NCBI GenBank assembly: GCA_016210745.1
Contig: JACQTO010000142.1
Span: forward strand, 1-64,000
Source: Betaproteobacteria bacterium
GTDB taxonomy: Bacteria > Pseudomonadota > Gammaproteobacteria > Burkholderiales > SG8-39
Direction: 5' to 3'
DNA: 64,000 nt
The notes beneath the pieces were generated by a model. It ran no database searches, was not told the origin of the DNA, and worked only from the letters and a program-made list of their open reading frames with translations. How positions within the stretch are numbered: position 1 is the stretch's first letter; each line of letters opens with the position of its first letter. Shown here in pieces: positions 1 to 64,000 of this stretch. A program made the position numbers and the translations under genes.

Positions 1-361
1 CCCCCGCTCCGGCCGTGCGATCTCGGAGCGCGAAGCGATGGAGCGAAGGGCGCGGCTGCAGCGTGCTCCCGCACTCGGTGCTTGCGCGCACCCTGTCGCG
101 GGCTGCCCTTCTCCCGCAAGCGGGGCGTTCCGAGGCGTGCATATGGGCTGACGCCCATTTACGCGAAACCAGCAATAGCTCGGTCAGGCGATCAGCATCA
201 CGGCGTATTATCGCTCATTGTTCTCGCCGCTGCGGTCCGGCATTGACGCGACGCCCCGCGCTGCCCGAGCGGAGGCCGAAGGTCGGTGCTGAAATTATCG
301 GGATTTCATGCCCCCGCTCCTCGCGGGGGCATGTCTTTGGAGGTTTGTTTCGAGAATCTTC
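1..361. other. left-end region without a convincing gene
   Basis: No reading frame here has recognisable protein features. The only clear structure is the hairpin at 307-333, listed separately. The remaining sequence is GC-rich and may be the edge of a gene or intergenic sequence cut by the window. Confidence 0.4.
307..333. terminator. strong hairpin, likely terminator after the cupredoxin gene
   Basis: A perfect 11-bp inverted repeat (CATGCCCCCGC, 5-nt loop TCCTC, GCGGGGGCATG) lies about 29 bp beyond the stop codon at 362-364 of the minus-strand gene. There is no long T-run on the minus strand, so termination is inferred from stem strength and position. Confidence 0.5.
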
Positions 362-2281
362 TTACCTTCCCGGCGGGCTTTGCGGGAAAGGCGAAACGTT
401 CCTATTGGCGGGCGAGCTGGTTTGAGCCGCCGTCGCGGGATTGATCTGGCCCGCTGTCAGTTGTTGCTTCCAGACATCGGGAAGATTCTGCACCCAGCCG
501 TTGTACACGACAGGGATGGCGAGAACACCCTGACCGCCCATTCCGGCGTTTGCCGTCACCGTGTCGTCTGCCACGGTGGCGGGCGCCGAGACGAGCAGGA
601 TCCTTCCGACGATGGCCGCATCGGACGCGTCACCGTCGTTGTTTGGATCGGGGTCGACTACGATCAGGCTGTTGGAGAACTTGCTCGAAACGTAGGCATA
701 GTATCCGCCGCCTTGCTTCGCTCCGAACTGCGCCCCATGGCAACCCGGATCGCAGGGAAGCATTGCGATCAGCCTGTCGGTCGCGGTATCGGCGATGGTT
801 ATGGTAGCCGTCAGGGTATTCGCGGTAACCAGGTATTTGCCGTTCGGGCTCACCGGCGTCTGGATCGGAAGACCCCCGACGGGGCCGGAGATGGCACCGC
901 TTATCGGATTGTAGTTCGCAAGCAGGTCGATCGTGCGCAGAACTGCGCCGCTATGGGTATCGATAACGGTGAGTGAGTTGCTGAGAAAATTGGCGACATA
1001 GTATTTGCTCGCGTCGGGCATCATCCCTGTTGCAATCGGATGTTCACCCGCGGGAACGATGTTGGCGACCGCGTTGCTGGGGAAGTCGAAAATCGTCGAA
1101 TCGGCGGAAAAGGCGTTCGGGGTGACCATCGTGTGTCCGTCATGACTCATCCAGTGGGCATGCGGATTTCCCCTGCCGATATCGATCCTTCTCTCGACCG
1201 ATGTGGCCAGAGGTGAAAGCTCCACCACCGAGTCCGCCGAGTCCTGGCCGTTTATCGTTACATGCACCTGGTCGGTGTCGACCCTGGTCATGACATGAGC
1301 CGGCGCCTCGCCTACCGAGATCCGGCGCAACAGAAGGCCGGTTTCCCTGTCGAAAACAGTCAGGCGGCTGTCAAACCATTCGGTTTGGTAGATGAGGTTC
1401 TGATTCCTGTCGGTCCACATATTGTGGGGATTGTTCATTTCGATTTCTGGCAAGGCCACTTTCCTCGTCGGCTTCCAGGTCGACGCGCTGACGGATGTCG
1501 CGGTCCCGGGCTTTTCCTTTCCCGCGGTCAACTCGAACTGCGTATCGATCCAGACTTCCCCGACGCCGGGTGTGGCGGGATTGAACAGTGGGGGAAGGGC
1601 GAGATCATTTCCATATCTCGCATTCAGTACCGCTGGCAGGTTGACTACGGCTCCACCGGTTATCCTTACATCGACATCGGGATAGGTCACATGCCAGGGC
1701 GCCGACTTGGAGAAGTCCTGCCAATTCGCCGGGTTGGTCGCAATGAAGAAGGTTCTCAATAACCTCGTCGCGAGGTCGCTGCTTGTCGGCACCGTAACGC
1801 CGGTGATCAATGTAATGCTCTCGCCGAGGTCGAGCCCAGGGGTCGCGGGGTCGTCGACGATCACCGCTCCCAGCATATAGGGGTGAATCTTGCAGAAGAA
1901 GACGTACAGCCCGGGGGTAGTCAACACGACCGACGCCGAACCCTTCTGCGATCGGGTATCGAAAGGCATACCCCGCGCGGCTGTCGGAAATAGCAGCGTG
2001 GTCATGGTATGCACGGTATTGGACCGGCCTTTGAATACCACTTCCGCTCCGACGAAATTCACAGCCGTTCCGGGGGTGATGACCGCAAGCGATTGAGTAC
2101 CCGCGATGGGGCCTGCGGTATTCCTGAACCATCGCCCCGGTTCATCGGTAAGTTCGAATATCACATCGGCTGCCGCTCTCGCTCTTGAAGCGTAGAGCGC
2201 AGAGGCAGCGACAGCGGTCAGCGATATAACGATGAGAACAACGAATCGCCAAGAACCTTTCGATATGCTTTGCATTGTCAT
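362..2281 (-). CDS. secreted cupredoxin / YVTN-type beta-propeller protein
   Basis: 639-aa exported protein. A signal peptide occupies about residues 1-37, with likely cleavage after ARA. Residues 38-145 form a cupredoxin-like domain with all four type-1 copper ligands visible: His91, Cys130, His133 and Met136 (the C-x2-H-x2-M loop of plastocyanin-like proteins). From about residue 260 the chain has repeats typical of YVTN/NHL beta-propellers, such as VTINGQDSADSVVEL and YYVANFLSNSLTVIDTHSG. AAGGAG lies 4 nt before the ATG. A periplasmic electron-transfer or copper-dependent role is inferred; no substrate is known. It is divergent from the Bug gene at 2631 and appears monocistronic. Confidence 0.75.
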   Translation of the reverse strand: MTMQSISKGSWRFVVLIVISLTAVAASALYASRARAAADVIFELTDEPGRWFRNTAGPIAGTQSLAVITPGTAVNFVGAEVVFKGRSNTVHTMTTLLFPTAARGMPFDTRSQKGSASVVLTTPGLYVFFCKIHPYMLGAVIVDDPATPGLDLGESITLITGVTVPTSSDLATRLLRTFFIATNPANWQDFSKSAPWHVTYPDVDVRITGGAVVNLPAVLNARYGNDLALPPLFNPATPGVGEVWIDTQFELTAGKEKPGTATSVSASTWKPTRKVALPEIEMNNPHNMWTDRNQNLIYQTEWFDSRLTVFDRETGLLLRRISVGEAPAHVMTRVDTDQVHVTINGQDSADSVVELSPLATSVERRIDIGRGNPHAHWMSHDGHTMVTPNAFSADSTIFDFPSNAVANIVPAGEHPIATGMMPDASKYYVANFLSNSLTVIDTHSGAVLRTIDLLANYNPISGAISGPVGGLPIQTPVSPNGKYLVTANTLTATITIADTATDRLIAMLPCDPGCHGAQFGAKQGGGYYAYVSSKFSNSLIVVDPDPNNDGDASDAAIVGRILLVSAPATVADDTVTANAGMGGQGVLAIPVVYNGWVQNLPDVWKQQLTAGQINPATAAQTSSPANRNVSPFPQSPPGR

Positions 2282-2630
2282 GGTTACTCCTTGCCATTTT
2301 TGGCGTGGGGGTTTTTCCTTTTCTTAGAAGCTCCCCTCCCGGTCTTTCGCTCGACAGCAGAGATGCGGCAGCGCTGGGCGCAAACCGCAGGGCGGTTAGG
2401 CCTTGACACTTTGCGCGGTTTTCGATGCAAAGAGGGAAATGCCGTTAGACGATGAGTTTCGGTATTCGCGAACAGGCATGGCGAGTGAGCAATCCGAGTC
2501 GACGATTGACATAACCGCACCGAACAAGTTCCACGCACGACGCATGCGGCGAGTGCTACCGCGTAGCTTGCGTGGGAATTTGCATGTCGTGCTAAACTAA
2601 AAAACGTCGATGTAACGAGGGGGAAATGCT
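2282..2630. promoter_or_regulatory. divergent intergenic region
   Basis: About 350 bp separate the divergent cupredoxin and Bug genes. A consensus -35-like TTGACA occurs on the plus strand at 2403-2408, but no good -10 follows at 16-18 bp. No convincing small gene was seen. Promoters for both flanking transcripts are expected here. Confidence 0.3.
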
Positions 2631-3608
2631 ATGAAGAAGACCGTGTGCGATGTCCTTCGCCTCTTCCTCGCGTGTGCATTGATTCTCGCTTGGGGCCAAT
2701 CGTGGGCGCAGAGCTACCCAGGCCGGACGATCAAGTTCGTGGTCGGCTATCCGCCCGGCGGAGCGAACGACACGCTCGCGCGCCTGCTCGCGCAGAAGAT
2801 GGCCGAGAATCTCGGCAACCCGGTTATCGTCGAGAACCGGCCCGGCGCCGACGGCATCATAGGGACTGAATACGTAGCCAAGTCGGCCCCCGACGGATAT
2901 ACACTCCTGACGGGGGCGAGCGGGCAGATGATTTTCAATCCCGTGTTGCGTGACAAGCTGCCCTACGATCCGATGCGGGACTTCATTCCGATCACCATGC
3001 TTTACTCGGATCCGCTGGTATTCGCCGTGCATCCTTCGGTTCCCGCCGCCACGCTAAAGGAACTGATCGATCTGGCCAAGGCCAGGCCCGGGAAGCTGTT
3101 CTACGCTTCGGCTGCGCCGCCGTTCCATGTGGCGATCGAGAGTTTCAAGAAACTGGCAGGCGTGGAGATCGTCAACATTCCCTACAAGGGCACGGCTCAG
3201 GCGGTCATGGCGACTGTCTCCGGTGAGGTGTCCGTGGTCATGATGACTGCCGGGTCGTTGATCCAGCAAATTCGGGCCGGCAAGCTCCGCCCTCTGGCAG
3301 TCACCGGCGACAAAAGAGACCCTACCGTTCCCGACGTGCCGGCCATGTCGGAGACCGGACTCGGAATGCGGGCCCTCAGTTGGTCAGGCATGTTCGCTCC
3401 CTCCGCAACTCCGCCCGCGATTATCGAAAAGCTCTATAGCGACATGGCCGTCGTACTCAAGTCCAGCTACATGAAGGAGAAGGTCGCGGCCATCGGCTAC
3501 GGAACGGCCGTACTGGGGATGGCGCCTGCCGAATTCGACGCCTTCTATAAATCTGAATTCGCGTACTGGAGTAAAGCGGTCAAAGATCTCAAGCTCAGCG
3601 TTAAATGA
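2631..3608 (+). CDS. Bug/TctC-type periplasmic solute-binding receptor
   Basis: 325 aa with a Sec signal peptide (about residues 1-26, SWA/QSYP). The mature start YPGRTIKFVVGYPPGG and the segment ENRPGADGIIGTEYVAKSAPDGYTLL are classic for the Bug (tripartite tricarboxylate transporter receptor) family, which binds carboxylates and related small molecules in the periplasm. A GAGGGGG ribosome site precedes the ATG. The stop overlaps the start of the acyl-CoA dehydrogenase gene (ATGA), so this is the first gene of catabolic cluster A. The ligand is probably the substrate of that pathway (inference). No TctA or TctB membrane subunits are present, as is usual for orphan Bug proteins. Confidence 0.9.
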   Translation: MKKTVCDVLRLFLACALILAWGQSWAQSYPGRTIKFVVGYPPGGANDTLARLLAQKMAENLGNPVIVENRPGADGIIGTEYVAKSAPDGYTLLTGASGQMIFNPVLRDKLPYDPMRDFIPITMLYSDPLVFAVHPSVPAATLKELIDLAKARPGKLFYASAAPPFHVAIESFKKLAGVEIVNIPYKGTAQAVMATVSGEVSVVMMTAGSLIQQIRAGKLRPLAVTGDKRDPTVPDVPAMSETGLGMRALSWSGMFAPSATPPAIIEKLYSDMAVVLKSSYMKEKVAAIGYGTAVLGMAPAEFDAFYKSEFAYWSKAVKDLKLSVK

Positions 3609-5938
3609 GCGACAGCCGGAGCGGCTCAATTCAAAATTGCACTCCCGCTGCTGGCGTCCCGGGTTTGTCGGATGCCGAGCGGGAGCTTCTGCGCGATTCC
3701 ATTCGGGATTTTCTTGGCAGCCGCTGGCCCGTGCAGCAAGCGGTAGAGCGATCAAAGGATGCTCAGGCCATTGCCGCGCTGTGGCGCGAAATGAGCGCGC
3801 AAGGCTGGACGGCTCTGGGCGCAGATCCCGCAGAAGGGGGCATGCGTGAGATCGCGCTCGCATTCGAAGAACTCGGTCGCGCATCGTGCCCGGCGCCGCT
3901 GCTGGGGGCGGTGGCTGCGAATCTTGCCCTAACTTCGCAGCGCGCGTCTTCGGGGGTCGCATCCTCGCTGCTCGATGACTTGCGGCGGGGAAAGGCTTGG
4001 GTCGCTGTGGCCCACGGAGCCTTCGATGGCGACCCGGCAGCCGGTCGCGTCGAGCTTGATAACGACGCGCGTGGCGTTAAGGCACACGACTGCACTCTGA
4101 ATGGGCGCGTGGCATTTGTCGAAGGTGCGGCGGGCGCCACGCATTTCCTCGTGTTTTCCGACGCGCCGGCGGGGGCCGCGATAGTGACCGCCGGCGCGCA
4201 GGGACTCTCCATCGACGAGACGCCGGGCCTTGCCGTGCCTGCCCTCTGCGAGCTGTCATTTCTTAGAACTCCGGCGGCTTTCCTCGCCATGTCATCCGAG
4301 GCGATCGAAGACATTGCGTTTGTGGGGCGCCTCGCCTGTGCGGCGCGCGCTGTCGGAGCCGCACAGCGGGCTTTCGAACTGGCCGTAGAGCACGCCAAGA
4401 TCCGCCGCCAGTTCGGCCAGTACATCGGCCAGTTTCAGGCCGTTCAACACAAGCTGGCCGATTGCCTGATGGGCCTGGACGGGGCGCGCCTGACCCTTGC
4501 GCAAGCCGCCGCGGCTCGCGATACGGGAGACTCGAACTGGCGAGCATTCGGGTCGGCCGCCCTTGCGTTCGCGGGTCCGTCGATTCGCGAAGTGTCGATA
4601 CAGACGCACCGCGCGCTGGGTGCAATCGGCTACGCGGAGGAGCATGAGGCGCCCAGGCACTTTCGGCGCGTGCACGCGGACCTCGCCCGTTTCGGCGGCG
4701 CCCCACGCGCTCGCGCGGAACTGGCGGATTTCGTGTTGGGCGACGAAGCGAAGGCGGCCGCTCCCGGCGAGGCCGGCGTTTCTCCGGTCAGCGCGTTCAG
4801 GCAGGAGGTACGCGCCTGGCTGGCAAAACACTGGACGCAGGAGCGGCGTTTGGCGCACGACCGGCGGCCGTTCGACAAACACGGCTGGGACCCCGAGTTC
4901 TCGCGTGTGATGGGCAGGGACGGATGGATCGGCGTCGGCTGGCCAAGGGAATTCGGCGGGCAGGGGCGCAGTCCATCCGAGCAGATCGCGTTCATCGAAG
5001 AGATGGCACGGGTGGACGCGCCGCATCTGGCGCATAACATCGGCGAGACCATTGTCGCGCGGGCGCTCTTCCTGTACGGCACGCCAGAGCAGAAGGCGGA
5101 GTATCTTCCCGCGATTCTTCGCGGCGAACGGTCGTTTTCGCTCGGCTATAGCGAGCCGGAGGCGGGTTCCGACCTGGCCGCCCTGCGCAGCCGTGCGGTG
5201 CGCGAGGGCGATGATTGGATCGTCAACGGGCAAAAGATCTGGTCGACGAGCGCCGACAAGGCGGAGTACATCTGGCTTGCGGTGAGAACCGATCCCGAGG
5301 CGAAAAAGCACGCCGGGATCAGCGTCTTCATGGTCGATCTGCGTACCCCGGGCATCGGCATACGGCCTGGTTTCGCGCTCTACGGCAAGACTTTCAGCAC
5401 GGTTTTTTTCGACAACGTGCGCGTGCCCTCTCATGCCATGGTCGGTGGCGTGAACAGCGGCTGGAAGGTCATTACCGATGCCCTGGCCGCCGAGCGAATC
5501 ATGATGGGCGCCTCGCGCAAGGCTCTCATCGAGCGCGCCTTCGACCACATGATCGCCTACATCAAGACGGCCACCGTGGGAGGCAAGGTGCTCAAGGATG
5601 ATCCCGTCGTCCGCGATCGGGTCGGGTCGCTCGCGGCGGAGATCGAAGTCGCCAGGCAGCTTCTCATGCGAAATGCGGTCATCCTCGAGCAAGGACGCGT
5701 TCCCATCTATGAAGCTGCCCTCAGCAAGGTTTTTTCGAGCGAACTGCAGGAGCGCCTGGGTCAGGCTGCAATCGACATTCTGGGCACCGGCGCTACGCTC
5801 TCGCGCGAGGCGGATTCGGCCCCGGTCGGCGAACTCGAGCAGGTGCTGCGCCACTCGCTGATGGGAATAATCTCCGGCGGAACCAACGAAATCCAGCGCA
5901 CGCTCATCGCGCAGCGCGGACTGGGGCTGCCGCGCTAA
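3605..5938 (+). CDS. double-domain acyl-CoA dehydrogenase (fused ACAD pair)
   Basis: 777 aa made of two complete acyl-CoA dehydrogenase units in one chain, about residues 15-380 and 395-777. The C-terminal half has strong family signatures (YSEPEAGSDLAAL; GGTNEIQRTLIAQRGLG near the end) and is probably the FAD-binding, catalytic half. The N-terminal half is more divergent. Cluster B has two separate genes for these halves, of 380 and 397 aa, adding to the same length. The arrangement recalls the alpha2beta2 acyl-CoA dehydrogenases of steroid side-chain degradation. It should introduce an alpha,beta double bond into an acyl-CoA. ATGA overlap with the Bug gene indicates translational coupling. 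Confidence 0.85.
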   Translation: MSDSRSGSIQNCTPAAGVPGLSDAERELLRDSIRDFLGSRWPVQQAVERSKDAQAIAALWREMSAQGWTALGADPAEGGMREIALAFEELGRASCPAPLLGAVAANLALTSQRASSGVASSLLDDLRRGKAWVAVAHGAFDGDPAAGRVELDNDARGVKAHDCTLNGRVAFVEGAAGATHFLVFSDAPAGAAIVTAGAQGLSIDETPGLAVPALCELSFLRTPAAFLAMSSEAIEDIAFVGRLACAARAVGAAQRAFELAVEHAKIRRQFGQYIGQFQAVQHKLADCLMGLDGARLTLAQAAAARDTGDSNWRAFGSAALAFAGPSIREVSIQTHRALGAIGYAEEHEAPRHFRRVHADLARFGGAPRARAELADFVLGDEAKAAAPGEAGVSPVSAFRQEVRAWLAKHWTQERRLAHDRRPFDKHGWDPEFSRVMGRDGWIGVGWPREFGGQGRSPSEQIAFIEEMARVDAPHLAHNIGETIVARALFLYGTPEQKAEYLPAILRGERSFSLGYSEPEAGSDLAALRSRAVREGDDWIVNGQKIWSTSADKAEYIWLAVRTDPEAKKHAGISVFMVDLRTPGIGIRPGFALYGKTFSTVFFDNVRVPSHAMVGGVNSGWKVITDALAAERIMMGASRKALIERAFDHMIAYIKTATVGGKVLKDDPVVRDRVGSLAAEIEVARQLLMRNAVILEQGRVPIYEAALSKVFSSELQERLGQAAIDILGTGATLSREADSAPVGELEQVLRHSLMGIISGGTNEIQRTLIAQRGLGLPR

Positions 5939-5998
5939 GGCGAGATTCGAGCGTGTTATGCTTTTTCGAAGCGATTAAGGCATGAACCGGAGTACTGC

Positions 5999-6775
5999 AT
6001 GAGTGAAAAATTGATTACCTATGAACTCGAAGGGCAGGTCGCTGTGATCGGTCTCAACCGCCCGGCGAAACGCAACGCGTTCAATCGCGACCTGCACAAG
6101 CAACTGCACGAGGCGGTGATGCGCGCCGGCGAAGAGGCGAAGTGCGGCGTGCTGTTCGGGCACGGCGAGGGTTTCTGCTCGGGAATGGACCTCGCCCAGG
6201 CGGCGGCAACCTGGAAGAACGGCGTGTCGCCGCGGCTGCCGTTCTACCGGACCTACGATTTCGAACTGATGTGCCGGGGTCCGATCCCTTTCGTTTCGGC
6301 GCTGCACGGCGCGACCATCGGTGCGGGCCTGGAGGCTGCCGCTTCCACGCACGTGCGGGTCGCGGATGAAACCGCTTTCTTCGGCCTGCCCGAGGGGCAG
6401 CGCGGCATCTTCGTGGGCGGTGGCGGTTCAGTGCGCATCTCCCGGCTGCTGGGTGTTGCGCGCATGACCGACCTCATGCTCACGGGCCGTTTGCTGAAGG
6501 CCGATGAGGCCGAGCGCTATAACCTCGTGCAGTACGTGGTGCCGAAAGGGCAAGCCCTGGCGAAGGCGAAAGAGCTCGCCGAGCGCATTTGCAAGAACGC
6601 GCCGCTTTCCAATTTCGCGATCACGAACAGCCTGCCGCGCGTTCTGGATATGTCCTACGACGACGGCCTGTTCGTCGAGCGGCTCATATCGGAATACACG
6701 CGCAGCCCGGAATCGATGGAGCGCCTGCGCGCCTTCCTCGACAAGAAAGCGCCGCGGCTGCGGGTCCCGGACTAG
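5999..6775 (+). CDS. enoyl-CoA hydratase/isomerase family protein (crotonase)
   Basis: 258-aa crotonase-fold protein of normal length. The oxyanion-hole region HGATIGAGLEAAAS and the segment FFGLPEGQRGIFVGGGGS carry glutamates at positions 112 and 132, aligning with the two catalytic Glu of enoyl-CoA hydratase, so hydratase activity is plausible. It would hydrate the enoyl-CoA made by the preceding dehydrogenase. It lies 60 bp after the dehydrogenase gene. A 216-bp gap with a structured element separates it from the next gene. Confidence 0.85.
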   Translation: MSEKLITYELEGQVAVIGLNRPAKRNAFNRDLHKQLHEAVMRAGEEAKCGVLFGHGEGFCSGMDLAQAAATWKNGVSPRLPFYRTYDFELMCRGPIPFVSALHGATIGAGLEAAASTHVRVADETAFFGLPEGQRGIFVGGGGSVRISRLLGVARMTDLMLTGRLLKADEAERYNLVQYVVPKGQALAKAKELAERICKNAPLSNFAITNSLPRVLDMSYDDGLFVERLISEYTRSPESMERLRAFLDKKAPRLRVPD

Positions 6776-6856
6776 GTGGCGCGGCCAAGAACACTCCGGG
6801 CTGTTCAACCTGGGTCTGGATCTATTTTGGTGTCGTTGCAAGTTTACTATTGACGG

Positions 6857-6980
6857 ATTTGGCGAAGGTTGTGTTTTTAGATTCGTCTCCCCCTTTCGTG
6901 TGGTTGCGTGCAACCGCACGAAAGGGGGAGATTGATAAACGGCAAAACCAGCTTCCTTGGTTCCGGCTCGTCCGGCTTAG
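6857..6980 (+). ncRNA. candidate structured RNA element, copy 1
   Basis: Upstream box TTTGGCGAAG, then a 22-bp hairpin (6886-6907 paired with 6910-6931, with one U-G wobble in plus-strand RNA), then a 3' module GATAAACGGCAAAACC followed by a CCGG-N5-CCGG mini-hairpin (6963-6966 and 6972-6975) and CTTAG. Copies 2 and 3 share the upstream box and 3' module but have different stem sequences that remain paired. The terminal TAG forms part of the AGGAG ribosome site (6979-6983) of the thiolase-like gene starting at 6992, so control of translation is possible. I could not match it to a known riboswitch class. Confidence 0.5.
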
Positions 6981-6991
6981 GAGAAACTGAA

Positions 6992-8161
6992 ATGAGTTTG
7001 CGTGACACGGCCATCGTGGCGTTGGCCGAAACCAAGATCATGGAAAAGAGCGATCGGGATGTCTGGGAGCTCGATGCCGAAGTCCTGGAATCCCTGCTCG
7101 ACCAGAGCGGCTTCGAGAAAGCGGAGATCGATGGTCTGGTTCTGGCCGGGCTCTCGAGCACGGCGGCCGGGGATTACTTCTGGGCGCAGACCACCGCCGA
7201 CGAACTCGGGCTCGAGCTGGATTTCTGCGAGTCGGTGCACGTCGGCGGCTGCTCGGCGACGGGTTGCGTCGCGCGAGCCGCCGCGGCGATCGACGCGGGG
7301 CTCTGCACCACGGCCTTGCTCCTGTTCGCCGATACCGGCGTGGCCGAATCCAATCGCCGCGACCGAAACTACCGTCGCGAATGGACCGATCCCTATGGGC
7401 TGCTGGGTCCGCCGGGTGCTTTCGGGCTGCTCAGCCGGCGCTACGAGCACCAGTACGGGCTGGATTACGAGATGCTGGGCAAGCTCGCCGTGACGCAGCG
7501 CGCGCACGCCGTGTTGAACGACAACGCGTGCGAGAAGCTGCGCAAGCCCATCACCATCGCCGACTATCTGAACTCGCGCATGATCGCCGAACCGGTGCGC
7601 CTGCTCGATTGTGTCATGCGCTGCGACGCGGCTTCGGGCCTGCTCATGACGAGCCGGCGCAGGGCGAAAGAAAAGGGCATCGACAAGTACGTCGTTCCCA
7701 TCGGCTATTCGGAGCGGACCAACTTTCTCGGGGGCGAGAACTTCGTCGATGTCACCCGCACCGGGCACGAAGTCTCGGGCAAACGCGCGCTTGCGCAGGC
7801 GGGCCTGTCGCTGAAAGACGTCGCTTCGTTTCACCCCTACGACGATTTCGTGATCGCGATCATGCTGCAGTTCGAGGCATTCGGGTTCTGCGGACGCGGA
7901 CAGGGAATCCCGTTCATCCGCGAGCGGAACTTCGCCTACGACGGCGATCTGCCCTTGAATACCGGCGGCGGGCAGATATCGGCGGGGCAGGCCGCGTGCT
8001 GTTCGCACAACCTGACCGAGGCCGTTCGCCAGCTGATGGGCGAGGGCGGGAAGCGGCAGGTGAAGAATACCGCCAATGCGCTCGTCACCGGAATCGGCTG
8101 GATCAACTATGGGCGCAACTGGGGCTCGAGCAGCGCCCTGATACTCGTACCTGATGCGTGA
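6992..8161 (+). CDS. thiolase-fold protein (SCP-x/Ltp2-like), possible acyl-CoA aldolase
   Basis: 389 aa, thiolase superfamily close to SCP2/SCP-x thiolases. The nucleophile-loop Cys is present (GGCSATG, Cys87). The usual C-terminal catalytic GHP motif is replaced by SAGQAACC (Gln333), and the second CxG cysteine is absent (region GIGWINYGRNWGSS). Ltp2-type steroid aldolases also depart from canonical thiolase residues and need a DUF35 partner, which is the next gene here. I infer C-C cleavage of a beta-hydroxy- or beta-ketoacyl-CoA, more likely retro-aldol. The start at 6992 is chosen for AGGAG at 6979-6983; the frame is open further upstream but runs into the structured element. Confidence 0.75.
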   Translation: MSLRDTAIVALAETKIMEKSDRDVWELDAEVLESLLDQSGFEKAEIDGLVLAGLSSTAAGDYFWAQTTADELGLELDFCESVHVGGCSATGCVARAAAAIDAGLCTTALLLFADTGVAESNRRDRNYRREWTDPYGLLGPPGAFGLLSRRYEHQYGLDYEMLGKLAVTQRAHAVLNDNACEKLRKPITIADYLNSRMIAEPVRLLDCVMRCDAASGLLMTSRRRAKEKGIDKYVVPIGYSERTNFLGGENFVDVTRTGHEVSGKRALAQAGLSLKDVASFHPYDDFVIAIMLQFEAFGFCGRGQGIPFIRERNFAYDGDLPLNTGGGQISAGQAACCSHNLTEAVRQLMGEGGKRQVKNTANALVTGIGWINYGRNWGSSSALILVPDA

Positions 8162-8168
8162 GAGAACC

Positions 8169-8618
8169 ATGAGCGAACCAACTCCGAAAGCGCTGAATAA
8201 CACCTTCGAGGTCAAGCGCACGGTCAAACCCTACAATTTTTCGCGCCCCTTCTGGGAGGCCACCCGCGAGAAAAAACTCGTCATCCAATATTGCCGGCGC
8301 ACGGGAAAATACCAGCATCACTCGCGGCCGACCAGCATCTTCACCGGCCGGCGCAGCGACCTCGAGTGGCGCGAAGTATCGGGAAAAGGAGAAGTGTTTT
8401 CCTGGACTATCGCTCACCGCGGTCCGCTGCCCTTTCAAGGCCATGAGCCTTATCTGGTCGTCTCGGTCACGCTCGATGTCGGCGTCAACTTCATCGCCAA
8501 TATGGTCAACTGTACCCGGGAAGAGATCCGCATCGGGATGAAGGTCGTTCCTTATTGGCTGCCGCTGCCTGACGGCACGCACCTTCTGATGTTTCAACCT
8601 GAGCGTTCGAGCAATTGA
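8169..8618 (+). CDS. DUF35 / OB-fold protein partner of the thiolase-like protein
   Basis: 149 aa. Start PYNFSRPFWEATREKKLVIQY is the N-terminal helix and rubredoxin-like part of DUF35 proteins; the OB-fold follows (EVFSWTIAHRG, VVSVTLDVGVNFIANMV, IRIGMKVVPYW). The usual four zinc cysteines are reduced to one (YCRRTGKYQHH), so zinc binding is doubtful. DUF35 proteins of this type form complexes with SCP2-like thiolases or aldolases. It directly follows the thiolase-like gene. An in-frame ATG at 8154 overlapping the thiolase stop is an alternative start. The next gene begins at the stop codon (TGATG). Confidence 0.8.
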   Translation: MSEPTPKALNNTFEVKRTVKPYNFSRPFWEATREKKLVIQYCRRTGKYQHHSRPTSIFTGRRSDLEWREVSGKGEVFSWTIAHRGPLPFQGHEPYLVVSVTLDVGVNFIANMVNCTREEIRIGMKVVPYWLPLPDGTHLLMFQPERSSN

Positions 8619-10750
8619 TGACTGAGAATTCTGCATCCGGCCCGCGGGCCGTTGCGCGGGTGATGCGCCCGCGCTCGATTGCCATCGTCGGCATGTCCGC
8701 AAGATCCGGCTCGATTGGGCAGCTCATTCTCTCGTCGCTCAAGGTGAACGAGTTCCCCGGGCCGATCCATCTGGTCGGCCGCAGCCCCGAACCGATCGAA
8801 GGACGTCCGGTTCTTTCCAGCGCCGATCAACTTCCCGTAGGCGTGGATCTCGCCGTATTCCTGTTGCCCGCCGCGGCTGTGGGCGAGGCGCTCGCCGCCT
8901 GCATGCGCCGCAAGGTCGGAGCGGCGATGATTTTCGCTTCGGGTTTTGCCGAAACCGGCGATCGGACAGAGCAGGAGAGAATCAGCGCGATGGCGCGTGA
9001 AGGCGGCCTTGCGCTGGTCGGCCCCAATTGCCTGGGATTCACGAACAATGTGGATGGCCTGATGGTGCATATGCTGTTTGCCCGCAAGGCGCGCCGATTT
9101 TCCCAAGGAGACGCTCCGGGCGTGGCTTTTGTCGGCCAAAGCGGCGGATTGCTGGGACACTTCCAGAGAGCAGCCACGGCGCGGGCCCTGCCGGTCTCCT
9201 ACGTCGTCTCCACCGGCAACGAAGCCGGACTCGACCTCGCCGATTTCACCGAATATCTGGTCGAGGATGCACCGACCCGCGTGATCGTTCTCTACGCGGA
9301 GCAAATCCGCCGTCCTGCGCAATTTCTCGCCGCCTGCGAACGCGCCAGGATTGCGGGCAAGCCGGTGGTGCTCATGCATCCCGGGCGCGGAGCCGGGGCG
9401 CGTCACGCAGCGAGTTCGCACACCGGTGCGCTGGTGGGCGATTTCGGCGCCATGCGCACTCAGGTCGAGCATGCCGGGGCATTGTTCGTCGATACGCTCG
9501 ATGAATTGATGGATGTGACCGAGTTCCTCGTCCACTACCCCAAGCCCCCGACCAAGGGTCCGGCGCTGCTCACGGCTTCGGGGGCCTTTTGCGCCATCGC
9601 CAGCGACTTCGCAGACTCCATCGGTCTGGAGATTCCACGGCTCTCGGCTCACACCCGGGAGGCGCTCAAAGCGGCATTGCCATTCTTCGGCGCTCCGAAC
9701 AATCCGCTTGATGTCACCGCAGGCAATTCCGCGGCCATACCGGCGCTCTGCAAAGCGCTGCTCGATGAGCCCAATTGCGGCAGCCTGTTCGTTTCGTTTC
9801 CGCTCGACGGCAAGCCGGGCATGATCCGGCTGCAGGCCATCCTGAAAGGAATCGAGGGGTCCGAAAAGCCGCTCGTGACGGCAGCCTTGGGCGACACTTC
9901 GCCGATCGACGAGGACATCGCGAGCCTCGCCAAAGAGAGCGGCCTCATCTTCTCCAGGTCCTCCGACCGCTGTTTGCGCGCGATCGCCATGGTGACGGCG
10001 TATGGCCAAGCGCTGGAACGCAGACGGCAGGAAGGGGAGGCGAGCGTGCCGGCAGCGATCACCGGTTTGCCTATATTGGCGAAGGGCACCCAGCCCGAGT
10101 GGCTGGGCAAGAAGGTGCTCGCGGCGGCGGGCATACGCGTGCCCGAGGGCGCGCTCGCACGCTCGATGGAGGAGGCGGCAGGCGTTGCAGCGCGCATCGG
10201 CTATCCGGTGGTGATGAAGGCACAGGCTGCCGCGCTTGCTCACAAGACAGAAGCCGGCGGCGTGATTCTCGGCATTGGCGATGAAGCGGCGTTGCGAGAA
10301 GCGTGGACCAAGCTCGGAGAGAACGTCGGCCGCGCCCAGCCGGGTGTTGCGCTCGATGGCGTGCTGGTGGAGGCGATGGCGCCGCGCGGTTTGGAACTGA
10401 TGATAGGCGCAAAACGCGATCCCGCCTGGGGCCCCGTGCTGCTTCTGGGTCTGGGCGGAATCTGGGTCGAGGCGCTGGGCGATGTGCGCCTGGTGTCGCC
10501 GGCGGCATCGAGACGGACCATCGTCGAGGAGCTGCTGCGCTTGCGCTCGGCGAAACTGCTATTAGGTTTCCGCGGCTCGCCTGCCGTCGACCTGGATGGG
10601 ATCGCCGACGCGGCCTTGGCAATTGGCCGACTGATGCTCAGCGTTCCGGCGATCACCGAGATCGATGTGAACCCGCTTGTCGCCTATGCGAAAGGAGGGG
10701 GCGTGATGGCGCTCGATGCGTTGATCGTTACCGATGGGGCCGTGCAATAG
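8618..10750 (+). CDS. acyl-CoA synthetase, ADP-forming (fused alpha/beta)
   Basis: 710 aa. Order: CoA-binding Rossmann domain (about 15-135, SIAIVGMSAR), succinyl-CoA-ligase-like domains with the phospho-histidine loop SSHTGALVG (His268), a ligase-CoA subdomain, and a C-terminal ATP-grasp domain from about 475 (GYPVVMKAQ, HKTEAGGVILG). This is the layout of acetate/feruloyl-type ADP-forming CoA ligases, which make acyl-CoA from acid, CoA and ATP, releasing ADP. It would activate the substrate of cluster A. Its ATG shares one base with the DUF35 stop. Substrate cannot be read from the sequence. Confidence 0.85.
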   Translation: MTENSASGPRAVARVMRPRSIAIVGMSARSGSIGQLILSSLKVNEFPGPIHLVGRSPEPIEGRPVLSSADQLPVGVDLAVFLLPAAAVGEALAACMRRKVGAAMIFASGFAETGDRTEQERISAMAREGGLALVGPNCLGFTNNVDGLMVHMLFARKARRFSQGDAPGVAFVGQSGGLLGHFQRAATARALPVSYVVSTGNEAGLDLADFTEYLVEDAPTRVIVLYAEQIRRPAQFLAACERARIAGKPVVLMHPGRGAGARHAASSHTGALVGDFGAMRTQVEHAGALFVDTLDELMDVTEFLVHYPKPPTKGPALLTASGAFCAIASDFADSIGLEIPRLSAHTREALKAALPFFGAPNNPLDVTAGNSAAIPALCKALLDEPNCGSLFVSFPLDGKPGMIRLQAILKGIEGSEKPLVTAALGDTSPIDEDIASLAKESGLIFSRSSDRCLRAIAMVTAYGQALERRRQEGEASVPAAITGLPILAKGTQPEWLGKKVLAAAGIRVPEGALARSMEEAAGVAARIGYPVVMKAQAAALAHKTEAGGVILGIGDEAALREAWTKLGENVGRAQPGVALDGVLVEAMAPRGLELMIGAKRDPAWGPVLLLGLGGIWVEALGDVRLVSPAASRRTIVEELLRLRSAKLLLGFRGSPAVDLDGIADAALAIGRLMLSVPAITEIDVNPLVAYAKGGGVMALDALIVTDGAVQ

Positions 10751-11399
10751 GAAAGTAAATCGGGCGGCCTTTTGTCAGCCCGCAATTGCAAACGATGGGT
10801 TTGTTGCTGGGGTCAGGTCTTGCATTGATGCATTTTACCGGGCCGGGCCCTGGAATCGACGCGGCGCTGAAGGAAATCAGCCCCCATGCGGGAAGGAAGC
10901 ATTGCTCGACAGTAGCGAAAGTCTGCGTGAGGCTGCTCCGTGAGAAGGGTTGGGGCGCCGGGCGCGCTGCTAAGTTTGGGCTATCCGCTTCCTGCTGGAA
11001 GTGCTCCCCTTGGGCCATTTCGCCGACGCGACACCTACCATTGGCGTCGTGCCCGCTTGCTTAGCTGTGATGGCAGGAAAATAGGTTTGCTTTGACGTCT
11101 TGTTCTGGCCGAACTTGAATGTCTTGAACGCGCTCCTCTTCATTCTTGCGCTCCCCCAATGTAATCAGCCTTGCGAACGGGTGATGAGGGTGACACAAGA
11201 TATCCATGTCGCCAACGCACAACCTTGTGGAAATGCGGTGAGTAACCTGGGGATCTCCTATGGACAAGGTAGGGATAATCGTGCACAGGTGATGGTGGGG
11301 TTCTAGGGTGCGCGTGACCGCGCGCCGGACCGGAGCTGACTGTTTAGGGTCACCGGCAGCGAGTACCTCGCCCGCGAAAGCAGAGTTTGACTGGGGAGA
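10751..11399. other. 650-bp intergenic region with a REP half-site
   Basis: Tail-to-tail space between cluster A and the minus-strand Bug gene. A sequence starting GGGGTCAGGTC at about 10809 resembles one arm of the GGGGTCAGAGTAAC repeats at 28.7 and 44.8 kb, but no matching second arm was found nearby. Short reading frames here show no protein features. Nothing else was recognised. Confidence 0.4.
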
Positions 11400-12350
11400 T
11401 CACGTGGCAATAATTCCAGCCGCCGCGATCACCTTTGCCCATTTCGTGATCTCCCGCGCAATATGGCCGCAGAACTCCGGTGGGTCACTCGCGACGATCT
11501 CCGCGCCGGACTGCGCGATCCAGCCCGACACTTCGGGCAGGGCAAGAATCGCTTTGATTTCCTTGTACAGCCGGTTGACGATTTCAGGTGGCGTCCCGCT
11601 CCGAACCAGCACGCCGACGCCCGGGCTGAAGTCGAATCCCGGTACGCCCGATTCGTCGATCGTCGGAATCTCCGGAACGTGTTCCGACCGGTTCGGGCTT
11701 GTCACCCCAAGTGCTTTCTCCGTGCCCGCATGCAGTTCGGGCAACGCCATCATCATCGCATCGAACAGCATGTGCACTTCTCCCTTGCGCAATGCCTCGC
11801 CCGCTTCGGCATGCCCGCCGTACTGCGCGTGCCCAATGTCGAGCCCCGCCATCGACTTGAGAAGCTCCGCGCCGAGGTGCGACGGCGTGCCGATGCCGCC
11901 CGACCCGTACTTGAGCTTGCCGGGATTCGCTCTCGCATATTCGACGAGCTCACTCACGCTATCCGCAGGAAACGACGGGGATACGACAAGCACGTTCGGC
12001 ATCGAGATCATCAGTGTCACGCCTTGAAAATCGTGCAGCGTGTCGTACGGCAGCTCGGGGTAGAGGCTGGGACTGATCGTGTGCGGGCTCGCCATGATCA
12101 ACAGCGTATGACCGTCCGCAGGTAAGGACGCAACTTTGGCCGTTCCGAGAGTTCCACCCTTGCCCGGAATGTTTTCGAAATCGATCGACTGGCCCAGTCG
12201 CTTCGCAAGCTTCTCGCCGACAAGCCTTGCCATGAGATCACCGGGACCACCTTTGGCGTATGGAACGACAAAGCGCAGCGGTCCTGCAGGGTAGCAAGTG
12301 TCAGACTGCGATGCTTTCGTGGGCTCCAAACCTTCCTTTTCGCCGGTCAT
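11400..12350 (-). CDS. Bug/TctC-type solute-binding protein lacking a signal peptide
   Basis: 316 aa with the whole Bug fold (PLRFVVPYAKGGPGDLMARLVG, GTLGTAKVASLPADGHTLL, PTIDESGVPGFDFSPGVGV). Unlike the other four intact receptors, the N-terminus is charged and polar (MTGEKEGLEPTKAS) with no hydrophobic core. The start is supported by GAGGAGG upstream of the ATG and there is no in-frame signal sequence upstream. Either the protein is cytoplasmic, or its export signal was replaced by a rearrangement and the gene is decaying. It stands alone on the minus strand. Confidence 0.75.
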   Translation of the reverse strand: MTGEKEGLEPTKASQSDTCYPAGPLRFVVPYAKGGPGDLMARLVGEKLAKRLGQSIDFENIPGKGGTLGTAKVASLPADGHTLLIMASPHTISPSLYPELPYDTLHDFQGVTLMISMPNVLVVSPSFPADSVSELVEYARANPGKLKYGSGGIGTPSHLGAELLKSMAGLDIGHAQYGGHAEAGEALRKGEVHMLFDAMMMALPELHAGTEKALGVTSPNRSEHVPEIPTIDESGVPGFDFSPGVGVLVRSGTPPEIVNRLYKEIKAILALPEVSGWIAQSGAEIVASDPPEFCGHIAREITKWAKVIAAAGIIAT

Positions 12351-12571
12351 CGGACCTCCTCACATCCCGCAATTATGAAGCACGGACCGGCCGGCACGGA
12401 GCCCCGGTGATTGCGACAGCTGCCGCCGACACGATGAACATGATGTCGGCCTCCAAGGGGGGCTCTGGCAATAGCCGAAGTTCCCCGCGCAGCAGACCAA
12501 GACTAAATTCACCGCGCTCAAATGCGAAGCGGCCCCGAAGGGGCCGCCACATCACTTGCTGAAACCAGCTG
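12351..12571. terminator. hairpin between two minus-strand genes
   Basis: A perfect hairpin GCGGCCCC-GAA-GGGGCCGC lies at about 12533-12551, some 20 bp beyond the stop of the small membrane-protein gene (minus strand). It lacks a clear T-run, so a terminator role is inferred from position. The rest of the gap shows nothing else. Confidence 0.45.
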
Positions 12572-12943
12572 CTACTTCCTGGCGGCTTTCACCGCGATGT
12601 AAACCAGAGTGCCGAGGCCGACGAACGGGAGGGCGATGATGTAGGCCAGTCCGACGAAGGGTGCCGCGAAGAACAGCGCCACATTTTTCACATAGTTGGC
12701 GACGCCGGCCCAGTGGGCTACGAGCAGCTTGCCGCCGTAGTACGCGGTCAGCACCACGCTGAGAATCGGGAGTGCGATGACGAACGCAAGACCGATGAGC
12801 GGGGCGCCGGCGAGCATCAGCACGGCCTTGGTCCCAGCAGTCAGATGTTCCGTGGCGGTGTTGAATTTCTCCGCCGCTGCTTCGAGATTCGCGAGTGCGA
12901 GTTCCGGGGCGGTCAGGGTGAGTGCAGTGGTGTTGGTTCTCAT
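12572..12943 (-). CDS. small membrane protein with an internal repeat
   Basis: 123 aa of unknown function. After a soluble, Ala/Glu-rich start (about residues 1-40) come three to four hydrophobic segments. Two are near copies: APLIGLAFVIALP (about 47-59) and APFVGLAYIIALP (about 94-106), so the membrane part arose by internal duplication. A ribosome site (GGAGAAG) precedes the ATG. The Lys/Arg-rich C-terminus (VKAARK) suggests a cytoplasmic tail. It is flanked by unrelated genes and I do not recognise the family. Confidence 0.65.
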   Translation of the reverse strand: MRTNTTALTLTAPELALANLEAAAEKFNTATEHLTAGTKAVLMLAGAPLIGLAFVIALPILSVVLTAYYGGKLLVAHWAGVANYVKNVALFFAAPFVGLAYIIALPFVGLGTLVYIAVKAARK

Positions 12944-13368
12944 GATCTTCTCCGTTTCTTTACGTTTCGCTGTTGCTCACCCTGTCTCTCGCATAGGCTG
13001 TGCCAGGTTCTGGAAACCAGCGCAGGGTTCGCCGAAACCCATTCGTAATCCATCGGTTACGTCTTGCCAATCGCAACCGGGCACCTGGGCGCTGAGCTTG
13101 CTCATACGCGTGCGAAGTATGAAATTGTTATTCAGGGCGACTCGATCCATCTCAGAATCCCCAATGAAATCAGTTAAAACCGTGGAGAGCGCAATGCCTG
13201 CTTTTTATGTGCGTCTGCCGTACCGGCGAAGGGCAAGGGGCTGGGGCGAGGATGCCCCCGCTGGAGCGAGTTTGGCGACCGCAAGCTGCCGGACGTGTGT
13301 TTTGTTGGCGCTATTACTGGCTAATTAACCAAGCACCACAGCACTGGTCAGGGCCTGTCGCCCCGCCT
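12944..13368. other. 425-bp gap, no recognised gene
   Basis: Lies between the small membrane protein and the FAD oxidoreductase, both on the minus strand. Open frames on the plus strand are shadows of the oxidoreductase or compositionally random. It must carry the promoter of the membrane-protein gene. No repeat or transposase remnant was identified. Confidence 0.35.
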
Positions 13369-14712
13369 TCAGCCCAGGTACACGCCGTCGGTCACGAGCT
13401 TGTCTTGCAACTTGGGCACATCCACCCGCGCGAAGCTGCTGGCGCCCAGCCCGGCGGCCGCCGTGCCCGCTGCCTGCCCCATGACGAAGCAGCCACCGCT
13501 GACACGCGCCGCCGACTGGCCTTCGTGCGTCATCGACGCGCAGCGGCCGGCCACCAGCAGGTTGTCCACACCGTGCGGCACCAGCATGCGCCAGGGCAGT
13601 TGGTTGGTGGCATTGGCTTCGTTGCGCGGGAAGCGCCATTCGATGCAGCCGTCGGCATGCATCTCCATCGGCCAGGCGTTGACGCCGATGCTGTCTTCGA
13701 AGCGCGCCGAGGACAGGATGTCTTCGCCGCTGAGCGCATAGAGCCCCTGGATGCGGCGCGTCTCGCGGATGCCCACCTGCGGCGCGATGTCGACGATGGA
13801 CGCGCCCTCGAAACCCGGCACCTCGGCCTTCAGGAATCGGAAGTACTCGCGGATCTGGCGCCGGCCCTCGACCTCGCCCGCGCTCAGCTCCCGCGCGTCA
13901 ACGCCATTCATGGCCTTGCCCAGAGAGTTTCGGATCTGCGTGACGTTGGCACGCCATTCGCGCGGATCGATCTGCGGGCGCAGGATGGCGCCTTCGCGCG
14001 GAAAATCGTAGGCGCCGGGCTGGGTTTCGCGCGCCCGGTCCATCAACTCATTGATGGCCTTGAACTGGCCCACCGCCGCCAGCGCGCGCGGCGCATCCAC
14101 ATGGCCGACGCGGAACATGGTGGTCGGGAAGAGGCTGCTGCCATGGCCGTCGCCCACTTTGAAAGGCACGCCGGCAAAGGCCGCCACATCGGCATCGCCG
14201 GAGCAGTCGATGAACGCGTTGGCGCGAATGGCTTGGCGACCCGACTTGGTTTCGACCACCAGCGCAGCGATGCGATGACCTTCCTTGACCACCGCCGCAG
14301 CCCAGGCGTGGAACAGCGGCTGCACGCCGGCCTCGAGCAGCAGCGGATCGGCCACGCACTTGTAGGCCGAGATGTCGTAGGAGCGCACGCGGATGCGCCC
14401 GCCCATGCCGTCCTGCGGCTTGTTGAGGCCGCCGGCGGCGTCGAGGCGCGCCAGCAGCTCGTCCACCACGCCATGCACCACCTGGCGCATCTCGCCCTGG
14501 ACGCGGCCATACAGCCCGGCGAAGTTGGTGACGCCACCGGCCGTGCCCATGCCGCCCAGGAAGCCATAGCGCTCCACCAGCAGGGTGCGCGCGCCGTGGC
14601 GCGCCGCGCTCACGGCCGCAGCGATGCCGGCCGGCCCGCCGCCGACCACGACGACATCGAATTCGCCGAAGACCGGCAGGGTGCGTGCTGGCTCGACCAG
14701 CAGGTTGCTCAT
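13369..14712 (-). CDS. FAD-dependent oxidoreductase
   Basis: 447 aa. An N-terminal FAD-binding Rossmann motif (VVVVGGGPAGIAAAVSAARHG, about residues 20-40) is followed by the ERYGFLGGMGTAGGV region and a C-terminal FAD motif (NLLVAGRCASMTHEGQSAARVSGGCFVMGQA). This places it in the FAD_oxidored family of flavoproteins related to fumarate reductase/thi4-like enzymes; the substrate is unknown. Its ATG overlaps the stop of the Bug gene upstream (ATGA), so receptor and enzyme are translationally coupled and may act on the same compound. The frame stays open upstream but in another gene's region. GC and GC-rich codons are noticeably higher here than in neighbours. Confidence 0.8.
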   Translation of the reverse strand: MSNLLVEPARTLPVFGEFDVVVVGGGPAGIAAAVSAARHGARTLLVERYGFLGGMGTAGGVTNFAGLYGRVQGEMRQVVHGVVDELLARLDAAGGLNKPQDGMGGRIRVRSYDISAYKCVADPLLLEAGVQPLFHAWAAAVVKEGHRIAALVVETKSGRQAIRANAFIDCSGDADVAAFAGVPFKVGDGHGSSLFPTTMFRVGHVDAPRALAAVGQFKAINELMDRARETQPGAYDFPREGAILRPQIDPREWRANVTQIRNSLGKAMNGVDARELSAGEVEGRRQIREYFRFLKAEVPGFEGASIVDIAPQVGIRETRRIQGLYALSGEDILSSARFEDSIGVNAWPMEMHADGCIEWRFPRNEANATNQLPWRMLVPHGVDNLLVAGRCASMTHEGQSAARVSGGCFVMGQAAGTAAAGLGASSFARVDVPKLQDKLVTDGVYLG

Positions 14713-15698
14713 TGAGTCTTGATGCCTTTCGTCGAGATGATGCGGGACATGATGGTGGCCTCGTCCTTCACGCGCAGGCGCATGCCTTCGGGCGAGGTGC
14801 CGACGGCTTGCCAGCCCTGGTCGAACAGGCGGCGGCGCACGACGGGGTCCTTCATGATCACGGCCAGTTCGCGCGTGATGCGCTCCTGCGCCGCCCTCGA
14901 CAGGTTGGCCGGGCCCAGCAGCGCGGTCCAGACTTCCAGGTTGAAGTCGCGCACGCCCGCTTCGGCCAGCGGCGGCACGTCGGGCACCAGGGTGCTGCGG
15001 CCGCCGGTGAGGCCCACGGCCCTGAGCTTGCCCGCCCGGACCTGCGGCATGGCCACGCCCGGCGGAATCAGCGACATGTGCACCTGGCCGCCCAGCATGG
15101 CCGTCACCACCTGCGGGTTGCCCTGGTAGGGCACGTGCTGGGCCGCCATGCCGCTTACGCGGCTTTGCAGCAGTTCCATGCCCAGGTGGCCGACCGAGCC
15201 GACGCCCACCGAACCGTAGTTCCAACGGCTGCCGCCCTTGCGCGCGGCCTCGAGGAAGGCAGCGCCCGAAGGCTCATTGGGCGTCGTCACCAGGATCAGC
15301 GGCGCGGTGGTCAAGAGCGACAGATAGCTGAAGTCCTTGGCCGGGTCGTAGGGCAGCCGCGGATTCAGCATCTTCGACGAGGTGAGGTTGCCGTTGATCA
15401 CTACGCCCAGCGTGTGATCGTCGGTCGCCTTGGCCACCTGGTCGGCGGCGATGTTGCCGGAGGCGCCCGGCTTGTTTTCGATGACCACCGGCTGGCCCAG
15501 CGCCTTGGCCAACGGCTCGGCGATGGTGCGCGCGGAGATGTCGGGCGTGGAGCCGCCCGGAAAGCCCACCAGGATGCGCACCGGCTTGGTGGGCCAGGCA
15601 GCTTGCTGCGCCAAGACGCCGGCGGCTGGCAACAGCGCGCCGGCGGCCAGGCCGAGGGCGGAAAGAAGAAGGGTTCGCTTGTTGGTGTCGCTTCGCAT
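14709..15698 (-). CDS. Bug/TctC-type periplasmic solute-binding receptor
   Basis: 329 aa with an N-terminal export signal (KRTLLLSALGLAAGALLPAAGVLAQ). The mature start WPTKPVRILVGFPGGSTPDISAR and ENKPGASGNIAADQVAKA mark the Bug family. It forms a two-gene unit with the FAD oxidoreductase downstream (4-bp overlap). The ligand is presumably the oxidoreductase substrate or its precursor (inference). The upstream flank at 15787 is the broken 3' end of another Bug gene. Very high GC suggests this pair came from a different background than the flanking genes. Confidence 0.85.
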   Translation of the reverse strand: MRSDTNKRTLLLSALGLAAGALLPAAGVLAQQAAWPTKPVRILVGFPGGSTPDISARTIAEPLAKALGQPVVIENKPGASGNIAADQVAKATDDHTLGVVINGNLTSSKMLNPRLPYDPAKDFSYLSLLTTAPLILVTTPNEPSGAAFLEAARKGGSRWNYGSVGVGSVGHLGMELLQSRVSGMAAQHVPYQGNPQVVTAMLGGQVHMSLIPPGVAMPQVRAGKLRAVGLTGGRSTLVPDVPPLAEAGVRDFNLEVWTALLGPANLSRAAQERITRELAVIMKDPVVRRRLFDQGWQAVGTSPEGMRLRVKDEATIMSRIISTKGIKTQ

Positions 15699-15786
15699 GG
15701 TGTTGGCTCTATCGAGTTGGTTTCAGTCAAGGCTGATGTTACCCCGCTTCACCAGCTCGCGGTCTTCAGCCTCAGTGGGGCGCGTC

Positions 15787-15901
15787 TCAGTCGACCTTCA
15801 TTTTCGCGGTCTCGATCACCTGCTTCCACTTGGCGCCTTCGGTCTTCATGAGCGTGCCCAGCGCCTCGGGTGTGCCTTAGCCGGGTACGGCGCCAAGTTA
15901 G
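15787..15901 (-). pseudogene. 3'-end remnant of a Bug receptor gene
   Basis: About 108 bp match the 3' end of the intact Bug gene at 17474-18445 with only about five differences, ending at an equivalent TGA (15787-15789). Reading frame gives GTPEALGTLMKTEGAKWKQ and an end VIETAKMKVD. A Gln codon of the intact gene is TAA here, and a further stop lies upstream. Everything 5' is missing; brnA starts immediately beyond. It looks like a partial duplication cut off by arrival of the toxin-antitoxin region. Confidence 0.8.
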
Positions 15902-15904
15902 CGC

Positions 15905-16156
15905 TCAACCGTGCGCTGCGAGTTCTTCACGGACGATCTTGCGCACAAGCTCCTGAGTTACCGGCTGCTCAGTGAGACCAAGGTACGCATTCAGGGCTTC
16001 ATTGATCAAAGTCTGATAGCCCTTCCCGGTCTTCTCGGACTGGGCCTTGAAGCGCTTGAGAATCGCGTCGTCCATGTAGATGGTGATGCGCGTCTTCCCG
16101 GTCGTGGGAATCACCGCGCCACGCTTGCCTTTGGAGAAGTCATACACTTTTTTCAT
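15905..16156 (-). CDS. brnA: BrnA-type antitoxin
   Basis: 83 aa. RITIYMDDAILKRFKAQSEKTG is a ribbon-helix-helix type DNA-binding segment (residues about 22-43), followed by a helix GYQTLINEALNAYL and a variable C-terminus, as in BrnA antitoxins. BrnA neutralises the BrnT ribonuclease-like toxin and represses the operon. The start overlaps the end of brnT by 17 bp, in the toxin-first order usual for this system. Its stop lies only a few bases from the Bug remnant. Confidence 0.85.
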   Translation of the reverse strand: MKKVYDFSKGKRGAVIPTTGKTRITIYMDDAILKRFKAQSEKTGKGYQTLINEALNAYLGLTEQPVTQELVRKIVREELAAHG

Positions 16157-16412
16157 AATTTCTCCGTTCTCTGGGGTCTGGTTTCCGCACTGAGACGGTT
16201 CGCGCTCCGTCGCCGCGAGGAGTGTGAACCACGACCATCAACGACCCGAACAAATTCATTCCAATGGTGACGAAGCGCTGTTCGCCCTCCGCGGAGTCGT
16301 CCTCGACGGTGAGCGCGAGCGGATCATTCAGCACCCCGTCGCCCTCGGAGAGCGACACGCCGTGCTTCTTGATGTTTGCTGCATCCTTCTTTGGGTCGAA
16401 ATCGGCGGACAC
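16140..16412 (-). CDS. brnT: BrnT-type toxin
   Basis: 90 aa. FDPKKDAANIKKHGVSLSEG at the N-terminus and VSVRKPDPRERRNYE at the C-terminus are the hallmark segments of BrnT (DUF497), a RelE-fold ribonuclease toxin that blocks growth until bound by BrnA. The only usable start in frame is GTG at 16412, since a TAA lies seven codons upstream. That start is six bases from the end of a good -10 box, so the message may be leaderless. Confidence 0.85.
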   Translation of the reverse strand: MSADFDPKKDAANIKKHGVSLSEGDGVLNDPLALTVEDDSAEGEQRFVTIGMNLFGSLMVVVHTPRGDGARTVSVRKPDPRERRNYEKSV

Positions 16413-16418
16413 AGGTAT

Positions 16419-16447
16419 AGTATATGTACGTTATGCATATCCGTCAA
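16419..16447 (-). promoter_or_regulatory. brnTA promoter
   Basis: On the minus strand, TTGACG (16442-16447) and TATACT (16419-16424) are separated by exactly 17 bp. The A/T-rich spacer GATATGCATAACGTACA contains the palindrome ATGCAT and is a likely BrnA operator. The expected transcription start falls at or next to the GTG start of brnT. Confidence 0.7.
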
Positions 16448-16552
16448 CAGCCCGCGACGTGTGGTATCGGGCGCTGCCATGCGAACCTCCTCGAGCGTTA
16501 GGTCGAGGTGTCCACTTTATCGGATGAGGTTCTCCATCCGTTCGACCTGAAG

Positions 16553-16873
16553 TTAGACCCCGACGTACTCAACAGCACCTTTCTTGGCGCTGGGAATGCA
16601 GGCCAGCAGTTCGGGAATGAGAGGCTTGAGATCTGCGAGGCGGTTTGACGATGCACGCAAGACGATGACTGCGATGGAAAACGCCGGAAGATTCTGTTGA
16701 AACGAGAGATTCCGATCAACCGTGACAAATACGTCAAACTCCTTCGCGGCGAGCGCAAGTAGTTCTCCGTTCTTGATCGTCGTCCAATCCATCTGGCGCG
16801 CTGTCCTGACTTCGTGACCTACAATATCGCGGGAAAGCCGCCAGTCAACACACTCGTCAACGAATACCTTCAC
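16553..16873 (-). CDS. DUF5615 (PIN-like) toxin candidate
   Basis: 106 aa. MKVFVDECVDWRLSRDI and DVFVTVDRNLSFQQNL carry the spaced acidic residues of DUF5615/Mut7-C-like PIN-fold proteins, predicted metal-dependent ribonucleases. Such genes are typically paired with DUF433 antitoxins, as here: the ATG overlaps the stop of the upstream DUF433 gene by 4 bp. The toxin role is inferred from family and pairing. Its stop codon lies inside the left arm of an inverted repeat flanking the pair. Confidence 0.8.
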   Translation of the reverse strand: MKVFVDECVDWRLSRDIVGHEVRTARQMDWTTIKNGELLALAAKEFDVFVTVDRNLSFQQNLPAFSIAVIVLRASSNRLADLKPLIPELLACIPSAKKGAVEYVGV

Positions 16874-17082
16874 GAAGCGGCCGCAACGAGACGGTCCTTC
16901 GCCTGTTCGAGGAAACTGATCACCTGCTCTCGACTGACCGAAGGAAAACCGGCGAGAAAGTCGTCAATCGACTCTCCGGCCTCAAGGTAATCAAGAAGCG
17001 TCTGAACCGGCACACGAGTGCCGGAAAAAACTGGAGTGCCACCCATGACCTCAGGGTTGGACGAAATGACTGGCGTTTCCAT
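16870..17082 (-). CDS. DUF433 antitoxin candidate
   Basis: 70 aa. The sequence NPEVMGGTPVFSGTRVPVQTLLDYLEAGESIDDFLAGFP is the DUF433 core, a winged-helix-like domain found in VapB-type antitoxins. It is the first gene of a two-gene unit with DUF5615 (ATGA overlap). Autorepression is expected from the family, but no operator was identified. A second toxin-antitoxin module, brnTA, follows about 140 bp downstream. Confidence 0.8.
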   Translation of the reverse strand: METPVISSNPEVMGGTPVFSGTRVPVQTLLDYLEAGESIDDFLAGFPSVSREQVISFLEQAKDRLVAAAS

Positions 17083-17275
17083 GCAGTCAGATTACTCCCA
17101 ACGCTGCGCCCTGTGCAACCGTAGGGGTCTAACGTGAAGCTGTGCGGCGGGCCCGCACGATGGCAAACGGCCTCCTATCTGTTTTTCGCGCGCGAATGGC
17201 CGCATGGACGCCGTTACTGGTTCTCCGAAGGAGGCAATCCTGCGGCACGCCGGCCTTCCGTAACGACACCGTCCT

Positions 17276-17463
17276 CTATTCGATCTTCAAGTTGGTGGTC
17301 TCGATCACCCGCTTTCACTTGGCAGCTTCAGATTTCATCAAAGCGCCAAGCTGCTCCGGCGCATGCGCAGCGGCTTGGCGGGCCAGGGCGTGTCCGCGGC
17401 AAGCGACAGGGCTGGAAAAGCGCACAGCGCCATTATGCTGGCTAACAGGCGACGGCGGTTCAT
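17276..17463 (-). pseudogene. internally deleted Bug receptor gene
   Basis: Starts like an intact receptor, with ribosome site and signal peptide (MNRRRLLASIMALCAFPALS, then ADTPWPAKPLR), matching the gene at 18445. It then jumps out of frame to the C-terminal segment PEQLGALMKSEAAK, a stop in place of Trp, and KRVIETTNLKIE. About 800 bp of the middle is missing. It begins 11 bp after the stop of the intact Bug gene, so the two were once a tandem pair in one operon. Confidence 0.8.
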
Positions 17464-17473
17464 GGTTTCCTCC

Positions 17474-18445
17474 TCAGTCGAGCTTCACTTTCGCGGTCTC
17501 GATCACCTGCTTCCACTTGGCGCCTTCGGTCTTCATGAGCGTGCCCAGCGCCTCGGGTGTTCCTTGGCCGGGCACGGCGCCGAACTCGGCCAATTTGGCG
17601 CGTCCTTCGGGTGACTGGATGATCGTGTTGACTTCAGCGTTGAGCTTATCGACGATCGCCCTGGACAGCCCGGCCGGTCCCACCAGCGCGTACTGGATGG
17701 TAGCCTCGAGGTCTATTCCTTGTTCCAGCGCAGTCGGTACATTGGGCAGCGCCGGCGAGCGAACCTTCGAAGTTACCGCAAGACCGCGCAGCTTGCCCGC
17801 CTGGATGTTCGAGATGAAAGCGGTGACCGGAGAGGAGATCGCCTGGATCGTGCCGCCTAGCAGGTCTGTCATGGCCGGCGCATCCCCCTTGTAGGAGACG
17901 CTCAAGAGATCGAGCCGATTATTCATCTTCATGAACTCCACCGTAAGGTGGCCGGTCATTCCCCGGCCCGAATTGCCGACCGAATATTTCGCCGGATTCG
18001 CACGCGCGAGCTCGATGAACTCTTTCAGGTTCTTCGCTGGAATCGAGGGATTCACGACGAAGACCAGCGGAATCTCGCCGATCAATGCGATCGGCGTCAG
18101 GTTCTTCTCCGCATCGAACGGCATGTCTTTGTAAATGAGCTTGTTGGTGATAAGCGGTCCCGAGGTCGTCAGTCCGAGGGTATAGCCGTCGGGGGGAGCG
18201 GTGGCGACGGCGTTAGTGCCTATATTTCCGGCCGCACCCGCGCGATTTTCGACGACGAAAGGTTGGCCGAGCTTTTCGCTCAGGCGTTGCGCAAGCAGCC
18301 GCGCGAGGACATCGGTGCTGCCTCCGGGAGGAAACGGCACCACGATGCGCACCGATTTGGCGGGCCAAGGCGAATCGGCCGCGAACGACGGGAACGAACA
18401 GGCGCACAACGCCAGGATGCTGGCCAGTATTTGACGGCGATTCAT
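17474..18445 (-). CDS. Bug/TctC-type periplasmic solute-binding receptor
   Basis: 323 aa with a Sec signal (MNRRQILASILALCACSF to about residue 22, FAA/DSPWPAK). RIVVPFPPGGSTDVLAR and ENRAGAAGNIGTNAVATAPPDGYTL are Bug signatures. Strong GAGGAGG ribosome site. It is the last complete gene of catabolic cluster B, 58 bp after the crotonase gene, and probably binds the substrate of that pathway in the periplasm (inference). Its 3' end is duplicated at 15787 and a broken paralogue follows it at 17463. Confidence 0.9.
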   Translation of the reverse strand: MNRRQILASILALCACSFPSFAADSPWPAKSVRIVVPFPPGGSTDVLARLLAQRLSEKLGQPFVVENRAGAAGNIGTNAVATAPPDGYTLGLTTSGPLITNKLIYKDMPFDAEKNLTPIALIGEIPLVFVVNPSIPAKNLKEFIELARANPAKYSVGNSGRGMTGHLTVEFMKMNNRLDLLSVSYKGDAPAMTDLLGGTIQAISSPVTAFISNIQAGKLRGLAVTSKVRSPALPNVPTALEQGIDLEATIQYALVGPAGLSRAIVDKLNAEVNTIIQSPEGRAKLAEFGAVPGQGTPEALGTLMKTEGAKWKQVIETAKVKLD

Positions 18446-18503
18446 GATTTCCTCCTCCTCTAAGTGCAGCGACCATGGAGACGATATTTACGCCTCCGGA
18501 ATG

Positions 18504-19298
18504 CTAACTCCCCTTGAAATTCGGCTTGCGTTTTTCGCGGAAGGCTTCCAAGCCTTCTTCCCGATCATCGGAAAACGTCAGCAGGTAGAAGAGGTCGGCT
18601 TCAGTGGCAACTCCATTGGCCAGGGACATGTCGAGTCCGCGATTGACCGCCTGCTTGACCACCATGACCGATAGCTGCGAGTTCTTCGCAATCTGCCCGA
18701 CGATCTCGCGCGCCTTTTCCATCGCCTGGCCCTTGGGCACGACGTGATTGCAGAGGCGATACGCCTTGGCTTCGGCCGCCGGAATGCGGCGCCCGGTCCA
18801 CATCAACTCCTTGGCCAGCGGCGCGCCGATGAGGCGCGGCAGGTTCTGAGTGCCTCCGCCGCCGGGCATGAGTCCGAGCCGGGCCTCGGGCAATCCCAAC
18901 TCCGCTCCTTCGCCGCAGACGACGATATCGCCGAACATCGCCAGCTCGAGTCCGCCGCCCAATGCCAGACCCTCGATCGCCGAGACGACCGGTTTGGTGT
19001 AATTCACCACAAAACGCATCATCGCGCCCATTTTCCGCGTGCGCTTGCGCGCCCGATAGATGTCGAAACGCTCTTCGGGCTTTTCCTTGAACTCGCTGGT
19101 GTCCACGCCGGTACAAAAGGCCCGGTCGCTGCCGCGAAAAATCACCGCGACGATTTTTCGATCGCGTTCCGCGCCATCCATCGCGTCCATGATTTCCACC
19201 GCCGTCTGCTCGCGCATCGCATTGAGCTTGTCCGGACGATTCAGCGTGATTTCCAGCGCATGCTCCGAGCGTTCGACGATGATGTCTTCGTAAGCCAT
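18504..19298 (-). CDS. enoyl-CoA hydratase/isomerase family protein (crotonase)
   Basis: 264 aa. GLALGGGLELAMFGD and ELGLPEARLGLMPGGGGTQ carry both catalytic glutamates of enoyl-CoA hydratases (Glu118 and Glu138). The ATG at 19298 is preferred over an in-frame TTG six bases upstream because GGGAGA is correctly spaced. It belongs to cluster B, after two acyl-CoA dehydrogenase genes, and would hydrate their enoyl-CoA product. The 237-bp leader contains a strong hairpin element. It is the counterpart of the crotonase at 5999. Confidence 0.85.
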   Translation of the reverse strand: MAYEDIIVERSEHALEITLNRPDKLNAMREQTAVEIMDAMDGAERDRKIVAVIFRGSDRAFCTGVDTSEFKEKPEERFDIYRARKRTRKMGAMMRFVVNYTKPVVSAIEGLALGGGLELAMFGDIVVCGEGAELGLPEARLGLMPGGGGTQNLPRLIGAPLAKELMWTGRRIPAAEAKAYRLCNHVVPKGQAMEKAREIVGQIAKNSQLSVMVVKQAVNRGLDMSLANGVATEADLFYLLTFSDDREEGLEAFREKRKPNFKGS

Positions 19299-19398
19299 TT
19301 TCAATCTCCCGATATTATTTAATGCTCTGGTGAAACGGTGCTATACATGGCGACGTAAATCGCGCCGCCGGTTGTTGGGGGTTGCGATCTCGTATAAA

Positions 19399-19474
19399 AA
19401 CCTAAGCCGTCCTGGTTTTGACCATAACCGCGCTTTCTGCACGGATGGCGTTTATCCGTGCAGAAAACGCGGTT
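19399..19474 (-). ncRNA. hairpin element upstream of the crotonase gene, possible fourth copy
   Basis: A 21-bp stem (19426-19446 with 19454-19474, 7-nt loop) has a single non-Watson-Crick position. That pair is U-G in minus-strand RNA but C-A in plus-strand RNA, so minus-strand expression is favoured, co-linear with cluster B. Directly 3' on that strand comes GGTCAAAACCAGGACGGCTTAG, of which CAAAACCA and GGCTTAG recall the 3' module of copies 1-3. The relation is tentative because the CCGG mini-hairpin is missing. Confidence 0.4.
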
Positions 19475-19535
19475 GGCGCGCGCAGCGCGCAAGTCCGCTG
19501 GTGGCATGAAACAGGACTTAAGACTCCGCATATAG

Positions 19536-20678
19536 TTAATCGACTCCTCCGGCGCGGGCAAGACGCTGCAACTGGTGGGCGGTATTGCCGAACAGCGACT
19601 CGATCATTGTAAGCCGCTTGAAGTAATGGCCGCCGCTGTACTCCAGGGTCAAACCCATGCCGCCATGGAGTTGCGTCGCCTCCTGCCCGATGAATCTGCA
19701 GGAGCTGCCGATCTGGGCCTTCGCGGCCGCCAGGCGCCTGCCTCGAAGTTCCGCATCGTCCTCCGCAACCGACATGGACGCGAGCATGGCCATGCTTCTG
19801 GCCTGTTCCAGCGCGATCAGCATATCCACCGCCCGATGCTGCAGAACCTGGAAGCTGCCGATCGGCACGCCGAACTGCCTGCGGTTCTTGAGATACTCGA
19901 CCGTGAGTTCGTGCAACGCCGCCATGGCACCGAGCGCTTCGGCGCAGAGGGCGGCGATGGCCTCATCGACGACACGGGCAATGACCGGATAGGCGCTCCC
20001 CGGTTCGCCCAGGACGTCCTCAGGGGATACGCGAACGCCGTGCAGTTGAATGTCGGCGGCGCGAAACCCATCCTGGGTTGCGTATCCGCGGCGCGCAATG
20101 CCTTTCGCATCGCCGGCTACGAGGAAAAGCGTAATTCCGCCGGCGTCGCAACGCGAACCCGAAGTGCGGGCGCTGATGATGAGCTTATCGGCCGAATCGC
20201 CGTGGAGGACGGCTGTTTTTTCTCCGTCCAGCGTCCAGCCTTTTTCATCGAGGCGAGCCGTCGTGGAAACGTCTGCGATTTCAAACCGGGAATGTCGCTC
20301 GCTATGCGCAAAGGCCGAAGTCAAGCGTCCGTCCGCAATCTGCGGTACCAGCGTGCGGCGTTGGCTCGCACTGCCTGCAAGGCGCAGCAGGCCGCCCGCA
20401 AGCACGACCGTGGCAAGATAAGGTTCGAGCGTCAGTCCGCGGCCGAACGCTTCCATGACCAGCATGGTTTCAATGGGGCCGCCGCCGAGACCTCCTTCGG
20501 CTTCGTCAAATGGAATGCCCAGCAGTCCAAGCTCGGCATACTGGGCCCAAACCTCGCGATTCCATCCCCCCGGGCATTTCATGTGGCGGCCTCGCTGCTC
20601 GAAGGAATAGTTCTCCGCGATCCAGCGATCCACGCTGTCCTTGAGCATGCGTTGTTCTTCGGTAAGGTCGAAATTCAT
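19536..20678 (-). CDS. acyl-CoA dehydrogenase, divergent subunit
   Basis: 380 aa, acyl-CoA dehydrogenase fold from MNFDLTEEQRMLKDSVDRW through the C-terminal QLHGGMGLTLEYSGGHYFKR. The middle-domain signature of the active partner (SEPGAGSDL) is not recognisable here. It corresponds to the N-terminal half of the 777-aa fusion in cluster A. It starts 2 bp after the 397-aa dehydrogenase gene, so the two probably form a heteromeric enzyme like the alpha2beta2 dehydrogenases of steroid side-chain breakdown. Confidence 0.85.
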   Translation of the reverse strand: MNFDLTEEQRMLKDSVDRWIAENYSFEQRGRHMKCPGGWNREVWAQYAELGLLGIPFDEAEGGLGGGPIETMLVMEAFGRGLTLEPYLATVVLAGGLLRLAGSASQRRTLVPQIADGRLTSAFAHSERHSRFEIADVSTTARLDEKGWTLDGEKTAVLHGDSADKLIISARTSGSRCDAGGITLFLVAGDAKGIARRGYATQDGFRAADIQLHGVRVSPEDVLGEPGSAYPVIARVVDEAIAALCAEALGAMAALHELTVEYLKNRRQFGVPIGSFQVLQHRAVDMLIALEQARSMAMLASMSVAEDDAELRGRRLAAAKAQIGSSCRFIGQEATQLHGGMGLTLEYSGGHYFKRLTMIESLFGNTAHQLQRLARAGGVD

Positions 20679-20680
20679 TT

Positions 20681-21874
20681 CTAAAACCCGAGGATGGTCT
20701 TGGCGATTACGTTCTTCAGAATCTCGTTCGATCCGCCGAAGATCGAGAACTTGCGCCAGCCGAAGTAATTGGGCGCGATCCGGTCGGCCCAGTCCGAATG
20801 CGCCATGTCCTCGGGCGCCTCGGACCGATAGCGCATCGCGTGCGGCCCGGCTACCTCGAGCAGCAACTCGGTTGTCGCCTGCAGGATCTCGGTTCCCTTG
20901 ATTTTGAGTATCGAAGACGCGGGATCGGGCTTGTCGCTGGGGCCGCGGCTTTTATCGGCGGCTATGACGCGAAGCAGCGTTATCTCCAGCGCCTTCAGTT
21001 CGACCTCGACCGCGGCAACTCTTTCTCTGAAACGCAGATCTTCCCAAAGCGGCCTGGCGCCGGACTGCTCGATCAGAGCCAGTTGCTTGATGCGGCGAAT
21101 CCGCTCCTTTGACGTGCCCACCCTTGCCAGCCCCGTTCGCTCCTTGCCGAGCAGGAACTTGGCTATGTTCCATCCCTCGCCCGGCCGGCCGACCAGATTC
21201 TCGACCGGGACCTTCACTTCTTCCAGAAACACTTCGTTGACATCCTGTCCGCCGTCGATCGTCGCGATGGGACGAACGGTGATCCCCGGGGTCTTCATGT
21301 CGATCAGCAGAAACGAGATGCCCTGCTGCTTTCTGGCTGCTGCCGGCTCGGTGCGCGCAAGGCAGAACATCCAGTCGGCAAATTGCGCGAACGATGTCCA
21401 CATCTTCTGCCCGTTGACCAGGTAGTGCTCGCCTGAAAGACGTGCGCTGGTCTTGAGCGCGGCAAGATCGGATCCGGCGCCGGGTTCCGAGAAGCCCTGG
21501 CACCACCAGTCGTCCAGATTGGCGGCACGAGGGAGAAAGCGCCTCTTCTGCGCCTCCGAGCCGAAAGCCGCGATGACCGGTCCGATCATGTTGACGTTGA
21601 AAGGCAAACATAGCGGCGCCGGCGCCTGCTGCAGTTCGTCGTCGAAGAAATAGTGCTGGACCGCGCTCCAGCCGGTGCCGCCCCACTCGAGCGGCCAGTG
21701 CGGCACGGCCCAGCCCTTGGCGTTCAGGGTCCGTTGCCAGGAGACGACTTCATCCTTGGTGAGTTGCCTCCCCTCGATCATCTTTGTTCTGACCGCTTCC
21801 GGGAGTGCCCCCTGAATGAAGCTTCGCACTTCATCGCGAAAGGCCAGCTCTTCGGCAGTGAAACGCAGATCCAT
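20681..21874 (-). CDS. acyl-CoA dehydrogenase, likely catalytic subunit
   Basis: 397 aa with strong family signatures: WWCQGFSEPGAGSDLAALK in the middle domain, YLVNGQKMWTSFAQFADW, and GGSNEILKNVIAKTILGF at the C-terminus. FAD-dependent alpha,beta-dehydrogenation of an acyl-CoA is expected, with electrons to ETF. It equals the C-terminal half of the cluster A fusion. It sits 10 bp after the acyl-CoA ligase gene and 2 bp before its partner. Confidence 0.88.
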   Translation of the reverse strand: MDLRFTAEELAFRDEVRSFIQGALPEAVRTKMIEGRQLTKDEVVSWQRTLNAKGWAVPHWPLEWGGTGWSAVQHYFFDDELQQAPAPLCLPFNVNMIGPVIAAFGSEAQKRRFLPRAANLDDWWCQGFSEPGAGSDLAALKTSARLSGEHYLVNGQKMWTSFAQFADWMFCLARTEPAAARKQQGISFLLIDMKTPGITVRPIATIDGGQDVNEVFLEEVKVPVENLVGRPGEGWNIAKFLLGKERTGLARVGTSKERIRRIKQLALIEQSGARPLWEDLRFRERVAAVEVELKALEITLLRVIAADKSRGPSDKPDPASSILKIKGTEILQATTELLLEVAGPHAMRYRSEAPEDMAHSDWADRIAPNYFGWRKFSIFGGSNEILKNVIAKTILGF

Positions 21875-21884
21875 AGTCTTCTCG

Positions 21885-23432
21885 CTAGTGGCGCGACTTC
21901 GCGACTTCGACTGCCGGTCTTTCGCGCAGCTCGCGCTTCATGACCTTGCCGGATGAATTGCGCGGCAATTCGTCCACGAAGCTGATGTGCTTGGGCTTCT
22001 TGTAGCTGGCGATGAGCGGCCGGCAATGCTCGATCAACTTGTCCGGCGTGACCGACTGTCCCGGTTTCAGCTGAACGAACGCCATGACCGATTCCCCGAA
22101 TTCGGGATCCGCCACCCCGACGACCGCGGCCTCCGCGACCGCCGGGTGCTTGATCAGCGCAGTTTCCACCTCGCGGGAATAGATATTGAGGCCGCCGCTG
22201 ATGATCATGTCTTTGAGACGGTCGACGAGGTAGAGAAATCCGTCTTCATCCAGTCTTCCCATATCGCCCGTACGCAGCCACCCGTCGACCAGCGTTTCAG
22301 CGGTTGCCTGGGGCTGGTTGTAGTACGCGCGCATGACGGAGAACTGGCCGGGTTTGCCGCTGCGCACCAGGATTTCGCCGTGTTCTCCCGGCGCCACATC
22401 CTTCAGGTCTGCGTCGACAATTCGGATTTCGACACCGGGCAAAGGACGGCCGACCGAATTGGCATGAGTAAATTGCTCCGCGGGTCGCAGGCAGGCGACG
22501 ATGCCGGCTTCGGTCTGCGCATAAAAGCTGTAGATGCCGAGCTGCGGAAGCAGCTCGACCAGCCCAGCGGTCACTTCGGCCGGAAATGCCTCGCCGGTGG
22601 CATTCATGACCCGCAGCGTCTTGCAGGCCTGCGGCCGCCGCCGGATTTCGGGTATCAGCCTGCGTGCGATGGTCGGAACCAGGCCGACCACGGTTACCCT
22701 TTCGCGCTCGATCAAATCCAGCGCTTCCACGACGTCGAAATGCGGCATGATGACCATCGTGGAGCCGAGGCAGAACGCATTGCTGACCCGCCCCATGCCG
22801 GTGCGCAGAGCGATCTCGGTGGTCACCAGCGTCACGTCGTCGCTGCGCAGTCCGAATTCCAGCGCGTGCATGTAGCCTTGCCCGACCACGATGTTGGAAT
22901 GCGTCGAGATCACCCCCTTCGGGCGGCCCGTCGTGCCTGACGTATAGGCGATCACGCCGTCGTTGGGCTCCACGGGAAGCGAAATGGCCGCCGCCGGGGA
23001 GCCTCTGCCCAGAAACTCCTCGAAATCCCTTTCGCCCTCCCGAGACCCGCCGACGGCGATCAAGAGGGGATTGGCGAGGGCCGCTGCCGCCTTGCGCACC
23101 GATTGACGCATCTGGGGGTCGAAAAAAGTCGCGGCGGGCTTCGCGTCTTCGAAAATGAGTTCCCGCTCAGCCGATGTCAGGCGGCCGCTGATCGGAACGA
23201 GCACGGCGCCCGCCTTCAGGACGCCGCCCATGATCCCTATCAATTCAATGCTGTTGGGCAGGCAAACGGCGATGCGATCCCCGACCTTGATACCTTGCTT
23301 GACCAGGGCATCGGCGATCCGGTTGGTCAGGGCATCAAGTTCACGGAAGTTGATCCGCCGGTTTCCGCATATCACCGCCGGCCGCGCGGGATAGCGTTTC
23401 GCATTGGATGCGAGTAATGCACCGGCCTTCAT
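21885..23432 (-). CDS. AMP-forming acyl-CoA synthetase
   Basis: 515 aa of the ANL superfamily. The ATP/AMP signature YTSGTTGRPKG lies at residues 163-173, YGQTE-like FYAQTEAG near the middle, TGD in GWLRTGDMGRLDEDGFLYLVDRLKDMI, and the C-terminal catalytic lysine in RNSSGKVMKREL. It makes acyl-CoA with release of AMP and PPi and would activate the substrate of cluster B. Cluster A uses an unrelated ADP-forming enzyme for the same step. It overlaps the DUF35 gene by 4 bp (ATGA). Confidence 0.9.
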   Translation of the reverse strand: MKAGALLASNAKRYPARPAVICGNRRINFRELDALTNRIADALVKQGIKVGDRIAVCLPNSIELIGIMGGVLKAGAVLVPISGRLTSAERELIFEDAKPAATFFDPQMRQSVRKAAAALANPLLIAVGGSREGERDFEEFLGRGSPAAAISLPVEPNDGVIAYTSGTTGRPKGVISTHSNIVVGQGYMHALEFGLRSDDVTLVTTEIALRTGMGRVSNAFCLGSTMVIMPHFDVVEALDLIERERVTVVGLVPTIARRLIPEIRRRPQACKTLRVMNATGEAFPAEVTAGLVELLPQLGIYSFYAQTEAGIVACLRPAEQFTHANSVGRPLPGVEIRIVDADLKDVAPGEHGEILVRSGKPGQFSVMRAYYNQPQATAETLVDGWLRTGDMGRLDEDGFLYLVDRLKDMIISGGLNIYSREVETALIKHPAVAEAAVVGVADPEFGESVMAFVQLKPGQSVTPDKLIEHCRPLIASYKKPKHISFVDELPRNSSGKVMKRELRERPAVEVAKSRH

Positions 23433-23851
23433 GGCATGTTTCTGGGCTCGAAGGAAAATAGATTGATGTCGTCGGTCAATTTTTCCCAGGTTACGCGCAA
23501 AGGCATGCCTATCTTGACGTTGGCTTCCGTGACGCCCGACAGGTTGCTGATGATGCGCACGCCTTCGTCCAGCTCCACCAAGCCGACCAGATAGGGGCCC
23601 TTGTCCTCGAACCCCGCGGCAGGCACGTGGGTGACCGTATACGAATACAAGGTGCCGTTACCCGACACCTCTTTCCATTCGAGATTCGCCTTGCCGGTCT
23701 TCACACTCACCGCCCGCGGCCACCACTGATAGCATCGGGAGTCGGGGTCGTATTGGATAACCAATTTCTCTTGCTTGGCGGCATCCCAAAAAGGCTTGGT
23801 GATCACCGATGGTTTCGGGATATGGGTCGTTTTCGCGCGAATCGGATTCAT
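23429..23851 (-). CDS. DUF35 / OB-fold protein partner of the thiolase-like protein
   Basis: 140 aa. KPFWDAAKQEKLVIQYDPDSRCYQW is the DUF35 N-terminal region, here with none of the four zinc cysteines in CxxC pairs. The OB-fold follows (GNGTLYSYTVTHV, PYLVGLVELDEGVRI, VKIGMPLRVTWE). It starts 2 bp after the thiolase-like gene and resembles its counterpart in cluster A. A scaffold or gating role for the thiolase-fold enzyme is inferred from Ltp2/ChsH2-type complexes. Confidence 0.8.
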   Translation of the reverse strand: MNPIRAKTTHIPKPSVITKPFWDAAKQEKLVIQYDPDSRCYQWWPRAVSVKTGKANLEWKEVSGNGTLYSYTVTHVPAAGFEDKGPYLVGLVELDEGVRIISNLSGVTEANVKIGMPLRVTWEKLTDDINLFSFEPRNMP

Positions 23852-23853
23852 GA

Positions 23854-25035
23854 TCAAGCCTCCAGAATGAGAACACAGCTGGTGCCCCAGTTGCGGCCGT
23901 AGGGGATGACGCCGATGCCGGTGACCATCGCATTGCCCGTCTTCTTCACTTGGCGTTGGCCGGCTTCACCGAACAACTGGCGTACGCCTTCGACGAGGTT
24001 CAGGCCGCCACCGGCCAGACCGGGTTGCCCGGCGGAAATCTGCCCGCCGCCGGTATTGATCGGCAGCGTTCCTTTGTATGAGACATCGGTATCGAGCAGG
24101 AACCGCGATCCTTCGCCGCGCGCGCAAAATCCGATCTGCTCCAGCTGGAGCATTTCGGCGATCAGAAAATCGTCATAGGGGTGGAACATGCAGATGTCCT
24201 TGGGCGATAGGCCCGCCTTGCGGAGCGCTTCCGGGCCGACCACGGAAAAACCCGACTCCGTAATATCCGGAGTCATGTTGGCGCAATCGAAATTCGTGAT
24301 CTCCGCGTAGGCGACCGGGTGCACCATCTTGTTCGCGCGCATTTTCTTTGCGCGACTCGTCGAGGTGATGATCAGGCCGTTGGCGCCATCGCAGTACATG
24401 ACCGAATCCAGGAGCCGCAGCGGCGAGGACACCATGCGCGCCGTCAAATAATCCTCGACCGTGATCGGCACGCGATTCTTTTCGTAGGCGTTGGGGTTGA
24501 GCACGGCGCCATCGCGCTGGGCAACGGCGAGTTTCCCGAGCGCTTCGAACTTCAATTCGTATTTCTGCATGTAACGATGCATCAGCAGGCCGAACGCGCC
24601 GGGCGGGCCCTGAATTCCTGTCGGCTCGAAGAATTCGCTGCGATAACCGCCGTAGGATTGGCGCATGTGGGTGGAGGGCGCATCGGCGCTGATCAGCATG
24701 ACCGTCTCGCATAACCCGGCCTTGATGGCCGCCGCCGCACGCGCCACGCTGCCGGCAGCCGAACATCCGCCCAAGTCCGTGGTCTGCAGCCAGCGCGGGG
24801 TGAGGCCGAGATAGTCGACGCAGAAGTTCGAGTAAAACGGATTGGTGCATTCGCTCATCGGGACGGTCGTTGCGAATCCGTCGATGTCCTTTGGCGTCAA
24901 TTGGGTCTTGCCGAGCAACTCGGCCGCCACTTGCGAGGCGAGTTCATAGGGCGACTTGCCGGAGCGCCGCTCGAGCTTGGTTTCGCCGTAGGCGATGATC
25001 GCAATGTCCTTGCTCTTCAGAAAATTGTCATTCAT
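23854..25035 (-). CDS. thiolase-fold protein (SCP-x/Ltp2-like), possible acyl-CoA aldolase
   Basis: 393 aa. The nucleophile-loop Cys is kept (GGCSAAGS, Cys91). As in the cluster A protein, the canonical GHP histidine is Gln (SAGQPG, Gln337) and the second catalytic Cys is missing (GIGVIPYGRNWGTS). The motif FHPYDDFLIAEMLQ is shared by both. I therefore expect an aldolase-like or otherwise altered C-C cleaving activity, working with the DUF35 protein that follows. It is the first gene of cluster B. Confidence 0.78.
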   Translation of the reverse strand: MNDNFLKSKDIAIIAYGETKLERRSGKSPYELASQVAAELLGKTQLTPKDIDGFATTVPMSECTNPFYSNFCVDYLGLTPRWLQTTDLGGCSAAGSVARAAAAIKAGLCETVMLISADAPSTHMRQSYGGYRSEFFEPTGIQGPPGAFGLLMHRYMQKYELKFEALGKLAVAQRDGAVLNPNAYEKNRVPITVEDYLTARMVSSPLRLLDSVMYCDGANGLIITSTSRAKKMRANKMVHPVAYAEITNFDCANMTPDITESGFSVVGPEALRKAGLSPKDICMFHPYDDFLIAEMLQLEQIGFCARGEGSRFLLDTDVSYKGTLPINTGGGQISAGQPGLAGGGLNLVEGVRQLFGEAGQRQVKKTGNAMVTGIGVIPYGRNWGTSCVLILEA

Positions 25036-25153
25036 TGACTGGGTTCCTCATGTTATTCGTTGTCGATTGCCGTATAGGGTGCGTTAAGTGGAAACCAAGG
25101 ATGCTGGCATCTGTTCTGCGGCTGGGTGTGGAGCGGGGGTGCTCGGTAGGCTA

Positions 25154-26866
25154 TCAGATTATGCGTACCACCGCCTGCTTGGTGGTCAGGCTGAAGCACA
25201 GGTATTCGTAACGCCATCCGTATTCCGCGGCCGCTTCCTTGAAGGCGCGGAACTCATCCTCGCGCCAGTGCTCGTGCCCGAGATATTCGTCGAACACGAT
25301 GACCGTTCCGGGGACGATTTGCCCGGCTAACTGCCCCAGTACGGTTCGTGTGGAGCTGTAGAGGTCGCAGTCGACGTTCATGAAGCGCACCGGAGCGGGG
25401 TGCTCTCGGATGAACTCCGGGAGCGTGTCCTCGAACCAGCCGTCATGCAGGGTGACATTGCCCGGCACCGTTGGGATAACGCCGTTGGTGGTGTAGCTTC
25501 CGCGCGGTTCCTGGTGCCAGTCCTCGGGAATGCCCTGGAAACTGTCGAAGCCGTGCACTTGCTGATTTGCCAGGGCTGCGATCTGGCGAATGGAGGCGCC
25601 GTAGCGCACGCCGAATTCCAGTACCAGCCCTTCCTTGCGCGCCGCTTCCATGCCGATCCGAAAGGCCTCGATCGGGCTGCCGATCATCGCGGGCAGCGGG
25701 TCGCTCGCAGATTTCATGTAGCGCCAGGCGTCGAGCCGGGCCCGATCCAATGCGCTGCCCTTTTCGGCAGCCTCCAAATGCCGGGCCGCGCCAGCCGCAT
25801 CGCCTGATCGATCGAAGGATATGCCGAGAAAAAGCCGGGCCTCCGTGTTCTCGGGCTGCAGTGACACCACTCGCTCAAGACTCCGGATCGCGCCTTCGAT
25901 GTCTCCGGCGCCTAGGAGCAGCGTGTGCAGATTGAAATGTGCCTCGGCGAAGTCGGGCTTCAGCTCCAAGGCCTTGCGCAGACTCGCAAGCGCCTCGTCC
26001 AGCCTGCCCGCGTCCTGAAGCGTCGTCGCCAGGTTATTGTGGATCTCGGCGCTGTCCGGACTGAACGCGAGCGCCGCCCGGTAGCTCTCGATCGCCTCCT
26101 CCAATCTGCCCCAATCCTTGAGCGCATTGCCCAGGTTGTATCGAGCTGCGGCATAGTCGGGCCGGAGCGCGATCGCCTCTTGGTAGCTGGCAACGGCTTC
26201 GTCCGATTTTCCCTGGTGTACGAGCGCCGCCCCGAGGTTGTTGTGTGCAACGGCATTGTTCGGATCGAGCGCGAGTGCGCGCCTGATGCTCGCTTCGGCC
26301 TCGTGCGCGCGGCCCTGATCGAGCAGAATGCGCCCGAGATTGTTGTGCGCCTCCGAGGAATCGGGCTTGAGCGCCACGGCTTTGCGAAAGCTCGCCTCCG
26401 CCTCGTCCAGCGTGCCCAGTACGGATAGCGCGACGCCCAGTCCGACGTGTGCATCGAAAAAATTCGGATTGATCGCGAGCGCGGCGCGGCAATTCGCGAG
26501 CGCCTCGGCACTCCTTCCCAGGATCCCGAGAGCGGAGGCGAGGTTGACGTAATAGCTCGGATCGGAGCGCTTTCCGGCGATGGCTTTGCCTATCAGTTCG
26601 ACCGCCATATCGTGCAGGCCCGTCTGGTGAGCGACCAGTCCAAGCATATGCAGGGCATCCGAATGACCTGGCGCGACTCGGAGCGCCTGCTCGTAGTGGA
26701 ATTGGGCCTGCTCGAAGCGTCCCGCTTTGTGGTGTTCGGTTCCGGCCCGAACCGCTGCGTCGGCAGCCCTGGTACCCGGCCTCGATGCAGTGCTTGTCAG
26801 GCAGCAATGCTTGTATTTCCTTCCGCTGCCGCAGGGGCAAGGATCATTACGGCCGATCTTTTGCAT
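25154..26866 (-). CDS. SEC-C / TPR / TylF-like methyltransferase fusion
   Basis: 570 aa in three parts. Residues 1-24 are a SEC-C zinc motif (NDPCPCGSGRKYKHCC). Residues about 30-360 are tandem TPR repeats of the AHNNLG type, at least nine, found in O-GlcNAc-transferase-like and other scaffold proteins. Residues about 390-570 look like a TylF/macrocin-O-methyltransferase-type class I methyltransferase (EFGVRYGASIRQIA, VHGFDSFQGIPEDW, VRFMNVDCDLYSSTRTVL, VIVFDEYLG). The target is unknown; a protein or glycan target recruited by the TPRs is speculative. It is not part of cluster B, being 118 bp upstream of that operon on the same strand. Confidence 0.8.
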   Translation of the reverse strand: MQKIGRNDPCPCGSGRKYKHCCLTSTASRPGTRAADAAVRAGTEHHKAGRFEQAQFHYEQALRVAPGHSDALHMLGLVAHQTGLHDMAVELIGKAIAGKRSDPSYYVNLASALGILGRSAEALANCRAALAINPNFFDAHVGLGVALSVLGTLDEAEASFRKAVALKPDSSEAHNNLGRILLDQGRAHEAEASIRRALALDPNNAVAHNNLGAALVHQGKSDEAVASYQEAIALRPDYAAARYNLGNALKDWGRLEEAIESYRAALAFSPDSAEIHNNLATTLQDAGRLDEALASLRKALELKPDFAEAHFNLHTLLLGAGDIEGAIRSLERVVSLQPENTEARLFLGISFDRSGDAAGAARHLEAAEKGSALDRARLDAWRYMKSASDPLPAMIGSPIEAFRIGMEAARKEGLVLEFGVRYGASIRQIAALANQQVHGFDSFQGIPEDWHQEPRGSYTTNGVIPTVPGNVTLHDGWFEDTLPEFIREHPAPVRFMNVDCDLYSSTRTVLGQLAGQIVPGTVIVFDEYLGHEHWREDEFRAFKEAAAEYGWRYEYLCFSLTTKQAVVRII

Positions 26867-26887
26867 GGCGATATACCGGCTCGTGCT

Positions 26888-27349
26888 TCAGTCGGCGTAG
26901 CTGACCGGCAGTTCCGTCGTGAATTTGATCTGCTCCATGGCGAAACTGGAACTCACGTCGAACAGGTCGACGCTCTGGATAAGCTTGCGGTAGACCGAAT
27001 CGTAACCGGCGATGTCGGGCACCACGACGCGCAGCAAGTAATCGACCTCGCCGCTCATGCGGTAGAACTCCATCACTTCGGGAATCGCCGTTACCGCGCG
27101 GTTGAAGCGTTCGAACCACGCTTGGTTGTGCTGATTGGTCTTGATGCTGACGAACACCGTTACCCCGACATTGAGCTTGCTCGCGTCCAGCAGAGCGACG
27201 CGCTTGCGGATAAAGCCATTTTCCTCCAGCTTCTGGATCCGGCGCCAGCAAGGCGTTTGCGACAGGTGGACGCGTTCGGCGATATCGGCGACCGGTGTCG
27301 TCGCGTCGTGCTGCAGTATGCCAAGGATTCGTTTGTCGATCGCGTCCAT
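26888..27349 (-). CDS. Lrp/AsnC-family transcriptional regulator
   Basis: 153 aa. N-terminal winged-type HTH (IDKRILGILQHDATTPVADIAERVHLSQTPCWRRIQKLEENGFI) and C-terminal RAM ligand-binding domain (VTVFVSIKTNQ, VMEFYRMSGEVDYLLRVVVPDI). The ATG at 27349 is chosen over a TTG three codons upstream because it gives the usual family start. It is divergent from the cysteine-synthase-like gene, 215 bp away, so that gene is the likely target, with amino-acid or cysteine sensing as in related Lrp-type regulators (inference). Confidence 0.9.
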   Translation of the reverse strand: MDAIDKRILGILQHDATTPVADIAERVHLSQTPCWRRIQKLEENGFIRKRVALLDASKLNVGVTVFVSIKTNQHNQAWFERFNRAVTAIPEVMEFYRMSGEVDYLLRVVVPDIAGYDSVYRKLIQSVDLFDVSSSFAMEQIKFTTELPVSYAD

Positions 27350-27564
27350 AGTATACAATTCTCAAAAGTGTGCCTATCCAGGGAAAATTATTCCACAAAA
27401 GACCTACTTTTAGGCACGAAAAGCAAATTTTTCCTCGTCGCCGGCACCTAGACTAGTCGCCACGATCGGACCGATTCGCGGCACTGCGCCCTCGTGCGCA
27501 ATTTTCGGGACGGTCTTGTCGGGAGGATTTTCGCAGGTTCTAACGCGAACAACAGAGGCATCGC
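27350..27564. promoter_or_regulatory. divergent region between Lrp-type regulator and cysteine-synthase-like gene
   Basis: AT-rich tract at about 27355-27435, unusual in this GC-rich window, with repeats of CAAAAG/CTTTTAGG type. This suits binding of an Lrp-family regulator, which favours degenerate AT-rich sites. No single operator can be fixed by eye. Confidence 0.4.
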
Positions 27565-28728
27565 ATGGCGATTTTGGAGATGGAACGGAAGTTTCGCGCG
27601 CTTGGGCACATGGTGGGCAACACGCCGCTGCTGGCGATCCGGTGCCGTTTCCGCGGCGAGATGCGAACCATCTACGCCAAGGCAGAGAACCTGAATTTGA
27701 CCGGCAGCATCAAGGATCGCATGGCCCTGCACATCCTGCGCCAAGGCTACGCGCGGGGTTTTCTCCGACCCGGTGCACCCATCGCGGAGGCCACCAGCGG
27801 CAATACGGGAATCTCTTTCGCGGCAGTGGGCAGGGCGTTGGGCCATCCGGTCACTATCTTCATGCCCGAGTGGATGAGCCAGGAGCGCAAGGACCTCATC
27901 CGCAGTCTGGGCGCCGAGATTCGCCTGGTGAGCCGCAACGAGGGCGGCTTTCTCGGCAGCATCAAGATGACCGAGGATCTCGCCGCCGGACAACCGGGGG
28001 TGTTTCTCCCGCGCCAGTTCTCCAACACGGACAACATCGACGCGCATGCGGAGACCACGGGTCCGGAAATTTGGTGGCAGTTGCGCATTCACGGTCTTCG
28101 TCCCGACGCTTTTGTCGCCGGTGTAGGCAGCGGCGGTACGATCATGGGCGTGGGCCGCTTTCTCAGGCAAGCGCATCCGGAAGTGAAACTCTATCCCCTC
28201 GAGCCCGCCAGTTCACCGACGCTGAGCACGGGCCACAAGGTGGGAACGCATCGGATCCAAGGCATTTCCGACGAATTCATCCCGCCTATCATGGACCTGG
28301 CGTTCCTCGACGACGTGGTCGGCGTGGATGACGGCGACGCGATTCGCATGGCCCAGATTCTTGCCGCTGAGCTTGGCCTCGGCGTGGGGGTCAGCTCGGG
28401 CGCGAATTTCCTGGGCGCGCTGAAAGTTCAGGAGCGCCTTGGTCCCGGCGCAGTGGTGGTTACGGTGTTTCCCGACGACAACAAGAAGTACCTGAGTACG
28501 GACCTGCTGGGTTCGGAGCCGGTGAAGGAGCATTTTCTGTCGCCCCACGTCCGGCTCGAAGAGTTCGACGCGATCAAGCGCGTTTGCAACACCTGCTGGG
28601 ATTCCCCGGATTGCTCCGCGAACGGGCACCTGCCGCTAAAGGATGCGCAAGCACTGGCGCGGCCCGGAGCAAAATGGGGTCAGAGTAACATTTCCCAAAC
28701 GCATCGAATCGACGCGGTTTCGCGTTGA
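27565..28728 (+). CDS. PLP-dependent cysteine synthase family protein
   Basis: 387 aa, fold-type II PLP enzyme. [10 protein letters not shown] carries the PLP lysine, TSGNTGIS the substrate loop, and [16 protein letters not shown] the phosphate-binding loop. The C-terminal part has a Cys-rich segment [12 protein letters not shown]. It resembles CysK/CysM or cystathionine-beta-synthase-like enzymes; the exact beta-replacement reaction cannot be told. The final residues ([18 protein letters not shown]) are encoded by a REP-like inverted repeat at 28674-28750, so the natural C-terminus seems to have been replaced by the repeat. Confidence 0.85.
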
Positions 28729-28750
28729 TGAAATGTTACTCTGACCCCAT
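28674..28750. repeat. REP-like inverted repeat, GGGGTCAGAGTAAC family (copy 1)
   Basis: Two perfect 20-bp inverted arms, 28674-28693 (ATGGGGTCAGAGTAACATTT) and 28731-28750, enclose 37 bp. A second member is at 44776-44891. Such repeats are common around REP-associated tyrosine transposases in Betaproteobacteria; none is in the window. It supplies the last 18 or so codons of the upstream gene and may act as a bidirectional terminator between two convergent genes. Confidence 0.8.
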
Positions 28751-28759
28751 CTTGCTACC

Positions 28760-29353
28760 CTAGAGGCCCAGCAGCTTTCGCAAGTCTTCGGTTCCCATGG
28801 CGCCCTTGAATGACGCCGGCTGCCCGGTCCTCGGGTCCTTGTAGACGACAAACGGCACTTCATCGGCGCCGATTTGCGCCATCAGCTCCGTGTTGGCTTT
28901 CACCTTGGCAATGAGTTCAGGTGGAATCTCGGCCGGCGGCACCAAACCTCCCCGCTTGGCTTCCAGGCTTCGCTCATGCGCATCCATCTCGGGAACCGGT
29001 TCCTTGGAAGCCAACAATACCGCTCCTTGCCGCAGGCTGATGTCGCCGGCGAATCGAACGGGAGCCCAGACCATGCGAATCTGACCCAGAAGAGGTTTTG
29101 CATTTCGCCAAAGCTGGGCGCAGTGCGGGCACTGCGGGTCGAACATCACGTAGGCGACGCGGGTTGCCATCATGTTGCCGATCGTGAATCCGTTCGCCTT
29201 GGCCGCGACGGTGTCATAGAGGGCGCTGAGAGGGACACGGGATTCTTGCGAGCCCGCCGGTGATTTCGCGCCGCTCGAGGGGGCCCTGTCGCAGCCCGCA
29301 AGGGCCAACGACAGCCCGATGACCAGGCAGGGAATCCATTTGAATATTGTCAT
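28760..29353 (-). CDS. DsbG/DsbC-like thiol-disulfide lipoprotein
   Basis: 197 aa. The signal peptide ends in a lipobox LALAGC (Cys21), so the protein should be a lipoprotein. The thioredoxin-type active site is FDPQCPHCAQLW (Cys75-Pro-His-Cys78), and VPFVVYKDPRTG holds the cis-Pro loop. The CPHC site and layout resemble DsbG/DsbA-family periplasmic oxidoreductases, but the N-terminal dimerisation domain of DsbC/DsbG is short. It is convergent with the cysteine-synthase-like gene. Confidence 0.8.
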   Translation of the reverse strand: MTIFKWIPCLVIGLSLALAGCDRAPSSGAKSPAGSQESRVPLSALYDTVAAKANGFTIGNMMATRVAYVMFDPQCPHCAQLWRNAKPLLGQIRMVWAPVRFAGDISLRQGAVLLASKEPVPEMDAHERSLEAKRGGLVPPAEIPPELIAKVKANTELMAQIGADEVPFVVYKDPRTGQPASFKGAMGTEDLRKLLGL

Positions 29354-29402
29354 TGTCGATTTTTCCAGTTCATGAGGAGATGTATCGTCGCAATTGCAGG
29401 CA

Positions 29403-31079
29403 CTATGACAGTAATGTCGCGCGGGGGTTCATGGCCAGCGGCGCGGCTTGAGTCGATTCGGCCGGAAGCGGAGGACGGCCGCGGATCAGGTCGGATGCTT
29501 TTTCGGCGATCATCAACACACAGGCATTGATGTTGCCGCTCACCAGGTCGGGCATGACCGAGGCATCGACCACGCGAAGGCGTTCGACGCCTCGCACGCG
29601 CAGTTCCGGATCGACCACGGCGAGCTCATCCTGGCCCATTCTGCAGGTGCAGGAAGGGTGATGTATCGTCACCGCTGTCGTGCGGATGAACGCTTCGATG
29701 TCATCGTCCGTCGTGCTGTGCGGGCCGGGCGAAATTTCCTCCCCTCTGTAGGGGGCAAGTATGTTCTGGCGCAGCACCTCGCGCCCGAGCCGCACGCCCT
29801 CGCGAAGCTTTTTCAGGTCGTTGGGCGCCGAGAGGAAATTGGCATGAATGCGGACTTTATCCGCGGGATCGGCCGAGGCCAGCGATACGTGCCCGCGGCT
29901 CTCCGGATGCAGCAGCACCGGGCGCAGGGAAAACGCGTCACGCCAGTGCGGGCCGATGAGAGGCAGCCATGGCTTCGCATGCAGCGCTCCGCCGCGGTAG
30001 ATGAATTGAAGGTCGGGAGCGTCAAGGCCGGCTCGCGAGCGAACCACCGCAGTAAAGCCGCCCGGCAACTGCGTGGCGGGGCCCTCGCCCGTGAGATAGG
30101 CGCGCATCATTCCCAATGCGATGCGGTCGGCGCGCAAGATGTGCATTAGCGGAGTGTCGCCCAGGCGCCAATGCTCCAGGCACACACCGAGATGATCCTG
30201 CAAATTGGCCCCGACGCCCGGAAGATGGAGAGTGGAACGGATGCCCAGTGAACGCAAGCGGTCGGCGTCGCCGATGCCCGAGAGCATCAGCAGTTGCGGT
30301 GAATTCAATGCGCCGCCCGACAGGATCAATTCGCGCTCGGCGCGAACGCGATGCACGACACCGCCGCTGACATACTCCAGGCCGACCGCTGCGTTGCCTT
30401 CGACGAGAATGCGAGTCGCGAGCGCGCGCATTTTCAGCGTAAGGTTGCTGCGGCCTTGCGCCGGCCGGAAGTAGGCGACGGCCGCGCTCGATCGTCGGCC
30501 CTGGCCTATGGTGCTCTGCGACAGCCCGAAGCCTTCGGGGGCGCCGCAGTTGACATCGTCAAATACCGGGATGCCGGCGGCGCGCGCGGCATCGAGCATC
30601 GCCCAGGCAAGCGGATCGTCGCGATTGGTGTAGCGAACCTTGATCGGGCCGCTCGAACCGCGGTGCGGCGCAGGGCCATACTGCCAAGTCTCGGTCCGCT
30701 TGAAGTACGGCTCTAGATTCGCGTACGACCAGCCGGCCAGCCCCGAACGACGGGCCCAGCGGTCGTAGTCGCCGCGATGCCCGCGGATGTGCGCCATGGC
30801 ATTGATGGAGGAAGATCCGCCGAGGACCTTGCCGCGGAGCATCTCGATGCGGCGGTCATTGAGATTGGGTTCGGGCTCGGTATCGTAGCCCCAGTCGTGC
30901 AGGCGCTTCTTCCAGATCGTTGCCACGCCAAGCGGGATGTGAATCAGCGGATCCCAGTCGGTGCCGCCGGCCTCCAGGAGCAGCACGCGCACCTGCGCAT
31001 CCTCGGTCAGGCGGTGGGCGAGAACGCATCCCGCCGATCCCGCTCCAACGATTACAAAGTCGTATGCCTCCGTATTCAT
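29403..31079 (-). CDS. GMC-family flavoprotein oxidoreductase
   Basis: 558 aa. FAD-binding start DFVIVGAGSAGCVLAHRLTED, GMC signature 1 region (RGKVLGGSSSINAMAHIRG), signature 2 region (LILSGGALNSPQLLMLSGIGD) and C-terminal HHPSCTCRMG with DASVMPDLVSGNINACVLMIAEKASDLI. This is the choline-dehydrogenase/alcohol-dehydrogenase branch of the family, oxidising an alcohol to an aldehyde. The substrate is unknown. It stands alone, with a MITE beyond its start. Confidence 0.88.
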   Translation of the reverse strand: MNTEAYDFVIVGAGSAGCVLAHRLTEDAQVRVLLLEAGGTDWDPLIHIPLGVATIWKKRLHDWGYDTEPEPNLNDRRIEMLRGKVLGGSSSINAMAHIRGHRGDYDRWARRSGLAGWSYANLEPYFKRTETWQYGPAPHRGSSGPIKVRYTNRDDPLAWAMLDAARAAGIPVFDDVNCGAPEGFGLSQSTIGQGRRSSAAVAYFRPAQGRSNLTLKMRALATRILVEGNAAVGLEYVSGGVVHRVRAERELILSGGALNSPQLLMLSGIGDADRLRSLGIRSTLHLPGVGANLQDHLGVCLEHWRLGDTPLMHILRADRIALGMMRAYLTGEGPATQLPGGFTAVVRSRAGLDAPDLQFIYRGGALHAKPWLPLIGPHWRDAFSLRPVLLHPESRGHVSLASADPADKVRIHANFLSAPNDLKKLREGVRLGREVLRQNILAPYRGEEISPGPHSTTDDDIEAFIRTTAVTIHHPSCTCRMGQDELAVVDPELRVRGVERLRVVDASVMPDLVSGNINACVLMIAEKASDLIRGRPPLPAESTQAAPLAMNPRATLLS

Positions 31080-31383
31080 CGCTTATCCCTGCGCAAGGTG
31101 GTTGTTAAAACATATCTCAACAATATGCCGCGCATCGCGTGGATTATCGAGACAGGTTCTAGTGTCCTGTTCCGTAAATTCCGACGATAAAGGAGCGCGC
31201 GAATTTGGCCGGCAGGCAAGGCGCAAGGCCGAGACAGTAGCGAGACTACGACGAGGCCTGGCAACGCTGCATGCCGGCCGAAGGCGCCGCGAACTATCAA
31301 GCGAATTTACGGAACAGGACACTAGTTTATCGGCGCAATCGTCGTTCCCTGGGAAGGCTGGAAACTTAACACGGAATCGTTGC
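31080..31383. other. intergenic region holding a MITE
   Basis: 304 bp between the start of the GMC oxidoreductase and the stop of the UbiD-like gene (both minus strand). More than half of it is the inverted-repeat element at 31159-31325. The remainder should carry the oxidoreductase promoter. Confidence 0.5.
31159..31325. mobile_element. MITE-like element with 23-bp terminal inverted repeats
   Basis: 31159-31181 and 31303-31325 are perfect 23-bp inverted repeats beginning CTAGTGTCCTGTTCCG. The outermost CTAG may be a target duplication, as IS5-type elements favour such sites, or part of the repeat. The interior (about 120 bp) contains a second inverted pair (GGCCGGCA ... TGCCGGCC) and no coding capacity. 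It fits a non-autonomous element mobilised by an IS absent from the window. Confidence 0.8.
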
Positions 31384-32937
31384 CTAGGTGGTGAGAGCCC
31401 ACTGCCCGGTCTTCTCCACGCGGCTCAGCACGCCTTCCTCGCGCAGTTTGTCGAGCTCGAGCGCGATTTCGCGTCCGTCATCGCTGCCGAGGGCCTCGAG
31501 GAGCTGCGCGAAATACATCGGCCCGGATTCCAGCGCCTGGCGAACGCTCTGATAGCGGGGCTTGGCGTCGCTGAAGTTCGCGGCGCGGGCGACTCGGCTT
31601 TCCAGATCCTCCGGATCGCCGAAGGGAGCGGTGAGGTCGAAGCCTGCTTTGGGCATGGTACCGTCATCGCCTGCGGTGGGATTCATGTAGGTTGCCGGAT
31701 ACCCTGCCGATACGACGAGATCCCGGTCCGAGCGAAAACGGGCCGACATGGCCCATTCCATGTCTTCGTCGGAGAACACATCCACGTCGTCGTCGACGAC
31801 GAACACGTGTTTGACGAAAGCGAGCGAAAACAGCGCAGCGATCGCGATGCGCGCCTGGCCCGGCAAGCCCCGGCGAATGGCGACGCGCGCGTGCTGCCGG
31901 CCGTTCGCAGCCGGCGGCGCGTACACCGCCGCGGGCTCGATATTGGCGGCTCTCAGGGCACGCCAAATCGCCCCCTCGGCAGTGATCATGCCGAGGTTTG
32001 CGGAATCCGTTTCGCCCATGCGCAATCCGCTGTGCCGCACCGTCTGGTGCAGCACATCGTCTCGCATGGTGATCGCCGTCACATGGAATATCGGATCGAT
32101 ATGCGGGGCGCCGTAGAAACCGTAGAACTCGCCGTAAGGTCCTTCGATTTCGCGGTAACCCAGTTCGTCGAAATAGCCCTCGATGATCATTTCCGCGTCC
32201 GCAGGCGCCGGTACGCCGTTGGTGATGCCCCGGACCATGGGCACGGGTTCGCCGCGCAGCGTGGCGACCAGGCCGAACTCCTCGCCCGGAACCCTGAGGC
32301 CGGCAGCCAGATAATCGAGCGGGTGTGAGCCGACGGCAAAGCTGACCGGCAGCCGCTCGCCTCGCCGCACGCACCCGAGGTAGATCTGCCTGAGGTCCGT
32401 CGGACCGGTCAGATTGGACCGCAGCTCGCGGCGGCCTCTGAGCATCAGCCGGCGGCAGCCGACGTTGCTTCTTCCCGTAGCCGGATCTATTGCGTAGTCG
32501 ATCGCGGAGGAAATGTAGGTGCCGCCGTCCAATGCGTGCTGCAGGTGGAAAGGGAGCCGCGTCAGATCCACATCCTCGCCGGTCACGACGCGCTGGTGCA
32601 CCGGAGCGTCGCCCGAAGGCACCTCGACCACCGGCTGCGGATTGTTCATGCGCCGCAAGTACTCGTGCGCCAACTGCCGTTCGGCTACGCCGAACGCCGC
32701 GGCAAGCCGCCGGCGGCTGCCTGAAACCGATGCCACGATTTCGAATTTCTGCGGCCCCGCGCAGCGGAAAAGCGCAGCTTTCGGCGTGGATTCGATGATG
32801 GCGCTGAGCCGAGACAGGGGAACCGGTTGTTCATGCACCTCGACTTCGCCCAGCTCGATCAATCGATCCACGAATGGCCTGAGTCGGAATTTATCGAAAT
32901 CGATGCTTGCGCCCGGTGTGACCGTCTTTGTCTGCAT
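31384..32937 (-). CDS. UbiD-family decarboxylase
   Basis: 517 aa. Family segments include LPFHLQHALDGGTYISSAIDYAIDP, GCRRLMLRGRRE, GVPAPADAEMIIEGYFD and EGPYGEFYGFYG, which mark the prenylated-FMN and metal site of UbiD enzymes. These catalyse reversible decarboxylation of aromatic or unsaturated acids with prFMN made by UbiX. No ubiX-like gene is in the window. The ATG at 32937 is preferred to a TTG ten codons upstream. It is divergent from an MFS gene, which may carry its substrate (inference). Confidence 0.88.
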   Translation of the reverse strand: MQTKTVTPGASIDFDKFRLRPFVDRLIELGEVEVHEQPVPLSRLSAIIESTPKAALFRCAGPQKFEIVASVSGSRRRLAAAFGVAERQLAHEYLRRMNNPQPVVEVPSGDAPVHQRVVTGEDVDLTRLPFHLQHALDGGTYISSAIDYAIDPATGRSNVGCRRLMLRGRRELRSNLTGPTDLRQIYLGCVRRGERLPVSFAVGSHPLDYLAAGLRVPGEEFGLVATLRGEPVPMVRGITNGVPAPADAEMIIEGYFDELGYREIEGPYGEFYGFYGAPHIDPIFHVTAITMRDDVLHQTVRHSGLRMGETDSANLGMITAEGAIWRALRAANIEPAAVYAPPAANGRQHARVAIRRGLPGQARIAIAALFSLAFVKHVFVVDDDVDVFSDEDMEWAMSARFRSDRDLVVSAGYPATYMNPTAGDDGTMPKAGFDLTAPFGDPEDLESRVARAANFSDAKPRYQSVRQALESGPMYFAQLLEALGSDDGREIALELDKLREEGVLSRVEKTGQWALTT

Positions 32938-33226
32938 GGATTGGTTCCGATCTGCGTCGAAACACAAACGTATTCCGACGTATCAAATTGTGGAGGTCTC
33001 CGGCTTGGACCCGCGCCTCAGAGACCATTTTTCTGCGTCAGATGCATCTTTTTCTGACGGCATTGCGATATTCTAAGCGCTCGAAGACAGTTTGTAAGCT
33101 GCAAGCGCGCCGGGATTGCGCGAAGCCGATGCAATCGCCGGCGGGGAGAGCGGGCACGATTGCTCCGACAATGTTTGGCGCTGCACCGTAATTCCGATTC
33201 CGGTTCTTCAACCGTTTTGCGTCGAG

Positions 33227-34384
33227 ATGAGACTGAAGCCGATATATCTTGTGCTTGCGCTTGCGCTGCTCAATCTGGCTGCCGTGCACGGGGGCCGCGT
33301 GCTGCTTGCGCTCTATGCGCTCAAACTCGGCGCGGAGCCCTTCGCAGTCGGCGTTCTCGCCTCGGCTTTTTCGGTGGTACCGCTGTTGTTATCGTGGCTG
33401 GTGGGCAGGCTGGCCGATCGCCTCGGTTCGCGCTGGTTGCTCACGTTCGCCGGGATCGGGATTGCGTGCGGCATGCTGGTGCCATACTTTGCACCCTCAA
33501 TGCCCGCTCTTTACGTCGCCTCGGCGATGATAGGCTTGTCGCTTACCGTTCAGGCCATTTCGACCCAGAACCTGATTGGTTCACTGGGCCATGCCGATCA
33601 ACGCGCCCGGGACTTCAGCAATTTCGCCATGGTGGCGGCAGTCGCCACCTCTACCGGCCCGATGCTCACCGGTTTTTCCATCGACCACCTGGGCTTCGAA
33701 TACGCTTGCCTTAATCTGGTGGCGATGGCGCTCGTTTCGGTCGCAATGCTTGGCATCGGGGGTGGCGTGCTCCCTGGAGGCAATCGTCAAGCCGCGCGTA
33801 CCGGGAGCGTCAAGGACATGCTGGCAGACCCAAAAGTCATGCGGGTACTTGCTTCCAGCAGCCTGGTGATGCTCGGCACGGACCTGTTTCAGTTCTATTT
33901 GCCGATTTACGGGCATGGCATCGGATTGTCGGCTTCGGCAATCGGCGTCATTCTCGGAAGTTTCGCCGTGGCCGCTTTCGCCGTGCGGGTGATCATGCCG
34001 CGCCTCGTCGAGCTATCCAACGAGGAAACGGTGCTTTCCTATTCGTTTGTCCTGGCGGCAATCGGGTTCGTGCTCGTTCCGTTCTTCCAAAGTGCCGTGG
34101 TGCTTTGCGGGATCGCCTTGCTCTTGGGACTCGGCATGGGCTGCGGTGCGCCCATCACCATGGCGCTCACCTACAGTCAATCGCCGCAGGGCCGTTCGGG
34201 CGAAGCGCTGGGCTTGCGTTTTTCCGCGAATCACCTTGCGCGTGTAATCGGTCCTCTCCTAGCCGGATCGATCGGTTCGGCCTTCGGATTGATTCCTGTG
34301 TTTTTGATGAACGCGTTGATGATGGTCTCCGGCAGCCTGATTTCCCGCGGCGGCGCCTCCCGCCGCGGGCCCCGGGAATTATGA
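33227..34384 (+). CDS. MFS transporter
   Basis: 385 aa with about 12 hydrophobic segments. The loop 2-3 motif GRLADRLGSRW and the mirrored C-terminal half (SFVLAAIGFVLVPFF, GLGMGCGAPITMALTYSQ) are typical of major facilitator proteins. The start MRLKPIYLVLALALL at 33227 gives a normal first membrane helix; the longer frame from 33116 adds an unlikely polar tail. The substrate is unknown; an organic acid used by the divergent UbiD enzyme is possible. Confidence 0.85.
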   Translation: MRLKPIYLVLALALLNLAAVHGGRVLLALYALKLGAEPFAVGVLASAFSVVPLLLSWLVGRLADRLGSRWLLTFAGIGIACGMLVPYFAPSMPALYVASAMIGLSLTVQAISTQNLIGSLGHADQRARDFSNFAMVAAVATSTGPMLTGFSIDHLGFEYACLNLVAMALVSVAMLGIGGGVLPGGNRQAARTGSVKDMLADPKVMRVLASSSLVMLGTDLFQFYLPIYGHGIGLSASAIGVILGSFAVAAFAVRVIMPRLVELSNEETVLSYSFVLAAIGFVLVPFFQSAVVLCGIALLLGLGMGCGAPITMALTYSQSPQGRSGEALGLRFSANHLARVIGPLLAGSIGSAFGLIPVFLMNALMMVSGSLISRGGASRRGPREL

Positions 34385-34604
34385 GAAACGCCAGTCGACT
34401 TGCCTGGATCGATGAGTTTGCGGCCGCAGTTGCGGGACGATCAATTGCCTCCGTGTTGCGATTCGGGTAGATTGCCGGCTGATCGATCGGTGAGCCCCGT
34501 TCGAGTATTCTTAGGGAAAATCTCTCGATTCACTACGACGCGCGAAAACTGCATTGCGTGCCAAGAGTCTGCAGAAGAAAAGCGCCAGCACAAGGAGAAT
34601 CACG

Positions 34605-35585
34605 ATGGAGATAACGATGCGTCGCCATAAGGGCTTGTTGCTTGCGCTGCTGGCGCTTTTCCTCGCCCCCGTGGCTGTATCCGCGCAGGAGTATCCGAGC
34701 AAACCGATTCGCCTCGTCGTGCCCTATGCCCCGGGAGGTGGCCTCGACCTGTTCTCGCGGCCGGTCGCGCAGGCTCTCACCCTATCCTTGGGACAACCAG
34801 TGGTCGTGGAAAACCGCGCCGGCGCGGCAGCCATCATCGGCGCGCAAGTTGTCGCCAATGCCGCCCCGGACGGCTATACGCTGCTGGCGCTATTCGGTTC
34901 CCAAATGCTGCTGCCGTTCGTCCAGAAAGAGATTCCGTTCGACAACCTCAGGGATTTCACGCCGATCATTTACACCGCGCGCGTTCCCAATACGGTCGTC
35001 GTACACCCATCGATGCCGATCCACTCGATCAAGGAGCTGGTGGCTTATGCCAAGGCGAATCCCGGCAAGATCGGTTATGTCACCGCCGGCACCGGCACTT
35101 CGCAACACGTCGCCGGCCAACTGCTCGGCACAATGGCGAAGATCGATATCCTGCACGTCCCCTACAAGGGCGGGGGCCCCGCGCTCAATGATCTGATCGG
35201 CGGCCAAGTGCAGGCAGGGATTCTGGTGATGGGCACGGTGCGGCCGCACATTCAGTCGGGAAAACTGCGCGCCATCGCCGTAGTCGAGAGCGCGCGTGCG
35301 AGGGCCATGCCCAATTTGCCGACTGTCGGCGAAGAAATTCCCGGTTATGCGATGCCCACGCTCTGGAGCGGAGTTGTCGGACCGCGTGGCCTGCCTCCTG
35401 CGATCGTAAATCGCCTCAATGCGGAGATTAGAAAGGCGATCGTCATGCCACAGGTGGTCAAAGGACTGGAAGCACTGGGCTTTGAGGTGACCGGCAGCAG
35501 CCCGGAGGAATTGGCCGAAATCATGAGATCCAGCTCCGAAGCCTACCGCAAGATCACCGCATCGGCCGGCATCAAGCCGCAATAG
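34605..35585 (+). CDS. Bug/TctC-type periplasmic solute-binding receptor
   Basis: 326 aa with a Sec signal (HKGLLLALLALFLAPVAVSAQ) and mature start EYPSKPIRLVVPYAPGG. ENRAGAAAIIGAQVVANAAPDGYTLL completes the Bug fingerprint. AAGGAG lies 7 nt before the ATG at 34605; a second ATG four codons on is also possible. It is a single gene, 220 bp after the MFS gene on the same strand and convergent with the regulator gene that follows. Confidence 0.9.
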   Translation: MEITMRRHKGLLLALLALFLAPVAVSAQEYPSKPIRLVVPYAPGGGLDLFSRPVAQALTLSLGQPVVVENRAGAAAIIGAQVVANAAPDGYTLLALFGSQMLLPFVQKEIPFDNLRDFTPIIYTARVPNTVVVHPSMPIHSIKELVAYAKANPGKIGYVTAGTGTSQHVAGQLLGTMAKIDILHVPYKGGGPALNDLIGGQVQAGILVMGTVRPHIQSGKLRAIAVVESARARAMPNLPTVGEEIPGYAMPTLWSGVVGPRGLPPAIVNRLNAEIRKAIVMPQVVKGLEALGFEVTGSSPEELAEIMRSSSEAYRKITASAGIKPQ

Positions 35586-35621
35586 TCGAGGAGATTCGGA
35601 CTCCCTGGTCGCGGGCGCGCG

Positions 35622-36686
35622 TCATCGCGGCACGGCCTGGGTTATTGCGTCGAAGCGTACGAGTTTGCCTGCTCGCGACAGATCGTATCCGACGAACTCG
35701 GCGCAGGCCTTGCGAAATGCCGCGCCTGCCATCAGCTTCCTGAGCGTCATCACGGGATTTGCCTTGAGTTGCGCGAGCCGGCAGACGAGGAGGTAATCCT
35801 CGGAGGTGATCGGCACGAAATCCAGGCCGTGACGCACGGCGGCAGCCTCGATTCCGAAAGCCGCATCCGCCATGCCGCTGGCAACCGTGGCCGCCACCGC
35901 CATGTGCGTGTATTCCTCCAGCGCGTAGCCTCGAATCTGGTGCGCCTTGACGCCGGCATCGGCGATCAGCCGGTCGAGCAGCGCGCGCGTGCCCGAGCCC
36001 GGCTGCCGGTTCACGAACCGCAGCGTCGGCCGCGCCAGATCGGAAATAGAGCGAATCCGCTTCGGATTGCTGCGCCTCACGATCAATCCCTGGCGGCGCG
36101 CGGCGAAGCGAATCAGCGCATCGCGGCGCGCGTCGAGCCAGTGGCGCAAATCCAGATCTGGGCGACCCGTCACCAGATGAAATCCGGCCACGTCGCAGTT
36201 GCCGCGCGAATAAGCGGCCAGACTCTCGCTGCTGCCTCGGACCTGGAAGTCCAGCGACAGCCCCTCTTCCAACGCGAGGTCGCGCAACTGCAGCAGCGCG
36301 AGATCATGGCTCGCAACGATGCGCAGATCAGGCCGGCTCTTGCGCGGAGCGCCGGCAAGCTCCTGGTCCAGTTCGATCGCCATGCGCGCCAGGGTCGCTT
36401 CGACCCGCCGCCGGATGCGTAATTCGGCATTGAGCAGTTGTTCACCAAGCGGTGCAAGCGTTGCCCCGCGTCCGCGTTCCATGATCACCACCTTGCCGCC
36501 GAGAATGCTCTCCCAGCGGTTGAGCGTTCCCCATGCGTGGCGATACGAGATTCCTCCTGCCTTGGCGGCGCCGGCAATCGAGCCGCTGGCACGCACCCCC
36601 GCGAGCAGTTCGAGCAACACGCGATCAGCCCCTCTTTCTGCGCCCGGAGGGGCAAGCCAGCTCAGGTCGAAACGAATCAGCGACAT
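35622..36686 (-). CDS. ModE-type HTH / periplasmic-binding-like domain regulator
   Basis: 354 aa. Residues about 20-100 are a ModE/LysR-like winged HTH (GSIAGAAKAGGISYRHAWGTLNRWE, VIMERGRGATLAPLGEQLL). Residues about 120-350 form a periplasmic-binding-protein-like domain (PF12727 type; RFVNRQPGSGTRALLDRLI, GYALEEYTHMAVAATVASGMADAAFGIE). Such proteins sense molybdate, tungstate or related ligands. It is divergent from the tup-like transporter, which it probably controls. The ATG at 36686 is preferred over a TTG two codons upstream. Confidence 0.85.
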   Translation of the reverse strand: MSLIRFDLSWLAPPGAERGADRVLLELLAGVRASGSIAGAAKAGGISYRHAWGTLNRWESILGGKVVIMERGRGATLAPLGEQLLNAELRIRRRVEATLARMAIELDQELAGAPRKSRPDLRIVASHDLALLQLRDLALEEGLSLDFQVRGSSESLAAYSRGNCDVAGFHLVTGRPDLDLRHWLDARRDALIRFAARRQGLIVRRSNPKRIRSISDLARPTLRFVNRQPGSGTRALLDRLIADAGVKAHQIRGYALEEYTHMAVAATVASGMADAAFGIEAAAVRHGLDFVPITSEDYLLVCRLAQLKANPVMTLRKLMAGAAFRKACAEFVGYDLSRAGKLVRFDAITQAVPR

Positions 36687-36699
36687 ATGCAAAGAATAG

Positions 36700-36716
36700 C
36701 ATATTAAAAGGATATG
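36700..36716. promoter_or_regulatory. candidate operator between regulator and transporter operon
   Basis: CATAT-N7-ATATG inverted repeat in the 114-bp AT-rich gap between the divergent regulator (start 36686) and permease (start 36801). ModE-type regulators bind AT-rich palindromes of this kind. Position and symmetry support an operator; no binding data exist for it. Confidence 0.45.
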
Positions 36717-36800
36717 TTAGCTCTGGGATAATGCGCCGCTCGGTGAAAACGAAATGCGAGAACGTACATATATACAGACCCCGCGCGGGGGCTCGGACAC

Positions 36801-37505
36801 ATGGGAACCGCTGGCCAATCGCTGATGCATGCGGCGGAACTGGTCGCGGCATTCGATCCGAAGCTGGTACAGATCGTCTGGCTCAGCCTGCGTGTGAGCT
36901 TCTCGGCCGTCGTGATTGCGACCCTCATCGGTCTGCCGCTCGGGGCGACCATTGCGGTGGCGCGTTTCCCGGGGCGCCAGACGGCTATCGTCGCGCTCAA
37001 TGCGCTGCTTGGATTGCCCTCGGTCGTGGTCGGGCTCATGGTGTACCTGCTGCTCTCGCGCGCCGGACCGCTGGGGCCGATGGGCATTCTGTTCACGCCG
37101 GCGGCGATGATCTTCGCGCAGGCGATACTGGTCACGCCGATCATCGCAGCGCTATCGCGCCAGGCGATCGAGGATGCCTGGCGGGAATACGAAGAGCAGC
37201 TGCGCTCGCTGGGGGCGGCGCCGGTGCAAGCGGCGCTGACGCTGGTGTGGGACTGCCGCTTTTCCCTGGTCACCACCGTTCTGGCAGGGTTCGGCCGCGC
37301 CGTGGCGGAGGTCGGAGCGGTGATGATCGTGGGCGGGAACATCGACGGCGTGACTCGCGTGATGACCACTGCGATTGCGCTCGAGACGAGCATGGGGGAT
37401 CTGCCTCTTGCTCTGGGTCTGGGCATCGTCTTGATCAGCCTGGTGCTGGCGTTGAACGCCGCGGCGCATATTGTCAAAGAGGCAGCTCAGCGGCGCTATG
37501 GCTGA
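36801..37505 (+). CDS. tupB: tungstate-type ABC transporter permease
   Basis: 234 aa, about five to six membrane helices. The EAA-like coupling loop (DAWREYEEQLRSLGAAPVQAALTLVWD) contacts the ATPase. FGRAVAEVGAVMIVGGNIDGVTRVMTTAIALE is characteristic of TupB permeases. It is the first gene of a three-gene transporter operon with overlapping reading frames. Tungstate is named from overall similarity to TupABC rather than ModABC; molybdate cannot be excluded. Confidence 0.8.
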   Translation: MGTAGQSLMHAAELVAAFDPKLVQIVWLSLRVSFSAVVIATLIGLPLGATIAVARFPGRQTAIVALNALLGLPSVVVGLMVYLLLSRAGPLGPMGILFTPAAMIFAQAILVTPIIAALSRQAIEDAWREYEEQLRSLGAAPVQAALTLVWDCRFSLVTTVLAGFGRAVAEVGAVMIVGGNIDGVTRVMTTAIALETSMGDLPLALGLGIVLISLVLALNAAAHIVKEAAQRRYG

Positions 37506-38235
37506 CAACGCGATATCGGCGCCGCGCTCGCTCCTGCCGCTCAGGCTCGACGACATTGGATTCCAGGCGCGCGGACGGCGGATTCTCGAAGGGATTTCGC
37601 TTGAATTCGCGGCGGGAGCGCGCACCGTAATCCTCGGACCGAACGGCGCGGGGAAGAGCGTGTTATTGCGCATTTGCCACGGCTTGCTTGCGCCGACCTC
37701 GGGCCGTGTCGTATGGAACGCACGCGGATCCGGGAACGGACGCCACCGGCAGGCCATGGTGTTCCAGCGGCCGGTCATGCTGCGCCGCTCGGCATTGGCC
37801 AACGTCGCCTACGGATTGAAGCTGGCCGGTATCGGCCGGAGCGAACGCCAGTCTCGCGCTCAACGCGCCATCGAGGAACTGGGCCTTGCGCACCTGGCCG
37901 GCCGATTTGCTCGCGTGCTCTCGGGCGGGGAGCAACAGCGCCTTGCGCTGGCACGCGCCTGGGCGCTGGAGCCGGAGGTGCTGTTCCTGGACGAACCGAC
38001 GGCCAACCTCGATCCGGGGGCAACGCGCGAGATCGAGGCTGCGATCGCGCGCATCGGCGCGGCCGGCACCAAGATCGTCATGGTCACTCACGATCTCGGC
38101 GCAGCCAAGCGCCTGGCCGACGAAGTCATTTTTCTGCATAACGGCCGCGTGCTCGAACGTACCGACGCAGGCCCCTTTTTCAAGGGCCCCGCCTCGCGCG
38201 AGGCCGCTGCTTTCATCCAAGGAGAACTGCTGTGA
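37498..38235 (+). CDS. tupC: tungstate-type ABC transporter ATP-binding protein
   Basis: 245 aa. Walker A LGPNGAGKSVLLRI, signature LSGGEQQRLALARAW, Walker B VLFLDEPTANLDPG and switch VTHDLG are all intact. It lacks the C-terminal TOBE/Mop extension of ModC, in keeping with TupC; a separate molbindin gene lies downstream. The ATG at 37498 overlaps the permease gene by 8 bp; a TTG at 37471 is a less likely start. Confidence 0.85.
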   Translation: MADNAISAPRSLLPLRLDDIGFQARGRRILEGISLEFAAGARTVILGPNGAGKSVLLRICHGLLAPTSGRVVWNARGSGNGRHRQAMVFQRPVMLRRSALANVAYGLKLAGIGRSERQSRAQRAIEELGLAHLAGRFARVLSGGEQQRLALARAWALEPEVLFLDEPTANLDPGATREIEAAIARIGAAGTKIVMVTHDLGAAKRLADEVIFLHNGRVLERTDAGPFFKGPASREAAAFIQGELL

Positions 38236-39062
38236 ACGCCATTCGACGTCTGATGCTCGTCTCTGCACTGGTTGCGGCCAACGCGGCCGTGATGCCGGCT
38301 GTCGCGCAGGAAAAGTTCATCACCGTAGCCTCGACCACGTCCACCGAGCAGTCGGGCTTGTTCCGCCACCTGCTTCCGATCTACGCCAAGAAGACCGGCG
38401 TCCAGGTACGCGTCGTGGCGCTGGGCACTGGCCAGGCGCTCGACGTGGCGCGGCGCGGCGACGCCGACGTCGTATTCGTTCACGACAAGCCCGCCGAGGA
38501 GAAGTTCGTCGCCGATGGATTTGGCGTGGCGCGCCGTGAGGTGATGTACAACGACTTCGTTCTCATCGGACCGAAGGCCGACCCGGCCGGAATCGCGGGC
38601 GGCAAGGACATCGTCGCCGCGTTCCGCAAGATCCAGGCAAAGCAGGCGCCGTTCGTTTCGCGCGGCGACAGAAGCGGAACGCACGCTGCGGAACTGCGGC
38701 TGTGGAAGTTGGCGGGGATAGACTGGGCGGCTGCACGCGGGCCCTGGTACAAGGACACCGGTTCCGGGATGGGCCCTGCGCTCAATACCGCATCTTCGAT
38801 GAATGGTTACATTCTCGCCGACCGCGGCACCTGGCTTTCATTCAAGAACCGTGGCGATCTGGTAATACTCGTCGAGGCCGACAAGCGGCTTTTCAACCAA
38901 TACGGCGTGATACTGGTAAACCCTGCCAGGCACCCGCACGTGAAGAAGGATCTCGGGCAGGCATTCATCGACTGGATCGTCTCGGAGGAGGGGCAGCGCG
39001 CGATCGCCGCGTATAAGATCGGCGGCGAACAGCTCTTCTTTCCCAATGCACAGAGCGGGTGA
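38232..39062 (+). CDS. tupA: tungstate-type ABC transporter substrate-binding protein
   Basis: 276 aa with a Sec signal (about residues 1-26, AVA/QEKFITVAS). ASTTSTEQSGLF near the mature N-terminus is the TTTS-like oxyanion-binding motif of TupA proteins. Further typical segments are FVSRGDRSGTHAAE and WYKDTGSGMGPALN. It starts with GTG overlapping the ATPase stop (GTGA). It delivers tungstate or molybdate to the permease from the periplasm. Confidence 0.85.
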   Translation: MNAIRRLMLVSALVAANAAVMPAVAQEKFITVASTTSTEQSGLFRHLLPIYAKKTGVQVRVVALGTGQALDVARRGDADVVFVHDKPAEEKFVADGFGVARREVMYNDFVLIGPKADPAGIAGGKDIVAAFRKIQAKQAPFVSRGDRSGTHAAELRLWKLAGIDWAAARGPWYKDTGSGMGPALNTASSMNGYILADRGTWLSFKNRGDLVILVEADKRLFNQYGVILVNPARHPHVKKDLGQAFIDWIVSEEGQRAIAAYKIGGEQLFFPNAQSG

Positions 39063-39152
39063 ACCGGATTCGAGTGGTTTAAGGAATAGGAGCTTCTCGC
39101 AGGGCACGGCTTTCCCGAAGTTGCGCTGCCGTAGGTCTCACTAGGAGATACC

Positions 39153-39359
39153 ATGAAACTCAGTGCGCGTAATGTTTTTCCCGGCAAGGTAGTTCAAGTG
39201 GTGCGCGGCCAGACGACCGCTCATGTCAAGATCGAGATTGCACCGGGAATGGTGATTACTTCCTCGATCACGGTCGAAGCGGTCGACGATCTTGGGCTCA
39301 AGCTTGGTGATACCGTCCATGCGATCATCAAGGCATCGGAGGTCATCGTCGGCAAGTGA
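39153..39359 (+). CDS. molbindin (Mop-domain protein)
   Basis: 68 aa, a single TOBE/Mop domain from MKLSARNVFPGKVVQVVRG to VHAIIKASEVIVGK. Molbindins assemble into hexamers that store molybdate or tungstate in the cytoplasm. AGGAG precedes the ATG. Its position between the oxyanion transporter and a molybdenum hydroxylase supports a role in cofactor metal supply. Confidence 0.92.
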   Translation: MKLSARNVFPGKVVQVVRGQTTAHVKIEIAPGMVITSSITVEAVDDLGLKLGDTVHAIIKASEVIVGK

Positions 39360-39661
39360 TGTCGCACATCGACACACGGAGTTCTCCGGCAGTGCCATAA
39401 CTCCGGGTCGAACGCCGGATCTTGGGGCGCGCTGCCCGCAAACTTCGTCCGCGGTTCCCGAAACGCGGTCCCGGATTGCATTTGGCCATGCGGGGGGGGC
39501 GTTTTAGGCAGTAAAACCACGTCAATTAAATGCCCGGCGCGTCCAGGGTCAGGGCCAAGGTATACTTGCATTTGTGGAAAGGTATGCGCAGGCGAGCGCC
39601 AGCGCGCCTGAGCGCATGCCGGAAATGGCACAAACAAACAGAGACTGAAACGGAGACGGTG
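39360..39661 (+). promoter_or_regulatory. promoter region of the molybdenum hydroxylase operon
   Basis: 302-bp gap. TATACT at 39561-39566 is a good -10, but no clear -35 lies 17 bp upstream. Downstream, a hairpin (GCGCAGGCG ... CGCCTGAGCGC, about 39586-39618) lies in the leader. I could not match it to the Moco RNA motif. Confidence 0.4.
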
Positions 39662-40531
39662 ATGGGAGAGCTGAGATACGAAGCACCGAGCACTCTGCAG
39701 GCCGCAGTGGCGCTGCTCGCGGAGGCCAAGGGTGTTACGCGCGTGTTGGCCGGGGGCACCGATGTGATCGTGCAGATGGAAACCGATCTGATCGAGCCCG
39801 AATTGCTGGTCGATATCAAGAAGATCCCGGAACTGCGGGCAATCACTGCCGAAAACGGCGGGTATCGCGTGGGCGCGGCGGTGACCTGCATGGAGTTGAT
39901 GGAGCATGAAGGGTTCTGCAAGACCTGGCCGGGAGTCATCGATGGTGCATCGCTGATCGGCTCGATTCAGGTCAAAGGTCGCGCCACCATGGCGGGCAAC
40001 CTGTGCAACGGATCGCCCGCCGCAGACAGCGTGCCGGCATTGATTGCCGCGGGTGCGGCAGTGACGATCATCGGGCCTAAGGGCATGCGCCAAGTACCGG
40101 TGGAGAATATCCCGATGAGTCCCGGCAAGATTTCGCTTGCTAAAGGCGAGATCATCACCTCGTTCGTGTTCCCGCCGCGCCCGCCTCATTCGGGCGATGC
40201 TTACCAGCGCTTCACGCCGCGCACCGAGATGGACATTGCCGTCGTCGGCGTCGGCATCAATCTCACTCTGGACGGCCGCGGCACCTGCACGGCGGCGCGG
40301 GTGGCGCTGGGCGCGGTGGCGCCGACGGTGCTGCTGGTGAAAGAGGCCGCTGCAGCGCTGATCGGTTCGCGCGTGGATGACGCGGCTCTGGACAAGCTGG
40401 CCAAAGCGGCGAGCGCCGCCTGCCGCCCGATTGACGACAAGCGCGGCACCAAGGAATACCGGATCAAAGTCGCGGGCGTTCTGGCGGGCCGCGTTGCGCG
40501 CGAGGCCCTGGAACGCGCGAGGCAGAACTGA
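39662..40531 (+). CDS. molybdenum hydroxylase, FAD-binding subunit (CoxM/XdhB-like)
   Basis: 289 aa. VLAGGTDVIVQMETDLIEPELLVDIKKIPEL is the FAD-binding segment of the xanthine-dehydrogenase medium subunit, and GRATMAGNLCNGSPAADSVPALIAAGA a second FAD contact. The C-terminal CO_deh_flav_C domain follows. Electrons pass from the Mo site via Fe-S clusters to this FAD. The ATG at 39662 follows GGAGACGGTG; the open frame upstream lacks protein character. The stop overlaps the next ATG (TGATG). Confidence 0.88.
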   Translation: MGELRYEAPSTLQAAVALLAEAKGVTRVLAGGTDVIVQMETDLIEPELLVDIKKIPELRAITAENGGYRVGAAVTCMELMEHEGFCKTWPGVIDGASLIGSIQVKGRATMAGNLCNGSPAADSVPALIAAGAAVTIIGPKGMRQVPVENIPMSPGKISLAKGEIITSFVFPPRPPHSGDAYQRFTPRTEMDIAVVGVGINLTLDGRGTCTAARVALGAVAPTVLLVKEAAAALIGSRVDDAALDKLAKAASAACRPIDDKRGTKEYRIKVAGVLAGRVAREALERARQN

Positions 40532-41010
40532 TGCCCGCGCGTGTTCAAGTGACCGTCACGGTCAACGGCGAACAGCGCCGGTTCGAATGCGAACCGCAGC
40601 AGACTCTTCTGGATGCGTTGCGCGACGAGCTGCAGCTCACCGGGACCAAGGAAGGCTGCGCAACGGGCGATTGCGGCGCGTGCAGCGTCATGTTGGATGG
40701 CAGGCTGGTGGATTCCTGCCTGGTGCTGGCGGTAGAGGCGCAGGGCAAGAAAGTGGAGACCATCGAAGGGATGGCGCGGGGCGACGAACTCCACCCCCTG
40801 CAACGTCATATCCTGGAGCAAAACGGGGCGCAGTGCGGCATCTGTACGCCGGGGTTCCTGATCGCTGCGCGGGCGCTTCTCGAGCGCAACCCCGATCCGA
40901 CGGAAACCGAGGTGCGTTATTGGCTGGCGGGTAATCTTTGCCGATGCACCGGCTATGACAAGATCATCCGCTCGGTGCTTGCGGCGGCCAAGGAATTGAG
41001 GGGGGCCTGA
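40531..41010 (+). CDS. molybdenum hydroxylase, [2Fe-2S] subunit (CoxS/XdhC-like)
   Basis: 159 aa. The plant-ferredoxin-type cluster ligands are Cys43, 48, 51 and 63 (EGCATGDCGACSVMLDG, DSC). The second, all-helical cluster uses Cys102, 105, 137 and 139 (QCGICTPGF, NLCRCTGY). All eight cysteines are present, so both clusters should form. It lies between the FAD and Mo subunits with 1-bp and 2-bp junctions. Confidence 0.92.
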   Translation: MPARVQVTVTVNGEQRRFECEPQQTLLDALRDELQLTGTKEGCATGDCGACSVMLDGRLVDSCLVLAVEAQGKKVETIEGMARGDELHPLQRHILEQNGAQCGICTPGFLIAARALLERNPDPTETEVRYWLAGNLCRCTGYDKIIRSVLAAAKELRGA

Positions 41011-41012
41011 CC

Positions 41013-43274
41013 GTGGCGAGCATACTCGAACAAAGCGGATTCGATCCGAACAAGAAACTCAAGGTGGTCGGCACTTCGCCGGTCAAGCTCGATGGCTTCG
41101 ACAAGGTGACCGGGCGCGCCAAGTTCGGCGCCGATCTGATGCTGCCGGGGATGCTGGTGGGCAAGATTCTGCGCAGTCCGCACCCGCACGCGATCGTCAG
41201 GTCCATCGACACTTCCAGGGCTGAGGCGCTCCCCGGGGTTCTCGCGGTGGTGACTCGCGAGGATTTTCCCGAGCAGATCTTGGGAACGGGGGAAGGAGAT
41301 CTGACCCGCAATGTCATGGCGCGCGAGAAGGTGCTCTACGACGGGCATGCGGTCGCCGCCGTGGCTGCGACGAGCGAATCCATCGCCAAGAAAGCGTTGA
41401 AGCTGATCCATGTCGAGTACCAGAGGCTCCCGCATGTCATAGATCCGGTGGAGGCGATGCGGCCGGGGGCGCCGATCCTGCATGAGCATCTTCGGGTCGA
41501 GGGAATCAAGGGGGCCGAGGACAAGCCCACCAACGTGGTGGAGCGCCAGGAATTCGCGATGGGCGATACGCAGGCGGGTTTCAAGCAAGCCGATGTCGTC
41601 ATCGAACGCGAGTTCAAGACCAATCCCATTCACCAGGGTTACATCGAGCCGCAGGCCTGCGTTGCCGACGTTACCGAGGCGGGCCGCGTTGAATTGTGGT
41701 GCTGCACGCAGGCGCATTTTGGCATGCGCGATAATCTTTCGGCGCTGCTGAAGATACCCAAGGACGATATCTGCATCACCGCGTCGGAATTGGGAGGGGC
41801 ATTCGGCGGCAAGACCATCATGTACGCCGAACCGGTGGCGATCCTGCTCGCACGCAAGGCCAGGCGGCCGGTGCGAATCGTGCTGACCCGAGGCGAGGTG
41901 TTCCGTGCCACCGGGCCGGTATCCGGGACGCATTCGCGCATCAAGATGGGGGTAACCCGGAGCGGCAAGTTCACCGCGGCGGAAGCCGAAATGGTGTTCC
42001 AAACCGGTGCATTTACCGGATCGATGTTCTACAACGGGCCGCAGGCGATGTTCACCCGCTATGACCTGCAGAATGTCAAGGCCGTTGGCTTCGAGGTCGT
42101 TTCCAACCGGCCCAAGGTGAACGCGTTTCGGGCGCCCGGCGTACCGCCTGTGGTTTTTGGCGTCGAGAGCGTGATCGACGAGCTGGCCGAGGCAATCGGC
42201 ATGGATCCCCTCGATCTGCGGCTGAAGAACGCCGCGACCGAAGGTTACGTCACGGTGTACGGTGAGGCCCACGGGCCGATCGGCTTCGTCCAGACCCTCG
42301 AGGCGGCGAAGAAGACCGAGCACTACAGTGCGCCGCTCGGGCCCAATCAGGGCCGCGGGGTGGCGGCCGGGTTTTGGTTCAACAAGGCCGGCGATACCTC
42401 CGGGAAGCTCGATATTTCCGAAGACGGATCGGTGCACCTCACGCTGGGAACCATCGACGTGGCCGGTACGCGCATCTCGATCAGCATGATGGCCGCCGAA
42501 GAGCTGGGTATTCCCCTCGAAAGGGTCAGCGCCTCGATAGCGAATACCGACCAGGTGGGCTACACGCGCTTGACGGCAGGCAGCCGCGTCACTTTTTCCA
42601 GCGGCATGATCGTGGTCGATGCGGCGCGCCAGGCGATCGCGGAGATGCGCAGGCGCGCTGCGGCGATCTGGCATGTGTCGGAGGAAGACGTCGTGTACGA
42701 AGGGGGCTATTGCCGCGTCGCGAAACCAAGCGCCGGCAACTTCAAGCCGCTGTCCGTGGCCGATATCGTCAAGCAGGGCGGGCCCATCTCCTGTTATTCC
42801 TCCATGGCAGTCACCGGAGCCGGTCCCGGATTCGGGGTTCATATCGTCGACGTGGAAGCGGACAAGGAAACCGGCGCAGTGAAAATTCTGCGCTACACGG
42901 TGGTAGAGGACGCCGGCAAGGCCATCAACCGGCGCCAGGTCGAAGGCCAATACCAGGGCGGGGCCGCGCAGGGAGCGGGCTGGGCGCTCAACGAGGAATA
43001 CATCTACGGCGAGGACGGTCGGCTGCAGAATCCGAGCTTTCTCGACTACCGCATGCCGGTTGCATCCGACCTGCCGATGATCGATACCGTCATCGTCGAA
43101 GTGCCCAACCCGAAGCATCCCTATGGCTTGCGCGGCGTGGGGGAAGTGCCGGTCGTGCCTACGTTGGCCGCCATTGCCAATGCGGTCGCCAAGGCAATCG
43201 GCGTTCGCCCGCGTGAATTGCCGATGTCGCCGCCACGTCTGCTGAAGCTGATCGAAGCGGCGGGAAAGCGCTAA
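41013..43274 (+). CDS. molybdenum hydroxylase, molybdopterin subunit (CoxL/XdhA-like)
   Basis: 753 aa from a GTG. Residues about 20-130 are the ald_Xan_dh_C a/b hammerhead (VKLDGFDKVTGRAKFGADL), followed by the Mo-binding domain with ELGGAFGGK, NAFRAPGVPP and the catalytic glutamate in RGVGEVPVVP (Glu711). The CoxL-type selanyl-cysteine motif was not seen, so it is not a CO dehydrogenase. It hydroxylates a carbon, perhaps of an aromatic or N-heterocyclic substrate or an aldehyde (unknown). The transporter and molbindin upstream likely support its cofactor. Confidence 0.9.
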   Translation: MASILEQSGFDPNKKLKVVGTSPVKLDGFDKVTGRAKFGADLMLPGMLVGKILRSPHPHAIVRSIDTSRAEALPGVLAVVTREDFPEQILGTGEGDLTRNVMAREKVLYDGHAVAAVAATSESIAKKALKLIHVEYQRLPHVIDPVEAMRPGAPILHEHLRVEGIKGAEDKPTNVVERQEFAMGDTQAGFKQADVVIEREFKTNPIHQGYIEPQACVADVTEAGRVELWCCTQAHFGMRDNLSALLKIPKDDICITASELGGAFGGKTIMYAEPVAILLARKARRPVRIVLTRGEVFRATGPVSGTHSRIKMGVTRSGKFTAAEAEMVFQTGAFTGSMFYNGPQAMFTRYDLQNVKAVGFEVVSNRPKVNAFRAPGVPPVVFGVESVIDELAEAIGMDPLDLRLKNAATEGYVTVYGEAHGPIGFVQTLEAAKKTEHYSAPLGPNQGRGVAAGFWFNKAGDTSGKLDISEDGSVHLTLGTIDVAGTRISISMMAAEELGIPLERVSASIANTDQVGYTRLTAGSRVTFSSGMIVVDAARQAIAEMRRRAAAIWHVSEEDVVYEGGYCRVAKPSAGNFKPLSVADIVKQGGPISCYSSMAVTGAGPGFGVHIVDVEADKETGAVKILRYTVVEDAGKAINRRQVEGQYQGGAAQGAGWALNEEYIYGEDGRLQNPSFLDYRMPVASDLPMIDTVIVEVPNPKHPYGLRGVGEVPVVPTLAAIANAVAKAIGVRPRELPMSPPRLLKLIEAAGKR

Positions 43275-43339
43275 CTGGGCAAGATCCCGGGATCGCGCCC
43301 GCCGGTTCGGTTATCCGGCGCTGAAGGGGCTTTGCCCCC

Positions 43340-44488
43340 TCAGATCATTCCCATGCCTTTGAGCACCGAGAGCATCACTGCCGCGGCCACCACCGAGCCG
43401 ATCTGTCCGCCGGTGTTGGCGCCGGCGGCGTGCATGAGCAGGTGGTTCTTCTTGTCGTAGCGCTGACCCTGGGTCTGAACGACTCTTGCGGCCATCGGGA
43501 ATGCGGAGATGCCGGCCGCCCCGATCAGAGGGTTGACCTTGCCGCCCGTGAGTCGGCACACGATCTTTCCGAACATCACCCCGGCCGCGGTATCCACGCA
43601 GATGGCGATGAAACCCATGCCGAAAATGGCGAGCGTGTCGGGCTTGAGAAACGCGTGACCTTCCATGGTACCGCCGATACCCAGGCCCAGAAACAGCGTG
43701 ACGATGTTGGCGATTTCGTTTTCGGATGCTTTCTGCAACCGGGTCACTACGGCGCACTCACGCATGAAATTGCCCAGCATGATGGTTCCCATCAGGGGCA
43801 GGCCCTTGGGCGCGATGAGACCGGTAATGAGGGTTACGACAATGGGGAAAAGGAGCTTCGTTTGAGGCGAGACGCTTTTCTTGATCGCTGCCATCCTCAC
43901 CACACGCTCTTTGGGGGTGGTCAAGGCTTTCATGATGGGAGGCTGGATGATGGGGACCAGCGCCATATAGGAATAGGCGGCGACCGAGATCGGCCCGAGA
44001 AGTTGCGGGGCGTATTGCGAGGCGACGTAAATCGCCGTGGGTCCGTCGCAGGCCCCGATCACGGCGATGCTCACCGCTTCCAGCGCAGGGAATCCCAGCG
44101 CGAGCGCCAGAAGCAAAGTGAGGAATATGCCGAACTGTCCGGCGGCGCCGAACAGCAGGCTTCTCGGGTTTTCCAGCAGGGCGCCGAAGTCGATCATGGC
44201 GCCGATGCCGACGAAGATCAGCAGCGGAAAGAGTTCGTTGGCGATCCCCATGTCATAGAGGATGCGGAGGAACCCGCCCTGTTCCATGAGGTCGCTCAAA
44301 GGGATGTTCACCAGCACGCACCCGAACCCGATGGGTACGAGCAACAGCGGCTCGACTTGCTTCTTGACGCCCAGGTAGAGCAGGGTGGCGCCGATCAGCA
44401 GCATCACTGCATTGGGTCCCCCTTGGGTGAACAGATAAATGACACCGGCCCCCAAGCCGGAAAGACCAGCGATGATGCTCTCGATCAT
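43340..44488 (-). CDS. Na+-transporting decarboxylase, beta subunit (OadB/GcdB-like)
   Basis: 382 aa, about 9-11 membrane segments. VIGACDGPTAIYVASQYAP holds the essential aspartate (Asp148) of the Na+ channel, and GAMIDFGALLENP and FLGLGIGGTMEG are also conserved. This membrane subunit decarboxylates carboxybiotin and pumps Na+ outward. The ATG at 44488 fits AGGGAG upstream. It follows the small gamma subunit. No alpha subunit (carboxyltransferase/biotin carrier) is in the window, so it is elsewhere or this pump works with another partner. Confidence 0.9.
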   Translation of the reverse strand: MIESIIAGLSGLGAGVIYLFTQGGPNAVMLLIGATLLYLGVKKQVEPLLLVPIGFGCVLVNIPLSDLMEQGGFLRILYDMGIANELFPLLIFVGIGAMIDFGALLENPRSLLFGAAGQFGIFLTLLLALALGFPALEAVSIAVIGACDGPTAIYVASQYAPQLLGPISVAAYSYMALVPIIQPPIMKALTTPKERVVRMAAIKKSVSPQTKLLFPIVVTLITGLIAPKGLPLMGTIMLGNFMRECAVVTRLQKASENEIANIVTLFLGLGIGGTMEGHAFLKPDTLAIFGMGFIAICVDTAAGVMFGKIVCRLTGGKVNPLIGAAGISAFPMAARVVQTQGQRYDKKNHLLMHAAGANTGGQIGSVVAAAVMLSVLKGMGMI

Positions 44489-44573
44489 TTCATTCTCCCT
44501 GCCCAAGAAGGGGCCGCGTAGGGACCGCAGCCGCGATGACGTGCCCCTAGCAAGGCCACTGATTAGAGCAATT

Positions 44574-44600
44574 TCCGATCAAGCGCGATGCCTGATCGGA
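44574..44600. repeat. hairpin between gamma and beta pump genes
   Basis: TCCGATCA (44574-44581) pairs perfectly with TGATCGGA (44593-44600) around an 11-nt loop, just after the gamma-subunit stop. It could attenuate or stabilise the message to set subunit ratio. Confidence 0.5.
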
Positions 44601-44606
44601 TCCTCC

Positions 44607-44759
44607 TTATGATTCCTTGCTTGCGCCGCCGTCTTCCTTGAGCGGGTAGATCTTCTTCAGCAGCTCCATCACCAAGCTGAGAATCCACAAGGTGAGAAAC
44701 GTCCCTCCCATGCCGACGATCATCATGGTGAGTCCAAAGGCCCACTTGTCATTGTCCAC
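44607..44759 (-). CDS. Na+-transporting decarboxylase, gamma subunit (OadG-like)
   Basis: 50 aa from a GTG: MDNDKWAFGLTMMIVGMGG, one membrane helix (about 8-34), then VMELLKKIYPLKEDGGASKES. Short OadG-type subunits have one N-terminal helix and a polar tail and hold the alpha and beta subunits together. AAGGGAG lies 8 nt upstream of the GTG. It is too short for automatic calls, but context (119 bp before the beta subunit, same strand) makes it convincing. Confidence 0.75.
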   Translation of the reverse strand: MDNDKWAFGLTMMIVGMGGTFLTLWILSLVMELLKKIYPLKEDGGASKES

Positions 44760-44775
44760 GTACGGCTCTCCCTTA

Positions 44776-44891
44776 GTTAATTGGGGTCAGGGTAACTTTT
44801 TCGAGTAAACGGGGGGCGGAGTAACTTTTTTGCGTCGCCTATAACCGATCAGCGCGTAAGTACGGGAAAAGTTACTCTGACCCCAATTAAC
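44776..44891. repeat. REP-like inverted repeat, GGGGTCAGAGTAAC family (copy 2)
   Basis: Arms 44776-44800 and 44867-44891 match as inverted repeats at 24 of 25 positions (GTTAATTGGGGTCAG ...). They enclose 66 bp containing a third partial motif (GGAGTAACTTTTT). It shares its core with the repeat at 28674. The bioB stop codon (44887-44889) lies inside the right arm, and the repeat separates the bio operon from the pump genes. Confidence 0.8.
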
Positions 44892-45909
44892 TTCTGCATT
44901 CGCAGCAGTTCGTTACGCCGTTTCCGACCTGGGGCTGCAACCCTAGTTTGGCGAGCAGAGCGCGGTCGGCTTGGGCCTCCGGATTGCAGGTGGTGAGCAG
45001 CTTGTCCCCGTAAAAAATCGAGTTCGCGCCGGCGAGAAAACAAAGCGCCTGCACGGCTTCACCGAGTTCGCGTCGGCCTGCAGAAAGCCGCACTCGGGCG
45101 CCGGGCATGGTGATGCGCGCGACCGCGATGGTGCGGACGAATTCGAGGGGATCGAGCGGCTCCGTCCCGCAAAGGGGTGTGCCGGGAACCTGTACCAGGT
45201 GATTGATCGGGACGGATTCGGGATAGGGGTCGAGGTTGGCCAGTTGGGCTATCAGGCCGGCGCGTTGGATCCTGGATTCCCCCATGCCGACAATGCCGCC
45301 GCAACACACCTTGAGTCCGGCGCGGCGCACATGGCCCAGGGTATCGAGACGGTCCTGATACACGCGGGTCGTGATGATCTCGCCGTAGAACTCGGGCGCC
45401 GTGTCGAGATTATGGTTGTAGTAATCAAGACCTGCATTCTTGAGCTGCTGTGCCTGCGCTTGGCTCAACATGCCCAACGTGGCGCATGTCTCCAGGCCCA
45501 GCGATTTGACCGCGCTCACCATCGCTTCGACCTTGGCGATATCGCGTCCCTTCGGTTCACGCCATGCCGCGCCCATGCAAAAACGGGTGGCACCGTTTTG
45601 CTTTGCCGCCTTGGCCGCAGCGATCACGTCTTCCAGCGGCACGAGTTTCTCGGGCTCGACCCCGGTGTGGTAACGCGCCGCCTGTGGACAATAGGCACAA
45701 TCCTCCGGGCAACCACCGGTCTTGATCGAGAGCAGCGTCGCGAGTTCGATCTCGCCCGTGGGGAACTGCGCCCGATGCGCTTGCTGCGCGCGGTACAACA
45801 GGTCATTGAAGGGCAATTCGAACAGTTGCGCGACCGCATCAACGGTCCATGTCTGTTGGCCTGCTTGAACCGGCTTCAATGCAACCGGCGATTGAGTTGA
45901 GACAGTCAA
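44887..45909 (-). CDS. bioB: biotin synthase
   Basis: 340 aa, normal length. The radical-SAM cluster motif is [12 protein letters not shown] (Cys67, 71, 74), followed by [26 protein letters not shown] and [12 protein letters not shown], all diagnostic of BioB, which inserts sulfur into dethiobiotin. The start is TTG at 45909, preceded by a perfect AGGAGG. It is the last gene of the operon, 19 bp after bioD. Confidence 0.96.
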
Positions 45910-45928
45910 AGGTGATCCTCCTAAAACT

Positions 45929-46606
45929 TCATTTTGCCTGCAAGCGTTCCAGCAGCCGATCGATGGCGAGCCGATCGGTGCTGCTTTGTCCAAGGGCGAG
46001 GTCCGGCAAGACCCCGATACACGATGTGTTGATTCTATCGCTGATCGTATCCATGGTTTCAGCCACGCGCCCATAATGCGGATCGATCCCAGCGTTCGCC
46101 ACCCAGCCAGCGAGAGTCAAGCCACGCTTTGCGATTGCTTCGGCGGTGAGCAAGGCGTGATTGATGCAGCCCAGGCGCATCGGGACCACGAGCAGGATCG
46201 GGGCTCCGATCGCTTGTGCCATATCGGCGCTGTCCATGCGATCCGAGAGGGGAACCCGGAATCCACCCACGCCTTCGATCACGACCACCTCCGCACGCCG
46301 CTCCAGGCGCTCGAGGGCCGCGAGAATTGTTGCACTCTGAATGGTGATCCCCTCTTCGGCTGCGGCAAAATGAGGCGAGGCCGGCGCCCGCAGCCGGTAA
46401 GGCGCGACGTCCTCGAGCGGCGCCGAAATCGAACTCGCGGCGCGAATCAGCTCCACGTCGTCCCAACTGTTTTGCAGATTGATTCCAGCGGCAACCGGCT
46501 TCATGCCCACTGCCGATTTGCCTCGCGCCTTCAGCGCACGCAACACCAGGCAAGTGACGAGAGTCTTGCCGATGCCCGTATCGGTGCCGCTGACCAGCAG
46601 TTTCAT
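45929..46606 (-). CDS. bioD: dethiobiotin synthetase
   Basis: 225 aa. The P-loop is at the N-terminus ([10 protein letters not shown], residues 6-15), followed by [10 protein letters not shown] and [13 protein letters not shown], as in BioD, which closes the ureido ring of DAPA using CO2 and ATP. The ATG at 46606 overlaps the bioF stop (ATGA). Upstream open frame belongs to bioF in another register. Confidence 0.95.
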
Positions 46607-47787
46607 GCCTGATCGGCGGTGGCGCTTGCGATGACATGCGATAAGGTCGTGCACAGGCGATCGATATCCGCATCGGAATGCGCAGCCGAGAGCGTGATGC
46701 GAAGTCGCGAGGTGCCTTCCGGTACGGTTGGCGGACGAATCGCCGGTACCCACAGACCCTCGGCAAGCAGCGCCTCCGCGATCTCAACCGTGGCGGTATT
46801 GTCGCCGATGATCAGCGGCTGAATCGCAGTCGCAGAAGAAAGCAATCGATACGGCCTCCATTCGGACGAGGCCCGCTGCAGTCGATCGCGATAAGCGGCT
46901 ATGCGCGCGCGCCCGGCTTCGTCCGATCGAATCAACTCGAGCGCCGTCAAAGTCGCGTGCGCCAGGGCCGGAGAGCTGGCGGTGGAAAATACATACGGAC
47001 GCGCACGCTGGATCAAGCGCTCGATGATCAGCCGATCGGCGGCGATAAAGGCCCCTGACAGTCCGGCCGACTTGCCGAGGGTGCCCATGTAGACGATAGA
47101 ACTGGATTGCAGGCCGAGCGCCTGCAGGCTGCCGCGGCCTTCGGGCCCCCACACGCCGAGCCCATGGGCGTCATCGACGACGAACAGGGCGTCGTAGCGC
47201 TCGCACAGCGCGAGCAGCTCCCGCAGCGGGGCCACGTCACCGTCCATGCTGAATACGGCGTCGGTGACGACGAGTTTGTGTCCCGCGCCGCTTGATTTGA
47301 GCTGGGATTCAAGCCCATCGACATCGACGTGCGGATAGACTTTGACCGCGGCCCGCGACAGCCGCGCCCCGTCTACGATCGATGCGTGATTGAGTTCGTC
47401 GGAGAAGATCGTGTCGCCCGCTCCGGCCAGGGTGGTCATGAGCGCCACGTTGGCTACATAGCCATTCATGCAGGCGAGGGCCGCGGGCTTGCCGGCAAAG
47501 CGCGCGAGTTCGTGCTCGAGTTCTTCGTGCACGGCGTGATGGCCGCTGACCAGGTGCGAGGCGCCCGCGCCGACGCCAAAACGGCGCGCGCCTTCGGCGA
47601 GGGCTTCAATCAGTCGGGGATGGCGCGACAAGCCCAGGTAGTCGTTGCTGGCAAAAGCCGTGATGATCTTTCCGTCGACCTCGACGGTGGTCGCAGACAC
47701 CGGTCGGACCACGCGGCGTTTGCGTTCCAGTCCAGCCGAACGCCACTGTGCGGCGTCGGCCAGGAACCGTTTGCGCCAGGTGCTCAT
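46603..47787 (-). CDS. bioF: 8-amino-7-oxononanoate synthase
   Basis: 394 aa, alpha-oxoamine synthase family. The PLP lysine is in YMGTLGKSAGLSGAF (Lys239); SNDYLGLSRHP and VVDDAHGLGVWGPEGRG are typical. It condenses pimeloyl thioester with L-alanine. The ATG at 47787 overlaps the bioA stop. The longer open frame upstream is a shadow of bioA. Confidence 0.95.
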   Translation of the reverse strand: MSTWRKRFLADAAQWRSAGLERKRRVVRPVSATTVEVDGKIITAFASNDYLGLSRHPRLIEALAEGARRFGVGAGASHLVSGHHAVHEELEHELARFAGKPAALACMNGYVANVALMTTLAGAGDTIFSDELNHASIVDGARLSRAAVKVYPHVDVDGLESQLKSSGAGHKLVVTDAVFSMDGDVAPLRELLALCERYDALFVVDDAHGLGVWGPEGRGSLQALGLQSSSIVYMGTLGKSAGLSGAFIAADRLIIERLIQRARPYVFSTASSPALAHATLTALELIRSDEAGRARIAAYRDRLQRASSEWRPYRLLSSATAIQPLIIGDNTATVEIAEALLAEGLWVPAIRPPTVPEGTSRLRITLSAAHSDADIDRLCTTLSHVIASATADQA

Positions 47788-49130
47788 GCAAGCACCTCGC
47801 TCATCACGGCAATTACGCTGTCGGCCAATACGTCGATGTCGCTGTCGCTGAGCAAATACGGCGGCATCAAGTATACGGTTTTGCCGATCGGCCGCAATAG
47901 CAGCTGATTGCGCAGGCCGACGCGATAGACACGGCGCGAAAAATCGGCAGGTGCGTCGGCGACATCCCAGGCCCAAATCATGCCGATCTGGCGAAAGTGC
48001 TTTACTCGTGGGTGCCGGAGGATCGGCTGCAGGCGCGCGCTGAGGCGAGTCGCGCGCAGCCGGTTGGCCGCCAGAACATCGTTCTTCTCCAGCACGTCGA
48101 GCACGGCGAGCGCCGCGCGACAAGCGAGAGCGTTGCCGGAGAAGCTGTGCGAATGCAAGAATGCTTGGGAAGCGCTTTCGTGCAAGAACAAGCGGTAGAT
48201 CTCCTCTCGCGACAGAACGATCGAAAGCGGAAGAAATCCCCCGGAGATGCCTTTCGACAGGCAAAGCAAGTCAGGCCAGACGCCGGCTTGTTCGCAGGCA
48301 AAGAAACTGCCCGTGCGACCGCACCCGACGGCAATTTCATCGGCGATCCAATGGACCGAATAGCGATCGCACAAAGCCCGCACTTGGCGCAGGTATTCGG
48401 GATCATAGAAGATCATGCCGCCGGCGCCCTGCACCAGAGGTTCGGTGACGATCGCGGCGATCTGATCTGCGCGTTCGTCGAGCAGCGCTTCCAGATGCCT
48501 GGCCTGGCGCAGGGCCACCGCGCGCGCGTCCTCGCCAGGCCGCGCTTGACGCGCATCGGCATTGGGGACCACGTAGGCGGGGCGAACCAGGCCCTCGTAG
48601 GGTTGCCGAAATCCGGCCAGGTCTGTGACTCCGAGCGCACCCAGGGTTTCACCGTGGTAACCGCCGGCCAGGCAGACAAAGGACTGCTTCTTCTCGTGCG
48701 CCCTATGCTGCCAGGCATGCGCGCTCATTTTTATCGCGATCTCGACCGCGGAGGCGCCGTCCGAGCCGTAAAAAGCATGGCCCAAGACCTTGTCCGTCAT
48801 GGCCGACAGGCGCTCCGACAATTCGACCACGGGCCGATGCGTCAGCCCGGCCAGCATGACATGATCGAGCTCGCCAAGCTGATCGCGAAGTGCCTGCACC
48901 ACCGCCGGATGCCGGTGCCCGAGCAGGCATACCCACCAGGAACCGACAGCGTCGAAATAGCGCGCACCGTCGTGGCCGAAGAGCCAGGGCCCATCGGCCC
49001 GCTCGATCGAAACCAGAGGCAAATCCGGATGCCATTTCATCTGCGAGCAGGGATGCCACACGGCAGCCAGGCTTCGCTCGCTCCATGAGGATACGGGCTG
49101 GGCTGAGCGAACAGGTGCGGGGGATCTCAT
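47784..49130 (-). CDS. bioA: adenosylmethionine-8-amino-7-oxononanoate aminotransferase
   Basis: 448 aa, class III aminotransferase. WHPCSQMKWHPDLPLV near the N-terminus and AVGSWWVCLLGHRHP are specific for BioA; the PLP lysine is in LCLSKGISGGFLPL (Lys293). It is the first gene of a tightly overlapping operon (bioA-bioF-bioD, ATGA junctions) followed by bioB. The early pimeloyl genes bioC and bioH are not in the window. Confidence 0.95.
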   Translation of the reverse strand: MRSPAPVRSAQPVSSWSERSLAAVWHPCSQMKWHPDLPLVSIERADGPWLFGHDGARYFDAVGSWWVCLLGHRHPAVVQALRDQLGELDHVMLAGLTHRPVVELSERLSAMTDKVLGHAFYGSDGASAVEIAIKMSAHAWQHRAHEKKQSFVCLAGGYHGETLGALGVTDLAGFRQPYEGLVRPAYVVPNADARQARPGEDARAVALRQARHLEALLDERADQIAAIVTEPLVQGAGGMIFYDPEYLRQVRALCDRYSVHWIADEIAVGCGRTGSFFACEQAGVWPDLLCLSKGISGGFLPLSIVLSREEIYRLFLHESASQAFLHSHSFSGNALACRAALAVLDVLEKNDVLAANRLRATRLSARLQPILRHPRVKHFRQIGMIWAWDVADAPADFSRRVYRVGLRNQLLLRPIGKTVYLMPPYLLSDSDIDVLADSVIAVMSEVLA

Positions 49131-49380
49131 CGCGCTTCAACGCCTGTTGAATTCAAGTCCGCGATTGCCTGCGGATTCAGCGCGTCGCGGAAACACCTGG
49201 GCGTCGCATCGAAAAGGGCAGGTCAGCGGGAAAGAACGCGATGATACTGGCGATTGTAAAGTTTGGCCACTCGTCTACCTGAACATCTGACGCCAGTTTA
49301 GGCTGCCCCGGGGTGCAAGGAGACTGCAACCCCGCGGCTTACCGTTACCGTGGAGGGGTCGTGATGGGGGCCAGGGCCGG

Positions 49381-50913
49381 TTACGCCTCCGGCGTGAGCA
49401 GCGATACGCCCAGGCGTGCGCGTCGCTTCAGCCACGGGCTGGGGCGATAGCGCGGATCGCCATAGAAGTCCGACAGGGCTTCGAGAATCGCCAGGATCTT
49501 GTCCGCACCGACCGCGTCACCCCAGGCTAGCGGGCCTTTCGGATAGCCCAGCCCGAGTGTTACCGCCAAGTCGATGTCCCCTGGGGAGGCGATGCGCTGC
49601 TGGGCGATGTCGCTTGCGATATTGACTATCTGGGCTATGACGCGCTGGTTGACGAACCCGGGTGAATCGTGGATCAACGAGACCGGCACGCCGTCGGAAG
49701 CGAACAGACGGTGCGCCGCGTCGCGCATCGGGCCGGAAGTGAGCGGCGTGGTCATCAGCGTGCGGCGCTTTTCCAGCGGGAAAAGGCAGTCGAGTGCGAC
49801 CGTCTGCGCTGGATCGAGCTTCTCCGCCAGCGCGGTGGTAGTGGCATCGTTGCCAAGCGGCGCAACCAAGCAAAGCGACTCGGCCGCGGGACTGGCGCCG
49901 CCGTCAATGGTGGCGCCGAGTCTTGCGACGAGTTCCTTCAGCTTGGCGCCCAATCCCCGGGGGCTCACCCAAACCTGCGCCGCTCGCGCAGTGGGTGAGG
50001 GGCTCGACGGCATCGCCTCCTGAACGCCTTTATCGTAGCGATAGAAGCCGCGGCCGGACTTGCGGCCCAGCAGTCCCGCAGCCATGCGCTGCGCGGTGAC
50101 CGGTGATGGCCGGTAGCGCGGCTCCTGGTAATACTGGTTATAGATGGACTCCATCGCCGGATGCGAAACGTCGAGCCCGGTCAGATCGAGCAATTCGAAT
50201 GGTCCCATGCGAAAGCCGGCGCACTCCCTCAGGATGCGATCGATTTCGTAGGTCTCGGCGATGCCTTCGGAGAGGATGCGCAGTGCTTCGGTGCCGTAGC
50301 CGCGTCCGGCGTGGTTGACGATGAACCCCGGCGTATCCTTGGCGCGAACCGGCGTGTGCCCGCAACGCTTGGCGATCGCCATGAGGGTATCGCCTACCGA
50401 TGGGGCCGTCATGAGGCCGTCTACGACCTCGACCACCTTCATCAGCGGTACCGGATTGAAGAAGTGATAGCCGGCCACTCGCTCCGGATGCGCGCAGGCG
50501 GCCGCGATCGACGTCACCTGCAGCGACGAGGTGTTGGTCGCGAGAATGCAGCCCTCGGCGACCACGGCTTCGAGACTGCGGAACAGCTCACGCTTGGCCT
50601 CCAGGTTCTCGACGATCGCCTCCACCACCACATCGCAGCCGGAGAACTCCGAAAGGGCATTCGCGACCTGGAGGTTCGAGATCGCGCGCTGAGCTGCCTC
50701 GGCCGTAAGTTTGCCTTTTTCCGTCAACTTCGAGAGGGTAGCCGCAACATACTTGAGTGCTTCGGCGGCCGCGCCGGGACGCGTGTCGTACAGCAGCGTC
50801 TTGAGGCCCGCCTGGGCTGCGATCTGTGCGATACCCCGGCCCATGATGCCGGTTCCGACGATGGCCAGCCTAAGATTGGGGGAAGAGCGCTCATGAGTGG
50901 TGTCCGCAGGCAT
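49381..50913 (-). CDS. 3-hydroxyacyl-CoA dehydrogenase, PaaC/PaaH-like
   Basis: 510 aa from the ATG at 50913. N-terminal NAD-binding domain (RLAIVGTGIMGRGIAQIAAQAG) is followed by the first C-terminal domain (KDTPGFIVNHAGRGYGTEALRILSEG) and a duplicated one (LIHDSPGFVNQRVIAQIVNIASDIAQQ). This two-domain repeat and length match 3-hydroxyadipyl-CoA dehydrogenases of phenylacetate breakdown, though other short substrates are possible. It is divergent from the universal stress protein gene. No other paa gene is near. Confidence 0.88.
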   Translation of the reverse strand: MPADTTHERSSPNLRLAIVGTGIMGRGIAQIAAQAGLKTLLYDTRPGAAAEALKYVAATLSKLTEKGKLTAEAAQRAISNLQVANALSEFSGCDVVVEAIVENLEAKRELFRSLEAVVAEGCILATNTSSLQVTSIAAACAHPERVAGYHFFNPVPLMKVVEVVDGLMTAPSVGDTLMAIAKRCGHTPVRAKDTPGFIVNHAGRGYGTEALRILSEGIAETYEIDRILRECAGFRMGPFELLDLTGLDVSHPAMESIYNQYYQEPRYRPSPVTAQRMAAGLLGRKSGRGFYRYDKGVQEAMPSSPSPTARAAQVWVSPRGLGAKLKELVARLGATIDGGASPAAESLCLVAPLGNDATTTALAEKLDPAQTVALDCLFPLEKRRTLMTTPLTSGPMRDAAHRLFASDGVPVSLIHDSPGFVNQRVIAQIVNIASDIAQQRIASPGDIDLAVTLGLGYPKGPLAWGDAVGADKILAILEALSDFYGDPRYRPSPWLKRRARLGVSLLTPEA

Positions 50914-51189
50914 GGGAGTAAGTGGATTCGTGGAAAGCACGCATTCTACCGCGGCCTCCGCACCCCAGCGCTTATCGACCCTGGAGCCGATGTTTGACGT
51001 CAACTGCAGTTTTGGGCAAGCTTCGCGAGTTATTGACAAGAGAAGGCGGAAAACCTTCCGCAGTTTAGGATACGTGCAACGCCCGGCGGCGAAGCGGGTT
51101 GTCGGCAATTTCGCAGCCCGCCCTACGCAGGTTTGCCCGGTAATTCGGACTTAGTGGCCGCCAAGGCGGCGCGAGGAGGGAGACGAGAC

Positions 51190-51624
51190 ATGTTGTTCAA
51201 CAAGATTCTGATGGCGTACAACGGCTCGCAAGAAGGCAAGCGCGCCTTGCTTGCCTGTACCGATATCGTGACGTTTACCAAGGCCGAAACGCATTTGCTG
51301 GCGGTCGCCGGAATGCCCTCGAGCATGTTTCTCACCGAGGGATTCCTTCCCGAAGAACTGCTCGAAGAAGAGAAGAAGCGCGCCAAGGAGGTGCTTGACG
51401 AGGGCGTTGCACAGCTCCAGCGCGGCGGCTTTGCCGTCACCGGGCATCTTGCGGTCGGCGAACCGGTGGAGGAAATCTGCCGCCTTGCCACGGAGATCGG
51501 CGCCGACCTGATCGTGATCGGCCATGAACAGAAGGGGATCGCGCGCTGGTGGCGCGGCTCGGTGGGCAAATCTCTGCTCGACAATGCGCCCTGCAGCGTG
51601 TTCGTGTCCCTGACGCGGAGCTGA
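51190..51624 (+). CDS. universal stress protein (UspA family)
   Basis: 144 aa, one Usp domain. Start KILMAYNGSQEGKRALLACTDI, C-terminal core GADLIVIGHEQKGIARWWRGSVGKSLLDNAPCSVFVS. The glycine-rich nucleotide loop is present but its spacing differs from the classical ATP-binding form. AGGAGGG precedes the ATG at 51190. Its stop overlaps the start of the next gene, suggesting joint expression. Confidence 0.9.
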   Translation: MLFNKILMAYNGSQEGKRALLACTDIVTFTKAETHLLAVAGMPSSMFLTEGFLPEELLEEEKKRAKEVLDEGVAQLQRGGFAVTGHLAVGEPVEEICRLATEIGADLIVIGHEQKGIARWWRGSVGKSLLDNAPCSVFVSLTRS

Positions 51625-52148
51625 TGGCGCCGGGGCAAAAGACCTCGATCGAAAACCGGGCCGCCGGGTGGCTGGCGGGGTTCGCGGCGGTCGCATTCCT
51701 GGTGTGGCTCGGGTGGTACGGCTACGAGGAGCAGCGCGCGACCACGCGCGGGCTGCACGTCATCGGCTTGTTGCGCGACGTTCAAACCTGTGTCGGGCTT
51801 TCCTACGAGGCTAACCAGCGGCAACTGACGCTGAACGCGGAATTCGATCGGTTGCCGCAAATGAAGGCGACCCCGTACGCCGCCGGGCTGATCTGGGATG
51901 CGGCCGCTTTGCGCGCGACAGCGACTTTCGTCGACGCGCATCGCGATTACAACGGCCGCACCCTGTGGACGGCGGCAAGCATCGACACCACCGGAGATCT
52001 TCGCTGGACCTGCGGCAGCACCGTTGATCCGGGCGCGCGCTCCTACCGCAATATCGCCGGGTTCATCAGCCACTGCAGCCGGCCGCTCGCGTTCGATCCC
52101 AAAATCGCCGAGTACTGCCGCCGATTCGTCCCTCTGCCGTCGCGCTAG
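51624..52148 (+). CDS. uncharacterised membrane-anchored protein, pilin-like tail
   Basis: 174 aa. One N-terminal membrane helix (AAGWLAGFAAVAFLVWLGWYGY, about 13-34) then a soluble domain with Cys residues. The end (DTTGDLRWTCGSTVDPG ... GFISHCSRP ... YCRRFVPLP) recalls the disulfide-bonded C-terminus of type IV pilin-like proteins (W-x-C then C), but the helix lacks the pilin processing site. I do not assign a function. It starts at the stop of the universal stress gene (TGATG). Confidence 0.65.
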   Translation: MAPGQKTSIENRAAGWLAGFAAVAFLVWLGWYGYEEQRATTRGLHVIGLLRDVQTCVGLSYEANQRQLTLNAEFDRLPQMKATPYAAGLIWDAAALRATATFVDAHRDYNGRTLWTAASIDTTGDLRWTCGSTVDPGARSYRNIAGFISHCSRPLAFDPKIAEYCRRFVPLPSR

Positions 52149-52173
52149 CGACTTACGGGTTGACTGCAAGCGC

Positions 52174-52297
52174 CGGCGAGGAATTTGGTATTGCATAGGT
52201 CTCGTGTTTTCGCGCAGTTGCAACCGCGCAACTGCGCAAAAGCACGAGATCGATAAAGGCAAACCCAGCCTCATTGGTTCCGGCTAGGCCGGCCTAG
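52174..52297 (+). ncRNA. candidate structured RNA element, copy 2
   Basis: Upstream box GGCGAGGAATTTGG, then a 24-bp hairpin (52198-52221 with 52228-52251, loop AACCGC) with two G-U wobbles and one C-A mismatch, then GATAAAGGCAAACCC, the mini-hairpin CCGGC-TAG-GCCGG (52280-52292) and CCTAG. The stem sequence (CGTGTTTTCGCGCAG) differs from copies 1 and 3 while pairing is retained. It is 145 bp upstream of a small doubtful ORF and about 440 bp before the CHAT gene. Confidence 0.5.
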
Positions 52298-52442
52298 ACT
52301 GTCTCGCAAAGCCCCCCGCCTCAAGCACCCTGCCGCGCGCTACGGTTCGTGGCGTGATATCGGCCACAATTTTTCCGGATCGATTCAACTTTTTTCAGCT
52401 TCGTTCGTTATTCCGTAAAGGAGCACATTTCGGGCGATCATC

Positions 52443-52664
52443 ATGTGGCGCAAGTTCTGGTGGCGGAACGAGGGTGAGGTCGGCGTTACCGGCGCCATAA
52501 CCAGCGCTTATGCGCCCGATGTGCTGTTCGCCAATTGGGTCGCTCCTGTGGAGTTCACGGCGGTCAATGCCCTGGCTCCGGCCTGTCAGGCGCCGCAGGT
52601 CGAGGAAACGCCGACCGATGCGGGCGCTTTTTTGTCGCGGGTATACGCGAACCAGGAATGCTGA
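52443..52664 (+). CDS. doubtful small ORF
   Basis: 73 aa beginning MWRKFWWRNEGEVGVTG and rich in Ala, Val and Pro, with no recognised domain. An AAAGGAG sequence lies about 18 nt upstream of the ATG, too far for a normal ribosome site. It sits between structured element 2 and the CHAT operon. It may be real, as nothing else fills this stretch, but support is weak. Confidence 0.25.
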   Translation: MWRKFWWRNEGEVGVTGAITSAYAPDVLFANWVAPVEFTAVNALAPACQAPQVEETPTDAGAFLSRVYANQEC

Positions 52665-52702
52665 GAGTAGCGCCGATTGCGGCGCCGTAATCGGATCGAC
52701 CG

Positions 52703-52708
52703 GTATAA
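52703..52708 (+). promoter_or_regulatory. -10 box of the CHAT/cyclase/FecR operon
   Basis: A perfect TATAAT lies 31 bp upstream of the proposed ATG at 52739. No good -35 is found at 17 bp, so an activator or an alternative promoter may be needed. Confidence 0.45.
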
Positions 52709-52738
52709 TCCGGGCGAACCGATACGGTGCATGACGGC

Positions 52739-55700
52739 ATGCTGCCTAGTTGCATTCGCACTTACCTACCCGCGGCTCTGCGTGCTGTCTCGCTGGGTGT
52801 GGCGCTTCTCGGCTGTTTGGCACCTGACTCCCACGCCCAACAGCGCCGCCCCGCACGTGAGGTTCAACAGCCTCGCGACACCCGCCAGATCCAAGTCGAT
52901 GATCGCCGCTGGCAGCAGCTTGCCGACGAGGCTGAAGCGGCGCTTGCCGCAGGTAGTTATTCCGCCGCGGAACAGATCAGCCGGCAGCTTGTCGAGGAGG
53001 CGCTGCGGGTATTCGGCGGGGACCATGCCAATAGTGCGGCGAGTCGGTCAATTCTGGGATCGGCTTTGCTGCGCCAAGGCAGATACGCCGATGCCGAGGT
53101 CCAATTTCGACAGGCGCTATCAATCTACGAGCGGCGCTCCGGCGCCGATTCGATCAATGCGGCTTCGGCGCTCAACAATCTGGCGCTTACCCTGGAGCGG
53201 ATGGGTAATTTCGCGAGCGCCGAGGCGTTGCTGCGCCGCGCGTACAACAATCTCGAAAAGGCGCTGGGACCCGCGCATCCGGATACGGCGACGACGATGT
53301 CGAATCTGGGCCGGGTGCTCGACTCCCAGGGAAAGCTCGGTGCAAGCGCCGAAATCGGCGCCGCGCAGCCCGGACCGGCCAAGACCCCCGACGATCCACT
53401 GCAGCTTGCGGCGCGTGCCGAGGAATTGATCGCAAGAGGACAGTACCAGGAAGCCGAGACGCTGCATTACCGCGTGCTAGCCATCCACGAAAAGACGCTC
53501 GGGATCGAGCATCCGATTACCGCCACCAGTCTTTCCAATCTCGGCAACGTACTCTATCTGCAGGGCAAATTCGAGGAAGCAGAGCAGGTCCACCGGCGCA
53601 CGCTGCGGATTCGCGAGCGGGTGCTGGGGCCGAGCCACCCGGATACGGCGACCAGCCTCAACAACCTTGGCAACGTGCTCTTCATGCAGGGTAAAGACGA
53701 CCGCATGTCGCCGTCCGAAACCCGCGCTCGCTTGAGCGCCGGCCAGAGCGTGGTTTCAAGAACCGAAGTGGAGAATCTCTACAGGCGGGCGGTGACGATA
53801 CAGGAGAGCACGCTCGGACCCGATCATCCTGCACTCGCCAATACGCTCAACAACCTCGGCGCATTGCTTGATCAGCGCGGTGAATATTCGGAGGCCGAGC
53901 CGTTGCAGCGGCGTGCGCTCGCCATCCTCGATAGATCTCTGGGGCCGCTGCACGCGGATACGGCGGCCACACTGACCACGCTTGCAGTGTCCCTGGATCG
54001 GCAGGGAAAACTGGTCGAGGCCGAGCAGACCTATAGGCGCGCAGTCGAGACTTCGCGCGACGCCGGCAATCCCCGGACGCTGCTGCTCAACTCCAGCCGT
54101 CTGGGATTCACCCTGGCCAAGCGCGGACGTTATCGAGAGGCCTTGCCCTATTATCGCGAAGCGATCGACACGCTCGACACTCTGTATGTGCGCACCCGCG
54201 GTCTCTCTGAGGAGACACGAGCGGCCTTCCTCGGCCAGTACAGCAACATCTACCTCGAGACGATCAAGCTGTTGCTGCACCTGCACCGGCAGAATCCCGA
54301 ACGCCGGTACGACCGGCAGATACTGGAGGTCGCCTCGCGCAATCAGAGCCGGATGTTCACCGACCTGATGCGCCAAGCCGATGTAGCCAAGTTTGCCGGC
54401 GAGGAAGCGTTTCTTGCGCTGCGCGGCCGGCGCGAACGGTTGACGGAACGCATCGACCTTCTGGGGCAGGCTCTGGTCACGATTCCGTTCAAGGAGCCGA
54501 ACGCCGGGGCGCGCCGCGACGAGTTTTCAGGCGAGCTTGCCCGGGCGAGAGCCGAGCTGGCGCAGGTTGAGGCCGCGCTGTGGCGAAGCTACCCGCGCTT
54601 TATGGAGCTGACCAATCCGCGCCCCGTGACATCCGATGATCTGCAGTCCAAGCTGTTGCGCGAAGGCGAGGTGCTGCTCTCCTACGTGCTCTTGCCTCAG
54701 GAAACGGTGATATTCGCGGTTACCCGCGAGCGCTTCAGGATGGTGGTGCATGCGGCCAGACGCGAGGACATCGCGCGCCGCATCCATGAGATCCGGCGCA
54801 CCCTCGACAAGGTGGCAGGCGGAGAGTCGGTGCTGTTCCTGCGCTTCATCGATCCGATGGAGCTCAATGCGCTTTATCGCGACTTGGTCGCGCCGGTCCG
54901 TGAACTGCTCGCGGGCCGCGAGAAGGTGATTGTTGTCGGCGACGGGCCGCTGTTGACCGTGCCCCTTGAGCTATTCGTCACCCAATGGGGTGCGCGCGAG
55001 CAACAGGCGTTTCGCGCCGCTCGCGCGGAGTCGAACGGTTCGGCCGAGCGCCCGTTCCTCGCCGAGTATGCGCTGGCGGCATTTCTCGGAAAATCGCACC
55101 GCTTCGCTTACCTGCCGAGCTTGTCGGCGCTTGCCTCGCAGCGGCTTTATCCGAAGCCGGCGGCGGCGCGCCAATACGCGCTGATAGCATTTGCCGATCC
55201 GGATTTCACGCCGGGGCCGGGGCGCACATTTTCGGCCGCAACCCGCGCAAGACTCGAAGCGATGGGGAACAGTTTGCCGCGCCGCCACGATGGCTCCCCC
55301 GAGATCCCGAGGCTCAGGGAAACGGCCGAGGAAGCGAAGGAAATCGCCGGCTTGCTCGCCGGAAAAAGTGAGCTCTACCTCGGCGAACAGGCGCAGGAGT
55401 GGCGTGCGAAGAAGGGCGACCTCAAGAAGGCGCGCTTTGTACTCTTTGCCACTCATGGGTTCCTGGGCGGGGAATTCGTGCCCGCCGGCGCGTCCGACGC
55501 CGAAGCTGCGTTGCCGCTGCGCAAGCCGCGAAGGAGCACGGCGCAGCCGGCTCTCGCACTGACGCTGGTTGGAGACCTGCGGGGCGAGGACGGCATGCTG
55601 ACCATGAAGGAGGTGATCGAGGATGTGGAACTGAATGCTGACCTGGTCGCGCTATCGGCGTGCAATACGGCGGGCGAGACGGCACAGGCAAACAACGGCG

Positions 55701-55960
55701 AGGGCTTTGCCGGCTTGACCAGGGCTTTCATGTTCGCAGGCGCCAAGAGCCTGATCGTTTCACACTGGAGCGTAGACAGCCTGTCGACCCAGGCACTCAT
55801 GACGGCAACCTTTCGCAATTTGCGCTCCGGCGGTGCTGCATTCTCGGCTCTGAGCGATGCGCAGCGCGGGATGCTCTCGGCACGCTTCAACAACGGGACC
55901 TACCATTTTTCGCGCAGTCACCCGTTTTTCTGGGCGCCGTTCGTGTACGTGGGAGACTGA
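52739..55960 (+). CDS. exported TPR-CHAT protein (caspase-like peptidase fold)
   Basis: 1073 aa. Signal peptide about residues 1-33 (LGCLAPDSHA/QQRR). Residues about 50-500 hold kinesin-light-chain-type TPR repeats (ALGPAHPDTATTMSNLG and variants). Residues about 640-1070 form a CHAT domain with the His in FATHGFLGGE (His906) and the Cys in ALSACNTAGE (Cys975), so the caspase-like dyad is intact. CHAT domains are proteases related to caspases/separases. A GTG four codons upstream (52727) is an alternative start. The cyclase gene follows after 5 bp. Confidence 0.85.
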   Translation: MLPSCIRTYLPAALRAVSLGVALLGCLAPDSHAQQRRPAREVQQPRDTRQIQVDDRRWQQLADEAEAALAAGSYSAAEQISRQLVEEALRVFGGDHANSAASRSILGSALLRQGRYADAEVQFRQALSIYERRSGADSINAASALNNLALTLERMGNFASAEALLRRAYNNLEKALGPAHPDTATTMSNLGRVLDSQGKLGASAEIGAAQPGPAKTPDDPLQLAARAEELIARGQYQEAETLHYRVLAIHEKTLGIEHPITATSLSNLGNVLYLQGKFEEAEQVHRRTLRIRERVLGPSHPDTATSLNNLGNVLFMQGKDDRMSPSETRARLSAGQSVVSRTEVENLYRRAVTIQESTLGPDHPALANTLNNLGALLDQRGEYSEAEPLQRRALAILDRSLGPLHADTAATLTTLAVSLDRQGKLVEAEQTYRRAVETSRDAGNPRTLLLNSSRLGFTLAKRGRYREALPYYREAIDTLDTLYVRTRGLSEETRAAFLGQYSNIYLETIKLLLHLHRQNPERRYDRQILEVASRNQSRMFTDLMRQADVAKFAGEEAFLALRGRRERLTERIDLLGQALVTIPFKEPNAGARRDEFSGELARARAELAQVEAALWRSYPRFMELTNPRPVTSDDLQSKLLREGEVLLSYVLLPQETVIFAVTRERFRMVVHAARREDIARRIHEIRRTLDKVAGGESVLFLRFIDPMELNALYRDLVAPVRELLAGREKVIVVGDGPLLTVPLELFVTQWGAREQQAFRAARAESNGSAERPFLAEYALAAFLGKSHRFAYLPSLSALASQRLYPKPAAARQYALIAFADPDFTPGPGRTFSAATRARLEAMGNSLPRRHDGSPEIPRLRETAEEAKEIAGLLAGKSELYLGEQAQEWRAKKGDLKKARFVLFATHGFLGGEFVPAGASDAEAALPLRKPRRSTAQPALALTLVGDLRGEDGMLTMKEVIEDVELNADLVALSACNTAGETAQANNGEGFAGLTRAFMFAGAKSLIVSHWSVDSLSTQALMTATFRNLRSGGAAFSALSDAQRGMLSARFNNGTYHFSRSHPFFWAPFVYVGD

Positions 55961-55965
55961 ACCGA

Positions 55966-57918
55966 GTGACTTCAGTTCTCGGAAGATCCGTAAAACCGCT
56001 TCACTTCGTCGCCGTCGTTGCGCTGGCGCTCAGCTTGGGTTTCCTGATCGAGCGCGCGGGATGGCTCGTGTCGCTGGAGAACCTGTACTACGACTACTGG
56101 CATCAGTTGGCCGGCAAGCGGCGCGAGGCCGGACATACGGCGGTGATCGCGGTGGACGACGAAACGCTGCTGCTGCTCAAGGATGAGCCGCTCGCATTCT
56201 GGGCGCCGCATTTCGCCAAGGCGATGGATACGGCGACCAGGGCGGGTGTCAAGACCATTGGACTCGATTTTATCTACACCGTCGGTGCGGAGGCCTGGCT
56301 GAAGAAACTCGACCTTCCCGACAACGAGATCAGCCGCAACTTCGACTCGCCGCTTCGAGCGCAGCTGGCCGCGGGCAACAAGATCCTGATTACGCATCTG
56401 GTCGAAAACGCGAAGGGCGAACTGGAGTTGCTGCTGCCGCCGCAGGATCACCTTGTTCTATTGCCCCAGGGTCTGAATGATCTCGGCGTGGCCAACCTCT
56501 ATCCGGACACCGACAAACTGGTGCGGCACTTCTACCCGGTGCTATTGGCCGACCCGCAGTTTCCCGGCATCAGCTTCGGCATGCAGCTCGCCCTGCGCGC
56601 CGCGGGCGCCGATGCGAAGCACGGCGCTTGGGAACTCGGGGGCGTGCAGTGGCGGCGAGAGCGCTTGCTCGCGCGCATTGGCTACGTCGGGCCACCCGGA
56701 ACCGTGCCTACAATTTCGATGAGCAAGCTGCTCAAGGCCGATGCGCTCGCCGACCCGCAAGTGCAGGCGCTCAAAGGCCGCTCGGTCGTCATCGCAGCCA
56801 ACAACGCCGGCAGCTCCGACCGGCACTTCACTCCGTATTCGCGTGGCATCCTGGGTTGGACCAGCGACCAGATGACCGGGGGTGAGATTCATGCCAACAT
56901 CATCGAGACGCTGCTATCGGGCCATTTTCCGCGTTCGCTGCCGCTGGCGCTGCAATGGGTTTATGTGCTTGCCTGGTTGCTGGTCGCGACGGTGCTCTAT
57001 CTGAGACTGAATCCATTGGGCGGTGCTGCGGTCGCAGTGCTATTGTCGGAAGCCGCATTGGTGCCGGCTTATGCCGCGTTCCTCGCCGACTGGACGCTGC
57101 CCGCGGGAAGCGTCCAAACAACGCTCGCGCTTGGATTTCTAGCGACGCTGGGCCTGCGTCTTACGGGTGAGGAGCGCAAGCGTACTCAGCTGAAGCAGAT
57201 GTTCGGTCGCTACGTTTCCGACGAAGTGGTCGCGGCGCTGCTGGCCGAGGACGCATCGCCGGACCTGGGGGGTGTGGAAGTCGAGGTGACGGTCTTGTTT
57301 ACGGACATCCGCAATTTCACCACGATGTCGGAGAAACTCGGTGCGCACGAGGTGGTCCAGATGTTGAACGCGTACTTTTCGCGCGTGGGCGAGCCGATCC
57401 TCAAGCAGGGGGGCATGGTCAACAAGTACATCGGCGACGCGGTGATGGCGGTGTTCGGCTCCCCGGTCTACTACCCCGACCATGCCCGGCGCGCTCTTGC
57501 CGCCGCGGTCGATATCGCCAAGGTGGCGCAGAATTTCCGGCAGTGGATGAAAGAGACCTTCCCCGAGCGCGGGCTGCCCGAGTTCTCGATCGGTATCGGG
57601 CTGCACACCGGCCGCTGCGTGGTCGGCAACATCGGCTCGGTGAAGCGAACCGAGTTCACCGCGATCGGCGACACCGTGAATACGGCCTCGCGCCTGGAAA
57701 GCATCACCAAGGAGCTGGGCTGCGTGCTGGTCGCGAGCGCGATCACCGTCCGGGCGGCAGGGACAGGCGTGATCACCGGTCGCAAAGAAACCGTGACGGC
57801 AAAGGGCCGCGCGGAGCCGATCGACGTGTACGAGGTGCTGGGACTGGAACAGGAGCAGCTACCCATAGCGCAACCTCCGGACAGCACCGCGAGTTCGGAT
57901 AAAAGCGAGCGCGGTTAA
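55966..57918 (+). CDS. CHASE2-domain adenylate/guanylate cyclase
   Basis: 650 aa from a GTG. One N-terminal membrane helix (FVAVVALALSLGFLIERAGW), an extracytoplasmic CHASE2 sensor (about 30-320, GKRREAGHTAVIAVDDETL, VKTIGLDFIY), three membrane helices (about 325-405), then a class III cyclase domain. The metal-binding aspartates are in FTDIRNF (Asp447) and KYIGD (Asp491), with the purine-specifying Lys487 and the VNTASR transition-state motif, so cAMP production is expected. It signals an envelope cue, perhaps from the CHAT or FecR partner proteins. Confidence 0.88.
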   Translation: MTSVLGRSVKPLHFVAVVALALSLGFLIERAGWLVSLENLYYDYWHQLAGKRREAGHTAVIAVDDETLLLLKDEPLAFWAPHFAKAMDTATRAGVKTIGLDFIYTVGAEAWLKKLDLPDNEISRNFDSPLRAQLAAGNKILITHLVENAKGELELLLPPQDHLVLLPQGLNDLGVANLYPDTDKLVRHFYPVLLADPQFPGISFGMQLALRAAGADAKHGAWELGGVQWRRERLLARIGYVGPPGTVPTISMSKLLKADALADPQVQALKGRSVVIAANNAGSSDRHFTPYSRGILGWTSDQMTGGEIHANIIETLLSGHFPRSLPLALQWVYVLAWLLVATVLYLRLNPLGGAAVAVLLSEAALVPAYAAFLADWTLPAGSVQTTLALGFLATLGLRLTGEERKRTQLKQMFGRYVSDEVVAALLAEDASPDLGGVEVEVTVLFTDIRNFTTMSEKLGAHEVVQMLNAYFSRVGEPILKQGGMVNKYIGDAVMAVFGSPVYYPDHARRALAAAVDIAKVAQNFRQWMKETFPERGLPEFSIGIGLHTGRCVVGNIGSVKRTEFTAIGDTVNTASRLESITKELGCVLVASAITVRAAGTGVITGRKETVTAKGRAEPIDVYEVLGLEQEQLPIAQPPDSTASSDKSERG

Positions 57919-57929
57919 TAATGAACCGC
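57911..57929. terminator. short hairpin at the end of the cyclase gene
   Basis: GCGGTT (57911-57916) pairs with AACCGC (57924-57929) and includes the stop codon. No T-run follows. It may only partly separate the cyclase from the FecR gene. Confidence 0.3.
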
Positions 57930-58148
57930 AAATGGGAACGCGCTGCGGCAAAGTGCGAGGAAAATCAAGTGGGTTATGGACCGCGCGGGATAAGTGGTGC
58001 AGCGCAGTGGTCAGCAAAGCGTTTTTCGCCACGGCGACATTGAAAGGGTTTTAGCGTATTCGCCCGCGGCACGTGACAAATTACCTCATAACCGGTAGGG
58101 TGAAGCGACGGTCTTTGCTAGTATGTGTAACGACCATAGGGGGGAACC

Positions 58149-58814
58149 ATGGCGACAAATCGGATCGTTGCAGGGATGGCGGTGCTTGGTGCCACTGTTT
58201 CGTTTGCGGCGTTCTCGCAAGCGTCGGACGTAGGGCTGGTCAATATGCTCGCGGGCGACGTGTCGTACCAAAGTGGAAACGCCGCGCCAGGCAAGACTCA
58301 GGCCTTCATGAAAGTACGGCAGGGCGATCGGTTCACGGTGCCCGCGGGTGCGCAGGTGCGCGTCGTGTACTTTCAGGGTGGGCGTCAGGAAACGTGGAAG
58401 GGTCCGGTGGTTTTTCGCGCCGGCAGCCAGCAGAGCGAACCTGCGAGCGGATCGCCGGCGGAAGTAGCGACGTTGCCCTCGGCGGTGCCGTATAGGATTT
58501 CGCAAATTCCGGAACTGATCCAGATCGCCAGGATCGGCCGCTCCGGGGGGGTGCAGGTGCGCGGTGCGGCGAAGTCCCCAAGGCTGACCGCCGAACAAAA
58601 AGCCGAGGTGGCCAGCGCGCAGGACAACTACCGCAAGCTTCGCGCTGCTTCCACCGCCGACGACGTTACCCCGGAACTCTATCTTTACACCGTGCTGCAG
58701 GACTACCTGCTCTACGACGATATGAAGCCGGTAGCCGAAGACATGGTCAAGCGCCAGCCGAATAACGCCGATCTGCAGGCGCTGCTCTCCTGGGTCAGGA
58801 GCAAGACACAGTAG
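58149..58814 (+). CDS. FecR-domain exported protein
   Basis: 221 aa with a signal peptide (MAVLGATVSFAAFSQA, about 9-26). The region VGLVNMLAGDVSYQSG ... MKVRQGDRFTVPAGAQVRVVYFQGGRQETWKGP is a FecR-type beta domain, found in periplasmic sensor or scaffold proteins. The C-terminal half is helical and ends with a TPR-like stretch. GGGGGGAACC precedes the ATG. It is 230 bp after the cyclase gene on the same strand; the gap may hold its own promoter (weak TAGTAT at 58119). FecR proteins often accompany CHASE2 cyclases (known association). Confidence 0.8.
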   Translation: MATNRIVAGMAVLGATVSFAAFSQASDVGLVNMLAGDVSYQSGNAAPGKTQAFMKVRQGDRFTVPAGAQVRVVYFQGGRQETWKGPVVFRAGSQQSEPASGSPAEVATLPSAVPYRISQIPELIQIARIGRSGGVQVRGAAKSPRLTAEQKAEVASAQDNYRKLRAASTADDVTPELYLYTVLQDYLLYDDMKPVAEDMVKRQPNNADLQALLSWVRSKTQ

Positions 58815-58915
58815 CCGCGCGATCGCGCGGCTACCTCGGGGTTCTCAAAGGGCGCGAGCGGGCTTCCCGCCGCGCGCCACCGCCGCAAGACCGGCGGAGC
58901 GTTCGAGCGCTCCGC
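58811..58915. terminator. palindrome and hairpin after the FecR gene
   Basis: 58811-58834 is a perfect 24-bp palindrome (GTAGCCGCGCGA and its complement) that includes the FecR stop codon. A second hairpin, GCGGAGCG-TTCGAG-CGCTCCGC at 58894-58915, is followed by TTCCCTT. Together they probably end the CHAT/cyclase/FecR transcript. Confidence 0.6.
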
Positions 58916-58970
58916 GTTCCCTTACAGCTGACTGTTCACGATTCCGGTGAAGGATTCAGTCGCTTAGAAG

Positions 58971-59102
58971 TTCGCCAATATTTGGCGAAGATTTGATTTC
59001 CAAATTCGTCTCCCCTTTTTGCCCAGTTGCGAGCAACTGGGCAAAAAGGGGAGATCAATAAAGGCAAAACCACCCTCTTCGGATCCGGCCATGCCGGCTT
59101 AG
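58971..59102 (+). ncRNA. candidate structured RNA element, copy 3
   Basis: A small hairpin TTCGCCAA-TAT-TTGGCGAA (58971-58989) includes the conserved upstream box. Then comes a perfect 22-bp hairpin (59009-59030 with 59033-59054), then AATAAAGGCAAAACC, the mini-hairpin CCGGC-CAT-GCCGG (59085-59097) and CTTAG. The flanks closely match copy 1, while the stem differs (TTTTTGCCCAG versus TTTCGTGTGG). It lies 75 bp upstream of the kinase-fusion gene. Confidence 0.5.
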
Positions 59103-59176
59103 CTATCCGGCGGCACATATTCGGCGCCCGCGTTGCTGCAGTAAAATAGGCATCAGCGGGGAACAATGAGGGCGCA

Positions 59177-60808
59177 ATGTCGCTCGGCCGAGTCATGCCG
59201 GAACCCAGCATCGAGTCGCTCATAGCGGCATTGCGCGATTCGGCGTGCTATCCGCACCCCGCGGAAGGCGTGGAAGTGCTTGAAACGCATGCCTCCTACG
59301 TGCTTCTGGCGGGAGCCTACGCGTACAAGATCAAGAAGCCCGTCAATCTCGGCTTCCTCGATTTCAGCACACTCGAAGCGCGGCGCTTCTTCTGCGAGGA
59401 GGAACTGCGGCTCAATCGGCGCACCGCGCCTCAACTCTACCTGGATGTCGTCGCGATCGCCGACGGCGAGGGCGCTCCGGTCGTGGGTGGCGGCGGTGCC
59501 GCGATCGAGTATGCGGTGCGCATGCGCCGGTTTCCGCAAGAGGCGTTGCTCGACCGCTTGGCGCGGCGAGGCGCGCTCTTGCCGCGGTACTTGGATGTGC
59601 TCGCCCGGTCGTTGGCCGTGTTTCACGGGGGTGTTGCCCGAGTTCCGGCCGACGCGGGATTCGGCGCCCCGGCACGGGTGCTTGCACAGGCTATGCAAAA
59701 CTTCGATCAGATGCTCGGGATGGTCGAGGATGCCTCCGATGCCGCCCGATTGCATGGCTTGCGCGAGTGGACCGGCCGCGTGCACTCGTTGCTCGGAGGG
59801 GCGTTTGAGGCGCGCAAGCGCGGCGGTTTTGTCCGCGAATGCCATGGCGATCTGCACCTGGGCAACATTGTGCTGATCGACGACGCGCCGACTCCGTTCG
59901 ACGGCATCGAGTTCAATGCGGAATTCCGCTGGATCGACGTCGCGAGCGAGATCGCGTTCCTGGTGATGGACCTGCTCGACCACGCCCTGCCGGCGGCCGC
60001 TTTCCGCTTCCTCAACGGCTACCTGGAGGCGAGCGGCGATTACGCGGGCCTGTGCGTTTTCCGTTTCTACCTTGTGTATCGGGCTCTGGTACGCGCCAAG
60101 GTCTCGTGCATCCGCGCGCATCAAGCGCACATCGTGGGCGCGGACAAAGACCGCGCCATGAGCGAATATCGTGACCATCTGTGCCTGGCCGAACGCCTGG
60201 CGGCACCTTCGCGCGCGGCGCTTGTGCTCATGCATGGCCTGTCGGGGTCGGGCAAGACGGAAATCGCGCAAAGGCTGCTCGAGTCACTCGGCGCGATAAG
60301 GCTACGCTCGGACGTGGAAAGGAAGCGCCTGCACGGCCTCGATGCCGGTACGCGAACGGAATCCGGACTGGAATCGGGCATCTATGCGCCGTCGACGACG
60401 GCGCGGACCTACGCCCGCCTCGCCGAGTTGGCGCGCGAGCTGCTTGCGGCCGGTTATGCGGTAATTGTCGACGCGGCGTTCCTGCGGCGCGGGCAGCGCG
60501 GTGCCTTCGCCGCTCTGGCAAGCGAGTGGACCCTGCCGATGGCCATCGTTTCGTGCCGCGCCTCCGAGGCCGAGATTCGGGTGCGCCTCGCGCGCCGCGA
60601 GCGCGCCGGTGAGGACGCCTCGGAGGCGGGAACGGCAGTGCTGGATCGGCAGCTGGAAATTCAGGAACCGCTTGGCGAAGATGAGATAGCGCGAGCCGTC
60701 CCGATCGACTCGGAGGCTGGGGAGAAAGCGTATCGCGATGCGGTAGCTTCACTGTTGCGCCTTCTGGGTCTGGAGGCGGCCAAGCGCAAAATTGGAAACC
60801 ATGTTTGA
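59177..60808 (+). CDS. APH-like kinase / P-loop kinase fusion protein
   Basis: 543 aa. The N-terminal two thirds form an aminoglycoside-phosphotransferase-like kinase: KIKKPVNLGFLDFS, catalytic ECHGDLHLGNIVLID (His223 in HGDLHLGN) and FDGIEFNAEFRWIDVASE. The C-terminal third is a separate P-loop ATPase/kinase (HGLSGSGKTEIAQRL, GLSGSGKT at 354-361; LRSDVERKRL). This fusion is a widespread conserved but uncharacterised bacterial protein; the substrate is unknown. The next gene overlaps by 8 bp. Confidence 0.85.
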   Translation: MSLGRVMPEPSIESLIAALRDSACYPHPAEGVEVLETHASYVLLAGAYAYKIKKPVNLGFLDFSTLEARRFFCEEELRLNRRTAPQLYLDVVAIADGEGAPVVGGGGAAIEYAVRMRRFPQEALLDRLARRGALLPRYLDVLARSLAVFHGGVARVPADAGFGAPARVLAQAMQNFDQMLGMVEDASDAARLHGLREWTGRVHSLLGGAFEARKRGGFVRECHGDLHLGNIVLIDDAPTPFDGIEFNAEFRWIDVASEIAFLVMDLLDHALPAAAFRFLNGYLEASGDYAGLCVFRFYLVYRALVRAKVSCIRAHQAHIVGADKDRAMSEYRDHLCLAERLAAPSRAALVLMHGLSGSGKTEIAQRLLESLGAIRLRSDVERKRLHGLDAGTRTESGLESGIYAPSTTARTYARLAELARELLAAGYAVIVDAAFLRRGQRGAFAALASEWTLPMAIVSCRASEAEIRVRLARRERAGEDASEAGTAVLDRQLEIQEPLGEDEIARAVPIDSEAGEKAYRDAVASLLRLLGLEAAKRKIGNHV

Positions 60809-62438
60809 TTTTCTGAAGGCTTTCGAATCCAAGGCCGACCATCCGATGGCCACCGAGGTCGAGGCGCAAGCCATTCTGGCATTGCTCGAAGACGAGCAGC
60901 CCGAGGCGGCGCTCGAGCAGCTCGTGGATTGGGCGCGATCGCTGCGCGAGGCCGATGGGTTCGCTTGCGACACGCGGTTCGGCGTCGTGAAAGCGATCGA
61001 CGAGTGCGCCCGACCGCGCCTCGAGAATGTGCTTGCCGAATTTTTCGCCCATGTTCATGTTCGCGATCGAACGCAGAAGAAATCGTTTGAGCTGCTGCAT
61101 TCGTACTGGAGCGAGATTTCCGGCGCTTATGCCAGGTGCGTGGCCGACCATGAGCACGGACTGCAGGGTGCGGCACGACTCCGCGAGGAATTACCGCTTG
61201 CGCTGGGGCGTTCCATGCGTGCGGCAGGGCAGGCGGCGCGCATGCGCTGCCTGCGTTACCTCGGGATCGAAACGGGAACCTGGGCTGAACTCTCGCGCCA
61301 GTTCGCCTACGCGGAACTCCTGGGCATCGACGACAAGGCCTTCGTGCCCTATCCGGGTGAAGTTCATTCGACCGCCCGGGCAGAGTTTCTCAAGGTGCTT
61401 GGTCTGAGTCTCGCCGCACTGCATGAACTGCCGCCGCAGCAGATCGAACTTGCCTTCCGCATCCTGGGCCGCTTTGCCGCATCGTTCGCCTGGGCCCGGC
61501 AAATCAAGCCGGAATGCAATTTCGTCATCGATCTTTCCGCAAAATCTCCCCCCTGCCAAGTGAGTCCCAAAGGGCCGGCGGCGCCGTCGATGCGCTATTT
61601 CGGCGGCGGGCCTGCTTTGTCGAAGCTGGAGGAGATCGAGCACCTGAGCGAGGCAAATCTGCTCTCGGAAGAGATGCGTTTCGGCAAGGAGTTCTCGCCG
61701 GCGCAGATTGTCACGGTGATCCGGCATCTGCGCACTTTTCTGGGAACGGTGCCGCCGCAGCGTCGCTATTCCCGTGCCGCGACCGGCGTCGAGTTGTCGG
61801 TGGTGCACGGGTTCCGTGCCATCTGTCAGCGCGTGGCAGCGATCGAGATCGGCGACAGCATCGCGCTCGGCGACGATCTGAGCGTGGAGCAGAAGAAAAG
61901 GGCTTCGATGCAGCTCCAGGCGGAAGAAATCGAGTCGCATCCCGAAACATGGCGGGAAAAAGACCGGAGCGAGTGGGGGATCGGCGTCGACATTCCGCCG
62001 GGGAAGGGCCAGTGGGCGGAGCCCGGCGTGGCGTGTGGCGTGCGCAATGGCGAGGATGGCCCATGGTCGGTCGGAATAATCCGCCGGCTCGAAGCCGACG
62101 ACAACGGGCACCTGCACGGCGGGTTTTGGATCCTGTCGAAGAAACCCATCTCGGTGTGGCTACGTGTGATCGGAACCGAAGGCCAGGAGGCTTCGAACTG
62201 GGAAACCTCGACCGGGTCATTCTCGTACCGGTACATGCGCGCCATTCTGCTTCCCGACGCGCTCAAGTGGCACGAGCATCCCGTGCTGCTCATGGGGCGG
62301 CAGGAACTGGGAATGGGCGAGATGTGCGAGGTGATGGTGGGCGAGCACAGCCGCACCATCGAACTGGTCGAATTGATCGAGGAGGGCGCTGACTATCTGC
62401 GCGTTGGATTCAAATGGCGAGCGCCGGCAAAGCCGTGA
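60801..62438 (+). CDS. uncharacterised conserved protein, possibly PilZ-like C-terminus
   Basis: 545 aa without signal peptide or membrane helices. The N-terminal part is helical (MFDFLKAFESKADHPMATEVEAQ, EAALEQLVDWARSLREADGF). The C-terminal part (about 420-540) is beta-rich, ending in LLMGRQELGMGEMCEVMVGEHSRTIELVELIEEG, and might be a PilZ-like barrel, but the RxxxR and DxSxxG c-di-GMP motifs are not evident. I do not recognise the family with confidence. Its start overlaps the kinase-fusion gene and its end nearly touches earP, so all three probably share a transcript. Confidence 0.7.
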   Translation: MFDFLKAFESKADHPMATEVEAQAILALLEDEQPEAALEQLVDWARSLREADGFACDTRFGVVKAIDECARPRLENVLAEFFAHVHVRDRTQKKSFELLHSYWSEISGAYARCVADHEHGLQGAARLREELPLALGRSMRAAGQAARMRCLRYLGIETGTWAELSRQFAYAELLGIDDKAFVPYPGEVHSTARAEFLKVLGLSLAALHELPPQQIELAFRILGRFAASFAWARQIKPECNFVIDLSAKSPPCQVSPKGPAAPSMRYFGGGPALSKLEEIEHLSEANLLSEEMRFGKEFSPAQIVTVIRHLRTFLGTVPPQRRYSRAATGVELSVVHGFRAICQRVAAIEIGDSIALGDDLSVEQKKRASMQLQAEEIESHPETWREKDRSEWGIGVDIPPGKGQWAEPGVACGVRNGEDGPWSVGIIRRLEADDNGHLHGGFWILSKKPISVWLRVIGTEGQEASNWETSTGSFSYRYMRAILLPDALKWHEHPVLLMGRQELGMGEMCEVMVGEHSRTIELVELIEEGADYLRVGFKWRAPAKP

Positions 62439-62440
62439 TA

Positions 62441-63643
62441 ATGAACATCCACAGGCCTCAGGGAGGCAAAGGCACCGGGATGCGCTCCTGGGACGTTTTT
62501 TGCAAGGTGGTCGACAACTACGGCGATGCCGCGGTGTGCTGGCGCTTGGCGCAGCAACTCGCCGACGCGCACGGGGCTCCGGTGCGCTTGTGGATTGACG
62601 GTATCGAAGTGCTGCATGAACTGTGCCCGGATATCGTCGCCGAAAAATCCCGGCAAATCGTCGCTGGCGTCGAAGTCTGTCATTGGACGCAGCGAAGCGA
62701 TTTCGGGGCGCCGGCCGATATCGTCGTGGATGGCTTCGGCGGTGGACTGCCCGAGCCGTATGTGGAAGCCATGGCGCAGCGTTCGCCGCCCGCACTGTGG
62801 ATCACCTTGGAATACCTGAGCGCCGAACCGTGGGTCGCCGAACATCACGGATTGCCGTCCCGGCATCCCCGCCTGGCTCTGGAGCGCTATTTTTTCTTTC
62901 CCGGTTTTTCCCCGGGTACCGGGGGTTTGCCGAGGGAAGCGGGTCTCGAAGCGCGCCGCGACGAATTTCAGCGGGATCCGGTGCTGCAAGCTCGGTTCTG
63001 GAAGGATCTTGGTTTTACGCCGCCAAACGGCGAGGCGATCGTGACGTCGGTTTTCGGTTATTCCAATCCGGCCGTGGCGGAGATTCTCGATGCTTGGTCA
63101 TCCGGCAGCGGGCCGGTCGTTGCCGCAGTGCCGAGAGGTGCTGCACGGGCGCCGATGGGGGCCTATTTCGGCGTCATCGATCCGGAAGACGGAACGGTAT
63201 TGAGGCGCGGCAGTCTCGAGGTACGTTTGCTGCCGTTTCTGCCGCAGCAGCGCTATGACGAGTTGCTCTGGGCCTGCGACTGGAATTTTGTGCGCGGGGA
63301 GGATTCCTTCGTACGGGCGCAGTTGGCGGCCCGGCCGCTGGTCTGGCATATCTACCCCCAGGAAGCACGCGCCCACTGGGTGAAACTCGACGCATTCCTC
63401 GATGCCTACTGCGCTGAGCTTGAATCGGCGCCAGGGGCGGCGCTGCGCGCCCTCTGGCACGCGTGGAACGATGGCGGGGGGAACGGGACCAGCGGGGCGC
63501 CGCGTGTGCGGGCTGCGTGGCAGGCCGCGGAGCCGCACCATGAGCGGCTGCGCCGGCATGCGCAGGCCTGGGCGGCGCGGTTGGCCGCAGTCGGGGATCT
63601 TGCCGGAAACCTGGCGCAATTCTGCGAGAAACGGTTAAAATAA
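62441..63643 (+). CDS. earP: EF-P arginine rhamnosyltransferase
   Basis: 400 aa. WDVFCKVVDNYGDAAVCWRLAQQLA is the EarP N-terminus, with the catalytic Asp region NYGD. LWITLEYLSAEPWVAEHHGLPSRHP and FVRGEDSFVRAQLAARPLVWHIYPQ are further signatures. EarP transfers rhamnose from dTDP-L-rhamnose to Arg32 of EF-P, so that EF-P can relieve polyproline stalling. The start could be the ATG at 62441 or the one at 62480 (MRSWDVF), which matches the usual family start. efp follows after 39 bp, supporting the assignment. Confidence 0.92.
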   Translation: MNIHRPQGGKGTGMRSWDVFCKVVDNYGDAAVCWRLAQQLADAHGAPVRLWIDGIEVLHELCPDIVAEKSRQIVAGVEVCHWTQRSDFGAPADIVVDGFGGGLPEPYVEAMAQRSPPALWITLEYLSAEPWVAEHHGLPSRHPRLALERYFFFPGFSPGTGGLPREAGLEARRDEFQRDPVLQARFWKDLGFTPPNGEAIVTSVFGYSNPAVAEILDAWSSGSGPVVAAVPRGAARAPMGAYFGVIDPEDGTVLRRGSLEVRLLPFLPQQRYDELLWACDWNFVRGEDSFVRAQLAARPLVWHIYPQEARAHWVKLDAFLDAYCAELESAPGAALRALWHAWNDGGGNGTSGAPRVRAAWQAAEPHHERLRRHAQAWAARLAAVGDLAGNLAQFCEKRLK

Positions 63644-63682
63644 CGGGTTTATTTTGGCACCGGGAAAAGGATTGGAATCCAT

Positions 63683-64000
63683 ATGAAAATCGCACAGGAA
63701 ATTCGATCGGGCAACGTCATCATGGTCGGCAAGGATCCCCTTGTGGTGCAGCGGGCGGAATTCAGCAAATCCGGGCGCAACGCGTCGGTGGTCAAGATGA
63801 AGCTGAAGAACCTGCTCTCCGGCACGGCTTCCGAGAGCGTCTATCGGGCGGACGAAAAATTCGAGATGGTGACGCTCGAGCGCAAGGAAGTGACTTATTC
63901 GTATTTTTCGGAGCCGTCCTACGTCTTCATGGACAGCGAATTCAACCAGTATGAGATGGACGCCGAGAGCATGGGCGATGCGCTCAACTTTCTCGAAGAC
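63683..64000 (+). CDS. efp: elongation factor P, truncated by the window end
   Basis: First 106 codons of EF-P: the KOW-like N-terminal domain ([32 protein letters not shown]) and the start of the OB domain. The modified loop is SKSGRN with Arg at position 32, the rhamnosylation site of EarP-type EF-Ps rather than the lysine of the EpmA type. It helps ribosomes through consecutive prolines. The gene continues beyond 64000. Confidence 0.95.

Follow-up and report, generated by a model that had tools for sequence, protein, structure and literature searches.

The CyaD1/CyaD2/CyaK system of S. meliloti pairs a CHASE2 receptor cyclase, encoded near a gene for a non-cytoplasmic partner, with a Crp-type regulator, Clr, according to the sections of the paper drawn on here (PMC5498481). 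A peptide-type signal is reported for its NsrA-CyaK branch in the consulted part of PMC7529298, and the cyclases of the NsrA-CyaK pathway are termed CHASE2 enzymes in an excerpt of PMC13001267. In the BiofilmReg operon of Burkholderia contaminans, a CHASE2 sensor gene adjoins the gene of an exported LysM-FecR partner, the output consists of a histidine kinase and a response regulator, and the consulted excerpt, which gives the CHASE2 ligand as unknown in 2016, describes no protease (PMC5192318). The cyanobacterium Trichodesmium erythraeum carries a metacaspase-CHASE2 fusion, in which a caspase-fold protease predicted to be cytoplasmic is joined to CHASE2 in one polypeptide (extracts of PMC3501461 and PMC2853523).

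The locus described here lies in the window, the 64,000-nucleotide stretch of betaproteobacterial DNA that was analysed, and consists of genes for a TPR-CHAT protein, a CHASE2 cyclase, and a small exported protein. It resembles the S. meliloti system in its receptor cyclase and nearby non-cytoplasmic partner, whereas SMc02177 carries a Pfam FecR domain that the window protein lacks, and the consulted sections on S. meliloti mention no protease gene (PMC5498481). The trio is not of the BiofilmReg type, since its output is a cyclase and Pfam detects no LysM or FecR domain in its partner. In contrast to the Trichodesmium fusion, the window protease is a separate protein predicted to be exported, and the output is again a cyclase. 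The Csx29 subunit of Craspase and separase combine TPR or helical repeats with a caspase-like fold and a His-Cys dyad and act intracellularly; CHAT and caspase domains also occur in conflict systems. The window CHAT is similar to Csx29 and separase in its repeats and dyad, but it is predicted to be exported and is paired with a receptor cyclase.

Composition of the three-gene locus

The features of the locus are as follows.

51133 to 51624, + strand: Universal stress protein gene, upstream neighbour outside the unit (Pfam Usp)
52739 to 55960, + strand: CHAT gene, encoding a TPR-CHAT cysteine protease homologue, predicted exported (Pfam TPR and CHAT, orthologue alignment)
52739 to 52837, + strand: predicted Sec signal peptide of the CHAT protein (by eye; recurs in orthologues)
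54863 to 55957, + strand: CHAT domain (PF12770 match, dyad conserved)
55454 to 55456, + strand: codon of H910, CHAT domain dyad
55661 to 55663, + strand: codon of C979, CHAT domain dyad
55966 to 57918, + strand: CHASE2 receptor adenylate/guanylate cyclase, 650 aa, GTG start (Pfam CHASE2 and Guanylate_cyc, alignment)
56035 to 56988, + strand: CHASE2 domain, predicted periplasmic, residues 24-341 (PF05226; hydrophobic windows)
57283 to 57807, + strand: class III cyclase catalytic domain, residues 440-614 (PF00211; key residues)
58149 to 58814, + strand: small partner protein, predicted exported, 221 aa (AlphaFold model, fold comparison, cyclase-adjacent recurrence)
58227 to 58472, + strand: beta domain of the small protein, residues 27-108 (AlphaFold model)
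58482 to 58808, + strand: TPR-like helices of the small protein, residues 112-220 (AlphaFold model)

The CHAT gene has two possible starts, a GTG at 52727 (1077 aa) and an ATG at 52739 (1073 aa). The ATG, which the initial annotation had chosen, agrees with the start in the nearest relative; the residue numbers H910 and C979 are counted from the GTG. The protein matches PF12770 with 164.3 bits (cut-off 24; E 5.7e-48), and Pfam TPR_10 and TPR_12 also match it. The H910/C979 dyad is intact and is kept in every orthologue row that covers the site. Among 67 compared CHAT domains the dyad is found in 65, the exceptions being one sequence that is cut off and one cyclase-distant CHAT with Thr replacing Cys. 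Beyond residue 60, the catalytic Cys is the sole Cys in all eight rows longer than 900 aa, the window protein included. The AlphaFold model has a mean pLDDT of 72.5, with values below 50 in residues 911-943 and 953-1007, that is, around the dyad. Judged from its sequence, the CHAT protein would be a cysteine protease with proteolytic activity.

The predicted signal peptide, read by eye, has a hydrophobic core followed by SHA and Q, with cleavage past SHA and ahead of QQ. The same feature is seen by eye in all ten orthologues with an available N-terminus, including the window protein. A crude export score (hydrophobic stretch plus A.A) is passed by 24 of 31 CHATs versus 33 of 144 other genes under an identical procedure. 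The export signal, which had been proposed with reservation, is predicted to be real, and orthologues carry signal peptides as well; a cytoplasmic CHAT protein, which would have spoken against the initial reading, is not what the sequences predict. On the strength of these peptides, the protease, the CHASE2 domain, and the small partner are predicted to lie on one side of the inner membrane, outside the cytoplasm, as had been supposed.

The cyclase carries the CHASE2 domain (E 5e-33, 115 bits) and the Guanylate_cyc domain (E 8e-26, 91 bits) on one polypeptide, both above the cut-off. D447, K487, D491, T565, N572, and R576, which we take to be the metal-binding, base-binding, and transition-state residues, are invariant in an 18-row cyclase alignment, and the bacterial adenylate cyclases 2w01 and 3r5g are among the best sequence matches of the catalytic domain in solved structures. 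On a simple hydrophobicity scale, the 19-residue windows that pass begin at residues 8-17, 324-328, and 351-356, one stretch before CHASE2 and two after it; the scale is not specific, because a fourth window, inside the catalytic domain, also passes. The product is most likely cAMP.

The small-protein gene begins 230 bp downstream of the cyclase gene, and export of its product is predicted by eye from the N-terminus. For the beta part of the AlphaFold model (pLDDT 90), the best among the fold matches listed is 5ix9, a cell-surface anchoring domain (Z 10.6, 76 residues, rmsd 3.1). The matches listed include no FecR structure, which excludes nothing as to a FecR fold. A stretch RSGGVxVRG sits in a less certain linker of the model and is a candidate cleavage site. 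The linker motif, [VIL]xRG or [VIL]RG, occurs in 44 of 53 partner copies of CHAT loci, in none of four from caspase loci, in none of six from protease-less loci with full flanks, and in 5 of 15 from cut-off loci, a distribution that is confounded with ancestry and concerns a motif picked after the alignment was seen. At the CHAT locus of Deefgea the small protein is without the motif.

The initial annotation had described a consecutive trio of an exported TPR-CHAT protein with its dyad, a CHASE2 cyclase with its catalytic residues, and an exported FecR protein. The arrangement and the first two identities stand, and the third gene does encode a small protein predicted to be exported; the FecR label (PF04773) is not supported. 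The window protein has no Pfam FecR match, none of 24 homologues matches Pfam FecR at E<=1, and hhalign gives a probability of 3.3% against a FecR profile of four rows. The third protein resembles FecR in size and placement, but not by family test.

Recurrence of the trio

A full-length cyclase orthologue is present in 16 of 61 genomes, the source genome included, and 13 of these 16 contain all three genes together. The cyclase of the window starts 5 bp past the CHAT stop codon; among the 12 trio relatives the gap is at most 6 bp or an overlap in eight, 53-78 bp in three, and 2.5 kb in one. This spacing suggests that CHAT and cyclase are probably co-transcribed. The small-protein profile has matches in 20 of the 61 genomes, comprising the 16 with the cyclase orthologue (E<=5.7e-55), G023 (7e-47), and three weak ones; its rows came from those 16 genomes and G023, so only the 41 genomes without a match are informative. 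Within 1 kb of a cyclase lie 29 of the 35 matches, the weaker ones adjoining diverged CHASE2 cyclases.

A named collection of 78 cyclase loci, 14 of which are contigs already counted in the genome set, has the small partner within 3 kb downstream of the cyclase in 64 cases and a CHAT no more than 7 kb away in 41. Another 11 have no CHAT but a caspase (Peptidase_C14); C14 identity was checked by Pfam for five proteins, which come from three of the 11 loci. The remaining 26 showed neither CHAT nor C14, and of these 18 are cut short on one side and eight have full flanks, five of the latter being Solidesulfovibrio/Desulfovibrio. Four betaproteobacterial loci (L124, L129, L133, and L143, the last with only 0.6 kb of upstream sequence) show no CHAT at the expected upstream place, and Usp is encoded upstream in three of the four. 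Since such loci exist, the protease is not obligatory. CHAT precedes the cyclase in Betaproteobacteria and comes after it in eight loci titled Desulfobacteraceae, Desulfobacula, 'Deltaproteobacteria', or 'Proteobacteria'; in seven of these eight, the partner was located between cyclase and CHAT. One genome (G038, locus L091) has a CHAT-partner gene pair without a cyclase. Recurrence of the trio across genomes, which the initial annotation had named as a check on its reading, is well beyond chance.

Proposed signalling and its alternatives

The trio may constitute one envelope-to-cytoplasm unit, running from an exported protease through the adaptor and CHASE2 to a cyclic nucleotide output with a Crp-type readout, a reading that is given an even chance. 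It builds on the observed gene identities, catalytic residues, predicted export, recurrence, and pairing with unrelated protease lineages. The cyclase would span the inner membrane, exposing the sensor domain to the periplasm and the cyclase domain to the cytoplasm, and the TPR-CHAT cysteine protease would be exported to the compartment of the CHASE2 sensor. The small exported protein would be a dedicated cyclase adaptor that probably doubles as partner or client of the protease. The likeliest mechanism is that the protease would cut the adaptor, or would make or destroy a peptide sensed by the adaptor/CHASE2 pair, and proteolysis would thereby set the rate of cyclic nucleotide synthesis, most likely of cAMP. 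A Crp-type regulator would read the resulting level; in G047 the CHAT and cyclase genes are separated by a gene of the Crp family (cNMP_binding, E 4e-23). We infer the proteolytic activity, its substrate, the direction of control, the cAMP product, and the Crp step in the organism of the window. The short CHAT-cyclase spacing, the differing gene orders, and the peptide-type signal of the NsrA-CyaK branch speak for this reading. Weighing against it are the loci without a protease, the eight caspase loci with no partner directly downstream, the small numbers of CHAT and C14 matches near a listed CHASE2 match, the dispensability of the S. meliloti FecR gene for perception, and the lack of enriched Crp and Clr boxes.

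It is also conceivable, if rather unlikely, that the cyclase senses something else and that CHAT and the small protein are envelope effectors upon a rise in cAMP, with no gating of the cyclase. Such an output role is favoured by S. meliloti, where smc02177 (FecR) and smc02178, two genes near cyaD1, belong to the cAMP/Clr targets and are dispensable for signal perception in the consulted sections (PMC5498481), and the 230 bp ahead of the small-protein gene could hold its own promoter. However, the probable co-transcription of CHAT and cyclase suits partners rather than a regulator and its target, and the small protein stays with the cyclase even where a protease was not found. Moreover, Crp boxes are not enriched in 36 upstream regions of partner genes (mean best match 6.56 versus 6.40 shuffled) or in 33 of CHAT genes (6.33 versus 6.56), nor are Clr boxes (5.61 versus 5.52 and 5.64 versus 5.51, respectively), and none of the four means exceeds the largest shuffled mean. 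A sigma-70 promoter scan across the locus was uninformative, with 0 found versus 1.4 expected.

A neighbourhood without function, inherited jointly in one lineage and kept by operon inertia, is improbable. Most trio loci do belong to one betaproteobacterial clade, and outer neighbours such as Usp, found in 18 of 88 compared loci and in betaproteobacterial relatives, are also common to them. Among the matches listed, CHAT and C14 are seldom near a Pfam CHASE2 outside the trio contigs: 3 of 42 CHAT matches outside the 13 contigs and 1 of 50 C14 matches overall lie within 6 kb, with a chance expectation of roughly 0.9% on an assumed genome size. These counts cover 56 of 71 listed CHAT and 50 of 53 listed C14 matches (the weakest left out) and at least 150 CHASE2 matches; a hand-picked FecR set (26) and cyclases chosen for their neighbours were kept out of this evidence. 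FecR itself lies within 3 kb of a CHASE2 match in 22 of the first 100 listed FecR matches, and in 21 of 81 among the matches listed when G060 is omitted. Against inertia, gene order differs in other lineages, the mature CHAT keeps its single Cys, and the cyclase is adjoined by unrelated CHAT lineages, or by C14 caspases instead of CHAT. A single clade of cyclase-linked CHATs is rejected (AU p 1.15e-13), so the CHASE2 cyclase seems to have acquired caspase-fold proteases as neighbours more than once. Eight caspase loci, none with a partner directly downstream, nest within the CHAT-bearing cyclase clade.

Control of secretion, with protease and sensor monitoring a secreted adhesin, likewise has a low probability. 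Two-partner secretion genes (ShlB/FhaC-type, checked by Pfam in two) occur in 11 of the 88 compared loci, seven of them caspase loci; at L051 a protein secreted in this way, with a C-terminal caspase domain, is encoded near a diverged cyclase, and the small protein has a beta domain similar to the anchoring domain 5ix9. In contrast, a ShlB/FhaC-type gene is among the five closest called genes on either side in just one of the 41 named CHAT loci, L148. Defence or programmed death, in which envelope damage, for example by phage, would switch on the protease together with a toxic response through cyclic nucleotides, is very improbable: CHAT and caspase domains are known from conflict systems (consulted part of PMC8195603) and the cyclase domain matches Pycsar cyclase (PycC) models, but the PADLOC matches in a PADLOC/Pycsar scan of the three trio proteins are generic (cyclase domain and TPR only), the recurrent neighbours resemble household genes by eye, and the protease is predicted to be exported.

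Meaning for CHASE2 signalling

The one-unit reading may, tentatively, represent a new kind of transmembrane signalling, in which an exported caspase-fold protease, either CHAT or a true caspase, would switch a CHASE2 cyclase through cleavage of a peptide or adaptor. In a literature search with most subscription journals outside its scope, CHAT domain and CHASE2 were never named together and CHASE2 was not co-mentioned with two-partner secretion; the consulted part of the HetF paper (PMC8406250) contains nothing on cyclases of the CHASE2-receptor kind. Testing is practical because the cultured strain Deefgea rivuli DSM 18356 (L159) has the three genes back to back. That exported caspase-fold proteases from unrelated lineages are repeatedly paired with the cyclase points to a testable signal for CHASE2, namely proteolysis or its peptide products. 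If this is true, exported bacterial relatives of caspases would gain a role other than cell death.

Gene organization and properties of the encoded proteins

The window is part of contig 101 in a 5.2 Mb draft genome of 270 contigs. The three genes described as consecutive in the initial annotation are indeed so, all on the + strand, with 5 bp between the CHAT stop codon and the cyclase GTG start and 230 bp between the cyclase and partner genes.

52739-55960, + strand: CHAT gene (Pfam: TPR repeats and CHAT, E 5.7e-48)
55966-57918, + strand: cyclase gene (Pfam: CHASE2, E 5e-33, and Guanylate_cyc, E 8e-26)
58149-58814, + strand: partner protein gene (221 aa, predicted exported; no Pfam match)

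Palindromic repeats flank the trio at 52200-52284 and 59004-59089, with 22-nt arms at 52200-52249 and 27-nt arms at 59004-59059, followed by a 32-base pattern common to both. Because the copy at 59000-59120 has 39 further matches in the same draft genome (79-91% identity over ~70-105 bases; 40 of 274 candidates scored), the repeat looks like a REP or MITE-type element.

Cyclase: The residues that we take to serve metal binding, base contact and the transition state are invariant in an alignment of 18 cyclases including distant paralogues, and the metal and purine residues were thus correctly read as intact. Adenylate cyclases are among the best sequence matches in solved structures for the predicted cyclase domain.

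CHAT protein: The reported His-Cys dyad was confirmed, as His910 and Cys979 (numbered from GTG 52727) are kept in all aligned orthologues spanning them. Both residues occur in 65 of 67 CHAT domains; of the other two, one is incomplete and the second, not near the cyclase, carries Thr instead of Cys. Export, suspected earlier, is predicted from a Sec-signal-like N-terminus that ends, by eye, in SHA before Q in the window and in GHA, AQA, AHA or VDA before Q in relatives, and 24 of 31 interior CHATs (>=700 aa) pass a crude signal score, vs 33 of 144 other genes treated identically. Exactly one Cys lies beyond residue 60 in all eight CHAT rows longer than 900 aa, compared with 7-11 Cys in four proteins encoded nearby in the window (448-548 aa, presumed cytoplasmic), and for this reason the protein would be suited to cysteine-based catalysis in an oxidising compartment. 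The CHAT frame is broken in two relatives (L041, 6982-10191; L039, 7216-10300), by a stop in one and undetermined bases in the other.

Partner protein: The third gene had been annotated as an exported FecR protein, of which the predicted export stands and the FecR identity is not supported by sequence, Pfam being silent on it. In an AlphaFold model with 24 homologues as input (mean pLDDT 90), residues 27-108 form a beta domain and residues 112-220 are helical; the linker at ~131-147 is modelled less confidently. The beta part resembles the cell-surface anchoring domain 5ix9 at a Foldseek probability of 1.00, yet at E 4.6e-3 (Z 10.6, 76 residues, rmsd 3.1), and Foldseek returned nothing for it at E<=0.001. 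The helical part resembles TPR proteins with middling Z. A short second partner copy of 102 aa lies on contig 196 of the same genome (L093, 3550-3858), where no cyclase was found among the cyclase matches listed.

Recurrence of the trio

A full-length cyclase orthologue is present in 16 of 61 genomes, own genome included (42-82% identity excluding the window itself), and 13 of these 16 carry CHAT, cyclase and partner together (exceptions G010, G020 and G055), which establishes the recurrence of the trio across genomes. Tandem pairs of partner copies are frequent at the trio loci of these 13. By mechanical gene calls, the CHAT-cyclase gap in 12 trio relatives is <=6 bp or an overlap in eight, 53-78 bp in three and 2.5 kb in one. 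Near the G055 cyclase (L048, 6123-7992) lie small proteins whose N-termini are signal-like or which carry repeated INAVAGAQT-type motifs.

A partner profile matches 20 of the 61 genomes: 16 at E<=5.7e-55, G023 at 7e-47, and weakly G031, G039 and G047. Since the 16 cyclase-orthologue genomes and G023 themselves supplied the profile rows, the 41 genomes with no match are the informative part. Of 35 matches, 29 lie <=1 kb from a listed cyclase, the weaker ones adjoining diverged cyclases. The six away from cyclases include a CHAT-partner pair, 20 bp apart (L091, 3227-6957), with no cyclase found within the 8 kb locus.

Scanning named genomes for the CHASE2 part yielded 78 loci from the best 80 of 127 relatives; 14 of them agree in length with contigs of the 61-genome set, so the two sets overlap. 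Taxon labels are record titles and carry no weight here; those reading Bordetella parapertussis belong to metagenome bins. The partner lies <=3 kb downstream of the cyclase in 64 loci and CHAT <=7 kb from it in 41. A Peptidase_C14 caspase without CHAT was found in 11 (own C14 profile), and neither CHAT nor C14 in 26, eight of which have full flanks, five of them Solidesulfovibrio or Desulfovibrio. No CHAT was found at L124, L129, L133 and L143, where betaproteobacterial relatives carry one. CHAT follows the cyclase in eight loci (titled Desulfobacteraceae, Desulfobacula, 'Deltaproteobacteria' and once 'Proteobacteria'), with the partner in between in seven, and L128 has CHAT on either side.

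Caspase loci and evolutionary history

Pfam confirmed C14 in five caspases at three loci, and ShlB and two-partner-secretion (TPS) genes at one; these five caspases have signal-like N-termini by eye. At L051 (5575-10020), a TPS protein (ESPR, TPS, GLUG, MBG) ending in a C-terminal Peptidase_C14 domain adjoins a diverged CHASE2 cyclase and a partner-like gene.

In a quick-method cyclase tree, a clade (SH-aLRT 97) of eight caspase loci, most of them titled Rhodocyclales, Rhodocyclaceae or Sulfuritalea, nests in a 43-row betaproteobacterial clade (100), most other rows of which carry CHAT. Two caspases seem to have replaced CHAT and partner at these loci; one of the eight, L126, retains a partner-like gene ~4 kb off on the opposite strand. 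Cyclase-adjacent CHATs are not monophyletic in the CHAT tree (forced clade log-likelihood 349 lower, AU p 1.15e-13), where the main betaproteobacterial group, Deefgea and two 'delta' groups are separate, subject to long branches. The strongest case for a functional link comes from this cyclase being paired with unrelated caspase-fold proteases.

When the 13 trio contigs are set aside, 3 of 42 CHAT matches in the 61 genomes have a Pfam CHASE2 match within 6 kb, as does 1 of 50 C14 matches, counted among the matches listed and with the weakest left out; chance expectation is roughly 0.9%. The caspase link therefore rests on the 78 CHASE2-cyclase loci rather than on any general enrichment near CHASE2.

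Known systems and the proposed role

A CHASE2 sensor is known to be encoded near a FecR protein in a Burkholderia histidine kinase operon (PMC5192318), as is the S. meliloti cyclase CyaD1 near SMc02177 (PMC5498481). In the present analysis, 22 of the first 100 Pfam FecR matches listed lie <=3 kb from a CHASE2 match. Also reported are a peptide-type signal via NsrA and CyaK in S. meliloti (PMC7529298), a pathway attributed to CHASE2 cyclases (PMC13001267), and a Trichodesmium metacaspase-CHASE2 fusion whose protease is predicted cytoplasmic (PMC3501461, PMC2853523). No paper naming the CHAT domain and CHASE2 together was found in the literature searched. On contig 178 of the genome that holds the window (L049, 3057-9779), two more CHASE2 proteins flank PP2C-like phosphatase and FHA-like genes, labelled by eye; this is a different CHASE2 signalling module.

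The best reading, to which we give about an even chance, is that the trio would act in the envelope as a receptor cyclase coupled to a protease. The main rival, that protease and partner play an output role, is possible but rather doubtful. The S. meliloti FecR gene near CyaD1 is described as a cAMP target dispensable for perception (PMC5498481). G047 has a Crp-family gene between CHAT and cyclase; the regions upstream of partner and CHAT genes showed no enrichment of Crp or Clr boxes. The trio is well supported as a unit, and the wiring among its products is proposed. CHASE2 receptors with exported partners are an already known kind; what is added here is the recruitment of predicted exported caspase-fold proteases from unrelated lineages.
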